Assembly: GCA_028345575.1 (NCBI GenBank)
Contig: JAOMDR010000009.1
Coordinates: 1 to 48,581 of the forward strand
Length of the DNA: 48,581 nt
From: Candidatus Nitrosopelagicus sp.
Lineage (GTDB): Archaea > Thermoproteota > Nitrososphaeria > Nitrososphaerales > Nitrosopumilaceae
Reading direction: 5' to 3'
Part shown: positions 1 through 48,581 of the stretch, one piece after another
Layout of the letters: each line of letters opens with the position of its first letter
How positions within the stretch are numbered: position 1 is the stretch's first letter
Made by a program: the position numbers and the translations under genes
The notes under the pieces: model-generated
What the model saw: the letters and a program-made list of their open reading frames with translations, nothing else
Database searches by the model: none
What the model was told of the DNA's origin: nothing

Positions 1-1185
<1,185 letters not shown>

Positions 1186-1239
1186 AACACTGATCCCATC
1201 AAATCCTCATTAAAAAATCTACATATTGTAAATCAACTG

Positions 1240-1246
1240 TTATAAG
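1240..1246 (+). promoter_or_regulatory. TATA-like element of pyrDK
   Basis: TTATAAG centred about 27 bases before the pyrD ATG. In archaea transcription starts about 25 bases downstream of the TATA box, so the transcript would start at or next to the ATG (leaderless). Inference from spacing only. Confidence 0.5.
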
Positions 1247-1269
1247 ACAAATGTGCGAATTCTTTTCAA

Positions 1270-2181
1270 ATGAAATCAAGTCTTTCCACAAATATTGGCT
1301 CTCTTAGACTTGATCAACCAACCGTTCTTGCATCTGGAATTTTAGGTATATCTCTTGACGTTTTCAAACGATTGCATAATGCAGGTGCTGGTGCAGTTGT
1401 CACTAAATCCCTAAGTAAAGAACCATGGGAAGGTTATCCAAACCCAACTATTTTTAGTGTTAAAGGTGGAGGGTGGATTAATGCTGTTGGATTATCAAAT
1501 CCTGGTGCAGAAACTTTTGCTAAAATGATTGAACCAAATGATGATGTTCCAATAATTGTAAGTTTGGTTGGCTCTATTGAAGATGATTTTGAGTACATGA
1601 TGAAAAAATTTGAGAAATGTAATGTTGCTGCTTATGAACTAAATCTTTCATGCCCACATGTCGCTAAAGTTGGTTTAGAAATCGGTGATGATATTGAACT
1701 TGTTTCTAAAATAATTAAACGAGTAAAATCTGTGACAGATGTACCAATTATTGCAAAAGTTGGATTGGGCAAATCTGATTATCTTAAAACTGTTGAAGCT
1801 GCTGTATCCTCTGGAGTTGATGCGATTACTGCAATTAACACAGTTAGAGCAATGGCCATTGATGTTGAAACTCAGATGCCAATTCTTAGTAATAAAATCG
1901 GTGGCTTGTCTGGTACTCCAATCAAACCAATTGCTCTAAGATGTGTTTATGAAATTGCATCTAAGTTTGATATTCCAATTATGGGATGTGGTGGAATTTC
2001 TAGTTGGGAAGATGCAGTCGAATTTATCTTGGCAGGTGCATCTGTAGTACAATTTGGTAGTGTAATGGGTGATCATTGGGTTGAAACATTTAGTGAAATT
2101 AATTCAGGTATTCAAAATTATATGGAAAGAAAAGGTTATGCAACAATAGGTGAAATGGTTGGAAGAGCAAAGAGACAATAA
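1270..2181 (+). CDS. pyrD: dihydroorotate dehydrogenase, class 1B catalytic subunit
   Basis: Oxidizes dihydroorotate to orotate in pyrimidine synthesis, using FMN, in the cytoplasm. The 303-residue product has the usual TIM-barrel length. Visible motifs are TKS (45-47), NAVGLSNPG (71-79), LNLSCPHV with the class 1 catalytic Cys at 128, and the C-terminal phosphate-binding segments GCGGISS and VVQFGS. The Cys base rather than Ser, together with an adjacent pyrK, marks the NAD-linked 1B heterotetramer rather than the quinone-linked class 2 enzyme. It overlaps pyrK by 32 bases, which suggests translational coupling. Confidence 0.95.
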   Translation: MKSSLSTNIGSLRLDQPTVLASGILGISLDVFKRLHNAGAGAVVTKSLSKEPWEGYPNPTIFSVKGGGWINAVGLSNPGAETFAKMIEPNDDVPIIVSLVGSIEDDFEYMMKKFEKCNVAAYELNLSCPHVAKVGLEIGDDIELVSKIIKRVKSVTDVPIIAKVGLGKSDYLKTVEAAVSSGVDAITAINTVRAMAIDVETQMPILSNKIGGLSGTPIKPIALRCVYEIASKFDIPIMGCGGISSWEDAVEFILAGASVVQFGSVMGDHWVETFSEINSGIQNYMERKGYATIGEMVGRAKRQ

Positions 2182-2977
2182 TCATCCACACATTTGTGTT
2201 ATAGAAAAAATTGTAGATGAAACTCCTACAGTTAGAACACTGTACTTCAAGGACTCAATACTTGCCAATGTGTTACCTGGTCAATTTGCAATGATTTGGA
2301 TTCCTGGTGTAAATGAACTTCCGATGAGTGTTATGGTGTCTGATGTAAATGATCAAGCGGCACTAACTGTCAGAAAACGCGGTGAATCTTCTAGTGCATT
2401 ATACAATCTTTCTCCAGGTAAACAAATAGGCGTGAGAGGCCCATACGGAAATTCTTTTGAAATTAAAGATGGAAAAATTTTATTGATTGGAGGTGGAACT
2501 GGATTGGTTCCTTTAATGAGGTTGATAAAATTCTCAAATCCTTCAAATCACATAACTGTCTTAATGGGGTCACAGACAAAAAATGAAGTATTTTTTGAAG
2601 AAACTGCAAAAAAATTATTACAAAATAATTCTCATGAAATTATTCCTGTTACAGAAGATGGCAGTTATGGTGAAAAAGGCTATGTCACTGACGTCTTGGA
2701 AACTCTCTTAGAAAAAAATTCTTATGATGCAATATACACATGCGGCCCTGAATTGATGATGTACAAAACTGTTCAAATGGCTCAAAAAAATGGAATATTT
2801 GTCCAAGCAAGTTTAGAACGAATGATGAAATGTGGTGTTGGAATATGTGGAAGTTGTTGTGTTAATGATGATCTTGCATGTCGTGATGGAACTGTTTTTG
2901 ATGGTGACCATTTATCTACCAAATCTGAGTTTGGTCACTCTCACAGAACAAAATCCGGTATTTTAGAAGAAATATAA
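2150..2977 (+). CDS. pyrK: dihydroorotate dehydrogenase electron transfer subunit
   Basis: FAD and [2Fe-2S] subunit that passes electrons from PyrD to NAD+. Visible features are a ferredoxin-reductase-like N-terminal barrel, the nucleotide-binding GGGTGLVPLMRL, and a C-terminal cluster motif CGVGICGSCC followed by a further Cys in DLACRDG, the four-Cys pattern of PyrK. The start used is GTG at 2150, inside the pyrD 3' end. No ATG is available in frame near it, and a TTG three codons later (2159) is the alternative. At 275 residues it is slightly longer than many PyrK proteins. Confidence 0.92.
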   Translation: MKWLEEQRDNNHPHICVIEKIVDETPTVRTLYFKDSILANVLPGQFAMIWIPGVNELPMSVMVSDVNDQAALTVRKRGESSSALYNLSPGKQIGVRGPYGNSFEIKDGKILLIGGGTGLVPLMRLIKFSNPSNHITVLMGSQTKNEVFFEETAKKLLQNNSHEIIPVTEDGSYGEKGYVTDVLETLLEKNSYDAIYTCGPELMMYKTVQMAQKNGIFVQASLERMMKCGVGICGSCCVNDDLACRDGTVFDGDHLSTKSEFGHSHRTKSGILEEI

Positions 2978-3034
2978 CAATAGAACCCAAGCAAGGTTTA
3001 AAATAAATGATTTTTCAAGCCGAGTAGGTAAAAA

Positions 3035-4771
3035 ATGGCAACTCCAAAGATTGTTTTAACCGCTGATAGAACTTTGATGTCTCCTTATAGGGGAATTTCT
3101 CTTGCAACCTTCTTTGGGTGTGCTCCTGCAATTGATCCTAATCGTGATAAAAACAGTTTTTGGTATAAGATATTAAAAAATCAAGTTACTCCAAAAGTAC
3201 TATTTGATTTTATTTGTAATTGGTCACCTGACATTAATGGTGTAGCCAAATATGCTCCATATGGATTACGAAAAGTTGAGGCTGGATTGCTACGTGATGG
3301 ATATGCACGAAAAGATGTAGTAATTGCACATCCAAATCATATTGAAAAATTCATTGGTCCTGAAACAGAAGTTGTTGGAACCTATGAAATGGATCCTCTC
3401 GGAATGGGTCCTGTAACAATGACCTTTACTTTTGGAAGAAAACAAACATCTTATGATGAATTTTACAATGCGGAATTACATCATAGAATTAATGCAGCAA
3501 AGAAAAAGAATGGCAGTCATGCTAAAGTAATTGCTGGTGCATCTGGTACCTGGCAATACAATTATGCTCCAGAAAAAATTGAAGAATATGGACTTTATGC
3601 AATTTTAGAAGGTGAATTGGGAGGAATAGCTCCTGAAATAGATGGACATGCTGGTAGATTTTTCGATTATCTAATAGATGGACAATTTGAAAATATGGAT
3701 CCTTTCAGAAAAAGAAAAGATTTCAAAGTTGATATTAAAGAATACAAACGTGGTGATAACACGTATCATGGAAGATTTGTTAATTTCTGGGATAGACCTG
3801 AATTAGATGATATTCCTGAAATTGTAGAGCCAAGTATGCATGGAATGGTTGAGGTAATGCGTGGTTGTGGTCGTGGATGTAAATTTTGTGATGTAACACT
3901 TCGTTCTTTGAGATATTATTCTCCTGAAAAAGTGAAAAAAGAGATTGAAGTAAATATTAAGAAAGGTGGAATGGATAGAGCCTGGATTCACAGTGATGAT
4001 ATTTTTGTTTATGGAATGGATATACGAACAGCCAAAAACATGGAACCAAATCGAGATGCATTAGAAGATTTGTTTAAAGCAATAATGTCTACTGGTGTAA
4101 AACATACCAACCCAACTCATGGAACACTTTCAGGTGCAATTGCAGATGAATATCTTCTACCAAGCCTCTCAAAAATTACAAATGCAGGTCCTGACAATTT
4201 AACAGGTATTCAATGTGGATTTGAAACTGGTAGTACAAGATTAATTGAAAAATATGCTGATAGAAAACTTGCACCATACAGTCCAGATGAATGGCACTGG
4301 GTTGTGAAAGAAGGTGTAAAAACTCTTAATGAGAATTATTGGATTCCTGCATTTACTTTGATTATGGGTCTAGACAATGATGAACAACCAGAAGATGGAT
4401 GGGAGACAATTCGATTAATCAGTGAATTAGAAAGAGAACAACCAGAAGCGATGTTTACTGCTACTCCTTTGACATTTGTTCCTATAGGATTACTTGAAAA
4501 ATCTGAATTTTATGATATGGGTCAAGATGGTGACCCAACTCAATTAGGTGTTATGTACAAAACTTGGCAACATAACTTCAAGTATGGAATTCAAAAATTC
4601 ATGACTAGAACTGGAAAACACGGTGCAGCAGGAAAACTCAAGGCTACTGCATTTAATGGGCTTGCACGTTCCTTAGGTGGCGTTCCATTAGGCGCTATGG
4701 AACGATATGCTAGACGAAAAGGTCCGGAACATGAGCGTGTTATAGAGAAAATTAAAGCCGAATACTGGTAA
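3035..4771 (+). CDS. radical SAM protein with N-terminal B12-binding-like region
   Basis: A 578-residue radical SAM enzyme. The cluster-binding motif C278-GRG-C282-KF-C285 is intact and sits mid-protein, after an N-terminal segment of about 250 residues that resembles the cobalamin-binding-like domain of B12-type radical SAM proteins. The segment GIQCGFETGSTRLIEKY is a typical radical SAM barrel strand. It is a single gene with its own AT-rich upstream region, followed 39 bases later by rps30e. Substrate is not deducible from the sequence. Relatives are widespread in archaea as uncharacterised proteins. The family call is firm; the reaction is unknown. Confidence 0.85.
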   Translation: MATPKIVLTADRTLMSPYRGISLATFFGCAPAIDPNRDKNSFWYKILKNQVTPKVLFDFICNWSPDINGVAKYAPYGLRKVEAGLLRDGYARKDVVIAHPNHIEKFIGPETEVVGTYEMDPLGMGPVTMTFTFGRKQTSYDEFYNAELHHRINAAKKKNGSHAKVIAGASGTWQYNYAPEKIEEYGLYAILEGELGGIAPEIDGHAGRFFDYLIDGQFENMDPFRKRKDFKVDIKEYKRGDNTYHGRFVNFWDRPELDDIPEIVEPSMHGMVEVMRGCGRGCKFCDVTLRSLRYYSPEKVKKEIEVNIKKGGMDRAWIHSDDIFVYGMDIRTAKNMEPNRDALEDLFKAIMSTGVKHTNPTHGTLSGAIADEYLLPSLSKITNAGPDNLTGIQCGFETGSTRLIEKYADRKLAPYSPDEWHWVVKEGVKTLNENYWIPAFTLIMGLDNDEQPEDGWETIRLISELEREQPEAMFTATPLTFVPIGLLEKSEFYDMGQDGDPTQLGVMYKTWQHNFKYGIQKFMTRTGKHGAAGKLKATAFNGLARSLGGVPLGAMERYARRKGPEHERVIEKIKAEYW

Positions 4772-4810
4772 TTCCCAAATACATAAATTCCTAAATTTTA
4801 GCGTAATTGT

Positions 4811-5014
4811 ATGGCAACACACGGTTCACTTACAAAAGCAGGCAAAGTAAGAGGTCAAACTCCTAAGGTAGAAGGAAGAAAGATCGTTGGAACAAACTCA
4901 AAATTACGTAACAAAAGTAATTACAATAAACGATTTGTTCTAGTAGAAAAAGGTCTAGTCGGAAAAATGCCAGGTCAAAACAAAGCAAGTGCACAAAGAA
5001 GAAGACGTCGTTAG
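4811..5014 (+). CDS. rps30e: 30S ribosomal protein S30e
   Basis: Small-subunit ribosomal protein found in archaea and eukaryotes (fused to a ubiquitin-like protein in the latter), absent from bacteria. The 67-residue product reads MATHGSLTKAGKVRGQTPKV, then a basic body containing NKRFV, and ends in a run of five arginines. HGSL..AGKVRGQTPKV is diagnostic of the family. ATG 4811 is the only sensible start. It appears to be a single-gene unit between the radical SAM gene and radA. Confidence 0.95.
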   Translation: MATHGSLTKAGKVRGQTPKVEGRKIVGTNSKLRNKSNYNKRFVLVEKGLVGKMPGQNKASAQRRRRR

Positions 5015-5060
5015 GCTTCACTTTATTGATTTTAAATTTAAACTTTCTAAAACAAAATGG

Positions 5061-5068
5061 TTATAAAG
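5061..5068 (+). promoter_or_regulatory. TATA-like element of radA
   Basis: TTATAAAG centred about 27 bases before the radA ATG, which predicts a leaderless radA mRNA. A palindrome (5073-5083) lies between this box and the start codon. Confidence 0.55.
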
Positions 5069-5072
5069 TACT

Positions 5073-5083
5073 GGTACCGTACC
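5073..5083. promoter_or_regulatory. GGTAC-C-GTACC palindrome in the radA promoter
   Basis: A perfect 5-bp inverted repeat with a one-base centre, between the TATA-like box and the start codon of radA. Its position suits a repressor site that blocks polymerase, but no regulator is identified. Confidence 0.35.
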
Positions 5084-5090
5084 TTACAGT

Positions 5091-6224
5091 ATGACTGAAG
5101 AAATAACTTTAGAAAGTCTGGCCGGTGTTGGTCCAGTAACAACTAGAAAGCTCAATGATGCTGGAATTCATAATATTATGGATCTAGTAGTCAGAGGTCC
5201 TGTAGAAATAGCCGAACTAACAAGTATGGATATTGAAACTGCAGGAAAACTTGTTGAAAAAGCAAGAGAAGGTCTAGTTGAAGGTGGACTAATTCAAAAA
5301 GATTTTGTTAGTGCAAACGAGTTATACAAAAAGAGACAGTCCATTGGTAAAATTACCACTGCAACTGAAGCTTTAGATACACTATTTGCTGGTGGAGTAG
5401 AAACTCAAGCATTAACTGAAGTCTATGGAGAATTTGGATGTGGTAAAACACAATTTTGTCACACAATGTGTGTACAAGTCCAAAAACAAAAACAAGAAGG
5501 TGGTCTTGAAGGTGGTGTATTGTACATCGATAGTGAAAATACTTTCAGACCTGAAAGAATAGTTTCAATTGCACAAGCAAATGGAATGGATCCTGAAAAA
5601 GTACTTGACAACATTATTGTTGCAAGAGCCTATAACAGCTCTCATCAAATTCTCATTCTTGAAGAAGCCAGTACTTTGATAAAAGAACATAATATCAAAT
5701 TAGTTGTAGCAGATTCTGCAGTTGGTCTATTTAGATCTGAATACCTTGGAAGAGGTACTCTAGCAACACGTCAACAAAAACTAAACAAATTTGTCCATTT
5801 GTTAGTTAGATTGGCTGAAACATACAATGTTGCTGCACTTGCAACAAACCAGGTAATGCATTCTCCTGACCAATTCTTTGGTGATCCAACAAGACCTGTT
5901 GGAGGTAATGTGGTTGCACATACAAGCACATACCGAATTTACTTTAAGAAATCCGGTAAAAAGAGAATTGCAAGAATGGTTGATAGTCCACACCACCCAG
6001 AAATGGATGTAGTCTTTGCATTAGGTGAAGCAGGTGTAATTGATCCAGAAGATGCAACAACAAAGAAAAAGAAGACCACAAAAAAGTCAGAACCTAAAGA
6101 AGAAGTTACTGAAACTCCTGATATTAGCGTAGAACCAATAGATTCTGAGCCTAAAGAAGAAGTTACTGAAACTCCTGATATTAGCGTAGAACCAATAGAT
6201 TCTGAATCAACTGATTTGAAATAG
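5091..6224 (+). CDS. radA: DNA repair and recombination protein RadA
   Basis: Archaeal Rad51/RecA-family recombinase that forms ATP-dependent filaments on single-stranded DNA and drives strand exchange. It has an N-terminal helix-hairpin-helix domain (about 1-65, ESLAGVGPVTTRKL), Walker A GEFGCGKT (113-120), Walker B-like LVVADSAVGLF, and the DNA-binding loop region containing NQVMHSPDQFFGDPTRP. The core ends near residue 325, after which an acidic and lysine-rich tail holds two tandem copies of a 19-residue unit (333-351 and 352-370). At 377 residues it is longer than a typical archaeal RadA because of this tail. It probably has a leaderless promoter. Confidence 0.97.
   Translation: MTEEITLESLAGVGPVTTRKLNDAGIHNIMDLVVRGPVEIAELTSMDIETAGKLVEKAREGLVEGGLIQKDFVSANELYKKRQSIGKITTATEALDTLFAGGVETQALTEVYGEFGCGKTQFCHTMCVQVQKQKQEGGLEGGVLYIDSENTFRPERIVSIAQANGMDPEKVLDNIIVARAYNSSHQILILEEASTLIKEHNIKLVVADSAVGLFRSEYLGRGTLATRQQKLNKFVHLLVRLAETYNVAALATNQVMHSPDQFFGDPTRPVGGNVVAHTSTYRIYFKKSGKKRIARMVDSPHHPEMDVVFALGEAGVIDPEDATTKKKKTTKKSEPKEEVTETPDISVEPIDSEPKEEVTETPDISVEPIDSESTDLK
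6087..6200 (+). repeat. two tandem 57-bp repeats in the 3' end of radA
   Basis: The units at 6087-6143 and 6144-6200 differ at two bases, both in the first six positions; the remaining 51 bases are identical. Each encodes SEPKEEVTETPDISVEPID. The duplication is in frame and extends the acidic C-terminal tail of RadA. Confidence 0.95.
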
Positions 6225-6317
6225 TCTCAATCCTTCCTCTTTTCATTTTATATCTCAAATTTCCTGCCAAATCCCATACTAGTCTTAAAATAAGGGAAAG
6301 CGAGTATTTTTTTTAAT

Positions 6318-6617
6318 ATGGCAACTAAAAAGACATCTGGTCGTTCTCATGGATTTAAACACAAATCTAGATCTGTAATGACAAAGAAAGGTCCTCGTGG
6401 AGTATCTTTCATGTTGAGAGAGTATAATGTTGGTGACAGAGCTCTAGTTCAAATCGATCCAGCACAACACAAAGGATTACCTCATAGACGTTATCACGGA
6501 AAAGTTGGACTTGTCACTGAAGTTGGTAGACGACATGTAGTTTTAGATGTAAAATTAGGTGAAAAATCAAAAACTTTAATCACTAGATTAGACCATATCA
6601 AACCATTCGGTGTATAA
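6318..6617 (+). CDS. rpl21e: 50S ribosomal protein L21e
   Basis: Archaeal/eukaryotic large-subunit protein of 99 residues. Family features are the N-terminal SHGFKHKSRSVMTKK, YNVGDRALVQIDPA, PHRRYHGKVGLV and the terminal TRLDHIKP. It opens a conserved archaeal run (rpl21e, rpoF, DUF655, ksgA, prmC-like) in which all genes face the same way with short gaps or overlaps. ATG 6318 follows an AT-rich leader. Confidence 0.96.
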   Translation: MATKKTSGRSHGFKHKSRSVMTKKGPRGVSFMLREYNVGDRALVQIDPAQHKGLPHRRYHGKVGLVTEVGRRHVVLDVKLGEKSKTLITRLDHIKPFGV

Positions 6618-6618
6618 T

Positions 6619-6945
6619 ATGGAAGAGGTAAAAAAGAAAGTAGCAGTTTCATTATCTGAAGTAAAAGAACTATTGAAAAATCAAGATCCTGAAAACATGG
6701 ATCAAATTCAAAGATGGACCTTTGATTATGTTTCCAAAGTTTCAACCTTAGAGGCTGACTCCGCAAAAAAAATGAAACAGCAATTAGTAAAAGATTGTAA
6801 CATTACAGAAGAAGAAGCTGTTGAATTAATCAATATCTGTCCAAATACAATGTCTGAATTACGTTCATTTACTTTTGGATGGAAGAAACTAATTCTCACT
6901 GAAACTTTAGAAAAAATTCTCAAAATTATCAAGGATAATAGCTAA
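6619..6945 (+). CDS. rpoF: DNA-directed RNA polymerase subunit F (Rpb4-like)
   Basis: Rpb4-type subunit that pairs with subunit E (Rpb7) to form the polymerase stalk, aiding promoter opening and RNA binding. From ATG 6619 the product is 108 residues (MEEVKKKVAVSLSEVKELL), all helical, with TEEEAVELINICPNTMSELR typical of archaeal RpoF. A GTG three codons upstream (6610), overlapping the rpl21e stop, is possible, but the ATG just after that stop is preferred. Position after rpl21e and before DUF655 supports the call. Confidence 0.9.
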   Translation: MEEVKKKVAVSLSEVKELLKNQDPENMDQIQRWTFDYVSKVSTLEADSAKKMKQQLVKDCNITEEEAVELINICPNTMSELRSFTFGWKKLILTETLEKILKIIKDNS

Positions 6946-6968
6946 ACACTTAGGTGATTTTTTTGGAA

Positions 6969-7529
6969 ATGGGAACACCCCAATCACGAAAATATGAAGA
7001 ATATGCATACGTTCTAGATTTTACATCTCGTGGTAGATCGAAAACTGTACGTGGGCGGGACGGAACTATTGTAACTGCATTAGGTGAAGAGCGTTTAACA
7101 TTACTTGAAATTCTTGGATTGGATGAATCTGACTTTGAAATTGGAGAAAAAATTTACATCGGGAAAGAAGGAAGAACTAAAGTTCAATCAGTGTTGGGAA
7201 AATTAGATTATGAACAAATTACTGACTCTGCTCAAACTGAATTAAATAATGTTGTATCCACAATTGTTACAAATAATGAAACAAGATTTGTAAATTATAT
7301 TAATAATGCACAACCGTTAACACCTAGAAAACATTCACTTGAATTAATTCCTGGAATTGGTAAAACATATCTCAAAGTAATAATTAATGAAATTAATAAA
7401 AAGAAATTTGATAACTATGATGATATCGAATCTCGTGCGGGAATAAAAGACCCTGTAAATCATTTATCTCAAAGAATTATTGAAGAAATATCTGGAGAAA
7501 CTCAGTTTAGACTATTTGTCAAAAAATGA
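6969..7529 (+). CDS. DUF655 family RNA/DNA-binding protein
   Basis: Conserved archaeal protein of unknown function (COG1491-like), encoded between rpoF and ksgA in many archaea. The start chosen is ATG 6969 (MGTPQSRKYEEYAYVLDF), giving 186 residues. GTG 6954 would add five. It has an N-terminal OB-like basic region (TSRGRSKTVRGRDGTIVTAL) and a C-terminal helix-hairpin-helix segment (ELIPGIGKTYLKVIINE), which suggests nucleic-acid binding. The stop overlaps the ksgA start by four bases (ATGA). A role in rRNA or translation is inferred from context only. Confidence 0.85.
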   Translation: MGTPQSRKYEEYAYVLDFTSRGRSKTVRGRDGTIVTALGEERLTLLEILGLDESDFEIGEKIYIGKEGRTKVQSVLGKLDYEQITDSAQTELNNVVSTIVTNNETRFVNYINNAQPLTPRKHSLELIPGIGKTYLKVIINEINKKKFDNYDDIESRAGIKDPVNHLSQRIIEEISGETQFRLFVKK

Positions 7530-8230
7530 GTATTAGAAAAAAATTAGGGCAGAATTTTCTTAATTCAAAATCAATTGCAAAATTCATTGTTGATTCAGCA
7601 AAAATATCAAAAAATGATGTTGTTTATGAAATTGGAATTGGTAAGGGAATTCTTACTCCATTTCTTTGTGAAAAATCAAAAAATGTGATTTCTGTTGAAA
7701 AAGATCATCAACTGTATGAGCAGACTCTCATGAAATTTTCTAAAATCGAAAACCTCAAAATTATACATGGTGACGGTTTCAAACAAAAAGAAACATTTGA
7801 TATTTTTGTCTCAAATTTACCGTATTCGGAAAGTAAAAAAGCAATTCAATGGATGTTGATGAATAAATTCACACATGGAATAGTGATGGTTCAATATGAT
7901 TTTGCAAAAAAATTATTGGCTGAAAAACATGAACGTAAAGCAGTATCTGTCTTAGCGCAATCAGGATTTGAGATGAAAATTTTAAAAAAAATCGGCAAAG
8001 AGAATTTCACTCCAAATCCTAAAATTGACTCTGCTATAATGTCATTTTTAAGAAAAGATACATTTTCAAAAGAATTAATTCAATCAGTAAATCTAATGTT
8101 CTCATTTAGAAGGAAAAAACTTCAAAATATAGGAAAAAAATTAGGAATAGAAGTAGAGTCTAATCAGAGATTAGAAGAGATGGACAATAATGAAATTATC
8201 AAATTTGCAAAAAAAATTAGAAAAATCTGA
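7526..8230 (+). CDS. ksgA: 16S rRNA adenine dimethyltransferase KsgA/Dim1
   Basis: Transfers methyl groups from SAM to two adjacent adenines near the 3' end of 16S rRNA during small-subunit maturation. Visible features are KKLGQNFLNS at the N-terminus, SAM motif I VVYEIGIGKGILT (about 36-48), an acidic VEKD, and catalytic motif IV as NLPYS. At 234 residues it is shorter than the usual 260-280, with a reduced C-terminal domain. It overlaps DUF655 by four bases and the next methyltransferase by 41 bases. Confidence 0.93.
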   Translation: MSIRKKLGQNFLNSKSIAKFIVDSAKISKNDVVYEIGIGKGILTPFLCEKSKNVISVEKDHQLYEQTLMKFSKIENLKIIHGDGFKQKETFDIFVSNLPYSESKKAIQWMLMNKFTHGIVMVQYDFAKKLLAEKHERKAVSVLAQSGFEMKILKKIGKENFTPNPKIDSAIMSFLRKDTFSKELIQSVNLMFSFRRKKLQNIGKKLGIEVESNQRLEEMDNNEIIKFAKKIRKI

Positions 8231-8747
8231 ACAATATTTGCCTGCTGAAGACACCTTTTTTCTTGCAGATCAATTAACAGGTCTAAGTGGAAATTCTGCA
8301 TTAGATATTGGATGTGGCTCTGGATACTTGACCAATGTTTTAAAATCTACTTTTAATTTTGTGGTTGGTACTGATATTAGTTTCAACACTCTTCTTGAAC
8401 AAAATTATAAAACTCAAAATGTAATATGCTGTAACTCAGCTGATGCATTAAATCAAAAATTTGATTTAATAATTTGTAATCTTCCGTATCTTGCAACTGA
8501 TGAAATCATTGATGTTGCAACTGATGGTGGCAAAGATGGATTGGAAATACCTATAGAAATCATAAATTCTGCTTTACCACACTTGTCTCAAAAAGGAAAA
8601 TTTCTCTTTGTAACATCATCTTTATCTGATTATATGGGGTTGATAGACTTTGTAAAATCTAAAAATTTTGAGGCCAAAATTATAGATAAAAAAAAATTAT
8701 TCTATGAAGAACTCATAATTGTACAAGTAAATCACTCACTTTCGTAA
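8190..8747 (+). CDS. HemK/PrmC-like (Mtq2-type) protein methyltransferase
   Basis: SAM-dependent methyltransferase of 185 residues, of the compact archaeal/eukaryotic HemK2/Mtq2 type that methylates Gln in the GGQ motif of release factor aRF1. It has SEQYLPAEDTFFLAD (family hallmark), motif I LDIGCGSGYL, and NLPY in place of the usual NPPY, followed by GGKDGLE. The NLPY variant is worth noting but conserves the Asn and the PY pair. Last gene of the rpl21e run; its 3' end overlaps the convergent isocitrate dehydrogenase gene by 12 bases. An RNA or other protein target cannot be excluded. Confidence 0.82.
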   Translation: MKLSNLQKKLEKSEQYLPAEDTFFLADQLTGLSGNSALDIGCGSGYLTNVLKSTFNFVVGTDISFNTLLEQNYKTQNVICCNSADALNQKFDLIICNLPYLATDEIIDVATDGGKDGLEIPIEIINSALPHLSQKGKFLFVTSSLSDYMGLIDFVKSKNFEAKIIDKKKLFYEELIIVQVNHSLS

Positions 8748-9770
8748 GTTTGATTTTGCAATATTTGTAATCTGTTCTGACATCTGTGTAGTTGTGGCGT
8801 CTCCTCCAATATCAAATGTAACATATTTTCCTTCATTGATTATCTGTTCAGTTGCATCAAATATTGCATCTCTGATGTCCCTTTCTCCTAAATAATCTGC
8901 CATCCATGCACCTGCAAGTACTGTAGCGGTAGGATTGACTTTATTCTGACCTTTGAATGATGGTGCACTTCCATGTGCTGCTTCAAACATTGCATAATCT
9001 TTTCCCATATTAGATGAATAAATCAATCCAATTGAACCTACAATTCCTGAAGCAAGCTCCGAAATTATATCCATGAATAAATTTGTGCTTACTAATACTG
9101 AGTTGTTAAACTGTTCTGGATTGATAACTAACTGTTGTGCCATATTATCAATGTAAATTTCTTGTAATTCCATATTTGGATATTTTTTTAATGAATTCTG
9201 TACTTCTTCAAAGAATAAACCATCCGTTTTTTTCAAAATATTACGTTTTGTTATTGCTACAACTTTGTTTAACTCATATTTTTTTGCCCAATCAAGAGCT
9301 GAATCCATAAATCTTGCACAACCTTTTCTTGAAATCTTTCTAATTGCAATTGCTGTATCATCATTTAGTTGTGTTTCAACTCCTGTGTACAATCCTTCTG
9401 TTGCTTCTCTAAAACAAACAAAATTCACATCTCTATTTGGTGTAAGTCTTTTGAAAGTTTTAACTGGTCTGATATTTGAAAACAATTCAAATTTTTGTCT
9501 TAAAGTCACTGCAACACTTCTTGGAGCTCCTGGTACTGGTATGGTTGTGGTTGGTCCTTTGAAACATGCATCAACTTCTTCCAATGTTTGCATAGTTGAA
9601 TCAGGAATGTATGATTCATCTTTTCTACCATTATTTTCCCATTGTTCAGATCCTGCATCACAAAATACCATTTCTGACTGTAAATTACATTCTTTTAGAA
9701 TTCCAGTCATTGCATCCACAATTTCTGGTCCAATTCCATCGCCCTTCATTATTGCAACTTTTTTTGTCAT
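8736..9770 (-). CDS. isocitrate/isopropylmalate dehydrogenase family protein (probable isocitrate dehydrogenase)
   Basis: Beta-decarboxylating dehydrogenase of 344 residues, the size of NAD-type archaeal isocitrate, homoisocitrate and isopropylmalate dehydrogenases. Motifs: GDGIGPEI (10-17), the substrate-binding stretch LRQKFELFSNIRPVK, REATEGLYTG, a Lys-bearing AITKRNILK, and the cofactor region FEAAHGSAP with KVNPTATVLAG. REATEGLYTG is closer to isocitrate or homoisocitrate than to isopropylmalate enzymes. A homoisocitrate role in lysine synthesis (cluster at 28-37 kb) is an alternative the sequence alone cannot settle. Divergent from the gene at 9865. Confidence 0.85.
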   Translation of the reverse strand: MTKKVAIMKGDGIGPEIVDAMTGILKECNLQSEMVFCDAGSEQWENNGRKDESYIPDSTMQTLEEVDACFKGPTTTIPVPGAPRSVAVTLRQKFELFSNIRPVKTFKRLTPNRDVNFVCFREATEGLYTGVETQLNDDTAIAIRKISRKGCARFMDSALDWAKKYELNKVVAITKRNILKKTDGLFFEEVQNSLKKYPNMELQEIYIDNMAQQLVINPEQFNNSVLVSTNLFMDIISELASGIVGSIGLIYSSNMGKDYAMFEAAHGSAPSFKGQNKVNPTATVLAGAWMADYLGERDIRDAIFDATEQIINEGKYVTFDIGGDATTTQMSEQITNIAKSNLRK

Positions 9771-9823
9771 ATGAAAATCATAATTTTCAATTATTTAATC
9801 CATTAGAGTCAATGACGTTCATA

Positions 9824-9831
9824 TCACGTGA
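9824..9831. promoter_or_regulatory. TCACGTGA palindrome in a divergent promoter region
   Basis: An 8-bp perfect palindrome within a longer imperfect repeat (TTCATATCACGTGAATGAA), between the isocitrate dehydrogenase family gene (-) and the gene at 9865 (+). It could be an operator shared by both. No regulator known. Confidence 0.25.
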
Positions 9832-9864
9832 ATGAAATAAAAATGCATAAAATAATATCCCTAT

Positions 9865-10329
9865 ATGGTTCCAGATTTATCAATTGAGAATTCATTACAA
9901 CTTGTTTCTTCTGAATTAGAAAAACTCCGGCAATCCATCGAAGTCATCTCTAAAATTAATGAAAAAAGTATACCGGATATCGTCAATCTATATTATCACA
10001 TAGTCATGGTGCAAACTCTAGCCAAAAAACTCAAAAATGATTTTGAACCTTTTACTACATCTGAACATAAAAAGTTATTAGATAAAATAGAAGAGATTAA
10101 AAAATATTTGGCTGATAATTTTACTAAATCCCTTCATCCTGAAATATTAACTCAATTAACAAATTACATTCAAAATTCTACCGAAAGTCTCAAATTACTT
10201 GGACAAAATTCTGAACAAAAAACCAAAGAAACTATTGAGAAAGAGGCATTACTATACAAAAAATTACGTGAATTAATGAGTACAAAAGAATTTGTTGAAC
10301 AATATGAAATTGGTCTAAATAATGATTGA
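9865..10329 (+). CDS. helical protein of unknown function
   Basis: A 154-residue protein I do not recognise. It appears all-helical with heptad-like leucine and isoleucine spacing (SSELEKLRQSIEVISKIN, and LLDKIEEIKKYLADN) and a lysine/glutamate-rich C-terminal half. There is no signal peptide, membrane segment or metal motif. Its 3' end overlaps the next gene by eight bases, so the two are probably translated together. An AT-rich TATA-like stretch about 20-30 bases upstream suggests a leaderless mRNA. It may be a partner of the downstream methyltransferase-like protein (inference). Confidence 0.7.
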   Translation: MVPDLSIENSLQLVSSELEKLRQSIEVISKINEKSIPDIVNLYYHIVMVQTLAKKLKNDFEPFTTSEHKKLLDKIEEIKKYLADNFTKSLHPEILTQLTNYIQNSTESLKLLGQNSEQKTKETIEKEALLYKKLRELMSTKEFVEQYEIGLNND

Positions 10330-11143
10330 AACTATTTCTAAAAATCTTGTAAATCTAAAACAAGAATTCAGACGTGTTTATTGTGGAACTAGTCATGTTC
10401 AGGAAATCATGCCACTGAATGAATCTGATGATTTTCCCATTCCTCAAAATGATTTAGACTCTCTTCATATTTTTTTACAAAATAATTCTATTTACTATGA
10501 TAAATTTGAAACAAAAATTAAAGATGTAAATTGTATGATATATGAAGGTGACATTAACAAATATTGGTTAAACAGTATTGGACATGAATCTAGTACACAA
10601 CCATTTTCTCCAACATGGATGTTAACTGCTTACATAATTGCATCTATGGCAAAAATTCTAAATTATAAAGAAGTACTTGATATTGGTTCAGGAGATGGTC
10701 GTATTGCATACTGTGGAAAAATTTTAGGATTGAACGTATATGGAATTGAAATTGATAGTATGTTAGTTGATTTACAAAATCATATTTCTAAAAAAACAGT
10801 GATTAATTTTAATCCAATCTGTTCTGACGCAGTAAAGTTTGATTATGATTCTCTGAAATTATCTGAACCTGCATTCTTTATTGGCGGATTACCTCAAATG
10901 GGCGGTGATGTATTGGCAAGTAATATAATTTCAAATTTAAATAATAATCTAAAAGAAAAATCGTGTATGGTTTTGACTGGAAGCTATTCTGAAAAATATT
11001 CTATCAATGATACAAGAGATGGAGGGTGGAAAAAACTAATTGATGATAATAATCTTAAAGTAATTCAATCAAATTCCTTACCTACGGCGTGGAGCTTTAA
11101 TCAAACAAATGAAACACCATACATATTCACAAAATTTTCTTGA
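10322..11143 (+). CDS. SAM-dependent methyltransferase-like protein
   Basis: A 273-residue protein with a Rossmann-type SAM-binding motif in its middle, VLDIGSGDGRIAYCGKILG (about 120-138), followed by an acidic strand end YGIEIDS. About 100 residues precede the motif and contain no recognised domain. No NPPY or DPPY catalytic motif is present; the comparable strand reads FFIGGLPQMGG. The target is therefore not predictable. It starts at ATG 10322 inside the end of the helical-protein gene. Likely a lineage-specific two-gene operon. Confidence 0.72.
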   Translation: MIETISKNLVNLKQEFRRVYCGTSHVQEIMPLNESDDFPIPQNDLDSLHIFLQNNSIYYDKFETKIKDVNCMIYEGDINKYWLNSIGHESSTQPFSPTWMLTAYIIASMAKILNYKEVLDIGSGDGRIAYCGKILGLNVYGIEIDSMLVDLQNHISKKTVINFNPICSDAVKFDYDSLKLSEPAFFIGGLPQMGGDVLASNIISNLNNNLKEKSCMVLTGSYSEKYSINDTRDGGWKKLIDDNNLKVIQSNSLPTAWSFNQTNETPYIFTKFS

Positions 11144-11157
11144 TATTAAAAAAAATC

Positions 11158-11173
11158 TGTAATGCCGGGGGTG
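11158..11173 (+). repeat. 16-bp copy of the tRNA-Met 3' end region (distal copy)
   Basis: TGTAATGCCGGGGGTG is identical to 12625-12640, which covers the 3' acceptor strand of the tRNA-Met gene and five bases beyond it. The two direct copies flank the cupredoxin gene in the arrangement expected of att sites at a tRNA 3' end. No integrase gene lies between them. Confidence 0.6.
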
Positions 11174-11317
11174 TGCCAAAAACGTTAGTGTGCAAACCTA
11201 CTACTCATTTGATCAACTTTGACCACTTTTCGTGAGGGATACTGTTTTCAAAACTGGTCACTTTACATTCTCTGAAATCTTTAACTCATACCTAAATCCT
11301 AAATCTTTATCTTCGTG

Positions 11318-12603
11318 ATGAGGATCCGATCAATACGAAACACATACTGATACTCTCAATAATTTTCACTTTTGCTATTGGACTTTATGCAACACCTGAT
11401 GCATTTGCTGCAACATATACGGTTGAAAATGCACAAGGTTCAGGAACACCTGGATGTGAACCTGATTGTTTCATTCCACGTACAATTTTCATTGGTTTAG
11501 ATGATACGGTTACATTTGTAAACAATGATTCCGCAGCTCATACTTCAACAAGTGGTACACCGTCTGGAGGTCCTGATGGCTATTGGGATAGCTCACTAGT
11601 CATGTCAGGTGGATCATATACAACTCCTATACTTTTTGATGTTAGTGCAGAGGTTGATGTTGGTAGCGTTTTACCATATTTTTGTATGGTGCATCCATGG
11701 ATGATAGGAGAGGTAATAATTACTCTGGATGAATTTGTTGCAGAAGGAAATGAAACTTCACAAGAACAAGAACAAGAACCAACACAAACAATATCCTCGA
11801 ATGTAGTCGAAAATGCAGCAGGTTCTTCAACACCTGGATGTGAACCTGATTGTTTCATTCCTGCAACATTAACAATTTCTTCTGGCGAAACTGTAACTTT
11901 TTCAAACAATGATTCGGCAGCACACACATCTACAGCTGGTACTCCAGCAGATGGGCCAAGTGGTGCATGGGACAGTTCACTAGTAATGATGGGGACTGCA
12001 TACACAACTCCAATATTAGATGCAGGAACATATCCTTACTACTGTATGGTACATCCATGGATGTTAGGAACAATAATTGTTGGTGATGGTGGTACAACAA
12101 CTACTTCACAAGCAGAATCTTCACAAGTAGAAGATGATACTGCAGCAAGAATTGCAGCAGCAGAAGCAGCAGCTGCAGCCGCAGAAGCAGAAGCTGCAGC
12201 CGCAGAAGCAGAAGCTGCAGCAAGAATTGCAGAAGCAGAATCTGCAGCAAGAATTGCAGCAGCAGAAGCGGCAGCGCAAGCAGCTGAAGCAGCATCACAA
12301 CAAGCAATTTCAGAATTATCTGTTAATGAAAAGATAGAGATTACAATGGACTTTACAAATGATTCAGAAGTTCAACAATCATTTGCACTAATTGTACAGA
12401 TTAAAGATTCAACTAACACCACAATTTCATTATCACACGTTACTGGAATGTTAGGTGCTGGTCAAACATTAGACCAAGTATTATCATACACGCCATCTGA
12501 ATCGGGAAGTTACACTGTTGAGAAATTTTTATGGAATGATTTCTCAAATCCTACTGCACTAACTGATGAAAAAGAATCGTTTACACTAACTGTTATTGAA
12601 TAA
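11318..12603 (+). CDS. secreted double-cupredoxin protein with Ala-rich coiled coil; start disrupted
   Basis: Probable exported type 1 copper protein of about 428 residues. In the frame ending at 12603 there is a hydrophobic signal peptide (LILSIIFTFAIGLYA, ending DAFAA), two cupredoxin domains, each with GCEPDCFIP, NNDSAAHTS and the ligand motif CMVHPWM, an Ala/Glu coiled coil (about 12141-12306), and a C-terminal beta domain. That frame has no ATG, GTG or TTG between an upstream stop and 11602, and starting at 11602 would delete most of domain 1. ATG 11318 lies upstream in another frame (MRIRSIRN); one extra A in the AAA at 11338-11340 would join them. So this is a frameshift (real or assembly error) or a non-standard start. 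Probably periplasmic electron transfer or copper handling. Confidence 0.8.
11446..11861 (+). repeat. duplicated cupredoxin coding segments
   Basis: The segments 11446-11477 and 11830-11861 are identical over 32 bases and begin the two cupredoxin domains at the same relative place. Similarity continues at protein level to the end of each domain (VHPWM). Recent duplication or gene conversion is the likely cause. Confidence 0.85.
12141..12306 (+). repeat. Ala/Glu coiled-coil low-complexity segment
   Basis: Codes for repeated AAAEAEA and ARIAEAE units between the second cupredoxin domain and the C-terminal domain. It contains a perfect tandem pair of 21-base units at 12172-12192 and 12193-12213. 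Long open frames on other strands here are artefacts of this composition. Confidence 0.8.
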
Positions 12604-12624
12604 GAGTGGGTTTTAGCATTATAG

Positions 12625-12640
12625 TGTAATGCCGGGGGTG
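12625..12640 (+). repeat. 16-bp repeat at the tRNA-Met 3' end (proximal copy)
   Basis: TGTAATGCCGGGGGTG, same sequence and orientation as 11158-11173. It spans the tRNA discriminator, acceptor 3' strand and first T-stem bases. Confidence 0.6.
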
Positions 12641-12745
12641 GGTTTCGAACCCACGACCTCCAGATTATGAGTATTGCCTTCTATGGAAGAACCGTTAGAG
12701 TTTACCATTCGAACTGGCACTCTAACCAGGCTGAGCTACCCCGGC
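12630..12745 (-). tRNA. tRNA-Met (CAT), elongator type, with a 41-nt intron in the anticodon stem
   Basis: On the minus strand the acceptor stem GCCGGGG (12745-12739) pairs with CCCCGGC (12637-12631), discriminator A at 12630, no encoded CCA. The D arm is GCTC..GAGT and the T arm is GTGGG-TTCGAAA-CCCAC. Removing 12673-12713 gives the anticodon arm CCAGA-CTCATAA-TCTGG, anticodon CAT, with T33 in place. Mature length is 75. The intron lies between positions 30 and 31, not the canonical 37/38. The stem CCAGA/TCTGG lacks the three G-C pairs of initiator tRNA, so this is elongator Met; tRNA-Ile2 (CAT) is a less likely alternative. Confidence 0.93.
12673..12713 (-). other. non-canonical tRNA intron (position 30/31)
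   Basis: The junctions fit a bulge-helix-bulge: central helix TGCC/GGCA, 5' bulge AG^T, 3' bulge AT^A, outer helix GAG/CTC. The inner helix is less regular (TTC/GAA then ATGG/CCAT). Cutting after the second base of each bulge restores a perfect anticodon arm. The intron also holds ACTCTAAC, complementary to GTTAGAGT in the D arm. Confidence 0.85.
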
Positions 12746-12784
12746 ATGAATTTTATCTAAGAATATGGCAATTAAATGTTAAAA

Positions 12785-14455
12785 TCAATAATGTTTTGAG
12801 ACATTTTGCCATGACTCATTTTCTGACTTTACCCACAGGAATTTTTTCTGCAATGCAGATGTATAGAGTTTCTCCCAATCTGCTGTTACTTCATCTGTCC
12901 ATGATTTGAAAATTCGTGGGTCGATATAGTTTCTTAATGATGTGCCAAGATTATAATCTCTTGTCTTTTCTGTAAGGTCTAATTGTAATTTTAATTTCTC
13001 CACTCTTTCTTTTTGCTTCGTTTTTGATTTTTTGATCATCTGTTTAATTTTTGAAATTCGCTCTTTTCTTTTCTTTTCTTGAGCATCTGTTTTGGTCTTT
13101 GTAGTTTCTGCTTTCTTCAATGTTTCTTCATTTTTCTCCCAAGGTGTTGCTTTCTCTGCCACTTTTAGTGTATCACGCTTTTTTTGAAGAGATTGTTCAA
13201 ATGTTTTAGGAATTGTTCTCTTATGATTGCACATTTTGGCAGCTTCTAGATTTGCAAGCTTTGCGTGATAAAGCTTCTCCATTTGGGAACTTTTTTTGAT
13301 ATCTCCATTATCGTTAAGATATTTTGATACAACTGTGGATGCACTAAATGTTCTGAAAACTTTTGCAGTCAATCCATTTACAACGGTTTTATAATATTCG
13401 TTAACATCTCTTGATGTCAAATTACCAAAAATTTCATCGGTTGGTTTAATTTTTAATGTTAATTCCTTAAGATTTTCATGGAATTGTTTATCATTGTTAA
13501 TTGCTGGAACTGTTTCTTGCCATCTTACACTATCTTTTCCAAGAAAATCAAATTTTATTGCATCTGATGTTAATGTCACATGTTCTTTTCTTAATGTAGT
13601 CGCTCCCACGGTATCTGCTTCTTCTGGATCTTTTTCATCTCCTACTCTCATTGCGGTACGATAAATTAACCAACATACTGTAGATATTCTTCTAACTTTT
13701 GCATCCTTACTTCCCATATCTTTAACAATTTTATTTTTTACCGTTTCAATTTCTCCTGCGAGCATTTTTGCTTTGTCATACTTTGCCTTGTCTCTATCTT
13801 GTTTTATTCCCGCTGTATCTGCTAACCATACATATTTTCTTTTTTGTGTTAGATAATCTGTCCAGCTTGCCATCCACATTGATTCTTTATCATGAACAAT
13901 TTTACCCCAATCTCCATTTGGAACTTTTGCTTCTTTACCCAGGTTTAAGGTGACATCTTTTGATGTAACTTTTGGTTTCCATTTACCGCGTAGAGGATGT
14001 TCCCCTCTGCCTATGAAGATACCGGGAGGTTCTGCCATGTAATTTGCAATTTCAACTTCCTTGCCATCCATCTTACCTTTTCCAAACTTTTCTTTCATCT
14101 CCTCTCTCAATTCTTTACGTTTTAGAGCAAGTGCCTTTTTTTGTTCTTTTGTTAGAAGTTCTTTTGCGTCTTTTTCTTTATCTACCAAATTAAACGCATT
14201 TTTAAAATCAATTTCTCCTAATTCTAATTTCTTATATTTACTACCAAACGTTTTTGCAAAGTCTGAAACAAAATTTTTCTGAAAAACTTTGTCTTGTGCG
14301 TATGGTGTATCTTTTTTCTTTGCCCATTGGTAAATCATCTCTTCTTGTTTAATGTCTAAATCTACACTTTCACCTTTGATCTTAATTTTGATTTTTTTTG
14401 TTTCAAAATCTGGCGGAAATAGTATGCCATTGTGTTCTAATTTTTTCCATTTCAT
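12785..14455 (-). CDS. DNA topoisomerase IB (eukaryotic type)
   Basis: Type IB topoisomerase of 556 residues that relaxes supercoils by a 3'-phosphotyrosyl nick. Among archaea this is a marker of Thaumarchaeota and close relatives. It has the N-terminal core (HNGILFPPDF), a conserved central core (WMASWTDYLTQKRKYVWLAD, then ICWLIYRTAMRVG-like catalytic segment), a long Lys/Glu-rich helical linker (about 400-490), and the C-terminal catalytic motif SLRNYIDPRI with active-site Tyr510. The minus-strand promoter has a TATATA-like element about 50 bases before the ATG, so a short leader of roughly 20 bases is likely. Confidence 0.96.
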   Translation of the reverse strand: MKWKKLEHNGILFPPDFETKKIKIKIKGESVDLDIKQEEMIYQWAKKKDTPYAQDKVFQKNFVSDFAKTFGSKYKKLELGEIDFKNAFNLVDKEKDAKELLTKEQKKALALKRKELREEMKEKFGKGKMDGKEVEIANYMAEPPGIFIGRGEHPLRGKWKPKVTSKDVTLNLGKEAKVPNGDWGKIVHDKESMWMASWTDYLTQKRKYVWLADTAGIKQDRDKAKYDKAKMLAGEIETVKNKIVKDMGSKDAKVRRISTVCWLIYRTAMRVGDEKDPEEADTVGATTLRKEHVTLTSDAIKFDFLGKDSVRWQETVPAINNDKQFHENLKELTLKIKPTDEIFGNLTSRDVNEYYKTVVNGLTAKVFRTFSASTVVSKYLNDNGDIKKSSQMEKLYHAKLANLEAAKMCNHKRTIPKTFEQSLQKKRDTLKVAEKATPWEKNEETLKKAETTKTKTDAQEKKRKERISKIKQMIKKSKTKQKERVEKLKLQLDLTEKTRDYNLGTSLRNYIDPRIFKSWTDEVTADWEKLYTSALQKKFLWVKSENESWQNVSKHY

Positions 14456-14521
14456 TATAATTTACAATCCTACGGACTTTGACAAAAATCAATCTTTGGC
14501 GTATATATTCTAATCTGGGGG

Positions 14522-15355
14522 TTATTCCCCATACAGTTCTTTTTTTAGATAATTTTCAAATTCAATATCTGTTTTCATTTTTTTTGCTTCTAAAAACATC
14601 GCTGCATCATTTCCAACTACATATCTTGGTAGAGGTTTTTCTTCTTTCAGTGATTTTATTATCACATTTGCAACTTCTTTTGGAGGTGTTCCCATTTCTG
14701 CCATCATTTTAACACCTGAAATCACTTTTATTGTAATATCTCTATAGACATCACTTTCATCTGCTTTCTTCGCTGTTCTCATTGAATCAAAAAAGTTTGT
14801 TTTTATTACTCCTGGTTCGATAATTATGACATTTACTCCAAACGGTCCAAGCTCATACCTTAGAGATTCTGATAAGCCTTCTATCGCAAATTTTGAACTA
14901 ATGTATGCTGTTGAAACCGGAAAGCCTATTCTTCCTGCAATTGAACTTATGTTAACTATGTTGCCAGTTCCTTGTTTTCTCATAATAGGTGCAATTTTCT
15001 GAATCATTCTAACTACTGAAAAAAAGTTTGTCTCGAATTGCTCTCTAAATTCTTTCATCGAAACATCTTCTGCGGTTCCCCATATTCCCCATCCTGCATT
15101 ATTTACTAATACATCAATTCTTTGTTTTTCGTCAATAATTGTTTTTATTGCATCTTCTACAGATTCTTCATTATCTACGTCTAATTCTATTACTTTGAGA
15201 GGAAGATTTTCATTTTCTGCAATCTTTTTTATTTCATCTGCTTTTGTTAAATCCCTCATTGTTGCATATGTAAAATATCCTTCTCTTGCTAATGACAGTG
15301 ATGTTTCATACCCGATACCACTTGAACTGCCTGTAACTACTGCAACCTTTTCCAT
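14522..15355 (-). CDS. short-chain dehydrogenase/reductase
   Basis: Classical SDR of 277 residues from the preferred ATG 15355 (MEKVAVVTGSSSGIGYE). A start 20 codons upstream would place a polar tail before the Rossmann fold and is less likely. Motifs: TGSSSGIG nucleotide-binding, NNAGWG, and a catalytic Ser...YxxxK as NISSIAGR...AYISSKFA. The segment IIEPGVIKTNFFDSM follows the family pattern. NADP preference and substrate cannot be assigned. Single gene, divergent from the small basic protein gene at 15450. Confidence 0.88.
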   Translation of the reverse strand: MEKVAVVTGSSSGIGYETSLSLAREGYFTYATMRDLTKADEIKKIAENENLPLKVIELDVDNEESVEDAIKTIIDEKQRIDVLVNNAGWGIWGTAEDVSMKEFREQFETNFFSVVRMIQKIAPIMRKQGTGNIVNISSIAGRIGFPVSTAYISSKFAIEGLSESLRYELGPFGVNVIIIEPGVIKTNFFDSMRTAKKADESDVYRDITIKVISGVKMMAEMGTPPKEVANVIIKSLKEEKPLPRYVVGNDAAMFLEAKKMKTDIEFENYLKKELYGE

Positions 15356-15449
15356 ATTGTTCTGTCTGGCTATCTCTGTAATAGTCTTATTCTTGGCACT
15401 ATGTTCATAAAACAAAAAAGGTTATCTACAATGTTTGCCTCAACGCATT

Positions 15450-15644
15450 ATGGCAGGTTATACATCCGATGTGGCTAAAAGCCATAAAAAATTCACAACT
15501 GCATTAAATCGTGCAAAAACTAGACAATCATGTCTTAATGCATACTGGAAGCATAAGAAAGAACATGAAAATCTTCTTAAAAAACACTTGAAAGAAGAAT
15601 TAGCAGAAGTGAACAAGAAAAAGGCAAAGATCCCTTATCGTTAA
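15450..15644 (+). CDS. small basic helical protein, unknown function
   Basis: A 64-residue, strongly basic protein from ATG 15450 (MAGYTSDVAKSHKKFTTALN); a TTG five codons earlier is an alternative. It is rich in Lys, His and Glu and predicted helical, with KHKKEHENLLKKHLKEELAE resembling a short coiled coil. There is no zinc or membrane motif. A clear hairpin and T-rich terminator directly follows the stop, which supports a real transcript. A nucleic-acid-binding role is possible but only inferred from charge. Confidence 0.65.
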   Translation: MAGYTSDVAKSHKKFTTALNRAKTRQSCLNAYWKHKKEHENLLKKHLKEELAEVNKKKAKIPYR

Positions 15645-15645
15645 C

Positions 15646-15680
15646 TGTAATGATAAAACATTACATCTTTTCTTTTTACT
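15646..15680 (+). terminator. hairpin plus T-rich terminator
   Basis: Stem TGTAATG (15646-15652) and CATTACA (15659-15665) around the loop ATAAAA, followed by TCTTTTCTTTTT. It begins one base after the stop of the small basic protein gene. Confidence 0.6.
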
Positions 15681-15715
15681 CAAATTTTAAGTAATCATGC
15701 ATAGAGAATCATTTA

Positions 15716-16492
15716 ATGAAAAAAATTGTTTTTGATAAAATATATAACAAAAGTTGTCTTGAAGGAATGAAATTAATGGATAAAAATAAAATCGATCTAA
15801 TAATCACTGATCCTCCATTCGCTATTAATTTTAAAGCAAAAAAAGCAAATTACAATAGAAAAGGTTCCAATGTTATAGAGGGATATAATGAAATCTCACC
15901 TGAAAATTATTATCAATTTAGTTATGATTGGATTTCTGAAGCTAATAGAATATTGAAAGAATCAGGAAGTATGTACATCTTTTCAGGTTGGAATAATTTA
16001 AAAGATATTTTGATTGCAATTGATAATGTTGGTTTAACTGTAGTTAATCATATAATTTGGAAATATCAATTCGGTGTTGTCACAAAAAATAAATTTGTCA
16101 CCTCTCATTATCATTGTCTTTATGTATGTAAAAATCCTAAAAAAAGAAAATTTTATTCATTTTCGAGATATGGTAAAAATGAAAAATCTGATGACGGTCA
16201 TAGTCTTCATTATAGAGATAAAGAAGATGTTTGGGAAATTAAGCGTGAATATTGGACTGGTGAAGATAAAACACCCACAAAATTACCTGCTGAAATAATT
16301 AAAAAAATTATGATGTATTCTAGTAAAAAACATGATATCGTATTTGATCCATTTCTTGGATCTGGTCAAGTTGCAGTAGTTGGAAAAATGTTAGATAGAC
16401 GTTTTTGTGGATTTGAAATTGTTAAAGAATATTATAATTTTGCACAAAAACGATTACGAAAAAATGTATATAGATTTAGTAAAAAGAATTAG
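15716..16492 (+). CDS. DNA methyltransferase, beta class (N4-cytosine or N6-adenine)
   Basis: A 258-residue amino-methyltransferase acting on DNA. The catalytic motif IV, TDPPF (31-35), comes before the SAM-binding motif I, FDPFLGSGQ (210-218), the order of beta-class enzymes. DPPF does not decide between N6-adenine and N4-cytosine. There is no CcrM-like C-terminal extension. No restriction endonuclease or specificity subunit is adjacent: neighbours are the small basic protein and the convergent tatA, whose 3' end it overlaps by four bases. A solitary regulatory or protective methylase is likely. Its composition resembles the surrounding genes. Confidence 0.88.
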   Translation: MKKIVFDKIYNKSCLEGMKLMDKNKIDLIITDPPFAINFKAKKANYNRKGSNVIEGYNEISPENYYQFSYDWISEANRILKESGSMYIFSGWNNLKDILIAIDNVGLTVVNHIIWKYQFGVVTKNKFVTSHYHCLYVCKNPKKRKFYSFSRYGKNEKSDDGHSLHYRDKEDVWEIKREYWTGEDKTPTKLPAEIIKKIMMYSSKKHDIVFDPFLGSGQVAVVGKMLDRRFCGFEIVKEYYNFAQKRLRKNVYRFSKKN

Positions 16493-16845
16493 TTTTTAAA
16501 TTTATTTTCTGAACTACTTTCTTGAGGTCCAAACTTTGCATCAATAGCATTTTTTAATTCAACATCTGATTTATTCTCTACATTAATTCTCAATGTTTGT
16601 GCCATTCTTTCTAATTTTTGTCTCTCTGTTTGTACTGGTCCGTCAATTGTGGGATTATCCGGTTCAGTTTTTGTCATATCATTAATTTGATTCTGCATTT
16701 CAGTTTTTGCCTTGTTATATTCACCTACCATCTTTCCAATCTTTTTTCCAGCTTCAGGAAGTTTGTTAGTTCCAAATAACAAAATTAATGCAGCGAAAAT
16801 AATTATCATCCACTCACTTCCCATAATATTTAGAAAATATTCCAT
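16489..16845 (-). CDS. tatA: Sec-independent protein translocase component TatA/TatB
   Basis: Membrane pore-forming or docking subunit of the twin-arginine pathway that exports folded, often cofactor-bearing, proteins. A single N-terminal membrane helix (WMIIIFAALILLFG) is followed by the hallmark FGTNKLPEAGKKIGK and an amphipathic helix, then a polar tail of about 70 residues. The start is taken as ATG 16845 (MEYFLNIMG); GTG 16854 would add three residues. It lies 15 bases after the MFS gene in the same direction, so it is probably the last gene of an operon. Confidence 0.9.
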   Translation of the reverse strand: MEYFLNIMGSEWMIIIFAALILLFGTNKLPEAGKKIGKMVGEYNKAKTEMQNQINDMTKTEPDNPTIDGPVQTERQKLERMAQTLRINVENKSDVELKNAIDAKFGPQESSSENKFKN

Positions 16846-16869
16846 GTTTGTCACTAATCTGTTTTAAAA

Positions 16870-18027
16870 TTAAAGATTTGTATTTCTATTAGGCTCAAGT
16901 AGTTTTCTTTTTGATATTGAAAGTATTGCAACCCCAATTCCTATTACAAAGAACACCAAATATGGTGTTTCATTTCCAAAGAAGTAAGAAACAACCCCTG
17001 CAATTAGCGGTCCGCTAGCCCATCCTATACCAAATATGGTTTCATAAGCCCCAATCATTGTACCTGAAATTTCCTTTCTTGTTTTGCTCAAAACAATTTC
17101 CAGTGTCAGTGGGAAGAAGATACTGAATCCAAATCCCATAAGCGTTATTGCAATTGCAAATTCAACTATGCTTTCTACAAAAAATGATAATCCTAATCCT
17201 ACTGCTATGGAAAAGGTTGCTAAAATCAGCGTAAGGCTTGTATTTTTAGCTAGCTTGCTTGCCATTATGAGGGTTATAATTCTGGACAATCCAAAAATAA
17301 AAAATAAAATTTCAATGTTGACCGGAGTCATGGTCCTGTCGTTGAGAAATGCCGGATAAATGCTCAAAATTATCCCAAATGATGCAGTACAGTAAATTAA
17401 CATCATAATGACATGCGGAAATTTTATTATTTCCTTGATTGACGAAAATGAAAACTTTTCATGATTTACAATTGGTCTGTTTCTTGAAAGTCCAATTGCC
17501 GAAACAATTGATGCTACTAGCACGTAAGTTGCGATTTCAAAGATGAATCTATAATTTTCATCAAAGTTTTCTAAGACAATTGATCCTATTAGTGGTCCTA
17601 TCATGAATCCCGTTGTAAAGAATCCGGTAAACGTTGCAATATTTCTGACGCGAGTTTTTCCTTTGCTTACGTTTGAAATAATTGCTTCACATGGTGGCCA
17701 GAAGAATGCATGAGCGATTCCTGTAAGGACTCGATATCCCATTATTTCTGGAACTGACTGTGAAATTGAAAGTAAGTATACTGATACTGAATTTATTCCA
17801 ATTCCTAGTGAAAGCAGATGCGCATTGTTGAAGCGATTTAGTAAAATCCCAACAAACAATGGAAAGAACATGTATGGAATAAAATTGGCGAAACCTATGG
17901 CTCCAAGATCTGCATATGATGCACCGATTACATTTTTTGCAAAAACAGGTAACAGTGGACCTTGGAGTCCGTATGAAATTCCAATTAAAATGCCGGTTAT
18001 GTAAACTAGGATTAGTCTATTATTCAT
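16870..18027 (-). CDS. MFS transporter
   Basis: Integral membrane protein of 385 residues with about 12 hydrophobic segments, typical of the major facilitator superfamily. Between helices 2 and 3 lies LNRFNNAHLL in place of a strict MFS GxxxDRxGRR signature. A Pro/Gly-rich helix 4-5 region (GIAHAFFWPPCEAIISNVS) resembles multidrug or sugar-efflux-type MFS proteins. Substrate unknown. Its ATG overlaps the stop of the upstream UbiE-like methyltransferase by four bases, so the two are coupled. Confidence 0.88.
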   Translation of the reverse strand: MNNRLILVYITGILIGISYGLQGPLLPVFAKNVIGASYADLGAIGFANFIPYMFFPLFVGILLNRFNNAHLLSLGIGINSVSVYLLSISQSVPEIMGYRVLTGIAHAFFWPPCEAIISNVSKGKTRVRNIATFTGFFTTGFMIGPLIGSIVLENFDENYRFIFEIATYVLVASIVSAIGLSRNRPIVNHEKFSFSSIKEIIKFPHVIMMLIYCTASFGIILSIYPAFLNDRTMTPVNIEILFFIFGLSRIITLIMASKLAKNTSLTLILATFSIAVGLGLSFFVESIVEFAIAITLMGFGFSIFFPLTLEIVLSKTRKEISGTMIGAYETIFGIGWASGPLIAGVVSYFFGNETPYLVFFVIGIGVAILSISKRKLLEPNRNTNL

Positions 18028-18713
18028 TTGTACGCAGCAACCATAATAGCTCCGCCCATAAGGTCTTTTTCAAATTCAACTCTTGAAAATTTCTCAAGCA
18101 GCATGGATTCTAATTTTTTATTTTGTGGCCAAAGCTTGTATGTTCCATACAGTGTACCAAATTTCAATCCAAGTCTACCTCCAGCTATTAGTGCTATTAT
18201 TGGTAAAATCATTCTAAGATAAAATGTTACGCCAAATCTAAAAAATGGTTCATCTGGTTTTCCCAAATCGACTATCACCCATTTACCATCCTCTTTTAAA
18301 ACTCGGTGCATTTCTGAAATTGCAGTTTTCAAACTAATTGCATCACGTAATGAATATCCTGATAGTACTGCATCAAATTCTTTATCTTGAAATGGAACGT
18401 GTTCAAATACTCCGCATGCCGAATCAATTTTTTTATCGAACAGTCTATCCGTATTTTTTAGCATTGGCACAAGTGGATCATAAAGAATAATCTTCAAATC
18501 ATTATCTACAATTTTTGCTGCAGTTTTTGACATGTTTCCAAACCCCGAACCTGCATCGAGAATTTTATCTCCTTTCTTCACTCTACCCTTAATTGCTCTG
18601 TTTCTATGTTCAACATCTTTTCCTAATGAGATAAATGAATTCACTTTATCATAAACTGGTATAATCTCGCGAAGTACGTCTATTACTTCTCCCCAATAGC
18701 TTCCTAAACCCAT
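18024..18713 (-). CDS. UbiE/COQ5-like SAM-dependent methyltransferase
   Basis: A 229-residue methyltransferase resembling UbiE, which C-methylates quinone precursors such as demethylmenaquinone. It has IIPVYDKVNSFISLGKD (the UbiE-type N-terminus), motif I ILDAGSGFGNMSK, and a motif region VLSGYSLRDAIS comparable to the family signature. The C-terminal part has a hydrophobic stretch (FYLRMILPIIALIAGGRLG), which may bring it to the membrane. A role in thaumarchaeal menaquinone synthesis is plausible but inferred. First gene of an apparent operon with the MFS transporter and tatA. Confidence 0.8.
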   Translation of the reverse strand: MGLGSYWGEVIDVLREIIPVYDKVNSFISLGKDVEHRNRAIKGRVKKGDKILDAGSGFGNMSKTAAKIVDNDLKIILYDPLVPMLKNTDRLFDKKIDSACGVFEHVPFQDKEFDAVLSGYSLRDAISLKTAISEMHRVLKEDGKWVIVDLGKPDEPFFRFGVTFYLRMILPIIALIAGGRLGLKFGTLYGTYKLWPQNKKLESMLLEKFSRVEFEKDLMGGAIMVAAYK

Positions 18714-18764
18714 ATCTGCATCAAAATCATTACTCTAATAATTCAATTCGTGAGAAATTCTATT

Positions 18765-19490
18765 TTATTTAACAAATTTGCCTTTTGCAGCCTCGTCAAA
18801 TTTCTTTAGGTCTTCAGTAGAAATTTTTTCAATCATTTTTCCTTCTGATAGTATCTTTGACATTTTTATGTGTTCGATGCCAGATTTTTCTTCACTTTTT
18901 AGATTGATTGCAGCGATTGCTAGTGATGCAGCTTCGTCAATTGTTAACCCTTCTTTGTAGTTCTTTTCAAGAAATTCATTTACTTCATCTGAGCCAGTTC
19001 CTATTGCTATTGCAGAATATGAATTGTAAGTTCCGCTAGGATCAATTACGTAAACGTTTACGCCTTTTCTGTCTATTCCTGCAATAATTAATGCAACGCC
19101 AAATGGTCTAACACCTGAATATTGTGTAAATTGATGATTTTGATCTGCCAGATGTTTTGCGACTGTTTCAATGTCTACTGGTTCATCATAAGTTAATTTG
19201 TTACTTTGGGAAAAATATCTTGCATTATCTACTTGAACTCTTGCATCCGGAATATATCCTGCTGCTGCAACTCCTATATGATCATCAACCTGAAAAATTT
19301 TCTGTGTAATTCCTTCTACTTGCAATGCTCTTGTCTTTTCTTCAACCGCCAAAACTATGCCGTCTTTTGTCATGATTCCTATTGCCAGTGTACCACGTTT
19401 GACCGTCTCTAATGCATATTCTACTTGATAGATTCTTCCATCAGGTGAATACATAGTTGGTGTCATGTCGTAACCACGATTTGGCATCAT
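18765..19490 (-). CDS. psmA: proteasome subunit alpha
   Basis: Alpha subunit forming the outer gate rings of the archaeal 20S proteasome. The 241-residue sequence has GYDMTPTMYSPDGRIYQVEYA at its N-terminus, the proteasome alpha signature, then KRGTLAIGI and the core segment YSGVRPFGVALIIAG. The HbYX-docking pocket elements are as expected, and there is no propeptide because alpha subunits are inactive. Two ATGs sit side by side (19490 and 19487); either may be used. Single gene, between the UbiE-like gene and the epimerase, same strand. Confidence 0.96.
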   Translation of the reverse strand: MMPNRGYDMTPTMYSPDGRIYQVEYALETVKRGTLAIGIMTKDGIVLAVEEKTRALQVEGITQKIFQVDDHIGVAAAGYIPDARVQVDNARYFSQSNKLTYDEPVDIETVAKHLADQNHQFTQYSGVRPFGVALIIAGIDRKGVNVYVIDPSGTYNSYSAIAIGTGSDEVNEFLEKNYKEGLTIDEAASLAIAAINLKSEEKSGIEHIKMSKILSEGKMIEKISTEDLKKFDEAAKGKFVK

Positions 19491-19551
19491 AATGAAAAAC
19501 TTAGTTACTGAGTCAATTTAAGGGTTAGTTCTTTTAGGCACTGATACTAAT

Positions 19552-20430
19552 CTATGAATCAAGAATTGAATTGATCCCTTCTTTGTATGAAGGGTAAACA
19601 AAACTGTAAATCTCTGAAACTTTTTTGTTTGAAATTTTCATAGGAGTTGTTAATAATTTTACCAAGTCTCCTCCCAATACTCCTTTTGCAAGAAACATTG
19701 GAACTCCTCCAGGATGTTTTGTTCCAATTTTATCTGCTGTATAATCTACAAATTCTTTAAATGTAACTGAGGTTGAATCTGCACAAACATATGATTGATT
19801 TTTTAAGCTATTTTTTGCGATGGATACTAAAATTCCTACTGCATCCTCAACATGTATGAAGCATTTGTCATAATCCCCTTTTCCAGGAGTCTTCATCATT
19901 CCACTCTTTAATTTCTTAACTATCATCTCTGTAAACCAACTACCATCACCATATACATCACCAAAATAACACACTGAAAATCCAATATTGTTTTCCTTAC
20001 ATGAATCCTCAAGAAATTTTTGTGCATCTAATCTTATCTTGACAAAATCTGTATCTGGTTTGATAGGGCTTTGTTCATCAACTATGCTCTTTGGATTACC
20101 AAATACTCCTAATCCTGATGCATAAATTATGAAATCTGTCTTATCTTTAATTTTATTGAATAAATTTACAGTTCCATCATAGTTGATTCTTTTTTGTTTC
20201 TTTTTGTCTTTAACCAGTGGAGTGGCAGCTGCTAGATGAAAAACAACATCAAATTCAATATCCGGAATATCAAAATCATCTTCTCTTAAATCTGCATTAA
20301 TAACTTGAATTCCATCTATCTGACATGTGGAGTCGTGAAATACCCCGTAAACATCATGGCCCTCTGAAATCAATTTCTTTGATAGTCTGGAGCCTATGAA
20401 ACCTCCTGCTCCGGTAACTAACATTTTCAT
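19552..20430 (-). CDS. NAD-dependent epimerase/dehydratase family protein, atypical active site
   Basis: Extended SDR of 292 residues. The nucleotide-binding TGAGGFIGS (6-14) is intact, as are the strand ends FHLAAAT (64-70) and IIYASGLGVFG. The usual catalytic Tyr-x-x-x-Lys appears as F129-VKI-R133 in DFVKIRLDAQK, so both Tyr and Lys are replaced. Family members use that pair for hydride transfer chemistry, so this protein may be a non-catalytic or differently acting NAD(P)-binding protein. It has no sugar-biosynthesis neighbours. Divergent from gdhA. Confidence 0.82.
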   Translation of the reverse strand: MKMLVTGAGGFIGSRLSKKLISEGHDVYGVFHDSTCQIDGIQVINADLREDDFDIPDIEFDVVFHLAAATPLVKDKKKQKRINYDGTVNLFNKIKDKTDFIIYASGLGVFGNPKSIVDEQSPIKPDTDFVKIRLDAQKFLEDSCKENNIGFSVCYFGDVYGDGSWFTEMIVKKLKSGMMKTPGKGDYDKCFIHVEDAVGILVSIAKNSLKNQSYVCADSTSVTFKEFVDYTADKIGTKHPGGVPMFLAKGVLGGDLVKLLTTPMKISNKKVSEIYSFVYPSYKEGINSILDS

Positions 20431-20482
20431 AAACTATCTATTACATTAGATGATAAAAAATTTGATATTTCTGAAAGATACT

Positions 20483-20490
20483 TTTAAGTA
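20483..20490 (+). promoter_or_regulatory. TATA-like element of gdhA
   Basis: TTTAAGTA centred about 30 bases before the TTG start of gdhA, compatible with a leaderless or nearly leaderless mRNA. Confidence 0.4.
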
Positions 20491-20516
20491 TAATTTGAAA
20501 TTACACAATATTCATC

Positions 20517-21791
20517 TTGGTAAAACATGATCCTTTTGCTAATGCAACAAAGCAAGTTAATGACGCTTGTGACGTTTTAAAAATTAAAGATAAAGGCATA
20601 CGTGAATATCTTGCAATGCCAAATAAAGTTCTCCGTGTTAAAATTCCTGTAAAAATGGATAATGGAAAAATACGTGTCTTTACTGGATTTAGATCACAAC
20701 ATAACAACGATCGTGGTCCATACAAAGGTGGAATTAGATATTTTGATCCTGAAGGTGGTGTGCAATATATGGAACGTGAAGTTATGGCTTTGTCATCTTG
20801 GATGACATGGAAATGTGCTGTAGTTGATGTGCCACTTGGTGGGGGAAAAGGTGCAATTTTTGTCAATCCAAAAAAAGATAAACTCAGTGATGGAGAATTA
20901 GAGAGATTAACTCGAGGATTTGCATATAAAATCGGTGAAATAATAGGACCTCAAAAAGATATTCCTGCACCTGATGTTTACACAACTGGAAAAGAAATGA
21001 CACAGATAATGGATACTTGGAGTAAGATGAATGGCAACAAATACTCTCCAGGTGTAATTACTGGAAAACCAATACCTATGGGTGGCTCACTTGCAAGAAA
21101 TGTTGCAACTGGATTGGGAACTGCATATTGTGTTAGAGGCGCAGCCAAAATACTAAAAATTAATCTTAAAGGTGCCAAAGTTGTTTTACAGGGATTTGGA
21201 AACGCATCTACTTTTGCAGGTGAATATCTTGAAAAGATGGGTGCAAAATGTATTGGTGCAAGCGATTCTAAAGGATCAATAATTGTTCCAAATGGATTTA
21301 AAGTTAGTAAATTAATCGAACATAAGAAGAAGAAAGGAAGTGTAGTAGGTTTCCCGGGAAGTAAAAAAGTCTCTACTGAACAGCTATTGACAACAAAATG
21401 TGAAATTCTAATTCCCGGTGCGCTAGAAAATCAAATTGATGCTAAACTTGCAAACAAACTACAGTGTAAAATTATCGGTGAAGCTGCAAATGGACCAACA
21501 CTACCTGAAGCAGATCCAATCATTTACAAGAAAAAAATTATGGTTATTCCTGATATTCTTGCAAACTCTGGTGGTGTTTGTATATCATATCTAGAATGGG
21601 TTCAAAATAATATGGGATATTACTGGAGCTTTGATGAAGTTGCAGGAAAAATGGAAGCAAATATTGTTAGAGGTCTAAAAGATAGTTATGATATTTCTAA
21701 AAAGTACAAAATTGACATGAGACGTGCAGCAATGGTTCTAGCAGTACAAAGAGTCATGGAAGCATTTGAGCACAAAGGAATCTGGCCTTAA
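20517..21791 (+). CDS. gdhA: glutamate dehydrogenase
   Basis: Interconverts 2-oxoglutarate plus ammonia and glutamate, a main ammonia assimilation step in these organisms. The 424-residue hexameric-type enzyme shows FRSQHNNDRGPYKGGIRY, the active-site motif PLGGGKGAI with its Lys, PAPDVYT, and a Rossmann motif GFGNAS. The start is TTG 20517 (MVKHDPFANATKQVNDAC); no ATG in frame fits the conserved N-terminus. It is followed 55 bases later by the CO2-fixation acyl-CoA synthetase on the same strand. Coenzyme preference is not assigned. Confidence 0.96.
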   Translation: MVKHDPFANATKQVNDACDVLKIKDKGIREYLAMPNKVLRVKIPVKMDNGKIRVFTGFRSQHNNDRGPYKGGIRYFDPEGGVQYMEREVMALSSWMTWKCAVVDVPLGGGKGAIFVNPKKDKLSDGELERLTRGFAYKIGEIIGPQKDIPAPDVYTTGKEMTQIMDTWSKMNGNKYSPGVITGKPIPMGGSLARNVATGLGTAYCVRGAAKILKINLKGAKVVLQGFGNASTFAGEYLEKMGAKCIGASDSKGSIIVPNGFKVSKLIEHKKKKGSVVGFPGSKKVSTEQLLTTKCEILIPGALENQIDAKLANKLQCKIIGEAANGPTLPEADPIIYKKKIMVIPDILANSGGVCISYLEWVQNNMGYYWSFDEVAGKMEANIVRGLKDSYDISKKYKIDMRRAAMVLAVQRVMEAFEHKGIWP

Positions 21792-21846
21792 ACAAAAATT
21801 TTGATCAAAGATTAATATAACGAAAAATTTTTTCATCGATCGAATA

Positions 21847-23967
21847 ATGTCTTCTGTAAAAAACACTTTTGAAGAAATAATCAAAACTGATCATAAAGTT
21901 ATCACTGAAGAATCATCAAAAGGAATCTTAAAGAAATATGGTGTTAAAGTACCTGGTTTTGCTTTAGCAAAATCTGCTGATGAAGCCGCAAAACAGGCAA
22001 AGAAATTAGGATTTCCATTAGTAATGAAAGTTGTATCTCCACAAATTCTTCACAAAACTGATGTTGGTGGAGTAAAAGTTGGTATTGATAATGTTGCTGA
22101 TGTCAAAAAAACATTCAATGACATGTATGGTAGATTATCTAAAAAGAAAGGTGTTGACGTAAAAGGAATTCTTTTAGAAAAAATGGTTCCAAAAGGAGGA
22201 GTTGAATTAATTGTAGGTATACAAAACGACCCGCAATTTGGACCAATGATTATGGCTGGATTAGGCGGTGTCATGACTGAAGTTTTCAAGGATGTTGCAT
22301 TTAGAATGCTTCCAATTACTACATCTGATGCAAAATCAATGTTAAATGAACTAAAAGGCTCAAAACTCCTCAAAGGTTTTCGTGGAAGTGCACCAATTGA
22401 CACAAACATGGTTGCAAAAGCACTTGTTCAAATTGGAAAAATTGGTGTTGAAAATGCAAATTATATCAACAGTATTGACTTCAATCCTGTAATCGTATAT
22501 CCAAAATCCTACTTTGTAGTAGATGCAAAAATTATTCTCAATAAAGAATTAAGAAAAAATTCAATCTCAAAAGCAAAACCAGTCATTGCATCAATGGAAA
22601 AATTCTTCACACCCAAATCTGTTGCGTTAGTTGGAGCATCTGCAACACCTGGGAAAATTGGTAATTCTGTATTAGATGCACTTGGAAAACAAGATTACAA
22701 AGGTAAAGTTTATCCAATTAATCCTAAACAAAAGAAAATTCTTGGAATGAAATGTTATCCTTCATTAGATGCAATAAAAGATAAAGTTGATCTAGTTGTT
22801 GTTTGTGTTGATCTTTCAGCATGTGGACCAATTATGAAAACTTGCGCAAAGAAAAGAATTCACAATGTTGTAATTGTATCTGGTGGTGGAAAAGAGCTTG
22901 GTGGTGACAGAGCCGCAATGGAAGCTGAAGTTAAAGAATTATCATTAAAACACAAAATTCGTGTAATTGGTCCTAACTGTATTGGAATGTTTAATGCAGC
23001 AAATAGACTCGATTGTGCATTTCAAGGACAAGCAAGAATGGTTCGTTCAAAACTTGGTAACGTTGCATTCTTTTCGCAAAGTGGAACTATGGGAATTAGT
23101 ATGCTAGAAAGTGCAGATTTGTTTGGTTTATCAAAAATGATTAGCTTTGGTAATCGTTCTGACGTTGATGAAGCAGACATGATATGGTATGCCGCAAATG
23201 ATCCTCAAACTAAAGTAATTGGATTATATGTTGAAGGATTTGGTGATGGAAGAAAATTCATCAATACTGCAAAACGGGTAATGAAAGAAAAGAAAAAACC
23301 CGTTATTATTTGGAAGAGTGGAAGAACTGCAGCTGGTGCAAAACAAGCAGCATCTCATACCGGTTCACTTGGAGGTTCTAACGCAATGATAATGGGTGCA
23401 TTCAAACAAGCAGGAATAATATCAGTTGATAGTTATCAAGAATTAGTAGGTGTGTTGAAGGCAATGGCATGGCAACCACATGCGAATGGTAATCGTGTCG
23501 CAATGACAAGTAATGGTGCCGGTCCTATGATTGGTGGAATTGATCATTTAGAACGATTAGGACTTACAATTGGAAAATTAGATTCAAAAACTCGTAAAAA
23601 AATTAAAGAACATTTCCCACCAACTGTTCCAATTCATAATGGAAATCCAGCTGATGTTGGTGGTGGTGCAACTGCAGGTGATTACAATTTTGTTCTTGAA
23701 CAATTCTTGGCAGACAAAAATATTGATATCGCAATGCCTTGGTTCGTTTTCCAAGATGATCCTCTTGAAGAAACAATTGTCCAACATTTAGCTGCACTAT
23801 CAAAGAAACGAAAAAAGCCAATCTTATGTGGTGGAAATGGTGGACCATACACTGAAAAAATGATTAAACTAATTGAAAAACACAATGTCCCAGTTTACCA
23901 AGACCTTAGAACTTGGATTGCAGCAGCATCTGCACTAGCCCAATGGGGCAAAGTCCGTGGAAAATAG
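21847..23967 (+). CDS. ADP-forming acyl-CoA synthetase, probable 3-hydroxypropionyl-CoA synthetase
   Basis: Fused NDP-forming acyl-CoA synthetase of 706 residues. The ATP-grasp (beta) half comes first (about 10-235, [21 protein letters not shown]), then the CoA-binding alpha half from about residue 250 ([20 protein letters not shown]), including HTGSLGGS with His504, a candidate phospho-histidine. In Nitrosopumilus maritimus the enzymes of this family (Nmar_1309 and Nmar_0206) activate 3-hydroxypropionate and 4-hydroxybutyrate, conserving ADP. The adjacent hydratase gene matches the Nmar_1309-1308 pair, hence the 3-hydroxypropionate assignment. A TATA-like TTAATATAA (21812-21820) lies about 30 bases upstream. 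Confidence 0.88.
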
Positions 23968-24003
23968 ACAACATTTAATTTCACATTCTATTCGTTTTCT
24001 ATC

Positions 24004-24765
24004 ATGTCAATGATTACAACAAGCAAAGATGAAGGCGTTTGTGTCGTAAAGATTAATCGCCCAACAAAGCTTAACGCTATGAATATTGATGTTGCAAGAG
24101 AAATTATTTCTACTTTTCAGCAACTCGATAAGGATGATAGTGTAAAAGTAATTGTTTTGACTGGCGAAGGTGATAAGGCATTCTCAGCTGGAGCTGACAT
24201 CGAATACATGTCAAAAATATCAGCTGATGAATCTGAAGTATATGCAAAGCTTGGACAAGAAGTAACTGCAACTGTTGAAAATGTTTCAAAACCAACAATT
24301 GCTGCAGTGAATGGATTTGCATTGGGTGGTGGTTGTGAAGTTGCAATGTCTTGTGACATTAGAATCGCATCTGAAAATGCAAGAATGGGCCAACCTGAAG
24401 TTACAATTGGAATCCCTCCTGGATGGGGTGGAACACAAAGATTGATGCGAATAGTTGGTATTGCAAAAGCAAAAGAACTTGTCTACACTGGCAAAATGAT
24501 CAAGGCTGCTGAAGCAAAAGAAATCGGTCTTGTAAATAATGTCGTTCCTTTAGAATCTCTAATGGAAGAGGTTATGAGCATGGCAAAAACTATTGCATCA
24601 AACGCTACACTCGCAGTTCGCATGTCAAAAACAGCTATTAACAAAGGACGAAATGCAGATCTAGATACCGGATTAGGTGTCGAACTATTGGCCTGGAGAA
24701 ACTGTTTCTCTGATCCTGATAGGGAACAACGCATGGTAGACTTTGTCAATAAATCAAAAAAATAG
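24004..24765 (+). CDS. enoyl-CoA hydratase family protein, probable 3-hydroxypropionyl-CoA dehydratase/crotonyl-CoA hydratase
   Basis: Crotonase-fold enzyme of 253 residues. The oxyanion-hole motif [11 protein letters not shown] and both catalytic glutamates are visible, in [15 protein letters not shown] and [18 protein letters not shown]. The homolog in N. maritimus (Nmar_1308) serves two steps of the 3-hydroxypropionate/4-hydroxybutyrate cycle: dehydration of 3-hydroxypropionyl-CoA and hydration of crotonyl-CoA. It directly follows the acyl-CoA synthetase that makes the first of these substrates. The assignment rests on context and family. [11 protein letters not shown] could begin at either of two close ATGs (24004, 24010). 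Confidence 0.88.
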
Positions 24766-24848
24766 AATCACTCTATTTTTCTTATTTTCTTTATTAATAC
24801 GCTACAAAGGGGGAAAAGCTTCTTATAATTTGAGGATTGAAAATCTGT

Positions 24849-25286
24849 ATGGCAACAGAAGCTGAAACAGTCGGTGATTCTTGTAGTACTCATAATGAGA
24901 CTCCAAAACCACAGGAAGCATCCGCTGAATTACAACAACCTACAACACAAACAGGTAAATTGGTGACAATCACTGCACCAGCCGCTGAAAAAATTAAAGA
25001 GTTCATGGCTGAGGAAGACGGTAACCCCCAATTTCTAAGAATTTACGTTCAAGGTGGCGGTTGTTCTGGTCTATCATACGGAATGGGCTTTGAAAAAGAG
25101 TCTGAAGAAGATGATAGAGTAATTGAAGAAAATGGTGTTAAAGTACTAGTCGATAGTATGAGCATTGATCATCTCAATGGCGCAAACGTCGATTATATTG
25201 AAAGCCTAATGGGTTCTGGTTTCAAAATCAATAATCCAAATGTAACAAAATCTTGTTCATGTGGCTCTTCATTCAGTACTGAGTAA
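24849..25286 (+). CDS. IscA/ErpA/HesB-type iron-sulfur assembly protein
   Basis: A-type carrier for Fe-S cluster assembly. The 145-residue protein from ATG 24849 (MATEAETVGD) has a polar N-terminal extension of about 40 residues, then the conserved core KIKEFMAEE, GGGCSGLSYGMGFE, and the terminal CSCGSSF, so all three cluster cysteines are present. A TTG four codons upstream is less likely. A TATA-like TTATAATTT about 30 bases before the ATG suggests a leaderless mRNA. A T-rich tract after the stop probably terminates transcription. Confidence 0.93.
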   Translation: MATEAETVGDSCSTHNETPKPQEASAELQQPTTQTGKLVTITAPAAEKIKEFMAEEDGNPQFLRIYVQGGGCSGLSYGMGFEKESEEDDRVIEENGVKVLVDSMSIDHLNGANVDYIESLMGSGFKINNPNVTKSCSCGSSFSTE

Positions 25287-25289
25287 ACA

Positions 25290-25311
25290 TTTTTTCTCTT
25301 CTCTCTTTTTC
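25290..25311 (+). terminator. T-rich terminator tract
   Basis: ATTTTTTCTCTTCTCTCTTT-type pyrimidine tract starting a few bases after the iscA-like stop. Archaeal termination commonly uses such oligo-T tracts without a hairpin. Confidence 0.45.
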
Positions 25312-25330
25312 ATTTAATTTATTCAAATCG

Positions 25331-25377
25331 TTTATAAATCTCAAATTTTATCTCTGATTATTGAACATTAAGGAGAT
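25331..25377 (+). promoter_or_regulatory. dnaG promoter and Shine-Dalgarno
   Basis: TTTATAAA at 25331-25338 predicts transcription start near 25360. The leader then carries AAGGAGATGAT from 25370, an almost complete match to the anti-Shine-Dalgarno of archaeal 16S rRNA, followed by the TTG start at 25387. This contrasts with the leaderless pattern of neighbouring genes and supports the unusual TTG start. Confidence 0.55.
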
Positions 25378-25386
25378 GATAAATAA

Positions 25387-26535
25387 TTGCCATTTACAGG
25401 TATTGTCAAGTACGAAATCAAACTCTCATTTGAAGTTGATGGACTTGTCGAACGAGCAGATATAATCGGCGCTATATTCGGACAAACCGAAGGTCTTTTG
25501 GGACCTGAAATGAATCTGAATGAACTGCAACGAGTGTCTAAGGTAGGTCGAATTGAAGTTAATACGTTCCAGTCTGAAAATACTACTAAAGGTGACGCAA
25601 AGTTGCCAATGAGTACTGATATTGATACATGCACATTAATTTCTGCTGCAGTTGAAAGTATAGATAAAGTTGGTCCATTTGACAGCACTTTCAGACTAGA
25701 TGATATAGAAGATGTTCGAGCAAATAAAAAACAAAAAATCTTAGAACGTGCAAAAGAAATCAAACAAAAATGGGCCACAAATTCTGTTAGTGAAGGACAG
25801 GAAATGCTTGAACAAGTTCATGAAAATAATTCAGAAAAAATTACTACATATGGTCCTAAAAAACTTCATTGCAGTACCGGAATTTTTGATTCTAAATGGA
25901 TAATTCTAGTAGAAGGTAGGGCTGATATAATTAATCTCTTAAGAGCAGGTTATGATAATGCATTAGCATTTGAAGGTGGAAGAATTGATGAATCAATTCA
26001 AAAGATATGTGAAGAAAAAGAAAAAGTTGTAGCATTCACCGATGGTGATCGAGCAGGTGGATTTATTCTAAAAGAATTAAAATCTGTTGTACATGTTGAT
26101 CTTGAATTACGTGCTGATACTGGAATTGAAGTTGAAGAATTAACTCCAAAAAGAGTTGATGAACTTTTGAGTCCTGTTAAAAAACAGATGGAAGAAGAAT
26201 TGTCCACACCTGAAATTAAAAATGTAGATGACGGCCCTCTTGCAGAATTATGTAAAAATAAATTCTCAGAATTGAATGAATCCCTAGAAGCAATTGCACT
26301 TGACTCTAATGAATCTGAAGTATTTAGGGTTGCAATTCCTGAATTGGTTGAAAAAATATCTGGTCAATCTGGAATCAAATATCTAATTTTAGATGGGATA
26401 ATTACTCAAAGACTTGTTGATGCTGCAAAAACAGCTGGTGTTGAAAATATTATTGGTCACAGAACTGCAAAATTATCTGACTCTGATGGTGTATCATTAA
26501 AAACATTTAGAGAACTTGGTATAGCATCTAATTAA
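25387..26535 (+). CDS. dnaG: archaeal DnaG-like primase
   Basis: TOPRIM-domain protein of 382 residues, related to bacterial DnaG. In archaea it has been reported both as a primase and as an exosome component. It reads MPFTGIVKYEIKLSFEVDG at the N-terminus, the archaeal DnaG hallmark, and its TOPRIM motifs are ILVEGRADI (catalytic Glu) and VVAFTDGDRAG (DxD). A variable acidic segment and a C-terminal domain (IIGHRTAKL) follow. The start is TTG 25387. The stop TAA shares its last base with the ATG of the riboflavin kinase gene. Confidence 0.94.
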   Translation: MPFTGIVKYEIKLSFEVDGLVERADIIGAIFGQTEGLLGPEMNLNELQRVSKVGRIEVNTFQSENTTKGDAKLPMSTDIDTCTLISAAVESIDKVGPFDSTFRLDDIEDVRANKKQKILERAKEIKQKWATNSVSEGQEMLEQVHENNSEKITTYGPKKLHCSTGIFDSKWIILVEGRADIINLLRAGYDNALAFEGGRIDESIQKICEEKEKVVAFTDGDRAGGFILKELKSVVHVDLELRADTGIEVEELTPKRVDELLSPVKKQMEEELSTPEIKNVDDGPLAELCKNKFSELNESLEAIALDSNESEVFRVAIPELVEKISGQSGIKYLILDGIITQRLVDAAKTAGVENIIGHRTAKLSDSDGVSLKTFRELGIASN

Positions 26536-27227
26536 TGGCTGATTTAAAAACACAACATCTTCTAACTTTAGCACATATCTTATCCAAAGGGGGAAAACAT
26601 AATTTTGTTAATATCACTACTACTTCACTTGGAAAAGAAATTGGTAAATCTCAACAATCTGCATCTCTACATTTGAAGGAATTAGAGTTGGGTGGATTTA
26701 TTGAAAGAATTCAATCTGGAAGAAAGCAATCGATAAAAATCACTAGTAAGGGATTTGTTGAATTATCGACACTACACAATCTTTTATCAAAATTAATATC
26801 GAAATCCCCTAATTCTCTAACTTTCACCGGTACAATAACTTCTGGAATGGGGGAAGGTGCATACTATATGTCGATGAAGGGGTACACTAAACAATTCAAA
26901 TCCAAATTAGGTTATATCCCCTACCCTGGAACTTTGAATGTACAAATTAAAGAAAAAATTTTTTCTGAGGCTATCTCACAATTATCAAATTATGATGGAA
27001 TAAAGATTAGTCCATTTTCTGATGGTAAGCGAACCTTTGGATGGGTCAAATGTTTCAAATCAAAAATAAATAATAAAATTGACTGCGAATTAATTTTATT
27101 GGAACGAACACATCATGATACAACAATTGTAGAATTCATTTCAAAAAATAATATACGCAAATCATTAAAAATTTCTGATAAATCAAATGTTAAAGTTAAA
27201 ATTTCAATATTAGATAATTTTACTTAA
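26535..27227 (+). CDS. ribK: CTP-dependent riboflavin kinase fused to an N-terminal HTH (RbkR type)
   Basis: Makes FMN from riboflavin using CTP, an archaeal-specific reaction. The 230-residue protein has an N-terminal winged-helix DNA-binding region (about 1-85, with LGKEIGKSQQSASLHLKELE as the recognition unit) and a C-terminal DUF120/RibK domain with GMGEGAYYMS, LGYIPYPGTLNV and ELILLERTHHD. Such fusions, called RbkR, are known to act as both kinase and regulator of riboflavin genes. It overlaps dnaG by one base and converges on ribL, overlapping its 3' end by four bases. Confidence 0.93.
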   Translation: MADLKTQHLLTLAHILSKGGKHNFVNITTTSLGKEIGKSQQSASLHLKELELGGFIERIQSGRKQSIKITSKGFVELSTLHNLLSKLISKSPNSLTFTGTITSGMGEGAYYMSMKGYTKQFKSKLGYIPYPGTLNVQIKEKIFSEAISQLSNYDGIKISPFSDGKRTFGWVKCFKSKINNKIDCELILLERTHHDTTIVEFISKNNIRKSLKISDKSNVKVKISILDNFT

Positions 27228-27697
27228 AGATCGTGAATATCGTCACCATATTCTTTTTGAATTACTGAACTTGAAGTTTCAGGTCTTGGGGATTCTAATC
27301 TGGCCACTGTCACATCTAAGTTAATTTTTTTACATCCTTCGGTGATAAATTTTTCTTGATGGGTTTGATCATAACCTAATGCAATTATTTGAGGTTTAAC
27401 CAAATCTACTGTTTTGAAAATATCCTCATCATTTCCAATAATACAAAAATCAACCATATTTAATGATGAAACTAATTCTTGTCTTAATTGAGCACTATGT
27501 AGTGGCTTGCGTTTTTTCATCTTAACTGCTGTTTTATCTGTCGCTATTACAACAACCAAAAAATCTCCTAGCTTCTTTGCAGCATTCAATGTATTGATAT
27601 GTCCTGGATGAATTATATCAAAAACTCCCCCTGCCAAAACAATTTTTGATGATGAATTTTGTATTTCTGAAAGTGTTTTCATATTATTTCCATTCAT
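27224..27697 (-). CDS. ribL: FAD synthetase RibL-like nucleotidyltransferase
   Basis: Cytidylyltransferase-fold enzyme of 157 residues that probably adenylates FMN to FAD. Motifs: GGVFDIIHPGHINTL with the HxGH signature, RQELVSSLNMVD, ALGYDQTH, and RLESPRPETSSSVIQ near the end, matching archaeal RibL. A glycerol-3-phosphate cytidylyltransferase is the alternative for this fold, but convergence with ribK (FMN synthesis) favours FAD synthetase. A second ATG five codons in (MKTLSEIQ) may be the real start. Last gene of the long minus-strand run. Confidence 0.85.
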   Translation of the reverse strand: MNGNNMKTLSEIQNSSSKIVLAGGVFDIIHPGHINTLNAAKKLGDFLVVVIATDKTAVKMKKRKPLHSAQLRQELVSSLNMVDFCIIGNDEDIFKTVDLVKPQIIALGYDQTHQEKFITEGCKKINLDVTVARLESPRPETSSSVIQKEYGDDIHDL

Positions 27698-27724
27698 GTT
27701 ATGTCCAATTTCAACTCATCGTTG

Positions 27725-28762
27725 TCACATTTTTGGGTCAAAACCTTTTGCAATACGTAATGCGTCTACTAGACCGTCTGCATAGCCTATGCTTAATACT
27801 GCATACTCTTTTTTTCCTTCTTTAAGAAAATTTTCTGCATCATCAATGTACAATTTTGCATTGATCAAAACATCCTCATATTCTTTAAGATTATCATAAT
27901 GCGGTCTAATTTCTTCTAGTGCTTCTCTTACCATTGGAACATATTTTTCAATCATTTGTTCTGAAATGCTCTTTATATCTGCAGAATTATCAATTGGTTC
28001 ATCAAGACATTTTGTAATGGTTTTCAGTGCATCTGATTCTGTAAAATGTAATCTTCCAGGTATAATTATGCTGTGTGGCGATTCTCCAAATTCTTTTTTA
28101 ATTAAATTTGATATGTGCCCGGAAATTATTTTTTGATTATTTTTTCCAATTCTAGATGCAACAATTGCAAAAGTTTTTTCTGAAATGACTTTACGATTCT
28201 GCGTCTTTTCAGCATCTAACAATAATGAAAATGCATCTTTTGGATCTAAGAAAAATGATTTATCTTCATTGTATTCAAGCAAAATAACTGAATGTGTTTT
28301 ACTCAATAAATTATCAAAAATTGTATTGTATGGAGTGATCATTGATTTTGGGTCATTCATGATTGTTAACACTTTTCCAACTTTGTAATAGTGTAATCCT
28401 ACTTCTCCAATTAATGATGAAACAATTGAAGCTGAATGAATTGTTTTTGTTTCTATTCCATCTCTCATTGCTCGTGTCTTTAACTCAAGATGTGTTGTAG
28501 CAATGTATGGGTCGCCATATGAAATTAATACTGTTTCTTCATTTTTTGCACTTTTTAGAATTTCATTTCCATCCTCAACTAACCATCTTTTCGCAATCTT
28601 GAATTCACCATTTGAAATATCTTCTAACTGTTTTTTTTCAGTTTCTGAAATTGGACTTGTAAATGATTCTAAATATACAATTTTTGCATTTTTTATTACA
28701 TCTAATATACTAGATGATAATTCTGAAATACCTGAAATTCCTAATCCGATAAACCACAGCAT
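27725..28762 (-). CDS. dphB: diphthine synthase fused to a DUF357 domain
   Basis: SAM-dependent methyltransferase of diphthamide synthesis on elongation factor 2. The first 260 or so residues are a complete DphB: MLWFIGLGISG, YLESFTSP, VLISYGDPYIATTH, HSASIVSSLIGEVGLHYYKVGK and GRLHFTESDAL. The last 80 or so residues form a DUF357-like helical domain (YVPMVREALEEIRPH, AENFLKEGKKEYAVLSIGYADGLVDALR). DUF357 proteins are usually separate. The total of 345 residues is clearly longer than a standard DphB. Its start touches the lysK stop. Confidence 0.92.
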   Translation of the reverse strand: MLWFIGLGISGISELSSSILDVIKNAKIVYLESFTSPISETEKKQLEDISNGEFKIAKRWLVEDGNEILKSAKNEETVLISYGDPYIATTHLELKTRAMRDGIETKTIHSASIVSSLIGEVGLHYYKVGKVLTIMNDPKSMITPYNTIFDNLLSKTHSVILLEYNEDKSFFLDPKDAFSLLLDAEKTQNRKVISEKTFAIVASRIGKNNQKIISGHISNLIKKEFGESPHSIIIPGRLHFTESDALKTITKCLDEPIDNSADIKSISEQMIEKYVPMVREALEEIRPHYDNLKEYEDVLINAKLYIDDAENFLKEGKKEYAVLSIGYADGLVDALRIAKGFDPKM

Positions 28763-29883
28763 TATTTCGTTCTGTCATGTAGTCTTTTTAAATGATGTAG
28801 TGATTTTTTTAGAATTTCTATTCCTTTGACAAATTCATCAATTGAAACTTTTTCATCAATTGTATGTGCCTCATGAGGATCTCCTGGACCGTATGTTATT
28901 ACTGGTATCTTTAACTGATTTCCTATAACATTCATGTCTCCTGTACCTGTTTTTCTAATTAACATTGGTCTTTTCTTTTCTACATCTAATACTGATAATG
29001 TTAATGCTCTTACTAATGGCGAATTATGTGCTGCCTCAAATGGTTCTGTTTCATCTATTACTGAATACAAAACTTCAATCTCTCTTTTTGTTGATATTTC
29101 ATTGACTATTCTCGTAATCTTCTCTTCAATATCATTACAATTCATGTCAACTGGTATCCTAATGTCTAATGTAGCTACACATTCTTTTGGTGTAACATTA
29201 TGGCTTGTACCTCCACGAATTTCTGTAAGGGTTGCAGTAAGCATCATTCCCTTACTTTTCTCTTCTTGACCTCCTTCTAATTCATTTTTCAATTCATTAG
29301 CAACTGATGATATTTCTTCTATTGCATTTTTTGCCAACCAGGGTGCACTTGCATGGGCGCTATCCTTCACATTCACTCTAAGATTAATTGCTAAACGACC
29401 TTTGTAGGCAATTGTAACTTTTTGAATGCTACTTGGTTCTCCAAAAACTGCATAATCTACATCAGGCTTATTTTTTACTAAATTCTTTATTCCTGTTGCA
29501 TTACCTTCTTCATCAACTGCTCCAACAAATGTTATAGTTCCTTGATTCTCTCCTATACTTGCAGCGGCAAATAACATTGCAATTAGTGGTGCTTTTGCAT
29601 CTGAGGCGCCTCTGCCATGTAACATGTTGCCTTCTATTCTTACCTTAATCTTTCCTGGAACCACATCCATGTGACCACACAACATTATTTTTGGTTCTCC
29701 TGAGCCTTTAGTTGCAATCAAGTTTCCAACTTCATCCTGATGAATATCTCTAAATCCTAAATCATCACATCTATCTGCAAGAAAATCGGCTAATGCCTTT
29801 TCACTTAATGATGGAGTATAGATTCGTAATGCTTTTTCCAAAGTTTTAATTGCATATCTGGAAGTTTCTAAATGTTCATCCAT
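28762..29883 (-). CDS. lysK: [LysW]-lysine/ornithine hydrolase
   Basis: M20-family metallohydrolase of 373 residues that releases lysine or ornithine from the LysW carrier at the end of the pathway. Metal-site motifs are CGHMDVVPG, GRGASDAKAPL and the catalytic VDEEGNATG, with a later HE pair in PHEAHTIDE. It sits immediately after the lysX-like ligase (one-base spacing). Only one such gene is present here, so it may serve both lysine and arginine branches. A peptidase or acetylornithine deacetylase label would fit the fold but not the context. Confidence 0.9.
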   Translation of the reverse strand: MDEHLETSRYAIKTLEKALRIYTPSLSEKALADFLADRCDDLGFRDIHQDEVGNLIATKGSGEPKIMLCGHMDVVPGKIKVRIEGNMLHGRGASDAKAPLIAMLFAAASIGENQGTITFVGAVDEEGNATGIKNLVKNKPDVDYAVFGEPSSIQKVTIAYKGRLAINLRVNVKDSAHASAPWLAKNAIEEISSVANELKNELEGGQEEKSKGMMLTATLTEIRGGTSHNVTPKECVATLDIRIPVDMNCNDIEEKITRIVNEISTKREIEVLYSVIDETEPFEAAHNSPLVRALTLSVLDVEKKRPMLIRKTGTGDMNVIGNQLKIPVITYGPGDPHEAHTIDEKVSIDEFVKGIEILKKSLHHLKRLHDRTK

Positions 29884-30729
29884 CTATGCTAACCCCTTAA
29901 CATGTTCTAACATTAATCCTGGAATATCTACCCCTGTAACTCTTACAACATTTCTAAATTCAGTTGTATTGTTTATTTCATGTACAACCATGCCTTTCTC
30001 ATTACTCTCCATTAAATCAATTCCAACAATATCTCCAAACACTGCATCTTTTGCTTTAATGCATATGTCTTCAAGTTCATTAGTAATCTCACATGTTTCT
30101 GCAGAGCCACCAAGATGTGTATTTGTTTTCCAATTACCATCTCCAGAATTTCTGTATATTCCAGCTGCTACATTATCTCCTATGACAATCACGCGAATAT
30201 CTCTTGGTGGACGTTGCACAAACTCCTCTAGAAAATGAATGTGATGAATTGGATACATTGCTTCTCTTCCTTCTATAATTCCTTCTGCAGCATCCATGTC
30301 ATTTAACTTGGAAACCATTCTTCCCCAACTACCTACCGTTGGTTTAATTATTTTTGGAAATCCATGTTTTTTCAATGCTTCTAGTGCAGAATCTTTTGAG
30401 AATGCAACTGTTGCATCTGGTGTTGGAACTCCTGCTTTTTGTAACAACATATGTGTAAATAATTTATTTCCCGCAAAAACACCTGTGTTTAGACAATTCA
30501 CCACTTTGGCACCTTGACCTTCAAGAGCTGCAGTAGAGTGTAAATTTCTATAATAGCTAACACATCTTTGTAATACTGGTCCATCTAAGCAATTTTTTTC
30601 ATTCAAATCCAAAAACAATTTTTTACAATCTACCATATCTATTGCGATATCATTTTTCTTTGCAGATTCAATTAGTAATTTTTCTTCAAGACGGATTGTA
30701 TCGTAAAGGATTGAAATTTTGCCGGTCAC
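29884..30729 (-). CDS. lysX: LysX-like ATP-grasp ligase (LysW-amino acid ligase, copy 1)
   Basis: RimK-type ATP-grasp enzyme that joins the amino group of alpha-aminoadipate (LysX) or glutamate (ArgX) to the carrier LysW. The 281-residue protein shows LQRCVSYYRNLH, KIIKPTVGSWGRMVSKL, RPPRDIRVIVIG and the metal-site EINNTTEF. The C-terminus contains TGVDIPG, which I recall from characterised LysX. The start is taken as GTG 30729, whose GTGA overlaps the lysW1 stop; TTG 30738 would add three residues. It lies next to homocitrate synthase, so the lysine branch is the likelier role. Confidence 0.85.
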   Translation of the reverse strand: MTGKISILYDTIRLEEKLLIESAKKNDIAIDMVDCKKLFLDLNEKNCLDGPVLQRCVSYYRNLHSTAALEGQGAKVVNCLNTGVFAGNKLFTHMLLQKAGVPTPDATVAFSKDSALEALKKHGFPKIIKPTVGSWGRMVSKLNDMDAAEGIIEGREAMYPIHHIHFLEEFVQRPPRDIRVIVIGDNVAAGIYRNSGDGNWKTNTHLGGSAETCEITNELEDICIKAKDAVFGDIVGIDLMESNEKGMVVHEINNTTEFRNVVRVTGVDIPGLMLEHVKGLA

Positions 30730-30893
30730 TGTCCCCAATCCTCTCCGACTGTTTGAGCTGGTTTTAACTCAAAACCTTCGGATGCTTTGCTAAGTTCATA
30801 ACTTGCGCCGCAATCTGGACAGGTGACAATTTCGCCTTCTACTGCATCGTCAGGGATACCTATGTTTGCATCACATTCTGGACAATTCGCCAT
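30726..30893 (-). CDS. lysW: LysW amino-group carrier protein, copy 1 (C-terminal EDWGQ)
   Basis: Small acidic zinc-ribbon carrier of 55 residues, too short for routine ORF lists. It reads MANCPECDANIGIPDD and has paired zinc motifs C4-PE-C7 and C25-PD-C28, then VGEDWGQ. In LysW proteins the final residue is normally Glu, whose gamma-carboxyl carries the substrate; here the last codon is CAG (30731-30729), Gln, followed by TGA. The ligase gene starts within the stop (GTGA). Homocitrate synthase ends six bases upstream. The sequence is otherwise a normal LysW. Confidence 0.92.
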   Translation of the reverse strand: MANCPECDANIGIPDDAVEGEIVTCPDCGASYELSKASEGFELKPAQTVGEDWGQ

Positions 30894-30899
30894 TTTTAC

Positions 30900-32081
30900 C
30901 TATTTTTCCTCTCTTTTTTCATCCTTAATTATTTTACGTTCAAGGCGATCCTCTAGTGGAATTTCCAGAACATCTCCCATTCTGAGATTTTTTAACCCAG
31001 CTGCAACATTCTTTGCAGTTTCAGGATCTTTCTCTATTCCTAATAATGACATTAGGTAACTTGCACCTGTTTTGCCTGCTAATTCCCCAAATACTATTTT
31101 TCTTCTATTTCCAACTACTCTTGGTGGAATTGGTTCATAGGCTGCTGGATTATTGAGGATTGCAGCTAAATGTGTTCCTGCTTTATGTTTGTAAGCTGAT
31201 GATCCAACAATTGGTTTTGAATCATATGGCTGAATTGTAGTGTATTGATCTATGAGTCTTGAAAGATCTGCTAACATATCTAATCTAAAATCATTTGGTG
31301 ATTTGAAGAGATATGTCAAAGCAACTGCCACTTCTGCTAATGCTGGTATGCCTGTTCTCTCTCCAATTCCATCTATCGTGGTATGAATTTGATCAACTCC
31401 TGCATCACATGCTGAAAATGCATTTGCTAATGCAAATCCAATATCGTTATGTACATGAACATCAAGTGGTGTAGATATTTCTGAACGAACTTTCTTAACA
31501 AAATTATACATTCCAATCGGCCTCATTATTCCAACTGTATCTGGTAAGCTAATTCTATCAACTCCTGCGTCTTCAATTGATTTACATAACTTTAGCAAAA
31601 ATTCTGGTTCTGCTCTACTTCCGTCTTCAACAGTGAATCTAATTTTTAATCCATGATCTTTTGCATAAGTTACTGTATCTACTGCACGTTCTAATGCTTC
31701 GTCTTGTGTAATTCGTAATTTGTCTTTTAGATGAATATCTGATATTCCAAGATATGCAGCTACCCATTTTGCATCACATGATAATGATGTATCGATGTCT
31801 TGTCTTAATGCTCTACCGTGTGAAACGATATCTGCTTTTAATCCTTGTTGGATAATTGTTTTAGTTGCTTCTTTATGATCTGGTGAAACTACTGGTGAAA
31901 TTTCTATCTGATCCACACCAAAATAATCTAACATCCATGCTATCTGAATTCTCTGTTTATTTGTAAATGAAACTCCTGGATGTTGTTCACCTTCCCGTAG
32001 AGTTGAATCTAACACTCGAATTTTTTTTGGAGTTTTTTCATATGAGTTATACATATCTGCATAGTGATTCGGATCAGTCAT
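30900..32081 (-). CDS. homocitrate synthase family protein
   Basis: Condenses acetyl-CoA with 2-oxoglutarate to homocitrate, the first step of the alpha-aminoadipate lysine pathway. The 393-residue product has the family signature LDSTLREGEQHPGVSF (DxTLREGEQ), metal ligands in DVHVHND, and GIGERTG. Isopropylmalate or citramalate synthases share the fold, but the adjacent LysW/LysX/LysK genes favour homocitrate. The C-terminal part (to LEIPLEDRLERK) is shorter than the regulatory domain of isopropylmalate synthases. A separate 115-base leader with a possible operator precedes it. Confidence 0.9.
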   Translation of the reverse strand: MTDPNHYADMYNSYEKTPKKIRVLDSTLREGEQHPGVSFTNKQRIQIAWMLDYFGVDQIEISPVVSPDHKEATKTIIQQGLKADIVSHGRALRQDIDTSLSCDAKWVAAYLGISDIHLKDKLRITQDEALERAVDTVTYAKDHGLKIRFTVEDGSRAEPEFLLKLCKSIEDAGVDRISLPDTVGIMRPIGMYNFVKKVRSEISTPLDVHVHNDIGFALANAFSACDAGVDQIHTTIDGIGERTGIPALAEVAVALTYLFKSPNDFRLDMLADLSRLIDQYTTIQPYDSKPIVGSSAYKHKAGTHLAAILNNPAAYEPIPPRVVGNRRKIVFGELAGKTGASYLMSLLGIEKDPETAKNVAAGLKNLRMGDVLEIPLEDRLERKIIKDEKREEK

Positions 32082-32176
32082 TACTAATTTCGTTGAAATA
32101 AATGATTAATATAAACATAATCGTACTAGCTTCGCAGATATCCAGTTATTTCTTATCTAATTTAGTATGAATTTAA

Positions 32177-32193
32177 AAAATCGTATCGATTTT
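32177..32193. promoter_or_regulatory. AAAATCG-TAT-CGATTTT palindrome upstream of homocitrate synthase
   Basis: A perfect 7-bp inverted repeat with a three-base centre, in the 115-base gap between the Lrp-type regulator gene and homocitrate synthase. Size and symmetry fit an Lrp/AsnC-type binding site. On the minus strand it is followed by a T run, so it could instead act as a weak terminator of the regulator transcript. Confidence 0.4.
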
Positions 32194-32196
32194 CGT

Positions 32197-32616
32197 TTAT
32201 CTGATTGTTCTTAGAATAATTACTGTATTTGTATCAATTACGCCTGGAATTTTTCTTAATTCATCAATTGCGGCATTAATCTCAGTTATGCTTGGTGCTT
32301 TTATGATCACACTGATATCGTACTGTCCGGTAATTTCATAAACTGTTTTTACTGCATACAATTTTGTTAATCTTGATGAAACTTTTGATGTATCTGTAGT
32401 TGAGTCAACAGATATCAAAACTATTGCACTTGTAGAATTAGTCTCTCCCATTTCAATTGTAAATTTTTCAATGACTTTACTGTCTACCAAATTCTTTACT
32501 CTTCTACGAACTGCAGATTCTGAAAGCTTTAGTTTTTTCCCAATTTCTACAAATGATTCTCTAGAATCATTTCTCAAATAGTCTAAAATCTTCTCATCAA
32601 TCTTATCCTTGGACAT
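32197..32616 (-). CDS. Lrp/AsnC family transcriptional regulator (LysM-like)
   Basis: Regulator of 139 residues with an N-terminal helix-turn-helix (about 1-50, DEKILDYLRNDSRESFVEIGKK then SESAVRRRVKNLVD) and a C-terminal ligand-binding RAM domain (VKTVYEITGQYDISVIIKAP, IPGVIDTNTVIIL). LysM of Sulfolobus, an Lrp protein that controls lysine genes, lies in a comparable cluster. The start is taken as ATG 32616 (MSKDKIDEKIL); ATGs at 32634 and 32649 would extend it into lysJ. It probably controls the flanking lysine/arginine genes. Confidence 0.88.
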   Translation of the reverse strand: MSKDKIDEKILDYLRNDSRESFVEIGKKLKLSESAVRRRVKNLVDSKVIEKFTIEMGETNSTSAIVLISVDSTTDTSKVSSRLTKLYAVKTVYEITGQYDISVIIKAPSITEINAAIDELRKIPGVIDTNTVIILRTIR

Positions 32617-33784
32617 TTTTTCTCTTTTCCTCATTAGTAAATAATTCATCTAGTATTTCTAAAGATTTTGTTACGTCATCCTGTGTTATGACTAGTGGTG
32701 GAAGTAATCTTAAGATATTTCTACCAGAATATAGCAAAAGTAATCCTTTTTGAATACCTTCCATTAGTATATGTCTAACTTCAAATTTTAATTCAACTCC
32801 TATCATCAATCCTTTACCTCGAACCTCTCTGATTACTGGATGTTTTTCTTTTAATTTATCCAATCCTTCTCTAAACAATTTCCCCATATTTGCAGAATTC
32901 TCCACTAGTTTATCTTGTGTCAATGCCTGCATTGTAGCGGTTCCTGCAGCACATGATAATGGATTTCCTCCAAATGTTGATGAATGTTCTCCCTTTGAGA
33001 TACAGTCTAAAATTTCAGGTTTTACTAATGTTGCACCCATTGGCACTCCTCCTGCAATTCCTTTTGCTAAGCAAAGTATGTCTGGTGCGGTATCCCAGTG
33101 TTGATGGGCCCACATCTTTCCGGTGCGTCCTAGTCCTGCTTGTATTTCATCATAAATTAATAGAATATTCTTTTCATCACATAATTTTCTGACATCCTGT
33201 AAAAATCCATCAGGTGCCACATGAATGCCGCTTTCTCCTTGAATAGGTTCTAAAATTACAAATGCTGTTTGATCATTAACTGTTTCACGAAGCTTTTCAA
33301 TATCGCCAAAAGGTGAAAATGATACTTTTTCCACAAGTGGTTTGAATGCCTTTCTGTATTTTGGATTAAATGTTATTGAAAGTGCACCTAGTGTTTTTCC
33401 ATGGTATGAACCATTCATTGCAACCATCTCGGTTTTTCCTGTAAACTTACGTGCAAATTTCATTCCCGCCTCAATTGCTTCTGCACCACTATTATTCAGA
33501 TGAACCTGCGACAAATTTTTTGGGGCAACTTTGAAAAGATTTTCCAAAAACTCTTCACGAGTTTTACTGTAAAGTGAACTGTGAACTGTAATAATTTTCT
33601 CAAGTTGTGCTTTCAATGCATTGGTAACTCTTTCATTTTGGTGTCCAAGTAATGCAACTCCGTATCCTCCCATACAATCGATGTATTCCTTACCCTCGGT
33701 ATCCCAAACATGTGCACCTAAGCCCTTCTCTATTGTTACTGGAAATCTTTGATAAAGATTACCAAGAAATTTATCCTCACTCAT
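32603..33784 (-). CDS. lysJ: [LysW]-aminoadipate semialdehyde/glutamate semialdehyde transaminase
   Basis: PLP-dependent class III aminotransferase of 393 residues acting on carrier-bound semialdehydes in lysine and arginine synthesis. It has NSGAEAIEAGMKFAR, GSYHGKTLGAL, LIYDEIQAGLGRTGK and the PLP lysine in LCLAKGIAGGVPMGA, as in the acetylornithine aminotransferase group. It overlaps lysZ by four bases and the regulator gene by 14 bases. Only one copy is present in the window, which fits a shared enzyme for both carrier branches. Confidence 0.92.
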   Translation of the reverse strand: MSEDKFLGNLYQRFPVTIEKGLGAHVWDTEGKEYIDCMGGYGVALLGHQNERVTNALKAQLEKIITVHSSLYSKTREEFLENLFKVAPKNLSQVHLNNSGAEAIEAGMKFARKFTGKTEMVAMNGSYHGKTLGALSITFNPKYRKAFKPLVEKVSFSPFGDIEKLRETVNDQTAFVILEPIQGESGIHVAPDGFLQDVRKLCDEKNILLIYDEIQAGLGRTGKMWAHQHWDTAPDILCLAKGIAGGVPMGATLVKPEILDCISKGEHSSTFGGNPLSCAAGTATMQALTQDKLVENSANMGKLFREGLDKLKEKHPVIREVRGKGLMIGVELKFEVRHILMEGIQKGLLLLYSGRNILRLLPPLVITQDDVTKSLEILDELFTNEEKRKNVQG

Positions 33785-34581
33785 TTAGTTATCACCGTAC
33801 AATTGTTATGTTCTATCGCAGATGAAATTGGATTTTCTTTTTGACCATTTGCAATCAATGCTTCTTTAACTCCCATTTCAAGTGCTTCTGTTGCAGCAAG
33901 AATTTTTTTCTCCATACCGAATCCAATTTTTGGCATTATTTCTTTTGCCTCTTCTAATGATAATTTTTCAACCAATTTGTCTTCCATGAGCAATCCGTCT
34001 ACATTTGTAATAAATAACACCTTATCTGCCTTGACATATCCTGCTACATTAGCCGCTGCCCTGTCTCCGTCAACATTTAGAAATTCAGACTCTTCACTTA
34101 TTGCAATTGGGGAAATTACCGGAGTATATCCTTTATCCATGATAGTTTTGATTAAATCTGAATTTACATTTGAAATTTTACCTGTATATCCGCCATCAAT
34201 TACTTGTTTTCTTCCTTTTTCATTCATAATCATTAATTTCTTTTTTCTATTAGCCTCAATTGTTTTCCCATCCATACCTGACAATCCAATTGCATTAATT
34301 CCATTTTTTTGCAACATTTGAACAATTGTTTTACCTATTCTTCCTGACATTACCATTGTAAAAATTTCAGAAGTTTCTTTGTCTGTATATCGACTCTTTA
34401 TCCCACTAGGTGATACAACAAATTTAGGTTCTTTACCTAATTGTTCTGTAACCTTTGTCACTTCTTTACCGCCGCCGTGAACTAGTATGACACCTTCTTG
34501 CTCTACAACTTTTTTAATATCGTCTATTGTTGATGGATGTAAATTATCTACTACACTCCCACCAATTTTTATCGTAATCAT
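33781..34581 (-). CDS. lysZ: [LysW]-aminoadipate/glutamate 6-kinase
   Basis: Amino acid kinase family member of 266 residues, related to acetylglutamate kinase, phosphorylating the side-chain carboxyl of carrier-bound substrate. Motifs: IKIGGSVVD at the N-terminus, ILVHGGGKEVT, and the nucleotide site KVLFITNVDGLL. It lies between lysY and lysJ with a three-base gap and a four-base overlap. Context separates it from a stand-alone arginine-pathway acetylglutamate kinase. Confidence 0.91.
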   Translation of the reverse strand: MITIKIGGSVVDNLHPSTIDDIKKVVEQEGVILVHGGGKEVTKVTEQLGKEPKFVVSPSGIKSRYTDKETSEIFTMVMSGRIGKTIVQMLQKNGINAIGLSGMDGKTIEANRKKKLMIMNEKGRKQVIDGGYTGKISNVNSDLIKTIMDKGYTPVISPIAISEESEFLNVDGDRAAANVAGYVKADKVLFITNVDGLLMEDKLVEKLSLEEAKEIMPKIGFGMEKKILAATEALEMGVKEALIANGQKENPISSAIEHNNCTVITK

Positions 34582-34584
34582 CTA

Positions 34585-35631
34585 TTATACTGGTGTTAGT
34601 GGGGAATACATAATTCCTTCGAACTCGTCAAATCCTGCCATGACGTTCATGTTTTGAATTGCAGAACCTGCTGCACCTTTCATTAGATTATCTGATGCCG
34701 ATAGAGCAATCAATCTGTTGTTATCTCTGTCTAGATCAAATCCAATATCACAGAAATTTGAACCGACCAAGAATTTTGGGTCTGGGAATTTGTGTAGACC
34801 GTCTTTATCTCTAATTAATCTGACAAATCGTTCATCACTGTATTCTGCACGGTATATTTTCCAAAGTTCTTTTTCATCAACATCTTTCTTTAGGAATGTA
34901 TGGTTTGTACATAAAATTCCCCTAACCACATCTACTGCGTGTGGACTCATTGATACTTTGATTTTTCTACCTGCTGTTTGACTTAATTCTTGTTCAATTT
35001 CTCCTGTATGTCTATGCTTTGCTGGTTTGTATGGTCTGATAACTCCTGCACGCATTGCATGTGCTGTTCCTGCACCTGCACCTGCACCTGAAGAACCAAT
35101 TTTTGAATCAACAACAATATGATCCTCATCAATTAAATTATTTTTAATTAATGGATTTAATGCAAGCATTGAAGTTACTGCCATACATCCCGGACAAGAA
35201 ACCAATTGTGATTTTTTAATTTCTTCTCTATGTAATTCTGGTACTCCAAATACAGATTTTTCTAAATAATCTGGATGTGGGTGTTCCCATCCGTACCATT
35301 TTCCGTAATCCTCTGGATTATGCAAACGATAGTCTGCACTCAAATCAATAATCTTCATTCCTCTATCATACAATGCCTTTACAATCTCAGTTGCGGTTCC
35401 ATGTGGAACTGCAGTAAAAACCACATCACAATTATCACTCATTTTCTCATAATCGAGTTCTGAAAATTTTAAATCAGTAAAACCTCTTAGGCTAGGCTGA
35501 GCTTTATGGAGAAATTTCCCTACATGTTGTCTAGAGGTTACCATCGAAACTTCAACTTTAGGATGACTGAGAAGTAATCTAAGAACTTCTCCTCCTACAT
35601 ATCCTGAGGCTCCTACAATTCCTACTTTCAT
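34585..35631 (-). CDS. lysY: [LysW]-aminoadipate/glutamyl phosphate reductase
   Basis: NADP-dependent semialdehyde dehydrogenase of the ArgC type, 348 residues. It has the nucleotide-binding GIVGASGYVGGEVLRLL, the catalytic Cys in VSCPGCMAVTSMLAL, and SSGAGAGAG. It follows the ligase gene after a gap of about 40 bases and precedes lysZ. It acts between LysZ and LysJ on carrier-bound intermediates and, being single-copy here, probably serves both pathways. Confidence 0.91.
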   Translation of the reverse strand: MKVGIVGASGYVGGEVLRLLLSHPKVEVSMVTSRQHVGKFLHKAQPSLRGFTDLKFSELDYEKMSDNCDVVFTAVPHGTATEIVKALYDRGMKIIDLSADYRLHNPEDYGKWYGWEHPHPDYLEKSVFGVPELHREEIKKSQLVSCPGCMAVTSMLALNPLIKNNLIDEDHIVVDSKIGSSGAGAGAGTAHAMRAGVIRPYKPAKHRHTGEIEQELSQTAGRKIKVSMSPHAVDVVRGILCTNHTFLKKDVDEKELWKIYRAEYSDERFVRLIRDKDGLHKFPDPKFLVGSNFCDIGFDLDRDNNRLIALSASDNLMKGAAGSAIQNMNVMAGFDEFEGIMYSPLTPV

Positions 35632-35674
35632 AATCTATTCTTAAAAAAGCATAATTTAACAGTAATTGCCATTA

Positions 35675-36529
35675 TCACTTGATATTATGAATTGCATAGT
35701 CGATCATCTCTTTTGGAATGTTTTTCTTTGAGACTTTTACCAATCCTTTAAACTCCACAGTATTATTTACCTCGTGTACAACTAGTCCTTTTTCTTTGTC
35801 TTCCATCAAGTCAATTCCTAAAATTCCGCCACCCACTGCTTTCGATGTTTTTTCACATAAATCTTCCATCTCTTTTGTAATTTCACAAAGTTCTGGGTCT
35901 GCACCTAGTGCGATGTTTGTTTTGAAACCTCCAGATGATTTTCTATACATTGCTGATATAGCTTGGTCTCCTACAGTAATTACACGAATATCTCTTGGTG
36001 GACGATCAATCATTTCTTGTAAATAATAAATTCTGTCCTGAGGTCCATCTGTTACCTGTCTATTTTCAATTACAGCTTCTGCTGTATCTTTATCTTTTAC
36101 TGGCATGACACTTCTTCCCCAACTACCAATTATTGGTTTTATAACTAATGGATATCCAACTTTTTCAAAATTATCTAATGCGGTTTCAGCTGAAAAAGAA
36201 AAGTAAGTCTTTGGAGTTGGAATGTTATTTTTCTTTAACAACATTGATGTTATCATTTTATTTCCACAAGTATTTGCAACATCAAATTTGTTAATCACTG
36301 GTATGTCCATAAATTCTAAACATGCTGTGAAATGCAACCCCCGGTAATAACTAACACAACGTTCTAACACAACATCACCAAATTCAAAATTTTCAGGTTT
36401 ACTGTCTGTATCAAAACTAGTAATTTTTGCATCAACCATGGAAGTTTCATAACCTAGTTGCTCTGCATTTTTTTGCAGTAGTTTTTCCTCAGTTCTCAAC
36501 CTATCAAATACTATGCAAATTTTCTGCAA
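35675..36529 (-). CDS. argX: ArgX/LysX-like ATP-grasp ligase (copy 2)
   Basis: Second RimK-type LysW ligase, 284 residues, with the same motif series as copy 1: LERCVSYYRGLH, VIKPIIGSWGRSV, RPPRDIRVITVG and EVNNTVEF. Its C-terminus reads VSKKNIPKEM where copy 1 has TGVDIPG, so the two have diverged around the substrate end. Its start is TTG 36529, directly after the lysW2 stop, and argG lies just upstream, so the glutamate-specific (ArgX) role for arginine synthesis is more likely. The assignment between the two copies is inference. Confidence 0.85.
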   Translation of the reverse strand: MQKICIVFDRLRTEEKLLQKNAEQLGYETSMVDAKITSFDTDSKPENFEFGDVVLERCVSYYRGLHFTACLEFMDIPVINKFDVANTCGNKMITSMLLKKNNIPTPKTYFSFSAETALDNFEKVGYPLVIKPIIGSWGRSVMPVKDKDTAEAVIENRQVTDGPQDRIYYLQEMIDRPPRDIRVITVGDQAISAMYRKSSGGFKTNIALGADPELCEITKEMEDLCEKTSKAVGGGILGIDLMEDKEKGLVVHEVNNTVEFKGLVKVSKKNIPKEMIDYAIHNIK

Positions 36530-36697
36530 TTACTCTCCCCAGTCTTCGCCAACGGTTTCTGCTTCTTTTAATTCAATATTGGAACCTTCTTTCTTTGAGA
36601 TTTCATAGTCTGCACCACAATCTCCACAAGAAACAATTTCACCTACAGCGGCATCTTCTGGGATATTCATATTTGCGTCACATTCTGGACAATTCAT
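36530..36697 (-). CDS. lysW: LysW amino-group carrier protein, copy 2 (C-terminal EDWGE)
   Basis: A 55-residue acidic zinc-ribbon carrier: MNCPECDANMNIPEDA, zinc motifs C3-PE-C6 and C24-GD-C27, and the canonical terminal VGEDWGE whose last Glu accepts the substrate. It is about half identical to copy 1, with the main functional difference at the final residue. It lies between argG (20 bases upstream) and the second ligase gene (directly downstream). Confidence 0.94.
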   Translation of the reverse strand: MNCPECDANMNIPEDAAVGEIVSCGDCGADYEISKKEGSNIELKEAETVGEDWGE

Positions 36698-36717
36698 ATT
36701 TTTTTTTGCACCTATCT

Positions 36718-37893
36718 CTAGAATTTATTAGCTTCTGTTGACTGCATTCCCCATAATTCGACAAATCCTTTTGCCAATTTCTGATCAAATGTGGAATCTT
36801 TTCCATAAGTGGCTATGTCGTGACTGTAAAGTGAATATTTTGACTCTCTACCGACTACTCTGACATTTCCTTTGTGAAGTTTTAATCTTACAGTTCCAGT
36901 TACACGTTTTTGAGCTTGTTCAATGAATTCATCCAATTCTTTTCTTAATGGATCATCCCATAATCCTGAATAAACTAACCATGCCCATTCATCATCCACT
37001 AATGTCTTAAATTTAGTTTCATGTTTTGTGTGTACCATTTTTTCAAGATCTGAGTGTGCTTCAATTAAACAAATTGCCGCTGGTGTCTCATACACTTCAC
37101 GTGATTTTATTCCAACCACTCTGTCTTCAATATGATCAACTATTCCAACACCATGTGAACCTGCTTTTTTATTCATATATTCTATCAATTTCACTGGAGG
37201 CATTTTTTTACCATCTACTTCCACTGGTATTCCTTTATTGAATTTGATTTTCAAATATGTAGGTTTTTCAGGTAAATTCTTTGTCTTAATCCAAATGAAT
37301 GCATCATCTGGTGGTTCATTGAATGGATTCTCTAAAACTCCCCCTTCAATTGCCCTTCCCCATAAATTTTGATCAATACTGAATTTTTTTGCAACACTAT
37401 CTATCTCAATCCCATGTTTATTTGCAAATTTTAATTCTGTCTCACGGTCTAAGTTCATATCACGAATTGGCGCAATGATTGGAAGATTAGAACCTGCCCT
37501 TAACGTATTATCGAAACGTACTTGATCATTTCCTTTTCCTGAACATCCATGTGCTAATGATGAAACTTTTTCTTTTTTTGCAATTTCAAGTACTTTGTGT
37601 GCAATTAATGGTCTTGCTAGTGCAGTTGCAAGACAATATTTCTTTTGATATAATGCATTAGCTTTGATTGCTGGAAAAATATAATCTGTAACAAACTCTT
37701 TTTTTGCATCTATGTTGTAATGTTTTTTAACTCCAAGTTTTTTTGCTTTTTTTGCAATTTTTGTACTATCATCTCCTTGACCCACATCCACTGTTACTGT
37801 AATTACATCCATGTCATGCATATCTTGCATATACTTTACAACTACTGATGTATCCAATCCTCCTGAAAATGCAAGTATTGATTTTTGTTTCAT
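36718..37893 (-). CDS. argG: argininosuccinate synthase
   Basis: Joins citrulline and aspartate with ATP in arginine synthesis. The 391-residue enzyme has the PP-loop AFSGGLDTSVV at its N-terminus, ALARPLIAHK, HGCSGKGNDQVRFD, and SREVYETPAA. It is the first gene of the minus-strand run that continues into lysW2 and the second ligase. argH is not in the window. The upstream region (37894-38025) is shared with the divergent ABC importer. Confidence 0.96.
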   Translation of the reverse strand: MKQKSILAFSGGLDTSVVVKYMQDMHDMDVITVTVDVGQGDDSTKIAKKAKKLGVKKHYNIDAKKEFVTDYIFPAIKANALYQKKYCLATALARPLIAHKVLEIAKKEKVSSLAHGCSGKGNDQVRFDNTLRAGSNLPIIAPIRDMNLDRETELKFANKHGIEIDSVAKKFSIDQNLWGRAIEGGVLENPFNEPPDDAFIWIKTKNLPEKPTYLKIKFNKGIPVEVDGKKMPPVKLIEYMNKKAGSHGVGIVDHIEDRVVGIKSREVYETPAAICLIEAHSDLEKMVHTKHETKFKTLVDDEWAWLVYSGLWDDPLRKELDEFIEQAQKRVTGTVRLKLHKGNVRVVGRESKYSLYSHDIATYGKDSTFDQKLAKGFVELWGMQSTEANKF

Positions 37894-37938
37894 AATGCAA
37901 CTGTTTGAATGTATGTGGGCATTTATCTTTTATGATAA

Positions 37939-38004
37939 CTATTTGGGCTTGAGATTTCATTTGAAAAACAAATAGCTACAGCTAAAATTCGATGGCTATT
38001 TAAC
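37939..38004. promoter_or_regulatory. repeat-rich divergent control region of argG and the ABC importer
   Basis: Three related arms: CTATTTG (37939-37945), CAAATAGC (37969-37976) and GCTATTT (37995-38001). The middle arm is complementary to either outer arm. A separate palindrome TAGCT-AC-AGCTA lies at 37973-37984. TATTTAAC (37997-38004) is the likely TATA box of the importer, about 26 bases before its ATG, and overlaps the last arm. This fits an operator. Confidence 0.4.
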
Positions 38005-38025
38005 TTTCAGGCATAACGCTGTTTT

Positions 38026-39057
38026 ATGAAAATCTCATATCTCATTGGTGCTGTAATTGTAGTAATTGGAATTATTGCTTTTGTAGGCTTTACTCAATCT
38101 TCTGTTAATGATTCTGAAAATAATATCCGTGTGGCATTCTTTCCAAGTGTAGTTCATGCAGTGCCAATTATAGGAATGGAAACTCAAACTTTTGCAAATA
38201 ATCTTAATGCTGATTTGGATATACAAGTGAAGATATTTGATAGCGGTCCTCAGGTAATCGAATCAATATTCTCAAATTCTGTTGATATTGCATATGTTGG
38301 TCCTGGTCCTGTGATTAATGGTTTTCTAAAATCTGACGGAAATGATCTAAAAATTCTTGCAGGCGCTGCTAGTGGTGGAGCAAGTTTTGTAATACAAAAA
38401 AATTCTGGATTGGATTTAATTGAAAATTACTCTGGAAAACGAATTGCTGCTCCTCAAATCAGCAACACACAAGATGTATCTCTTCGACATTATCTTGCAG
38501 AAAATGGTTTAATCACTGCTGAAAAAGGAGGCGATGTTTTTGTTTTGAATATAGCAAATCCTGACATCTACACACTTTTTGCAAAGGGTGACATTGATGG
38601 TGCATGGGTTCCTGAACCTTGGGCAACCATGTTAGTTGAGGAATTGGATGGAGTTCGGTTGTTTGATGAAAATGAGTTTTGGCCGGAAAATCAGTTTTCA
38701 TCAGTGTTACTAATCGGTAGATCAGATTACATTGAAAAAAATCCTGAAATAATTAAAAAATGGATCAATGCAAACGAAAAGACTGTACAATGGATAAACA
38801 ATCATCCTAATGAATCTAAAATACTTTACAATGAATTTTTGAAAAGCTATATGGGGCGAACACTACCTCAAAACATTGTGGAAAAATCATTTTCAAATAT
38901 AATAATTACATCTGAACCTCTTGAAAATTCTGTTCATACTTTTGCCGAACGTGCTGATGCACTTGGATATCTTGGACGTGATGGTTATACACTTGATGGA
39001 ATTTTTTATCATGAAAATATATCTGTGACATCAAATGAGGAGAATCACAATGGGTAA
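38026..39057 (+). CDS. ABC importer substrate-binding protein (NMT1/SsuA/TauA-like)
   Basis: A 343-residue extracytoplasmic binding protein held by an N-terminal hydrophobic helix (YLIGAVIVVIGIIAFVGF) without a lipobox Cys. The mature part has the type II periplasmic fold of the nitrate/sulfonate/taurine/thiamine-precursor group: RVAFFPSVVHA, then SVDIAYVGPGP, GKRIAAPQISNTQDV and GAWVPEPWATML. The pattern matches this group but does not single out a ligand. First gene of a three-gene importer; its end overlaps the ATPase start. Confidence 0.88.
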   Translation: MKISYLIGAVIVVIGIIAFVGFTQSSVNDSENNIRVAFFPSVVHAVPIIGMETQTFANNLNADLDIQVKIFDSGPQVIESIFSNSVDIAYVGPGPVINGFLKSDGNDLKILAGAASGGASFVIQKNSGLDLIENYSGKRIAAPQISNTQDVSLRHYLAENGLITAEKGGDVFVLNIANPDIYTLFAKGDIDGAWVPEPWATMLVEELDGVRLFDENEFWPENQFSSVLLIGRSDYIEKNPEIIKKWINANEKTVQWINNHPNESKILYNEFLKSYMGRTLPQNIVEKSFSNIIITSEPLENSVHTFAERADALGYLGRDGYTLDGIFYHENISVTSNEENHNG

Positions 39058-39805
39058 GATAGAAGCAAAAAATATTATAAAATATTTTCAACATGATGGT
39101 AAACCTCTCAAAGCCATTGGTGGAGTGAATCTCACCGTTGATGATGGGGAGTTTGTTTGTATAGTCGGTCCATCTGGATGTGGCAAATCAACTTTTCTTA
39201 GAATTCTGGCAGGATTAGAAAAACCTGATGATGGAGAAGTATTACTTGATGGAAAAAAACTTGTTAACACTGGACCGGACAGAATAATGGTATTTCAGGA
39301 AGGTGCATTATTTCCATGGTTGACTGTGGAAGATAATGTTGAATATGGTTTGAAAGTTGCTGGAATTCCTGAGAATGAACGTCATGATATCTCCAAAAGA
39401 TATCTTGACATGATGCAATTATCTCAGTTTGCAAATTCATACACGTATCAATTATCTACTGGAATGAAACAGCGTGTTGCTATTGCACGTGCACTTGTGA
39501 TGGATCCTGATGTATTATTAATGGATGAGCCTTTTGCAGCCCTTGATTCTCAGACTAGAGATTTACTTTTAGTCGAAATGCAAATGATTTGGCAAAAAAC
39601 AAAAAAAACCATCATATTTGTAACGCATAATGTGCCTGAGGCAGCTGTACTTGGTTCACGTGTTGCAGTATTTAGTCACAGACCTTCAGTTGTAAAAAAA
39701 TCTCTTGATATTGATTACAAAAGACCTCGTGTTGCAGAAGATGAAAATTTAGGAAAATTTGAAAAACAAATTCTTGCTGCATTAAGGCATCAGGGGCCAA
39801 AATAG
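39050..39805 (+). CDS. ABC importer ATP-binding protein (SsuB/TauB-like)
   Basis: ATPase of 251 residues with Walker A GPSGCGKST, a Q-loop in MVFQEGALFPW, signature LSTGMKQR (LSGGQ variant with Thr), Walker B VLLMDEPFAALD and the switch His in FVTHNVPEA. The start is ATG 39050 (MGKIEAKNI), preceded by a clear Shine-Dalgarno GAGGAGA at 39037-39043; the ATG at 39035 lies before that site and is less likely. It overlaps the binding-protein gene by eight bases. Confidence 0.94.
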   Translation: MGKIEAKNIIKYFQHDGKPLKAIGGVNLTVDDGEFVCIVGPSGCGKSTFLRILAGLEKPDDGEVLLDGKKLVNTGPDRIMVFQEGALFPWLTVEDNVEYGLKVAGIPENERHDISKRYLDMMQLSQFANSYTYQLSTGMKQRVAIARALVMDPDVLLMDEPFAALDSQTRDLLLVEMQMIWQKTKKTIIFVTHNVPEAAVLGSRVAVFSHRPSVVKKSLDIDYKRPRVAEDENLGKFEKQILAALRHQGPK

Positions 39806-39816
39806 GTGTTTATTCA

Positions 39817-40575
39817 ATGAAAGCAAATCTCTTAGGTAAAAAAATTGCATTTTATGTACTAATCATAATTGTTTGGCAAGTAATTGATTCTGCAGAAATC
39901 TGGCCTGATAACATATTTCCTTCTCCTATAGAAGTTGGAGAAGATTTACTTTATGGTATATCTGATGGAAGTCTGTTTTATGGAATAGGAACTAGCATGT
40001 GGCGTTTGGTAATTGGATTATCCATTGCAATTGGTGGTGGAATGTTACTTGGAATATTCATGGCTCGTGTTGAGACTGTAAATCAAACTATTGGTTCCCT
40101 TGTACTTGGATTACAATCAATTCCTTCTGTAGCTTGGGTTCCACTTGCAATCTTATGGTTTGGTCTGTCTGATTCTGGAATAATCTTTGTGACTGCAATT
40201 GGTGCAATTTTTGCTGTCACAATCAATACGTACACTGGAGTGAAAAATATCGATCCGTCATTTATTGAAGCTGCACGAAATATGGGTGCTAAAGGTGGTC
40301 AACTGATAACGACAATCCTCATACCTGCTGCATTTCCATATATGATTTCTGGATTCAAACAAGGATGGGCGTTTGCATGGAGAGGTGTAATTGGCGCAGA
40401 ACTTCTTTTCTCATTTTTGGGTCTTGGATTCTTGTTAAATGTTGGAAGGCAACTAAATGATGTATCTCAAGTTATTGCAATGATGCTTGTAATAATGGGA
40501 ATTGGAATTCTAATTGATGGCTTCGTCTTTAAAAAATTAGAAGATAAAGTTATGACTAAATGGGGACTTCGTTAG
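39817..40575 (+). CDS. ABC importer permease (SsuC/TauC-like)
   Basis: Membrane subunit of 252 residues with about six hydrophobic helices. The cytoplasmic EAA loop reads EAARNMGAKGGQLITTILIPAAFP, which contacts the ATPase. LQSIPSVAWVPLAILWFG is typical of nitrate/sulfonate/taurine permeases. It begins 11 bases after the ATPase gene. Its last 20 bases overlap the convergent MFS gene. Confidence 0.92.
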   Translation: MKANLLGKKIAFYVLIIIVWQVIDSAEIWPDNIFPSPIEVGEDLLYGISDGSLFYGIGTSMWRLVIGLSIAIGGGMLLGIFMARVETVNQTIGSLVLGLQSIPSVAWVPLAILWFGLSDSGIIFVTAIGAIFAVTINTYTGVKNIDPSFIEAARNMGAKGGQLITTILIPAAFPYMISGFKQGWAFAWRGVIGAELLFSFLGLGFLLNVGRQLNDVSQVIAMMLVIMGIGILIDGFVFKKLEDKVMTKWGLR

Positions 40576-41683
40576 GTTTTTCTGACTTCATTTTAGTTGA
40601 AATTATGAATGCTGTTAGTGTAACTACAACTGCAAAAATCATGACTGCTGTATAGTCTGTATAGTATGCAATGATTCCTGCAATCACTGGACCAATAACT
40701 GTGGAAATTGCTAATGTAGAGCTAAAAATTGCTGTCGATGTTGATCTTGGATTGTTTTCCATCAGATGGAAGTTTCCTCCAATAAACAAAAATGCCCATG
40801 AACATCCAACTATGGCCATGAATGGCCATGCCATCCACCAATCTGTAATTAATGCTAATCCAACAAATACTATGACCGTCATTCCTATTCCAATCTTGAA
40901 TTTTGTTATATTTTGAATCTGAATTCTCTTTGACATCAAATTCATTACGAGAAATGCAGTTAGTGTATTTGCTACATATATCATTGAAACTTGATATAAT
41001 TCTGCACCAAAATACTCCATTAACATGATGGGTAAAACTGTCCATGCAGCAGCAGCACCAATATGGCGAATTAGTAATGATGAAAAAAGAAATTTGTTTT
41101 TTACAATGATCTTCTTGATTATTCCTTTTTCTACAATTTTTTCCGTTTGTATCTTAGGAAGTTTCAATGAAATGATAAATCCTATAATGAAAAAACAACT
41201 GCTCACCACAAAAATTAATTTTTCATCGTTAGCTAATCCTGCTGCAACTATGCCTGCCATCCATCCTAAAGCATGAAATGATATTACTGATGCAACCTTG
41301 GATTTTCCTTTTCCTGCCTCGTATGCGTATGCTAACATTGGTGGAATCATAATTCCTGATGCAATTCCTGCACCTAATCTCGCTATGATTAGGTATGTTG
41401 TATTGTCTGCAAAATAATGCAAACCAAATGTAATTGCACATAAAATAAAACCTACTCTTATGAATAGTAATCGTTTTGCTTTTCTATCTGACATACGACC
41501 AAAATATGTCTCAGTTAGAATTTGTGCAAACGCAAATGACGCAACAATTATTCCAATCTCAAAAACAGATTTTGCAACAAGGCTTGCAATAATTGGCATA
41601 AAAACAAATGTAATTGCTATTCCCGAATGTTGGAAAAATGTCGTTCCTCTAACTAAGTTATTTAGATTATCCCTTTGTAACAC
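40556..41683 (-). CDS. MFS transporter
   Basis: Integral membrane protein of 375 residues with about 11-12 hydrophobic segments. The loop between helices 2 and 3 reads YFGRMSDRKAKRLL, the MFS signature GRxSDRxGRR type. Start is GTG 41683; no ATG lies in frame close by. Substrate unknown. It follows the Nudix gene on the same strand after 42 bases and may share its transcript. It overlaps the permease gene tail-to-tail. Confidence 0.88.
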   Translation of the reverse strand: MLQRDNLNNLVRGTTFFQHSGIAITFVFMPIIASLVAKSVFEIGIIVASFAFAQILTETYFGRMSDRKAKRLLFIRVGFILCAITFGLHYFADNTTYLIIARLGAGIASGIMIPPMLAYAYEAGKGKSKVASVISFHALGWMAGIVAAGLANDEKLIFVVSSCFFIIGFIISLKLPKIQTEKIVEKGIIKKIIVKNKFLFSSLLIRHIGAAAAWTVLPIMLMEYFGAELYQVSMIYVANTLTAFLVMNLMSKRIQIQNITKFKIGIGMTVIVFVGLALITDWWMAWPFMAIVGCSWAFLFIGGNFHLMENNPRSTSTAIFSSTLAISTVIGPVIAGIIAYYTDYTAVMIFAVVVTLTAFIISTKMKSEKPNEVPI

Positions 41684-41725
41684 ATGTTTATTCTTTAATC
41701 ACCTAATTTGAAAGAAGAGGTTAAC

Positions 41726-42280
41726 TTACCCATTCGTTCTTAATTTTGTTACAATCTGCTTCAGCATTCTTGCTGAAGCACCCCATATCAGGTGTTTCTC
41801 AAATGTGAATGTGTACATTTCTTGAATTGAGTTATGTTCCGGATCTGAATCATCTGCAAGTGTTTGTAGAAATGGCATCAATGGGATCTCTAAAAATTCA
41901 TCTACTTCTGAATTAGGTATTAAATTTTTAATTTCATTTAACATGCAGACAAATGGTAAAATTGTAAATCCTGAATTTAATGTTGTAACAGGTTTCAGTT
42001 GACCTAAAATTTCTCCACGCTGAACTATAATCCCGGTTTCTTCTTTGGTTTCTCTAATTGCGGTGTCTAACAAGTCATTATCCTCATCAGACATCTTTCC
42101 TCCTGGAAATGCTATTTCTCCTCCGTGATGGTTCATTGTGATTGGTTTTTTAATCATTAAAATTTTTGGTGAATCCGCAAAAATTATAATTAAAACTGAT
42201 GCTAATTTTGTTTCATAATTCTCTTCTAAAACTGGATAAATTTCAGATGTTAATGATTCTCTAATTTTGTTTACACTCAC
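41726..42280 (-). CDS. Nudix hydrolase, CoA-pyrophosphatase-like
   Basis: A 184-residue Nudix protein. The segment HHGGEIAFPGGKMSDEDND followed by TAIRETKEETGI has the longer spacing and FPGGK..D pattern of the coenzyme A pyrophosphatase group (NudL/NUDT7/8), with catalytic REtxEE intact. It would cleave CoA or a related nucleotide diphosphate. Its ATG overlaps the stop of the upstream PEFG-CTERM gene by four bases, an unexpected pairing of a cytosolic hydrolase with a surface protein. Confidence 0.86.
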   Translation of the reverse strand: MSVNKIRESLTSEIYPVLEENYETKLASVLIIIFADSPKILMIKKPITMNHHGGEIAFPGGKMSDEDNDLLDTAIRETKEETGIIVQRGEILGQLKPVTTLNSGFTILPFVCMLNEIKNLIPNSEVDEFLEIPLMPFLQTLADDSDPEHNSIQEMYTFTFEKHLIWGASARMLKQIVTKLRTNG

Positions 42281-43737
42281 ATTTTTGTGTAAAACAAATT
42301 ACTAAATGAGTTTGTCTTTCTTGAAATAATCATAATTCCAATAATTGTCACTGCCAAGACTATCATCACCATTTGGCCGAATTCTGGGACAACATAACTA
42401 CCAAAAATCTCTATTTTTTCAGTACCTTTCTTGAATGGAATAGTAATTGTTAATCCCTTCTCAAATCCAAATTCATCTGTTATGTACAATGTCTCTGCTT
42501 CATCATTAAACAAACCTGGCTCAGAATGAATTTGTGCTATAAACTCACCATTGTCAAATGGTCTTACAAGAAAATCATTAATTTTCAATGATAATTCGCC
42601 ATCTTCAGTTGTATCCATGTTGATAACTAATGATGCTTTTTTTGGTTTTGCTGTAATGTCTAAAACCTCGCCTCCTTTAATTTCATAATAAATTAGAGTT
42701 GTTAAATCAATTTCATCAGGTACCACTGCAGTTCCATCATTCTCCATGAAACCTGAAATTTTTACATTTCCTTGAAATGCTTCTGGTACTTCAAAGTAGA
42801 GATGCCAATTTCCCATTTCATCTATACTCTGTAATGTTTCCGCTGTTTCTGTAAATTTAATTTTAGGATCTTTTGCACTTGCACCTTTGACCATTTTTTC
42901 TCCATCCAAAACTACTTCATATTTTTCATTAAGGGAATTTGTAGGAAATTCAAAACTTCCTATAACTGGAAGCTGGAATCCATTTGTTGAATACATGTTT
43001 AATTCAGTTCCATCATCTGTAAATTTTGCATCTTTGAACCATGCATTTGCAGTATATCTGAAAGTGAATGTTTCATCATTTTGTTTTACTGTCAAAGGCA
43101 TTATTGCATCATCTCCAAATGCAAAACAACTGTAGTAATCAACATCTTGTGAAATATGTGGTGATGCAAGCATTTTGAAATCTAAAACCTCGCCAGGTTT
43201 CATTATATGAAATATTTCTGATGATGAAACATCCAATATGTTGTCATCTTCATCTTTTATCAAAGCATAAATTCGAAATTTTTCAAATGTTGTCTCTCCT
43301 CCATTTCTAATCTTTCCAACAATACTGCCATCTTCTTGTATGTCTAAAGAATCGTAAAGCACGTACCCTCCAACATATTGATTTATTGTTTCTTCATATG
43401 TTATCAACGGTTCTTCTAAAACTGGTGATGGACCTGTAACTTCAGTAAATTGTAATTTCAATGGAAGCATTTTGTCAGGTTCGATTGCAGCTAACTTGTG
43501 AGTTTGTTCAAATCTTTGGTTACCATCCGTGACAGAAAGTGTGATGGTTGGTTGTATTGTGAAATATTCTTTATTTTTTACACCCGCAAATACTGTGTAA
43601 ACGCCGTCTTCATCATAAAATCCTACAAACTCATGTTCTGGAATGTATACCTCTCCGTACATCCCTGCATCTGCTAATCCGGGATAAAATACTGAAAACA
43701 GTGCCAATGATACTATCACAAAAGCGAATTTTCTCAT
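42277..43737 (-). CDS. secreted PEFG-CTERM surface protein
   Basis: Exported protein of 486 residues. It has an N-terminal signal peptide (FAFVIVSLALFSVFYPGLADA), a long beta-rich extracellular part with repeated immunoglobulin-like strands, and a C-terminal sorting signal: VPEFG at 450-454, a hydrophobic helix MVMIVLAVTIIGIMII, then basic SRK. PEFG-CTERM is the thaumarchaeal motif processed by an archaeosortase. The helix is followed by an extra 12-residue tail, longer than the usual few basic residues. No enzyme domain is recognised; probably cell-surface or adhesive. Divergent from the methylenetetrahydrofolate reductase gene. Confidence 0.88.
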   Translation of the reverse strand: MRKFAFVIVSLALFSVFYPGLADAGMYGEVYIPEHEFVGFYDEDGVYTVFAGVKNKEYFTIQPTITLSVTDGNQRFEQTHKLAAIEPDKMLPLKLQFTEVTGPSPVLEEPLITYEETINQYVGGYVLYDSLDIQEDGSIVGKIRNGGETTFEKFRIYALIKDEDDNILDVSSSEIFHIMKPGEVLDFKMLASPHISQDVDYYSCFAFGDDAIMPLTVKQNDETFTFRYTANAWFKDAKFTDDGTELNMYSTNGFQLPVIGSFEFPTNSLNEKYEVVLDGEKMVKGASAKDPKIKFTETAETLQSIDEMGNWHLYFEVPEAFQGNVKISGFMENDGTAVVPDEIDLTTLIYYEIKGGEVLDITAKPKKASLVINMDTTEDGELSLKINDFLVRPFDNGEFIAQIHSEPGLFNDEAETLYITDEFGFEKGLTITIPFKKGTEKIEIFGSYVVPEFGQMVMIVLAVTIIGIMIISRKTNSFSNLFYTKM

Positions 43738-43826
43738 ATACCCAATCTGTAAAAATTAGATAAAAACCTAATCAGTAAATCATTAAACATAGAGAAGTTT
43801 TAATCAAGTGTTTCATCATTTCCCAT

Positions 43827-44561
43827 ATGACAATAAGATATGAGATTAACCCTCCAAAGGTGTCTGATCCTTCCTCAAGAATTGAGTTGTTAGATGAAAG
43901 AATCGAACAGATTAGTAAATTTTGTGATGGAATTCATGTAACTGATTCTGTTTTGGGAATTGAGAGAATATCTCCATTAATTATTGGTGCAGAAATTAAA
44001 CAAAAATACCCAAAACTTAACGTCACTATCAGTTTACGAGTAATTGATAAAAAAATTCCTCAGATTATTGATTTTGTTGATTCTGCAATACATGCCAATC
44101 TTGATGGAATTTTAATTTTGATGGGTGATCCTTCTCCTGAAAATAATTACAAATCTGGAGTTATCCCAAGCTTTGTTGTTAATCATTTAATTCAAAATGG
44201 TTTTGGAGAAAAAATCAATTTCTATTTATCATTGCCAAGTAAACCGAATTTTGATAAAATTTCTAAGAAGGTGACATCTAAACCAAATGGCTTTGTGACA
44301 CAAGTAGTCCATGATGCCTCTCAGGTCAAAAGAATCAATGATTATTTGAATCCAAAAGGATTTTCTATAATTCCCTGTTTGTTATTTCCTTCATCTAAAA
44401 ACTCACGTTCTGCACAATTTCTTAATCTTGATTGGTCTAATTATGAGAATAACTTCTCATCTTTTGTTCTCGAAATTGAGAGTATTACTGGAGACGTTTT
44501 ACTCACATCTCCAAATGATTTTAAAGGAGCTTTAGATTTCTTAACACGATTACAAAATTGA
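43827..44561 (+). CDS. methylenetetrahydrofolate reductase-like protein
   Basis: A 244-residue TIM-barrel protein resembling MetF, which makes the methyl donor for methionine synthase. It begins with RYEINPPKVSD, as MTHFRs begin with the active-site Glu strand (FEfxPPk). ILILMGDPSP corresponds to the family LrGDpp segment. It is shorter than bacterial MetF (about 290). It overlaps the homocysteine methyltransferase gene by four bases (TTGA), which strongly supports a methionine-cycle role. The folate or folate analogue used is not known from sequence. Confidence 0.82.
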   Translation: MTIRYEINPPKVSDPSSRIELLDERIEQISKFCDGIHVTDSVLGIERISPLIIGAEIKQKYPKLNVTISLRVIDKKIPQIIDFVDSAIHANLDGILILMGDPSPENNYKSGVIPSFVVNHLIQNGFGEKINFYLSLPSKPNFDKISKKVTSKPNGFVTQVVHDASQVKRINDYLNPKGFSIIPCLLFPSSKNSRSAQFLNLDWSNYENNFSSFVLEIESITGDVLLTSPNDFKGALDFLTRLQN

Positions 44562-45508
44562 ATAAAGAAACATTTGCCGATGCATTAGAAAATAGAATTC
44601 TTCTTTTTGATGGTGCAATGGGAACCGAAATTCAAAGATATGATCCTAAATCTGAAGATTTTCCAGATGGAAAAGATGGATTCAATGATGGATTATCTAC
44701 AACAAAACCTGATTGGATAAAAGAAATTCATAGAAAATATCTTACTGCAGGTGCAGATTGTATTGAAACTAACACATTTGGTTCAAACAAAATTAAACTT
44801 GATGAATATGGTTTTGGTGCACAAACCGTTGAGTTAAATCAAAAAAATGCCGAACTAGCAAGAAGTGTTTGTGATGAGTTTACTGATAGACAAAGATTCG
44901 TTGTTGGTTCTATGGGACCTACTGGCTATCTTCCTAGTTCTAATGATGCTGATCTTGGTCAGATGCCTTTATCTCAAATAAGAGAAGCTTTTGAATTACA
45001 AGCTGAGGGATTAATCAAAGGAACCGTAGATGCATTATTGATTGAAACTAGTCAAGATATTCTTGAAGTGAAATTGGCAGTTGAAGCATCTCATTCAACA
45101 ATGGAAAAACTTGGAAAGAAGGTGACATTAATTTCAAATGTAACTTTGGATCAATATGGAAAAATGCTGTTAGGAACAAATGTCCAATCTGCATATACTA
45201 CTGTCTCTGATATGGGGATTGATATTTTTGGTCTAAATTGTTCTACTGGTCCAATTGAGATGGAACCAAGTATACAGTGGCTCAATGATCAAAAACATAA
45301 ACCATTACTGGTAATTCCAAATGCAGGTATGCCCGAAAATGTCGGTGGTCAGGCGGTATACAAAATGACACCTGAAAAAATGGCATCCGCACTTAATTCA
45401 TTCATTGAAGAATATCCACAAATTAACATAATTGGTGGCTGTTGTGGAACAAATCCTGAGCATATTGCACAATTAAGAAAAATTATTGACCAGCAAAAGA
45501 AAGATTGA
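44558..45508 (+). CDS. homocysteine S-methyltransferase domain protein (MetH N-terminal module)
   Basis: A 316-residue homocysteine-binding domain, equal to the first module of MetH. It has LLFDGAMGTEIQ at the N-terminus and the three zinc-binding cysteines in LNCSTGP and GGCCGTNPEHI. Start is TTG 44558, coupled to the upstream stop. It is encoded separately from the remaining MetH modules, 38 bases upstream of them. It could also use another methyl donor alone, but the gene order argues for a split methionine synthase. Confidence 0.9.
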   Translation: MNKETFADALENRILLFDGAMGTEIQRYDPKSEDFPDGKDGFNDGLSTTKPDWIKEIHRKYLTAGADCIETNTFGSNKIKLDEYGFGAQTVELNQKNAELARSVCDEFTDRQRFVVGSMGPTGYLPSSNDADLGQMPLSQIREAFELQAEGLIKGTVDALLIETSQDILEVKLAVEASHSTMEKLGKKVTLISNVTLDQYGKMLLGTNVQSAYTTVSDMGIDIFGLNCSTGPIEMEPSIQWLNDQKHKPLLVIPNAGMPENVGGQAVYKMTPEKMASALNSFIEEYPQINIIGGCCGTNPEHIAQLRKIIDQQKKD

Positions 45509-45546
45509 TGAGATAAGTATTTACAAAATTTATTTTAAAAATAAAC

Positions 45547-48048
45547 ATGTTAAAGCCTAGAGTAAGCTCATCAATAAAATCGGTTGATTTGAAACAGGAG
45601 GTAGGACCTCTTATCATTGGGGAGCGATTGAACACACAGGGTTCAAAAAAAGCAAAACAGCTTGTTCTAAATGATGATTTTGATGGTTTAGTTGATCTTG
45701 CAAGAAATCAAGTTGAAGATGGTGCTCATTGTATTGATGTATGTGTAGCAACAACTGAACGTTCGGATGAAAAAGCATTCATTCTGAAACTAGTAAAAAG
45801 TTTGAGTTTAGAAATAGATGCACCTCTTGTAATTGATTCAACAGATCCTGAAGTAATTGAATCTGCTATTGAACAAATTCCAGGTAAACCGATCATCAAT
45901 TCAATTAATTTGGAAGGTGATGGGAGTCGATTCAAAGCATTAGCACCGTTGATGGCAAAATATGGAATTCCTGCAATTGCATTATGTATTGGACCTGAAG
46001 GAATGGCAAAAACACCATCTCAAAAGGTTGAAACTGCAGAACTATTATACAAATCTGGAAAAAAATATGGTCTACGTCCAGACCAATTCATCTTTGATGT
46101 TCTAACCTTCACACTTGCAACTGGTGAAGATGAATTTCTTGATGCTGGAAAAAATACTCTGGAAGGAATTAAACTTGTTAAAGAAAGATTTCCAAACTCA
46201 TTCACAACTCTTGGTTTGAGTAACATTAGTTTTGGTTTAGCTCCACAAACACGACGTGTTTTAAACTCTGTATTTCTATATCATGCAGTTCAAGCAGGTC
46301 TAGATAGTGCAATTGTTAATGCACGAGAAATAACACCCTATACTGAAATTGATGAAAAAGAAAGAAAACTTGTAGAGGATTTAATTTTTAATACACATTC
46401 AAATGCATTATCTGATTTAATATCTCATTTTGAAAATATCAGTCAAGATTCTACTACACAAAAGAAGAAAGTTGATGTTGATCCGTCATGGCCTGCTGGT
46501 AAACGTTCAAACTTTAGAATAATTAATCGTCTTAAAGATGGAATTCAAAATGATGTGGTTTCAGCGATAGCGGAAAAATTATCTGATAAAGATCTACTAG
46601 TTGATAATGATGGAATTTTATCAATTAATGCTAGTAAAGAAATCACTCATCAAGGTGCTATTGAAACATTAAATGATGATCTTTTACCTGCAATGAAAAT
46701 TGTCGGTGACAAATTTGGTGCTGGTGAATTAATTCTTCCATTTGTACTAAAATCTGCAGAATGTATGAAGGCAGCAGTTAAGGAATTAGAAAAATACTTG
46801 CTAAAAGAAGAGGGAACCAGCAAAGGTATTCTAGTTTTAGGAACTGTCTATGGTGACGTTCACGATATTGGAAAAAATTTAGTAAAAACCATCTTTGAAA
46901 ATAATGGCTACACTGTACATGATTTAGGAAAACAAGTCCCTTTGCAAAAATTTGTAGAAAAAATTAATGAAGTAAAACCTGATGCTGTAGGCCTTTCAGC
47001 ATTATTGGTATCCACATCAAAACAAATGCAATTTTTTGTTGAACATGCAAGAAAAACTGATGTTAATATTCCAATATTATGTGGCGGCGCTGCAATAAAC
47101 AGCAATTACATTAATCGGATTGCAAAACAAGATGGACTTTATGAGCCTGGAATATTTTATTGTGGGACCATGTTTGATGGACTCAAAACAATGGACAAGC
47201 TAGTCTCTGAAGAAAAGGATTCATTTGTTGATAATTGGAAAGAAAAAATATCAAACTGGGAAGAAAGTAAAGTAAAACAAGTTGATTCTAAAGATCTTCC
47301 TCATAGTGGCATCAAACCTGTATCTCCACCAACTCCTCCAAAAATCAATGATGTCATTAGACTGAAATCTGAAGATTTTGATCTAAATGAAATCTGGAAT
47401 CATTTAAACAAAAATTCACTGTTCAAACTTTCTTGGGGTATTAGAGGAAATTCAAAAACTGATACAATTGATGATCCTGAAAAACTTCTTGAAGAATGGA
47501 AAAAACGCGTGGTAGATAATAACCTCTTTGAACCACAAGCTGTTTACGGATATTTTTCATGTCATAATCGTGATGATAAATTAGTTGTAGATGGTCCTGA
47601 GGGTCAAGATGTAATTTTTGATTTTCCTCGTTCATCAAAAACAAAACATTTGTGTTTGACAGACTATTTTGGTGAAAATGATATTGTTGCATTCCAGTCT
47701 GTAACTGTTGGTACAAAAGCTGCTGAATTAATTGAAAAATGGGATAAGGAAGACAAGTACACAGATGCATATTATCTACATGGTCTTGCCGTTGAAACAG
47801 CAGAAGCAATGGCAGAATGGATTAATCATAAAATTAGAATTGAACTTGGATTGTCTGAAAAAGGTGGTTTAAGATATAGTTGGGGATACCCTAGCTGTCC
47901 TGATACGACTCAACAGCATCTTGTATGGAAATTAATTCATGGCGAAAAATCTGGTATGGAGTTAACAGAATCTGGACAGATTATTCCTGAACAATCAACT
48001 GCTGCAATAGTTGTCCATCATCCTGAAGCAGAATACTTTGTTTTATAG
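45547..48048 (+). CDS. metH: cobalamin-dependent methionine synthase, folate/B12/activation modules
   Basis: An 833-residue protein containing three of the four MetH modules. First is a pterin-binding barrel (GERLNTQGSKKAKQ, about 25-300). Next is a B12 cap and Rossmann domain with GDVHDIGKN, His439 being the cobalt ligand. Last is the AdoMet reactivation domain (about 600-833), including RYSWGYPSCPDTTQQ and the C-terminal AAIVVHHPEAEYFVL. The homocysteine module is the separate upstream gene. Presence of the reactivation domain implies true cobalamin-cycling methionine synthase and hence B12 use. Needs a flavodoxin- or ferredoxin-like reductant, not seen here. Confidence 0.95.
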   Translation: MLKPRVSSSIKSVDLKQEVGPLIIGERLNTQGSKKAKQLVLNDDFDGLVDLARNQVEDGAHCIDVCVATTERSDEKAFILKLVKSLSLEIDAPLVIDSTDPEVIESAIEQIPGKPIINSINLEGDGSRFKALAPLMAKYGIPAIALCIGPEGMAKTPSQKVETAELLYKSGKKYGLRPDQFIFDVLTFTLATGEDEFLDAGKNTLEGIKLVKERFPNSFTTLGLSNISFGLAPQTRRVLNSVFLYHAVQAGLDSAIVNAREITPYTEIDEKERKLVEDLIFNTHSNALSDLISHFENISQDSTTQKKKVDVDPSWPAGKRSNFRIINRLKDGIQNDVVSAIAEKLSDKDLLVDNDGILSINASKEITHQGAIETLNDDLLPAMKIVGDKFGAGELILPFVLKSAECMKAAVKELEKYLLKEEGTSKGILVLGTVYGDVHDIGKNLVKTIFENNGYTVHDLGKQVPLQKFVEKINEVKPDAVGLSALLVSTSKQMQFFVEHARKTDVNIPILCGGAAINSNYINRIAKQDGLYEPGIFYCGTMFDGLKTMDKLVSEEKDSFVDNWKEKISNWEESKVKQVDSKDLPHSGIKPVSPPTPPKINDVIRLKSEDFDLNEIWNHLNKNSLFKLSWGIRGNSKTDTIDDPEKLLEEWKKRVVDNNLFEPQAVYGYFSCHNRDDKLVVDGPEGQDVIFDFPRSSKTKHLCLTDYFGENDIVAFQSVTVGTKAAELIEKWDKEDKYTDAYYLHGLAVETAEAMAEWINHKIRIELGLSEKGGLRYSWGYPSCPDTTQQHLVWKLIHGEKSGMELTESGQIIPEQSTAAIVVHHPEAEYFVL

Positions 48049-48096
48049 AGTAAAATCACGCTTGATTTAATAACTGGAAAATCTGTTTGAAACTTC

Positions 48097-48255
48097 ATGG
48101 GAGCTAGAAAGACATCTGCAAGAAAAATCAGATTAATCAAGAAAACAAAACAAGCATCCGCTGTTCCAGCATGGGTTATTCTAAAGACTAAACGTTCTGT
48201 TAGAACAAATCCAAAGGCTAGACAATGGCGTAGCACTGATGTGGAGGTTGGATAG
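48097..48255 (+). CDS. rpl39e: 50S ribosomal protein L39e
   Basis: A 52-residue basic ribosomal protein lining the exit tunnel, found only in archaea and eukaryotes. It reads MGARKTSARKIRLIKKTKQA, then VPAWVILKT and NPKARQWRSTDV, all typical of L39e. Too short for routine ORF lists. Its stop is directly followed by the start of rpl31e. Confidence 0.96.
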   Translation: MGARKTSARKIRLIKKTKQASAVPAWVILKTKRSVRTNPKARQWRSTDVEVG

Positions 48256-48581
48256 TTGTCTCAAGAACTTGAACGTGTATACACAATTCCATTAGGTAAA
48301 GTACTCCTTTCTCAAAGTCAACATCGTGCAGTTAGAGCAATTAACATGATCCGTGAGTTTGGTCGTAAGCACATGAAAACTCAAGAAATTAAGATTGATG
48401 AAGAACTCGCTCACTTGATTTGGTCTAGAGGTGTTAGAAGTCCTCCACGTAAAATACGTGTTAAAATGACAAAAACAGATGATGGTTACATTTTAGTTAC
48501 TAATTATGAAGAAGGCTCCGAATCGGATGAAACAGATTCAAAGAAATCTCCTGAGATTAAACAAAAAGTTGAACCTCAAAT
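48256..48581 (+). CDS. rpl31e: 50S ribosomal protein L31e, 3' end cut by window
   Basis: Archaeal/eukaryotic large-subunit protein. From TTG 48256 it reads MSQELERVYTIPLGKVLL, then RAVRAINMIREFGRKHM, WSRGVRSPPRKIRVKM. The core ends near residue 85 (ILVTNYEE), after which an acidic and Lys-rich extension (SESDETDSKKSPEI) continues past the window edge, longer than a minimal L31e. The TTG directly abuts the rpl39e stop, giving the conserved L39e-L31e operon. Confidence 0.95.
   Translation, partial: MSQELERVYTIPLGKVLLSQSQHRAVRAINMIREFGRKHMKTQEIKIDEELAHLIWSRGVRSPPRKIRVKMTKTDDGYILVTNYEEGSESDETDSKKSPEIKQKVEPQ

Follow-up and report, generated by a model that had tools for sequence, protein, structure and literature searches.

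In the LysW systems of Thermus, Sulfolobus and Thermococcus, cargo is joined to the γ-carboxyl of the last glutamate of the carrier protein, and replacement of the terminal glutamate by alanine abolishes arginine synthesis in the haloarchaeon Natrinema gari (PMC10433800). One of the two LysW copies in the window (the whole 48,581-nt stretch of DNA analysed here) ends in glutamine. How does such a protein carry its cargo, given that a glutamine amide cannot be activated like a glutamate carboxylate?

The glutamine-ending carrier and its gene cluster

A combined lysine/arginine cluster lies on the minus strand of the window, in the order ArgG-like ORF, LysW (Glu), ArgX, LysY, LysZ, LysJ, LysM-type regulator, homocitrate-synthase-family gene, LysW (Gln), LysX and LysK. 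Its features are as follows.

36718–37893, minus strand: ArgG-like ORF, a putative argininosuccinate synthase (identity by reading; ORF and conserved synteny beside the cluster)
36530–36697, minus strand: arginine-side LysW carrier protein with EDWGE ending (NF041070, 87.7 bits)
35675–36529, minus strand: ArgX-type ligase (TIGR02144, 305.2 bits; Gly-Phe before KTN, as in SaArgX)
34585–35631, minus strand: LysY/ArgC-type reductase common to both pathways (TIGR01850, above its cut-off)
33781–34581, minus strand: LysZ-type kinase common to both pathways (NF010662, [LysW]-aminoadipate/[LysW]-glutamate kinase, above its cut-off)
32603–33784, minus strand: LysJ/ArgD-type aminotransferase common to both pathways (TIGR00707, above its cut-off)
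32197–32649, minus strand: LysM-type regulator (NF040947, 180.8 bits; cut-off 180)
30900–32081, minus strand: homocitrate-synthase-family gene upstream of lysW (HMGL-like and HCS_D2 domains; below equivalog cut-offs)
30726–30893, minus strand: lysine-side LysW carrier protein with EDWGQ ending (NCBIfam NF041070, 91.6 bits; cut-off 75)
30729–30731, minus strand: CAG codon for the terminal glutamine, followed by TGA at 30726–30728 (sequence read)
29884–30729, minus strand: LysX-type ATP-grasp ligase with GTG start and a 4-base overlap with the lysW stop (TIGR02144, 309.5 bits, above cut-off; conserved residues kept)
28762–29883, minus strand: LysK-type M20 hydrolase, the candidate deamidase (PDB 5xoy, [LysW]-lysine hydrolase, E 2.9e-49; TIGR01902, above its cut-off; one close copy per genome)

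The lysine-side LysW is translated as MANCPECDANIGIPDDAVEGEIVTCPDCGASYELSKASEGFELKPAQTVGEDWGQ, with the zinc cysteines C4, C7, C25 and C28 and the EDWG motif all present, and it exceeds the cut-offs of both the archaeal LysW profile NF041070 and PF21344. It is like the known LysW/ArgW proteins of Thermus, Sulfolobus, Thermococcus and haloarchaea in zinc-ribbon fold family, cysteines, acidic linker, EDWG ending and gene neighbours, but differs in the last residue, which is glutamate in the known systems and is encoded as glutamine here. The arginine-side copy ends ...AETVGEDWGE. The GTG start codon of lysX occupies 30727–30729, producing a GTGA overlap with lysW at 30726–30729. All of this agrees with the first-pass annotation, which had the coordinates of both minus-strand LysW copies right and had described the two endings, the CAG codon followed by TGA, the intact cysteines and DWG motif, and the GTGA overlap. 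By its encoded sequence the lysine-side protein is thus best regarded as a LysW variant, in which deamidation could restore the cargo-accepting glutamate.

Over the lysW stop, the lysX start stays GTG: the tabulated lysine-side loci contain CAGTGA junctions in 62 cases and never CAATGA, by which the start would become ATG. On the other side of LysK, in most related loci as in the window (27725–28762), lies a tetrapyrrole-methylase-type protein with a DUF357 domain, which from our reading is presumably diphthine-synthase-like.

The window LysX keeps the conserved ATP-grasp residues, with GSWGR at 133–137. It has Asn-Trp where ArgX has Gly-Phe, the pair reported for SaArgX; from this difference, read against the SaLysX/SaArgX comparison (PMC10433800), and from the homocitrate-synthase-family neighbour, we infer that the window LysX uses aminoadipate.

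The window genome is a draft, 86% complete, and an assembly or sequencing error, or recoding of the stop codon, would be conceivable for a single such genome. The same residue, however, is encoded across hundreds of genomes, where the next codon is TGA, TAA or TAG; this recurrence and the use of all three stop codons rule out a misread GAG or recoding, and leave error of any such kind a vanishingly small probability.

Glutamine and glutamate at the carrier end

Comparison with relatives excluded the possibility, raised in the first-pass annotation, that they all end in glutamate. In a sample of 400 genomes of the class, the pattern EDWG[EQ]-stop matched in 367 and its glutamine form alone in 263; many of the genomes searched are drafts. 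Counted by hand from the table, the glutamine form occurs in about 196 of 221 Nitrosopumilaceae genomes (family f1, identified by contig matches to named records of Nitrosopelagicus and Nitrosopumilus), 61 of 62 genomes of family f3, 6 of 7 of family f2 and none of about 110 elsewhere in the class; f2 and f3 are probably Nitrosocaldaceae and Nitrososphaeraceae. The orthologous gene carries the same glutamine codon in the named Nitrosopelagicus and Nitrosopumilus records, and also in single-contig genomes. Across the 62 lysine-side loci with a CAGTGA junction, the glycine codon before the glutamine uses all four third bases, and sequence drift has therefore had time to act. Retention of glutamine in nearly all Nitrosopumilaceae relatives despite this drift points to selection for it in that family, glutamate being tolerated in a few members.

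The two residues have nevertheless replaced each other repeatedly. Every combination on lysine- and arginine-side carriers was met in the 40 regions read: lysine-side Gln with arginine-side Glu in most of f1 and in genus g23 of f2, Glu on both in six genomes (G143, G275, G307, G220, G206 and G256), lysine-side Glu with arginine-side Gln in three that group together in f3 (G208, G222 and G370), Gln on both in five (G190, G205, G218, G311 and G295), and one carrier only, ending in Gln, in genus g24 of f3. A tree of the concatenated pathway requires at least five changes on the lysine side and at least two on the arginine side. In a tree of 122 ligases, the last residue of the partner carrier changes at least 13 times, in some cases within a genus. 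Two species of one genus form a natural pair (G525, Gln; G490, Glu). Beyond the class, glutamine-ending LysW lies beside a LysX/ArgX-type ligase in four Thermoproteota families (f32, f37, f55 and f58), and genera g117 and g133 there also contain glutamate-ending relatives.

The expectation that glutamine would be conserved with the first ligase was thus borne out only in part: in Nitrosopumilaceae it accompanies the lysine-side ligase, but in some relatives it is found on the arginine-side carrier or on both carriers. A role for glutamine as a label by which the lysine ligase is told from the arginine ligase was rejected on the same distribution and on the single shared carriers. The residue eight before the LysW end tracks pathway identity better: regardless of the last residue, it is mostly AQ in carriers for lysine and AE in those for arginine. 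A simple tie to ammonia oxidation was also rejected. While amoA is present in all tested members of f1, f2 and f3 except the draft window genome, it is also present in glutamate-only genomes (G206, G220, G143, G275 and G307), and glutamine carriers occur outside the class. Two pattern matches, the second match of G189 and that of G435, were dropped, there being no LysW at either. In genus g16 (L116 and L118), a second, glutamine-ending LysW stands apart from the ligases, and ArgX is matched on a different contig.

A glutamine protein that is never loaded, serving as a decoy, store or regulator, was offered in the first-pass annotation, and the window genome does have a second LysW ending in glutamate. 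Genomes with glutamine on both carriers speak against this reading, as do those in which the glutamine form is the sole carrier. In genus g24, seven genomes, three of them single-contig (G189, G195 and G199), have a single LysW, glutamine-ending and beside LysX, and they also have an ArgX that adjoins ArgG, and all of the shared enzymes; a second search of G195 and G199 with a g24 LysW as query again recovered one copy. Outside the class, single-contig G422 likewise has only one LysW, ending in glutamine. Because some genomes that retain LysX, ArgX and the shared enzymes have no other carrier, the glutamine LysW is almost certainly a working carrier, unless both amino acids are imported. The decoy, storage or regulator proposal is accordingly not borne out and seems to us highly improbable, and the sole-carrier genomes imply that cargo is bound covalently to glutamine-encoded LysW in the cell.

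Reduced gene sets of other kinds were also seen. Three genomes of genus g41 (G261, G319 and G284; L142) have one LysW (Gln) and only one LysX/ArgX-type ligase; in G261, ArgG adjoins LysY with no ArgX between, and one ligase may serve both pathways. In single-contig G023 (L114), the only LysW found is of the arginine type (Glu), and the carrier proper to LysX seems to be lost.

Routes for cargo attachment

Ligases that serve glutamine carriers have the same active-site residues as those that serve glutamate carriers. Sequence comparison found no position that separates glutamine- from glutamate-partnered ligases among LysX proteins, and none that separates the two systems in LysK, LysZ, LysY or LysJ. 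Within genus g133, ligases with glutamine and glutamate partners are identical at all 32 conserved positions checked. Differences in the ArgX of f3 were considered as a sign of ligase co-adaptation and rejected as lineage marks, as they are also found in the ArgX of G193, which serves a glutamate carrier. Because no ligase position follows the Glu/Gln changes, the ligase seems always to meet glutamate, and deamidation of the glutamine carrier would therefore be required. Glutamate and glutamine replacing each other with no visible change in the ligase fits deamidation better than a new linkage. Of the undescribed carrier chemistry proposed in the first-pass annotation, the chemical question stands as a real one, whereas new chemistry is not established.

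On the reading we favour, at about even confidence, the glutamine LysW is deamidated to the glutamate form and then loaded canonically, with LysK as the likeliest deamidase. The glutamine-ending LysW would be made as a precursor, serving lysine synthesis and in some relatives arginine synthesis too, and its terminal glutamine would be converted to glutamate by deamidation. As in the LysW systems already known, LysX with ATP would then activate the new γ-carboxyl and couple aminoadipate to it through the amino group; the cycle would be finished by LysZ, LysY, LysJ and LysK. The carrier would end in glutamate once lysine is released, so that each carrier molecule would need one deamidation. Since free glutamate would require no maturation step, the strong retention of glutamine in Nitrosopumilaceae calls for an explanation, which counts against deamidation.

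LysK would be the most economical deamidase, as lysine release and removal of ammonia from LysW-Gln would both cleave an amide bond by hydrolysis at one and the same carbon of the side chain. We propose it because LysK already performs the equivalent cleavage in the LysW cycle, as Dop does with Pup. That LysK itself carries out the step, rather than another amidase, is a tentative assignment that we hold somewhat below even. LysK is found wherever the pathway is, as a single close copy in each AOA genome tested, and its presence does not discriminate a deamidase role. Substrate recognition by M20 hydrolases normally involves the carboxylate of the amino acid to be released, and ammonia has none, which counts against LysK.

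The Pup/Dop system of actinobacteria offers a parallel. Pup ends in glutamine in mycobacteria and in glutamate in others, and Dop both deamidates the glutamine and cuts the isopeptide (PMC8223512). LysW carriers likewise end in glutamine in some members and in glutamate in others; like the glutamine LysW, Pup is a small protein, and its terminal glutamine becomes the acceptor after deamidation, but the one enzyme that combines deamidation with release is Dop, whereas a deamidase for LysW is hypothetical. Pup tags proteins for degradation and is unrelated to LysW in sequence, and the Pup ligase and Dop are glutamine-synthetase-like. The likeness is one of analogy only and does not make LysW a member of the Pup family.

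The same pattern would be explained if lineages with glutamine carriers maintained a dedicated amidase with no relation to LysK, and mycobacterial Pup does have a dedicated enzyme. In the genomes checked, neither an additional ligase nor a LysK paralogue was found to fill the part, and the ORFs and domains of the window include no such amidase beside the cluster. The repeated origin of glutamine, even within genera, also suits a generally present activity, and we consider a dedicated enzyme quite unlikely.

Alternatively, LysX and ArgX might load the glutamine carrier directly, by its α-carboxyl or by amide exchange. Lysine synthesis would then differ from that of the studied LysW systems in its bond or its reaction, with one set of downstream enzymes still processing a glutamate carrier for arginine. 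Taken together we regard direct loading as unlikely, though with an appreciable chance. In the α-carboxyl form, which by itself we judge unlikely, the ligase would activate the main-chain carboxyl of the last residue and make an ordinary peptide bond to the cargo, whether the side chain is glutamine or glutamate. The two residues would then be interchangeable with the ligase unchanged, as observed, and other members of the RimK-type superfamily to which LysX and ArgX belong are called α-L-glutamate ligases. They are named for α links, however, whereas known LysX and ArgX make a γ link to LysW, as in Thermus, Sulfolobus and Thermococcus (PMC10433800), and the window ligase has the same conserved residues and GSWGR. 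The shared enzymes would also have to take two geometries in cells with one glutamine and one glutamate carrier, and a free side chain should allow further residues, yet all 180 tabulated carriers, near-identical copies included, end in glutamate or glutamine. Because only these two occur, a Glu-like side chain appears to matter.

In the exchange form, the amino group of aminoadipate would displace the glutamine amide and expel ammonia, no glutamate being formed first. Such a reaction would use glutamine itself, in keeping with its retention in most Nitrosopumilaceae, and would yield the normal γ link. Against it, the ligase retains its ATP-grasp residues, and LysK would leave glutamate after one cycle, so that loading by the ATP route would be needed anyway; we consider exchange improbable.

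Significance for LysW biology

No earlier description of a glutamine-ending LysW or of its deamidation was found in the open-licence papers searched. The terminal glutamate is considered the chemical core of the LysW system; in a very abundant archaeal group, most of the genomes sampled encode glutamine in its place. Natural Glu/Gln pairs such as G525 and G490 are numerous, and with them the question of carrier chemistry can be tested directly. If the glutamine carrier were loaded directly, lysine would be built on another bond, or by another reaction, than in the LysW systems studied. A metabolic carrier is either matured in these cells by deamidation, a step for which those papers hold no description, or loaded with its cargo in a new way.
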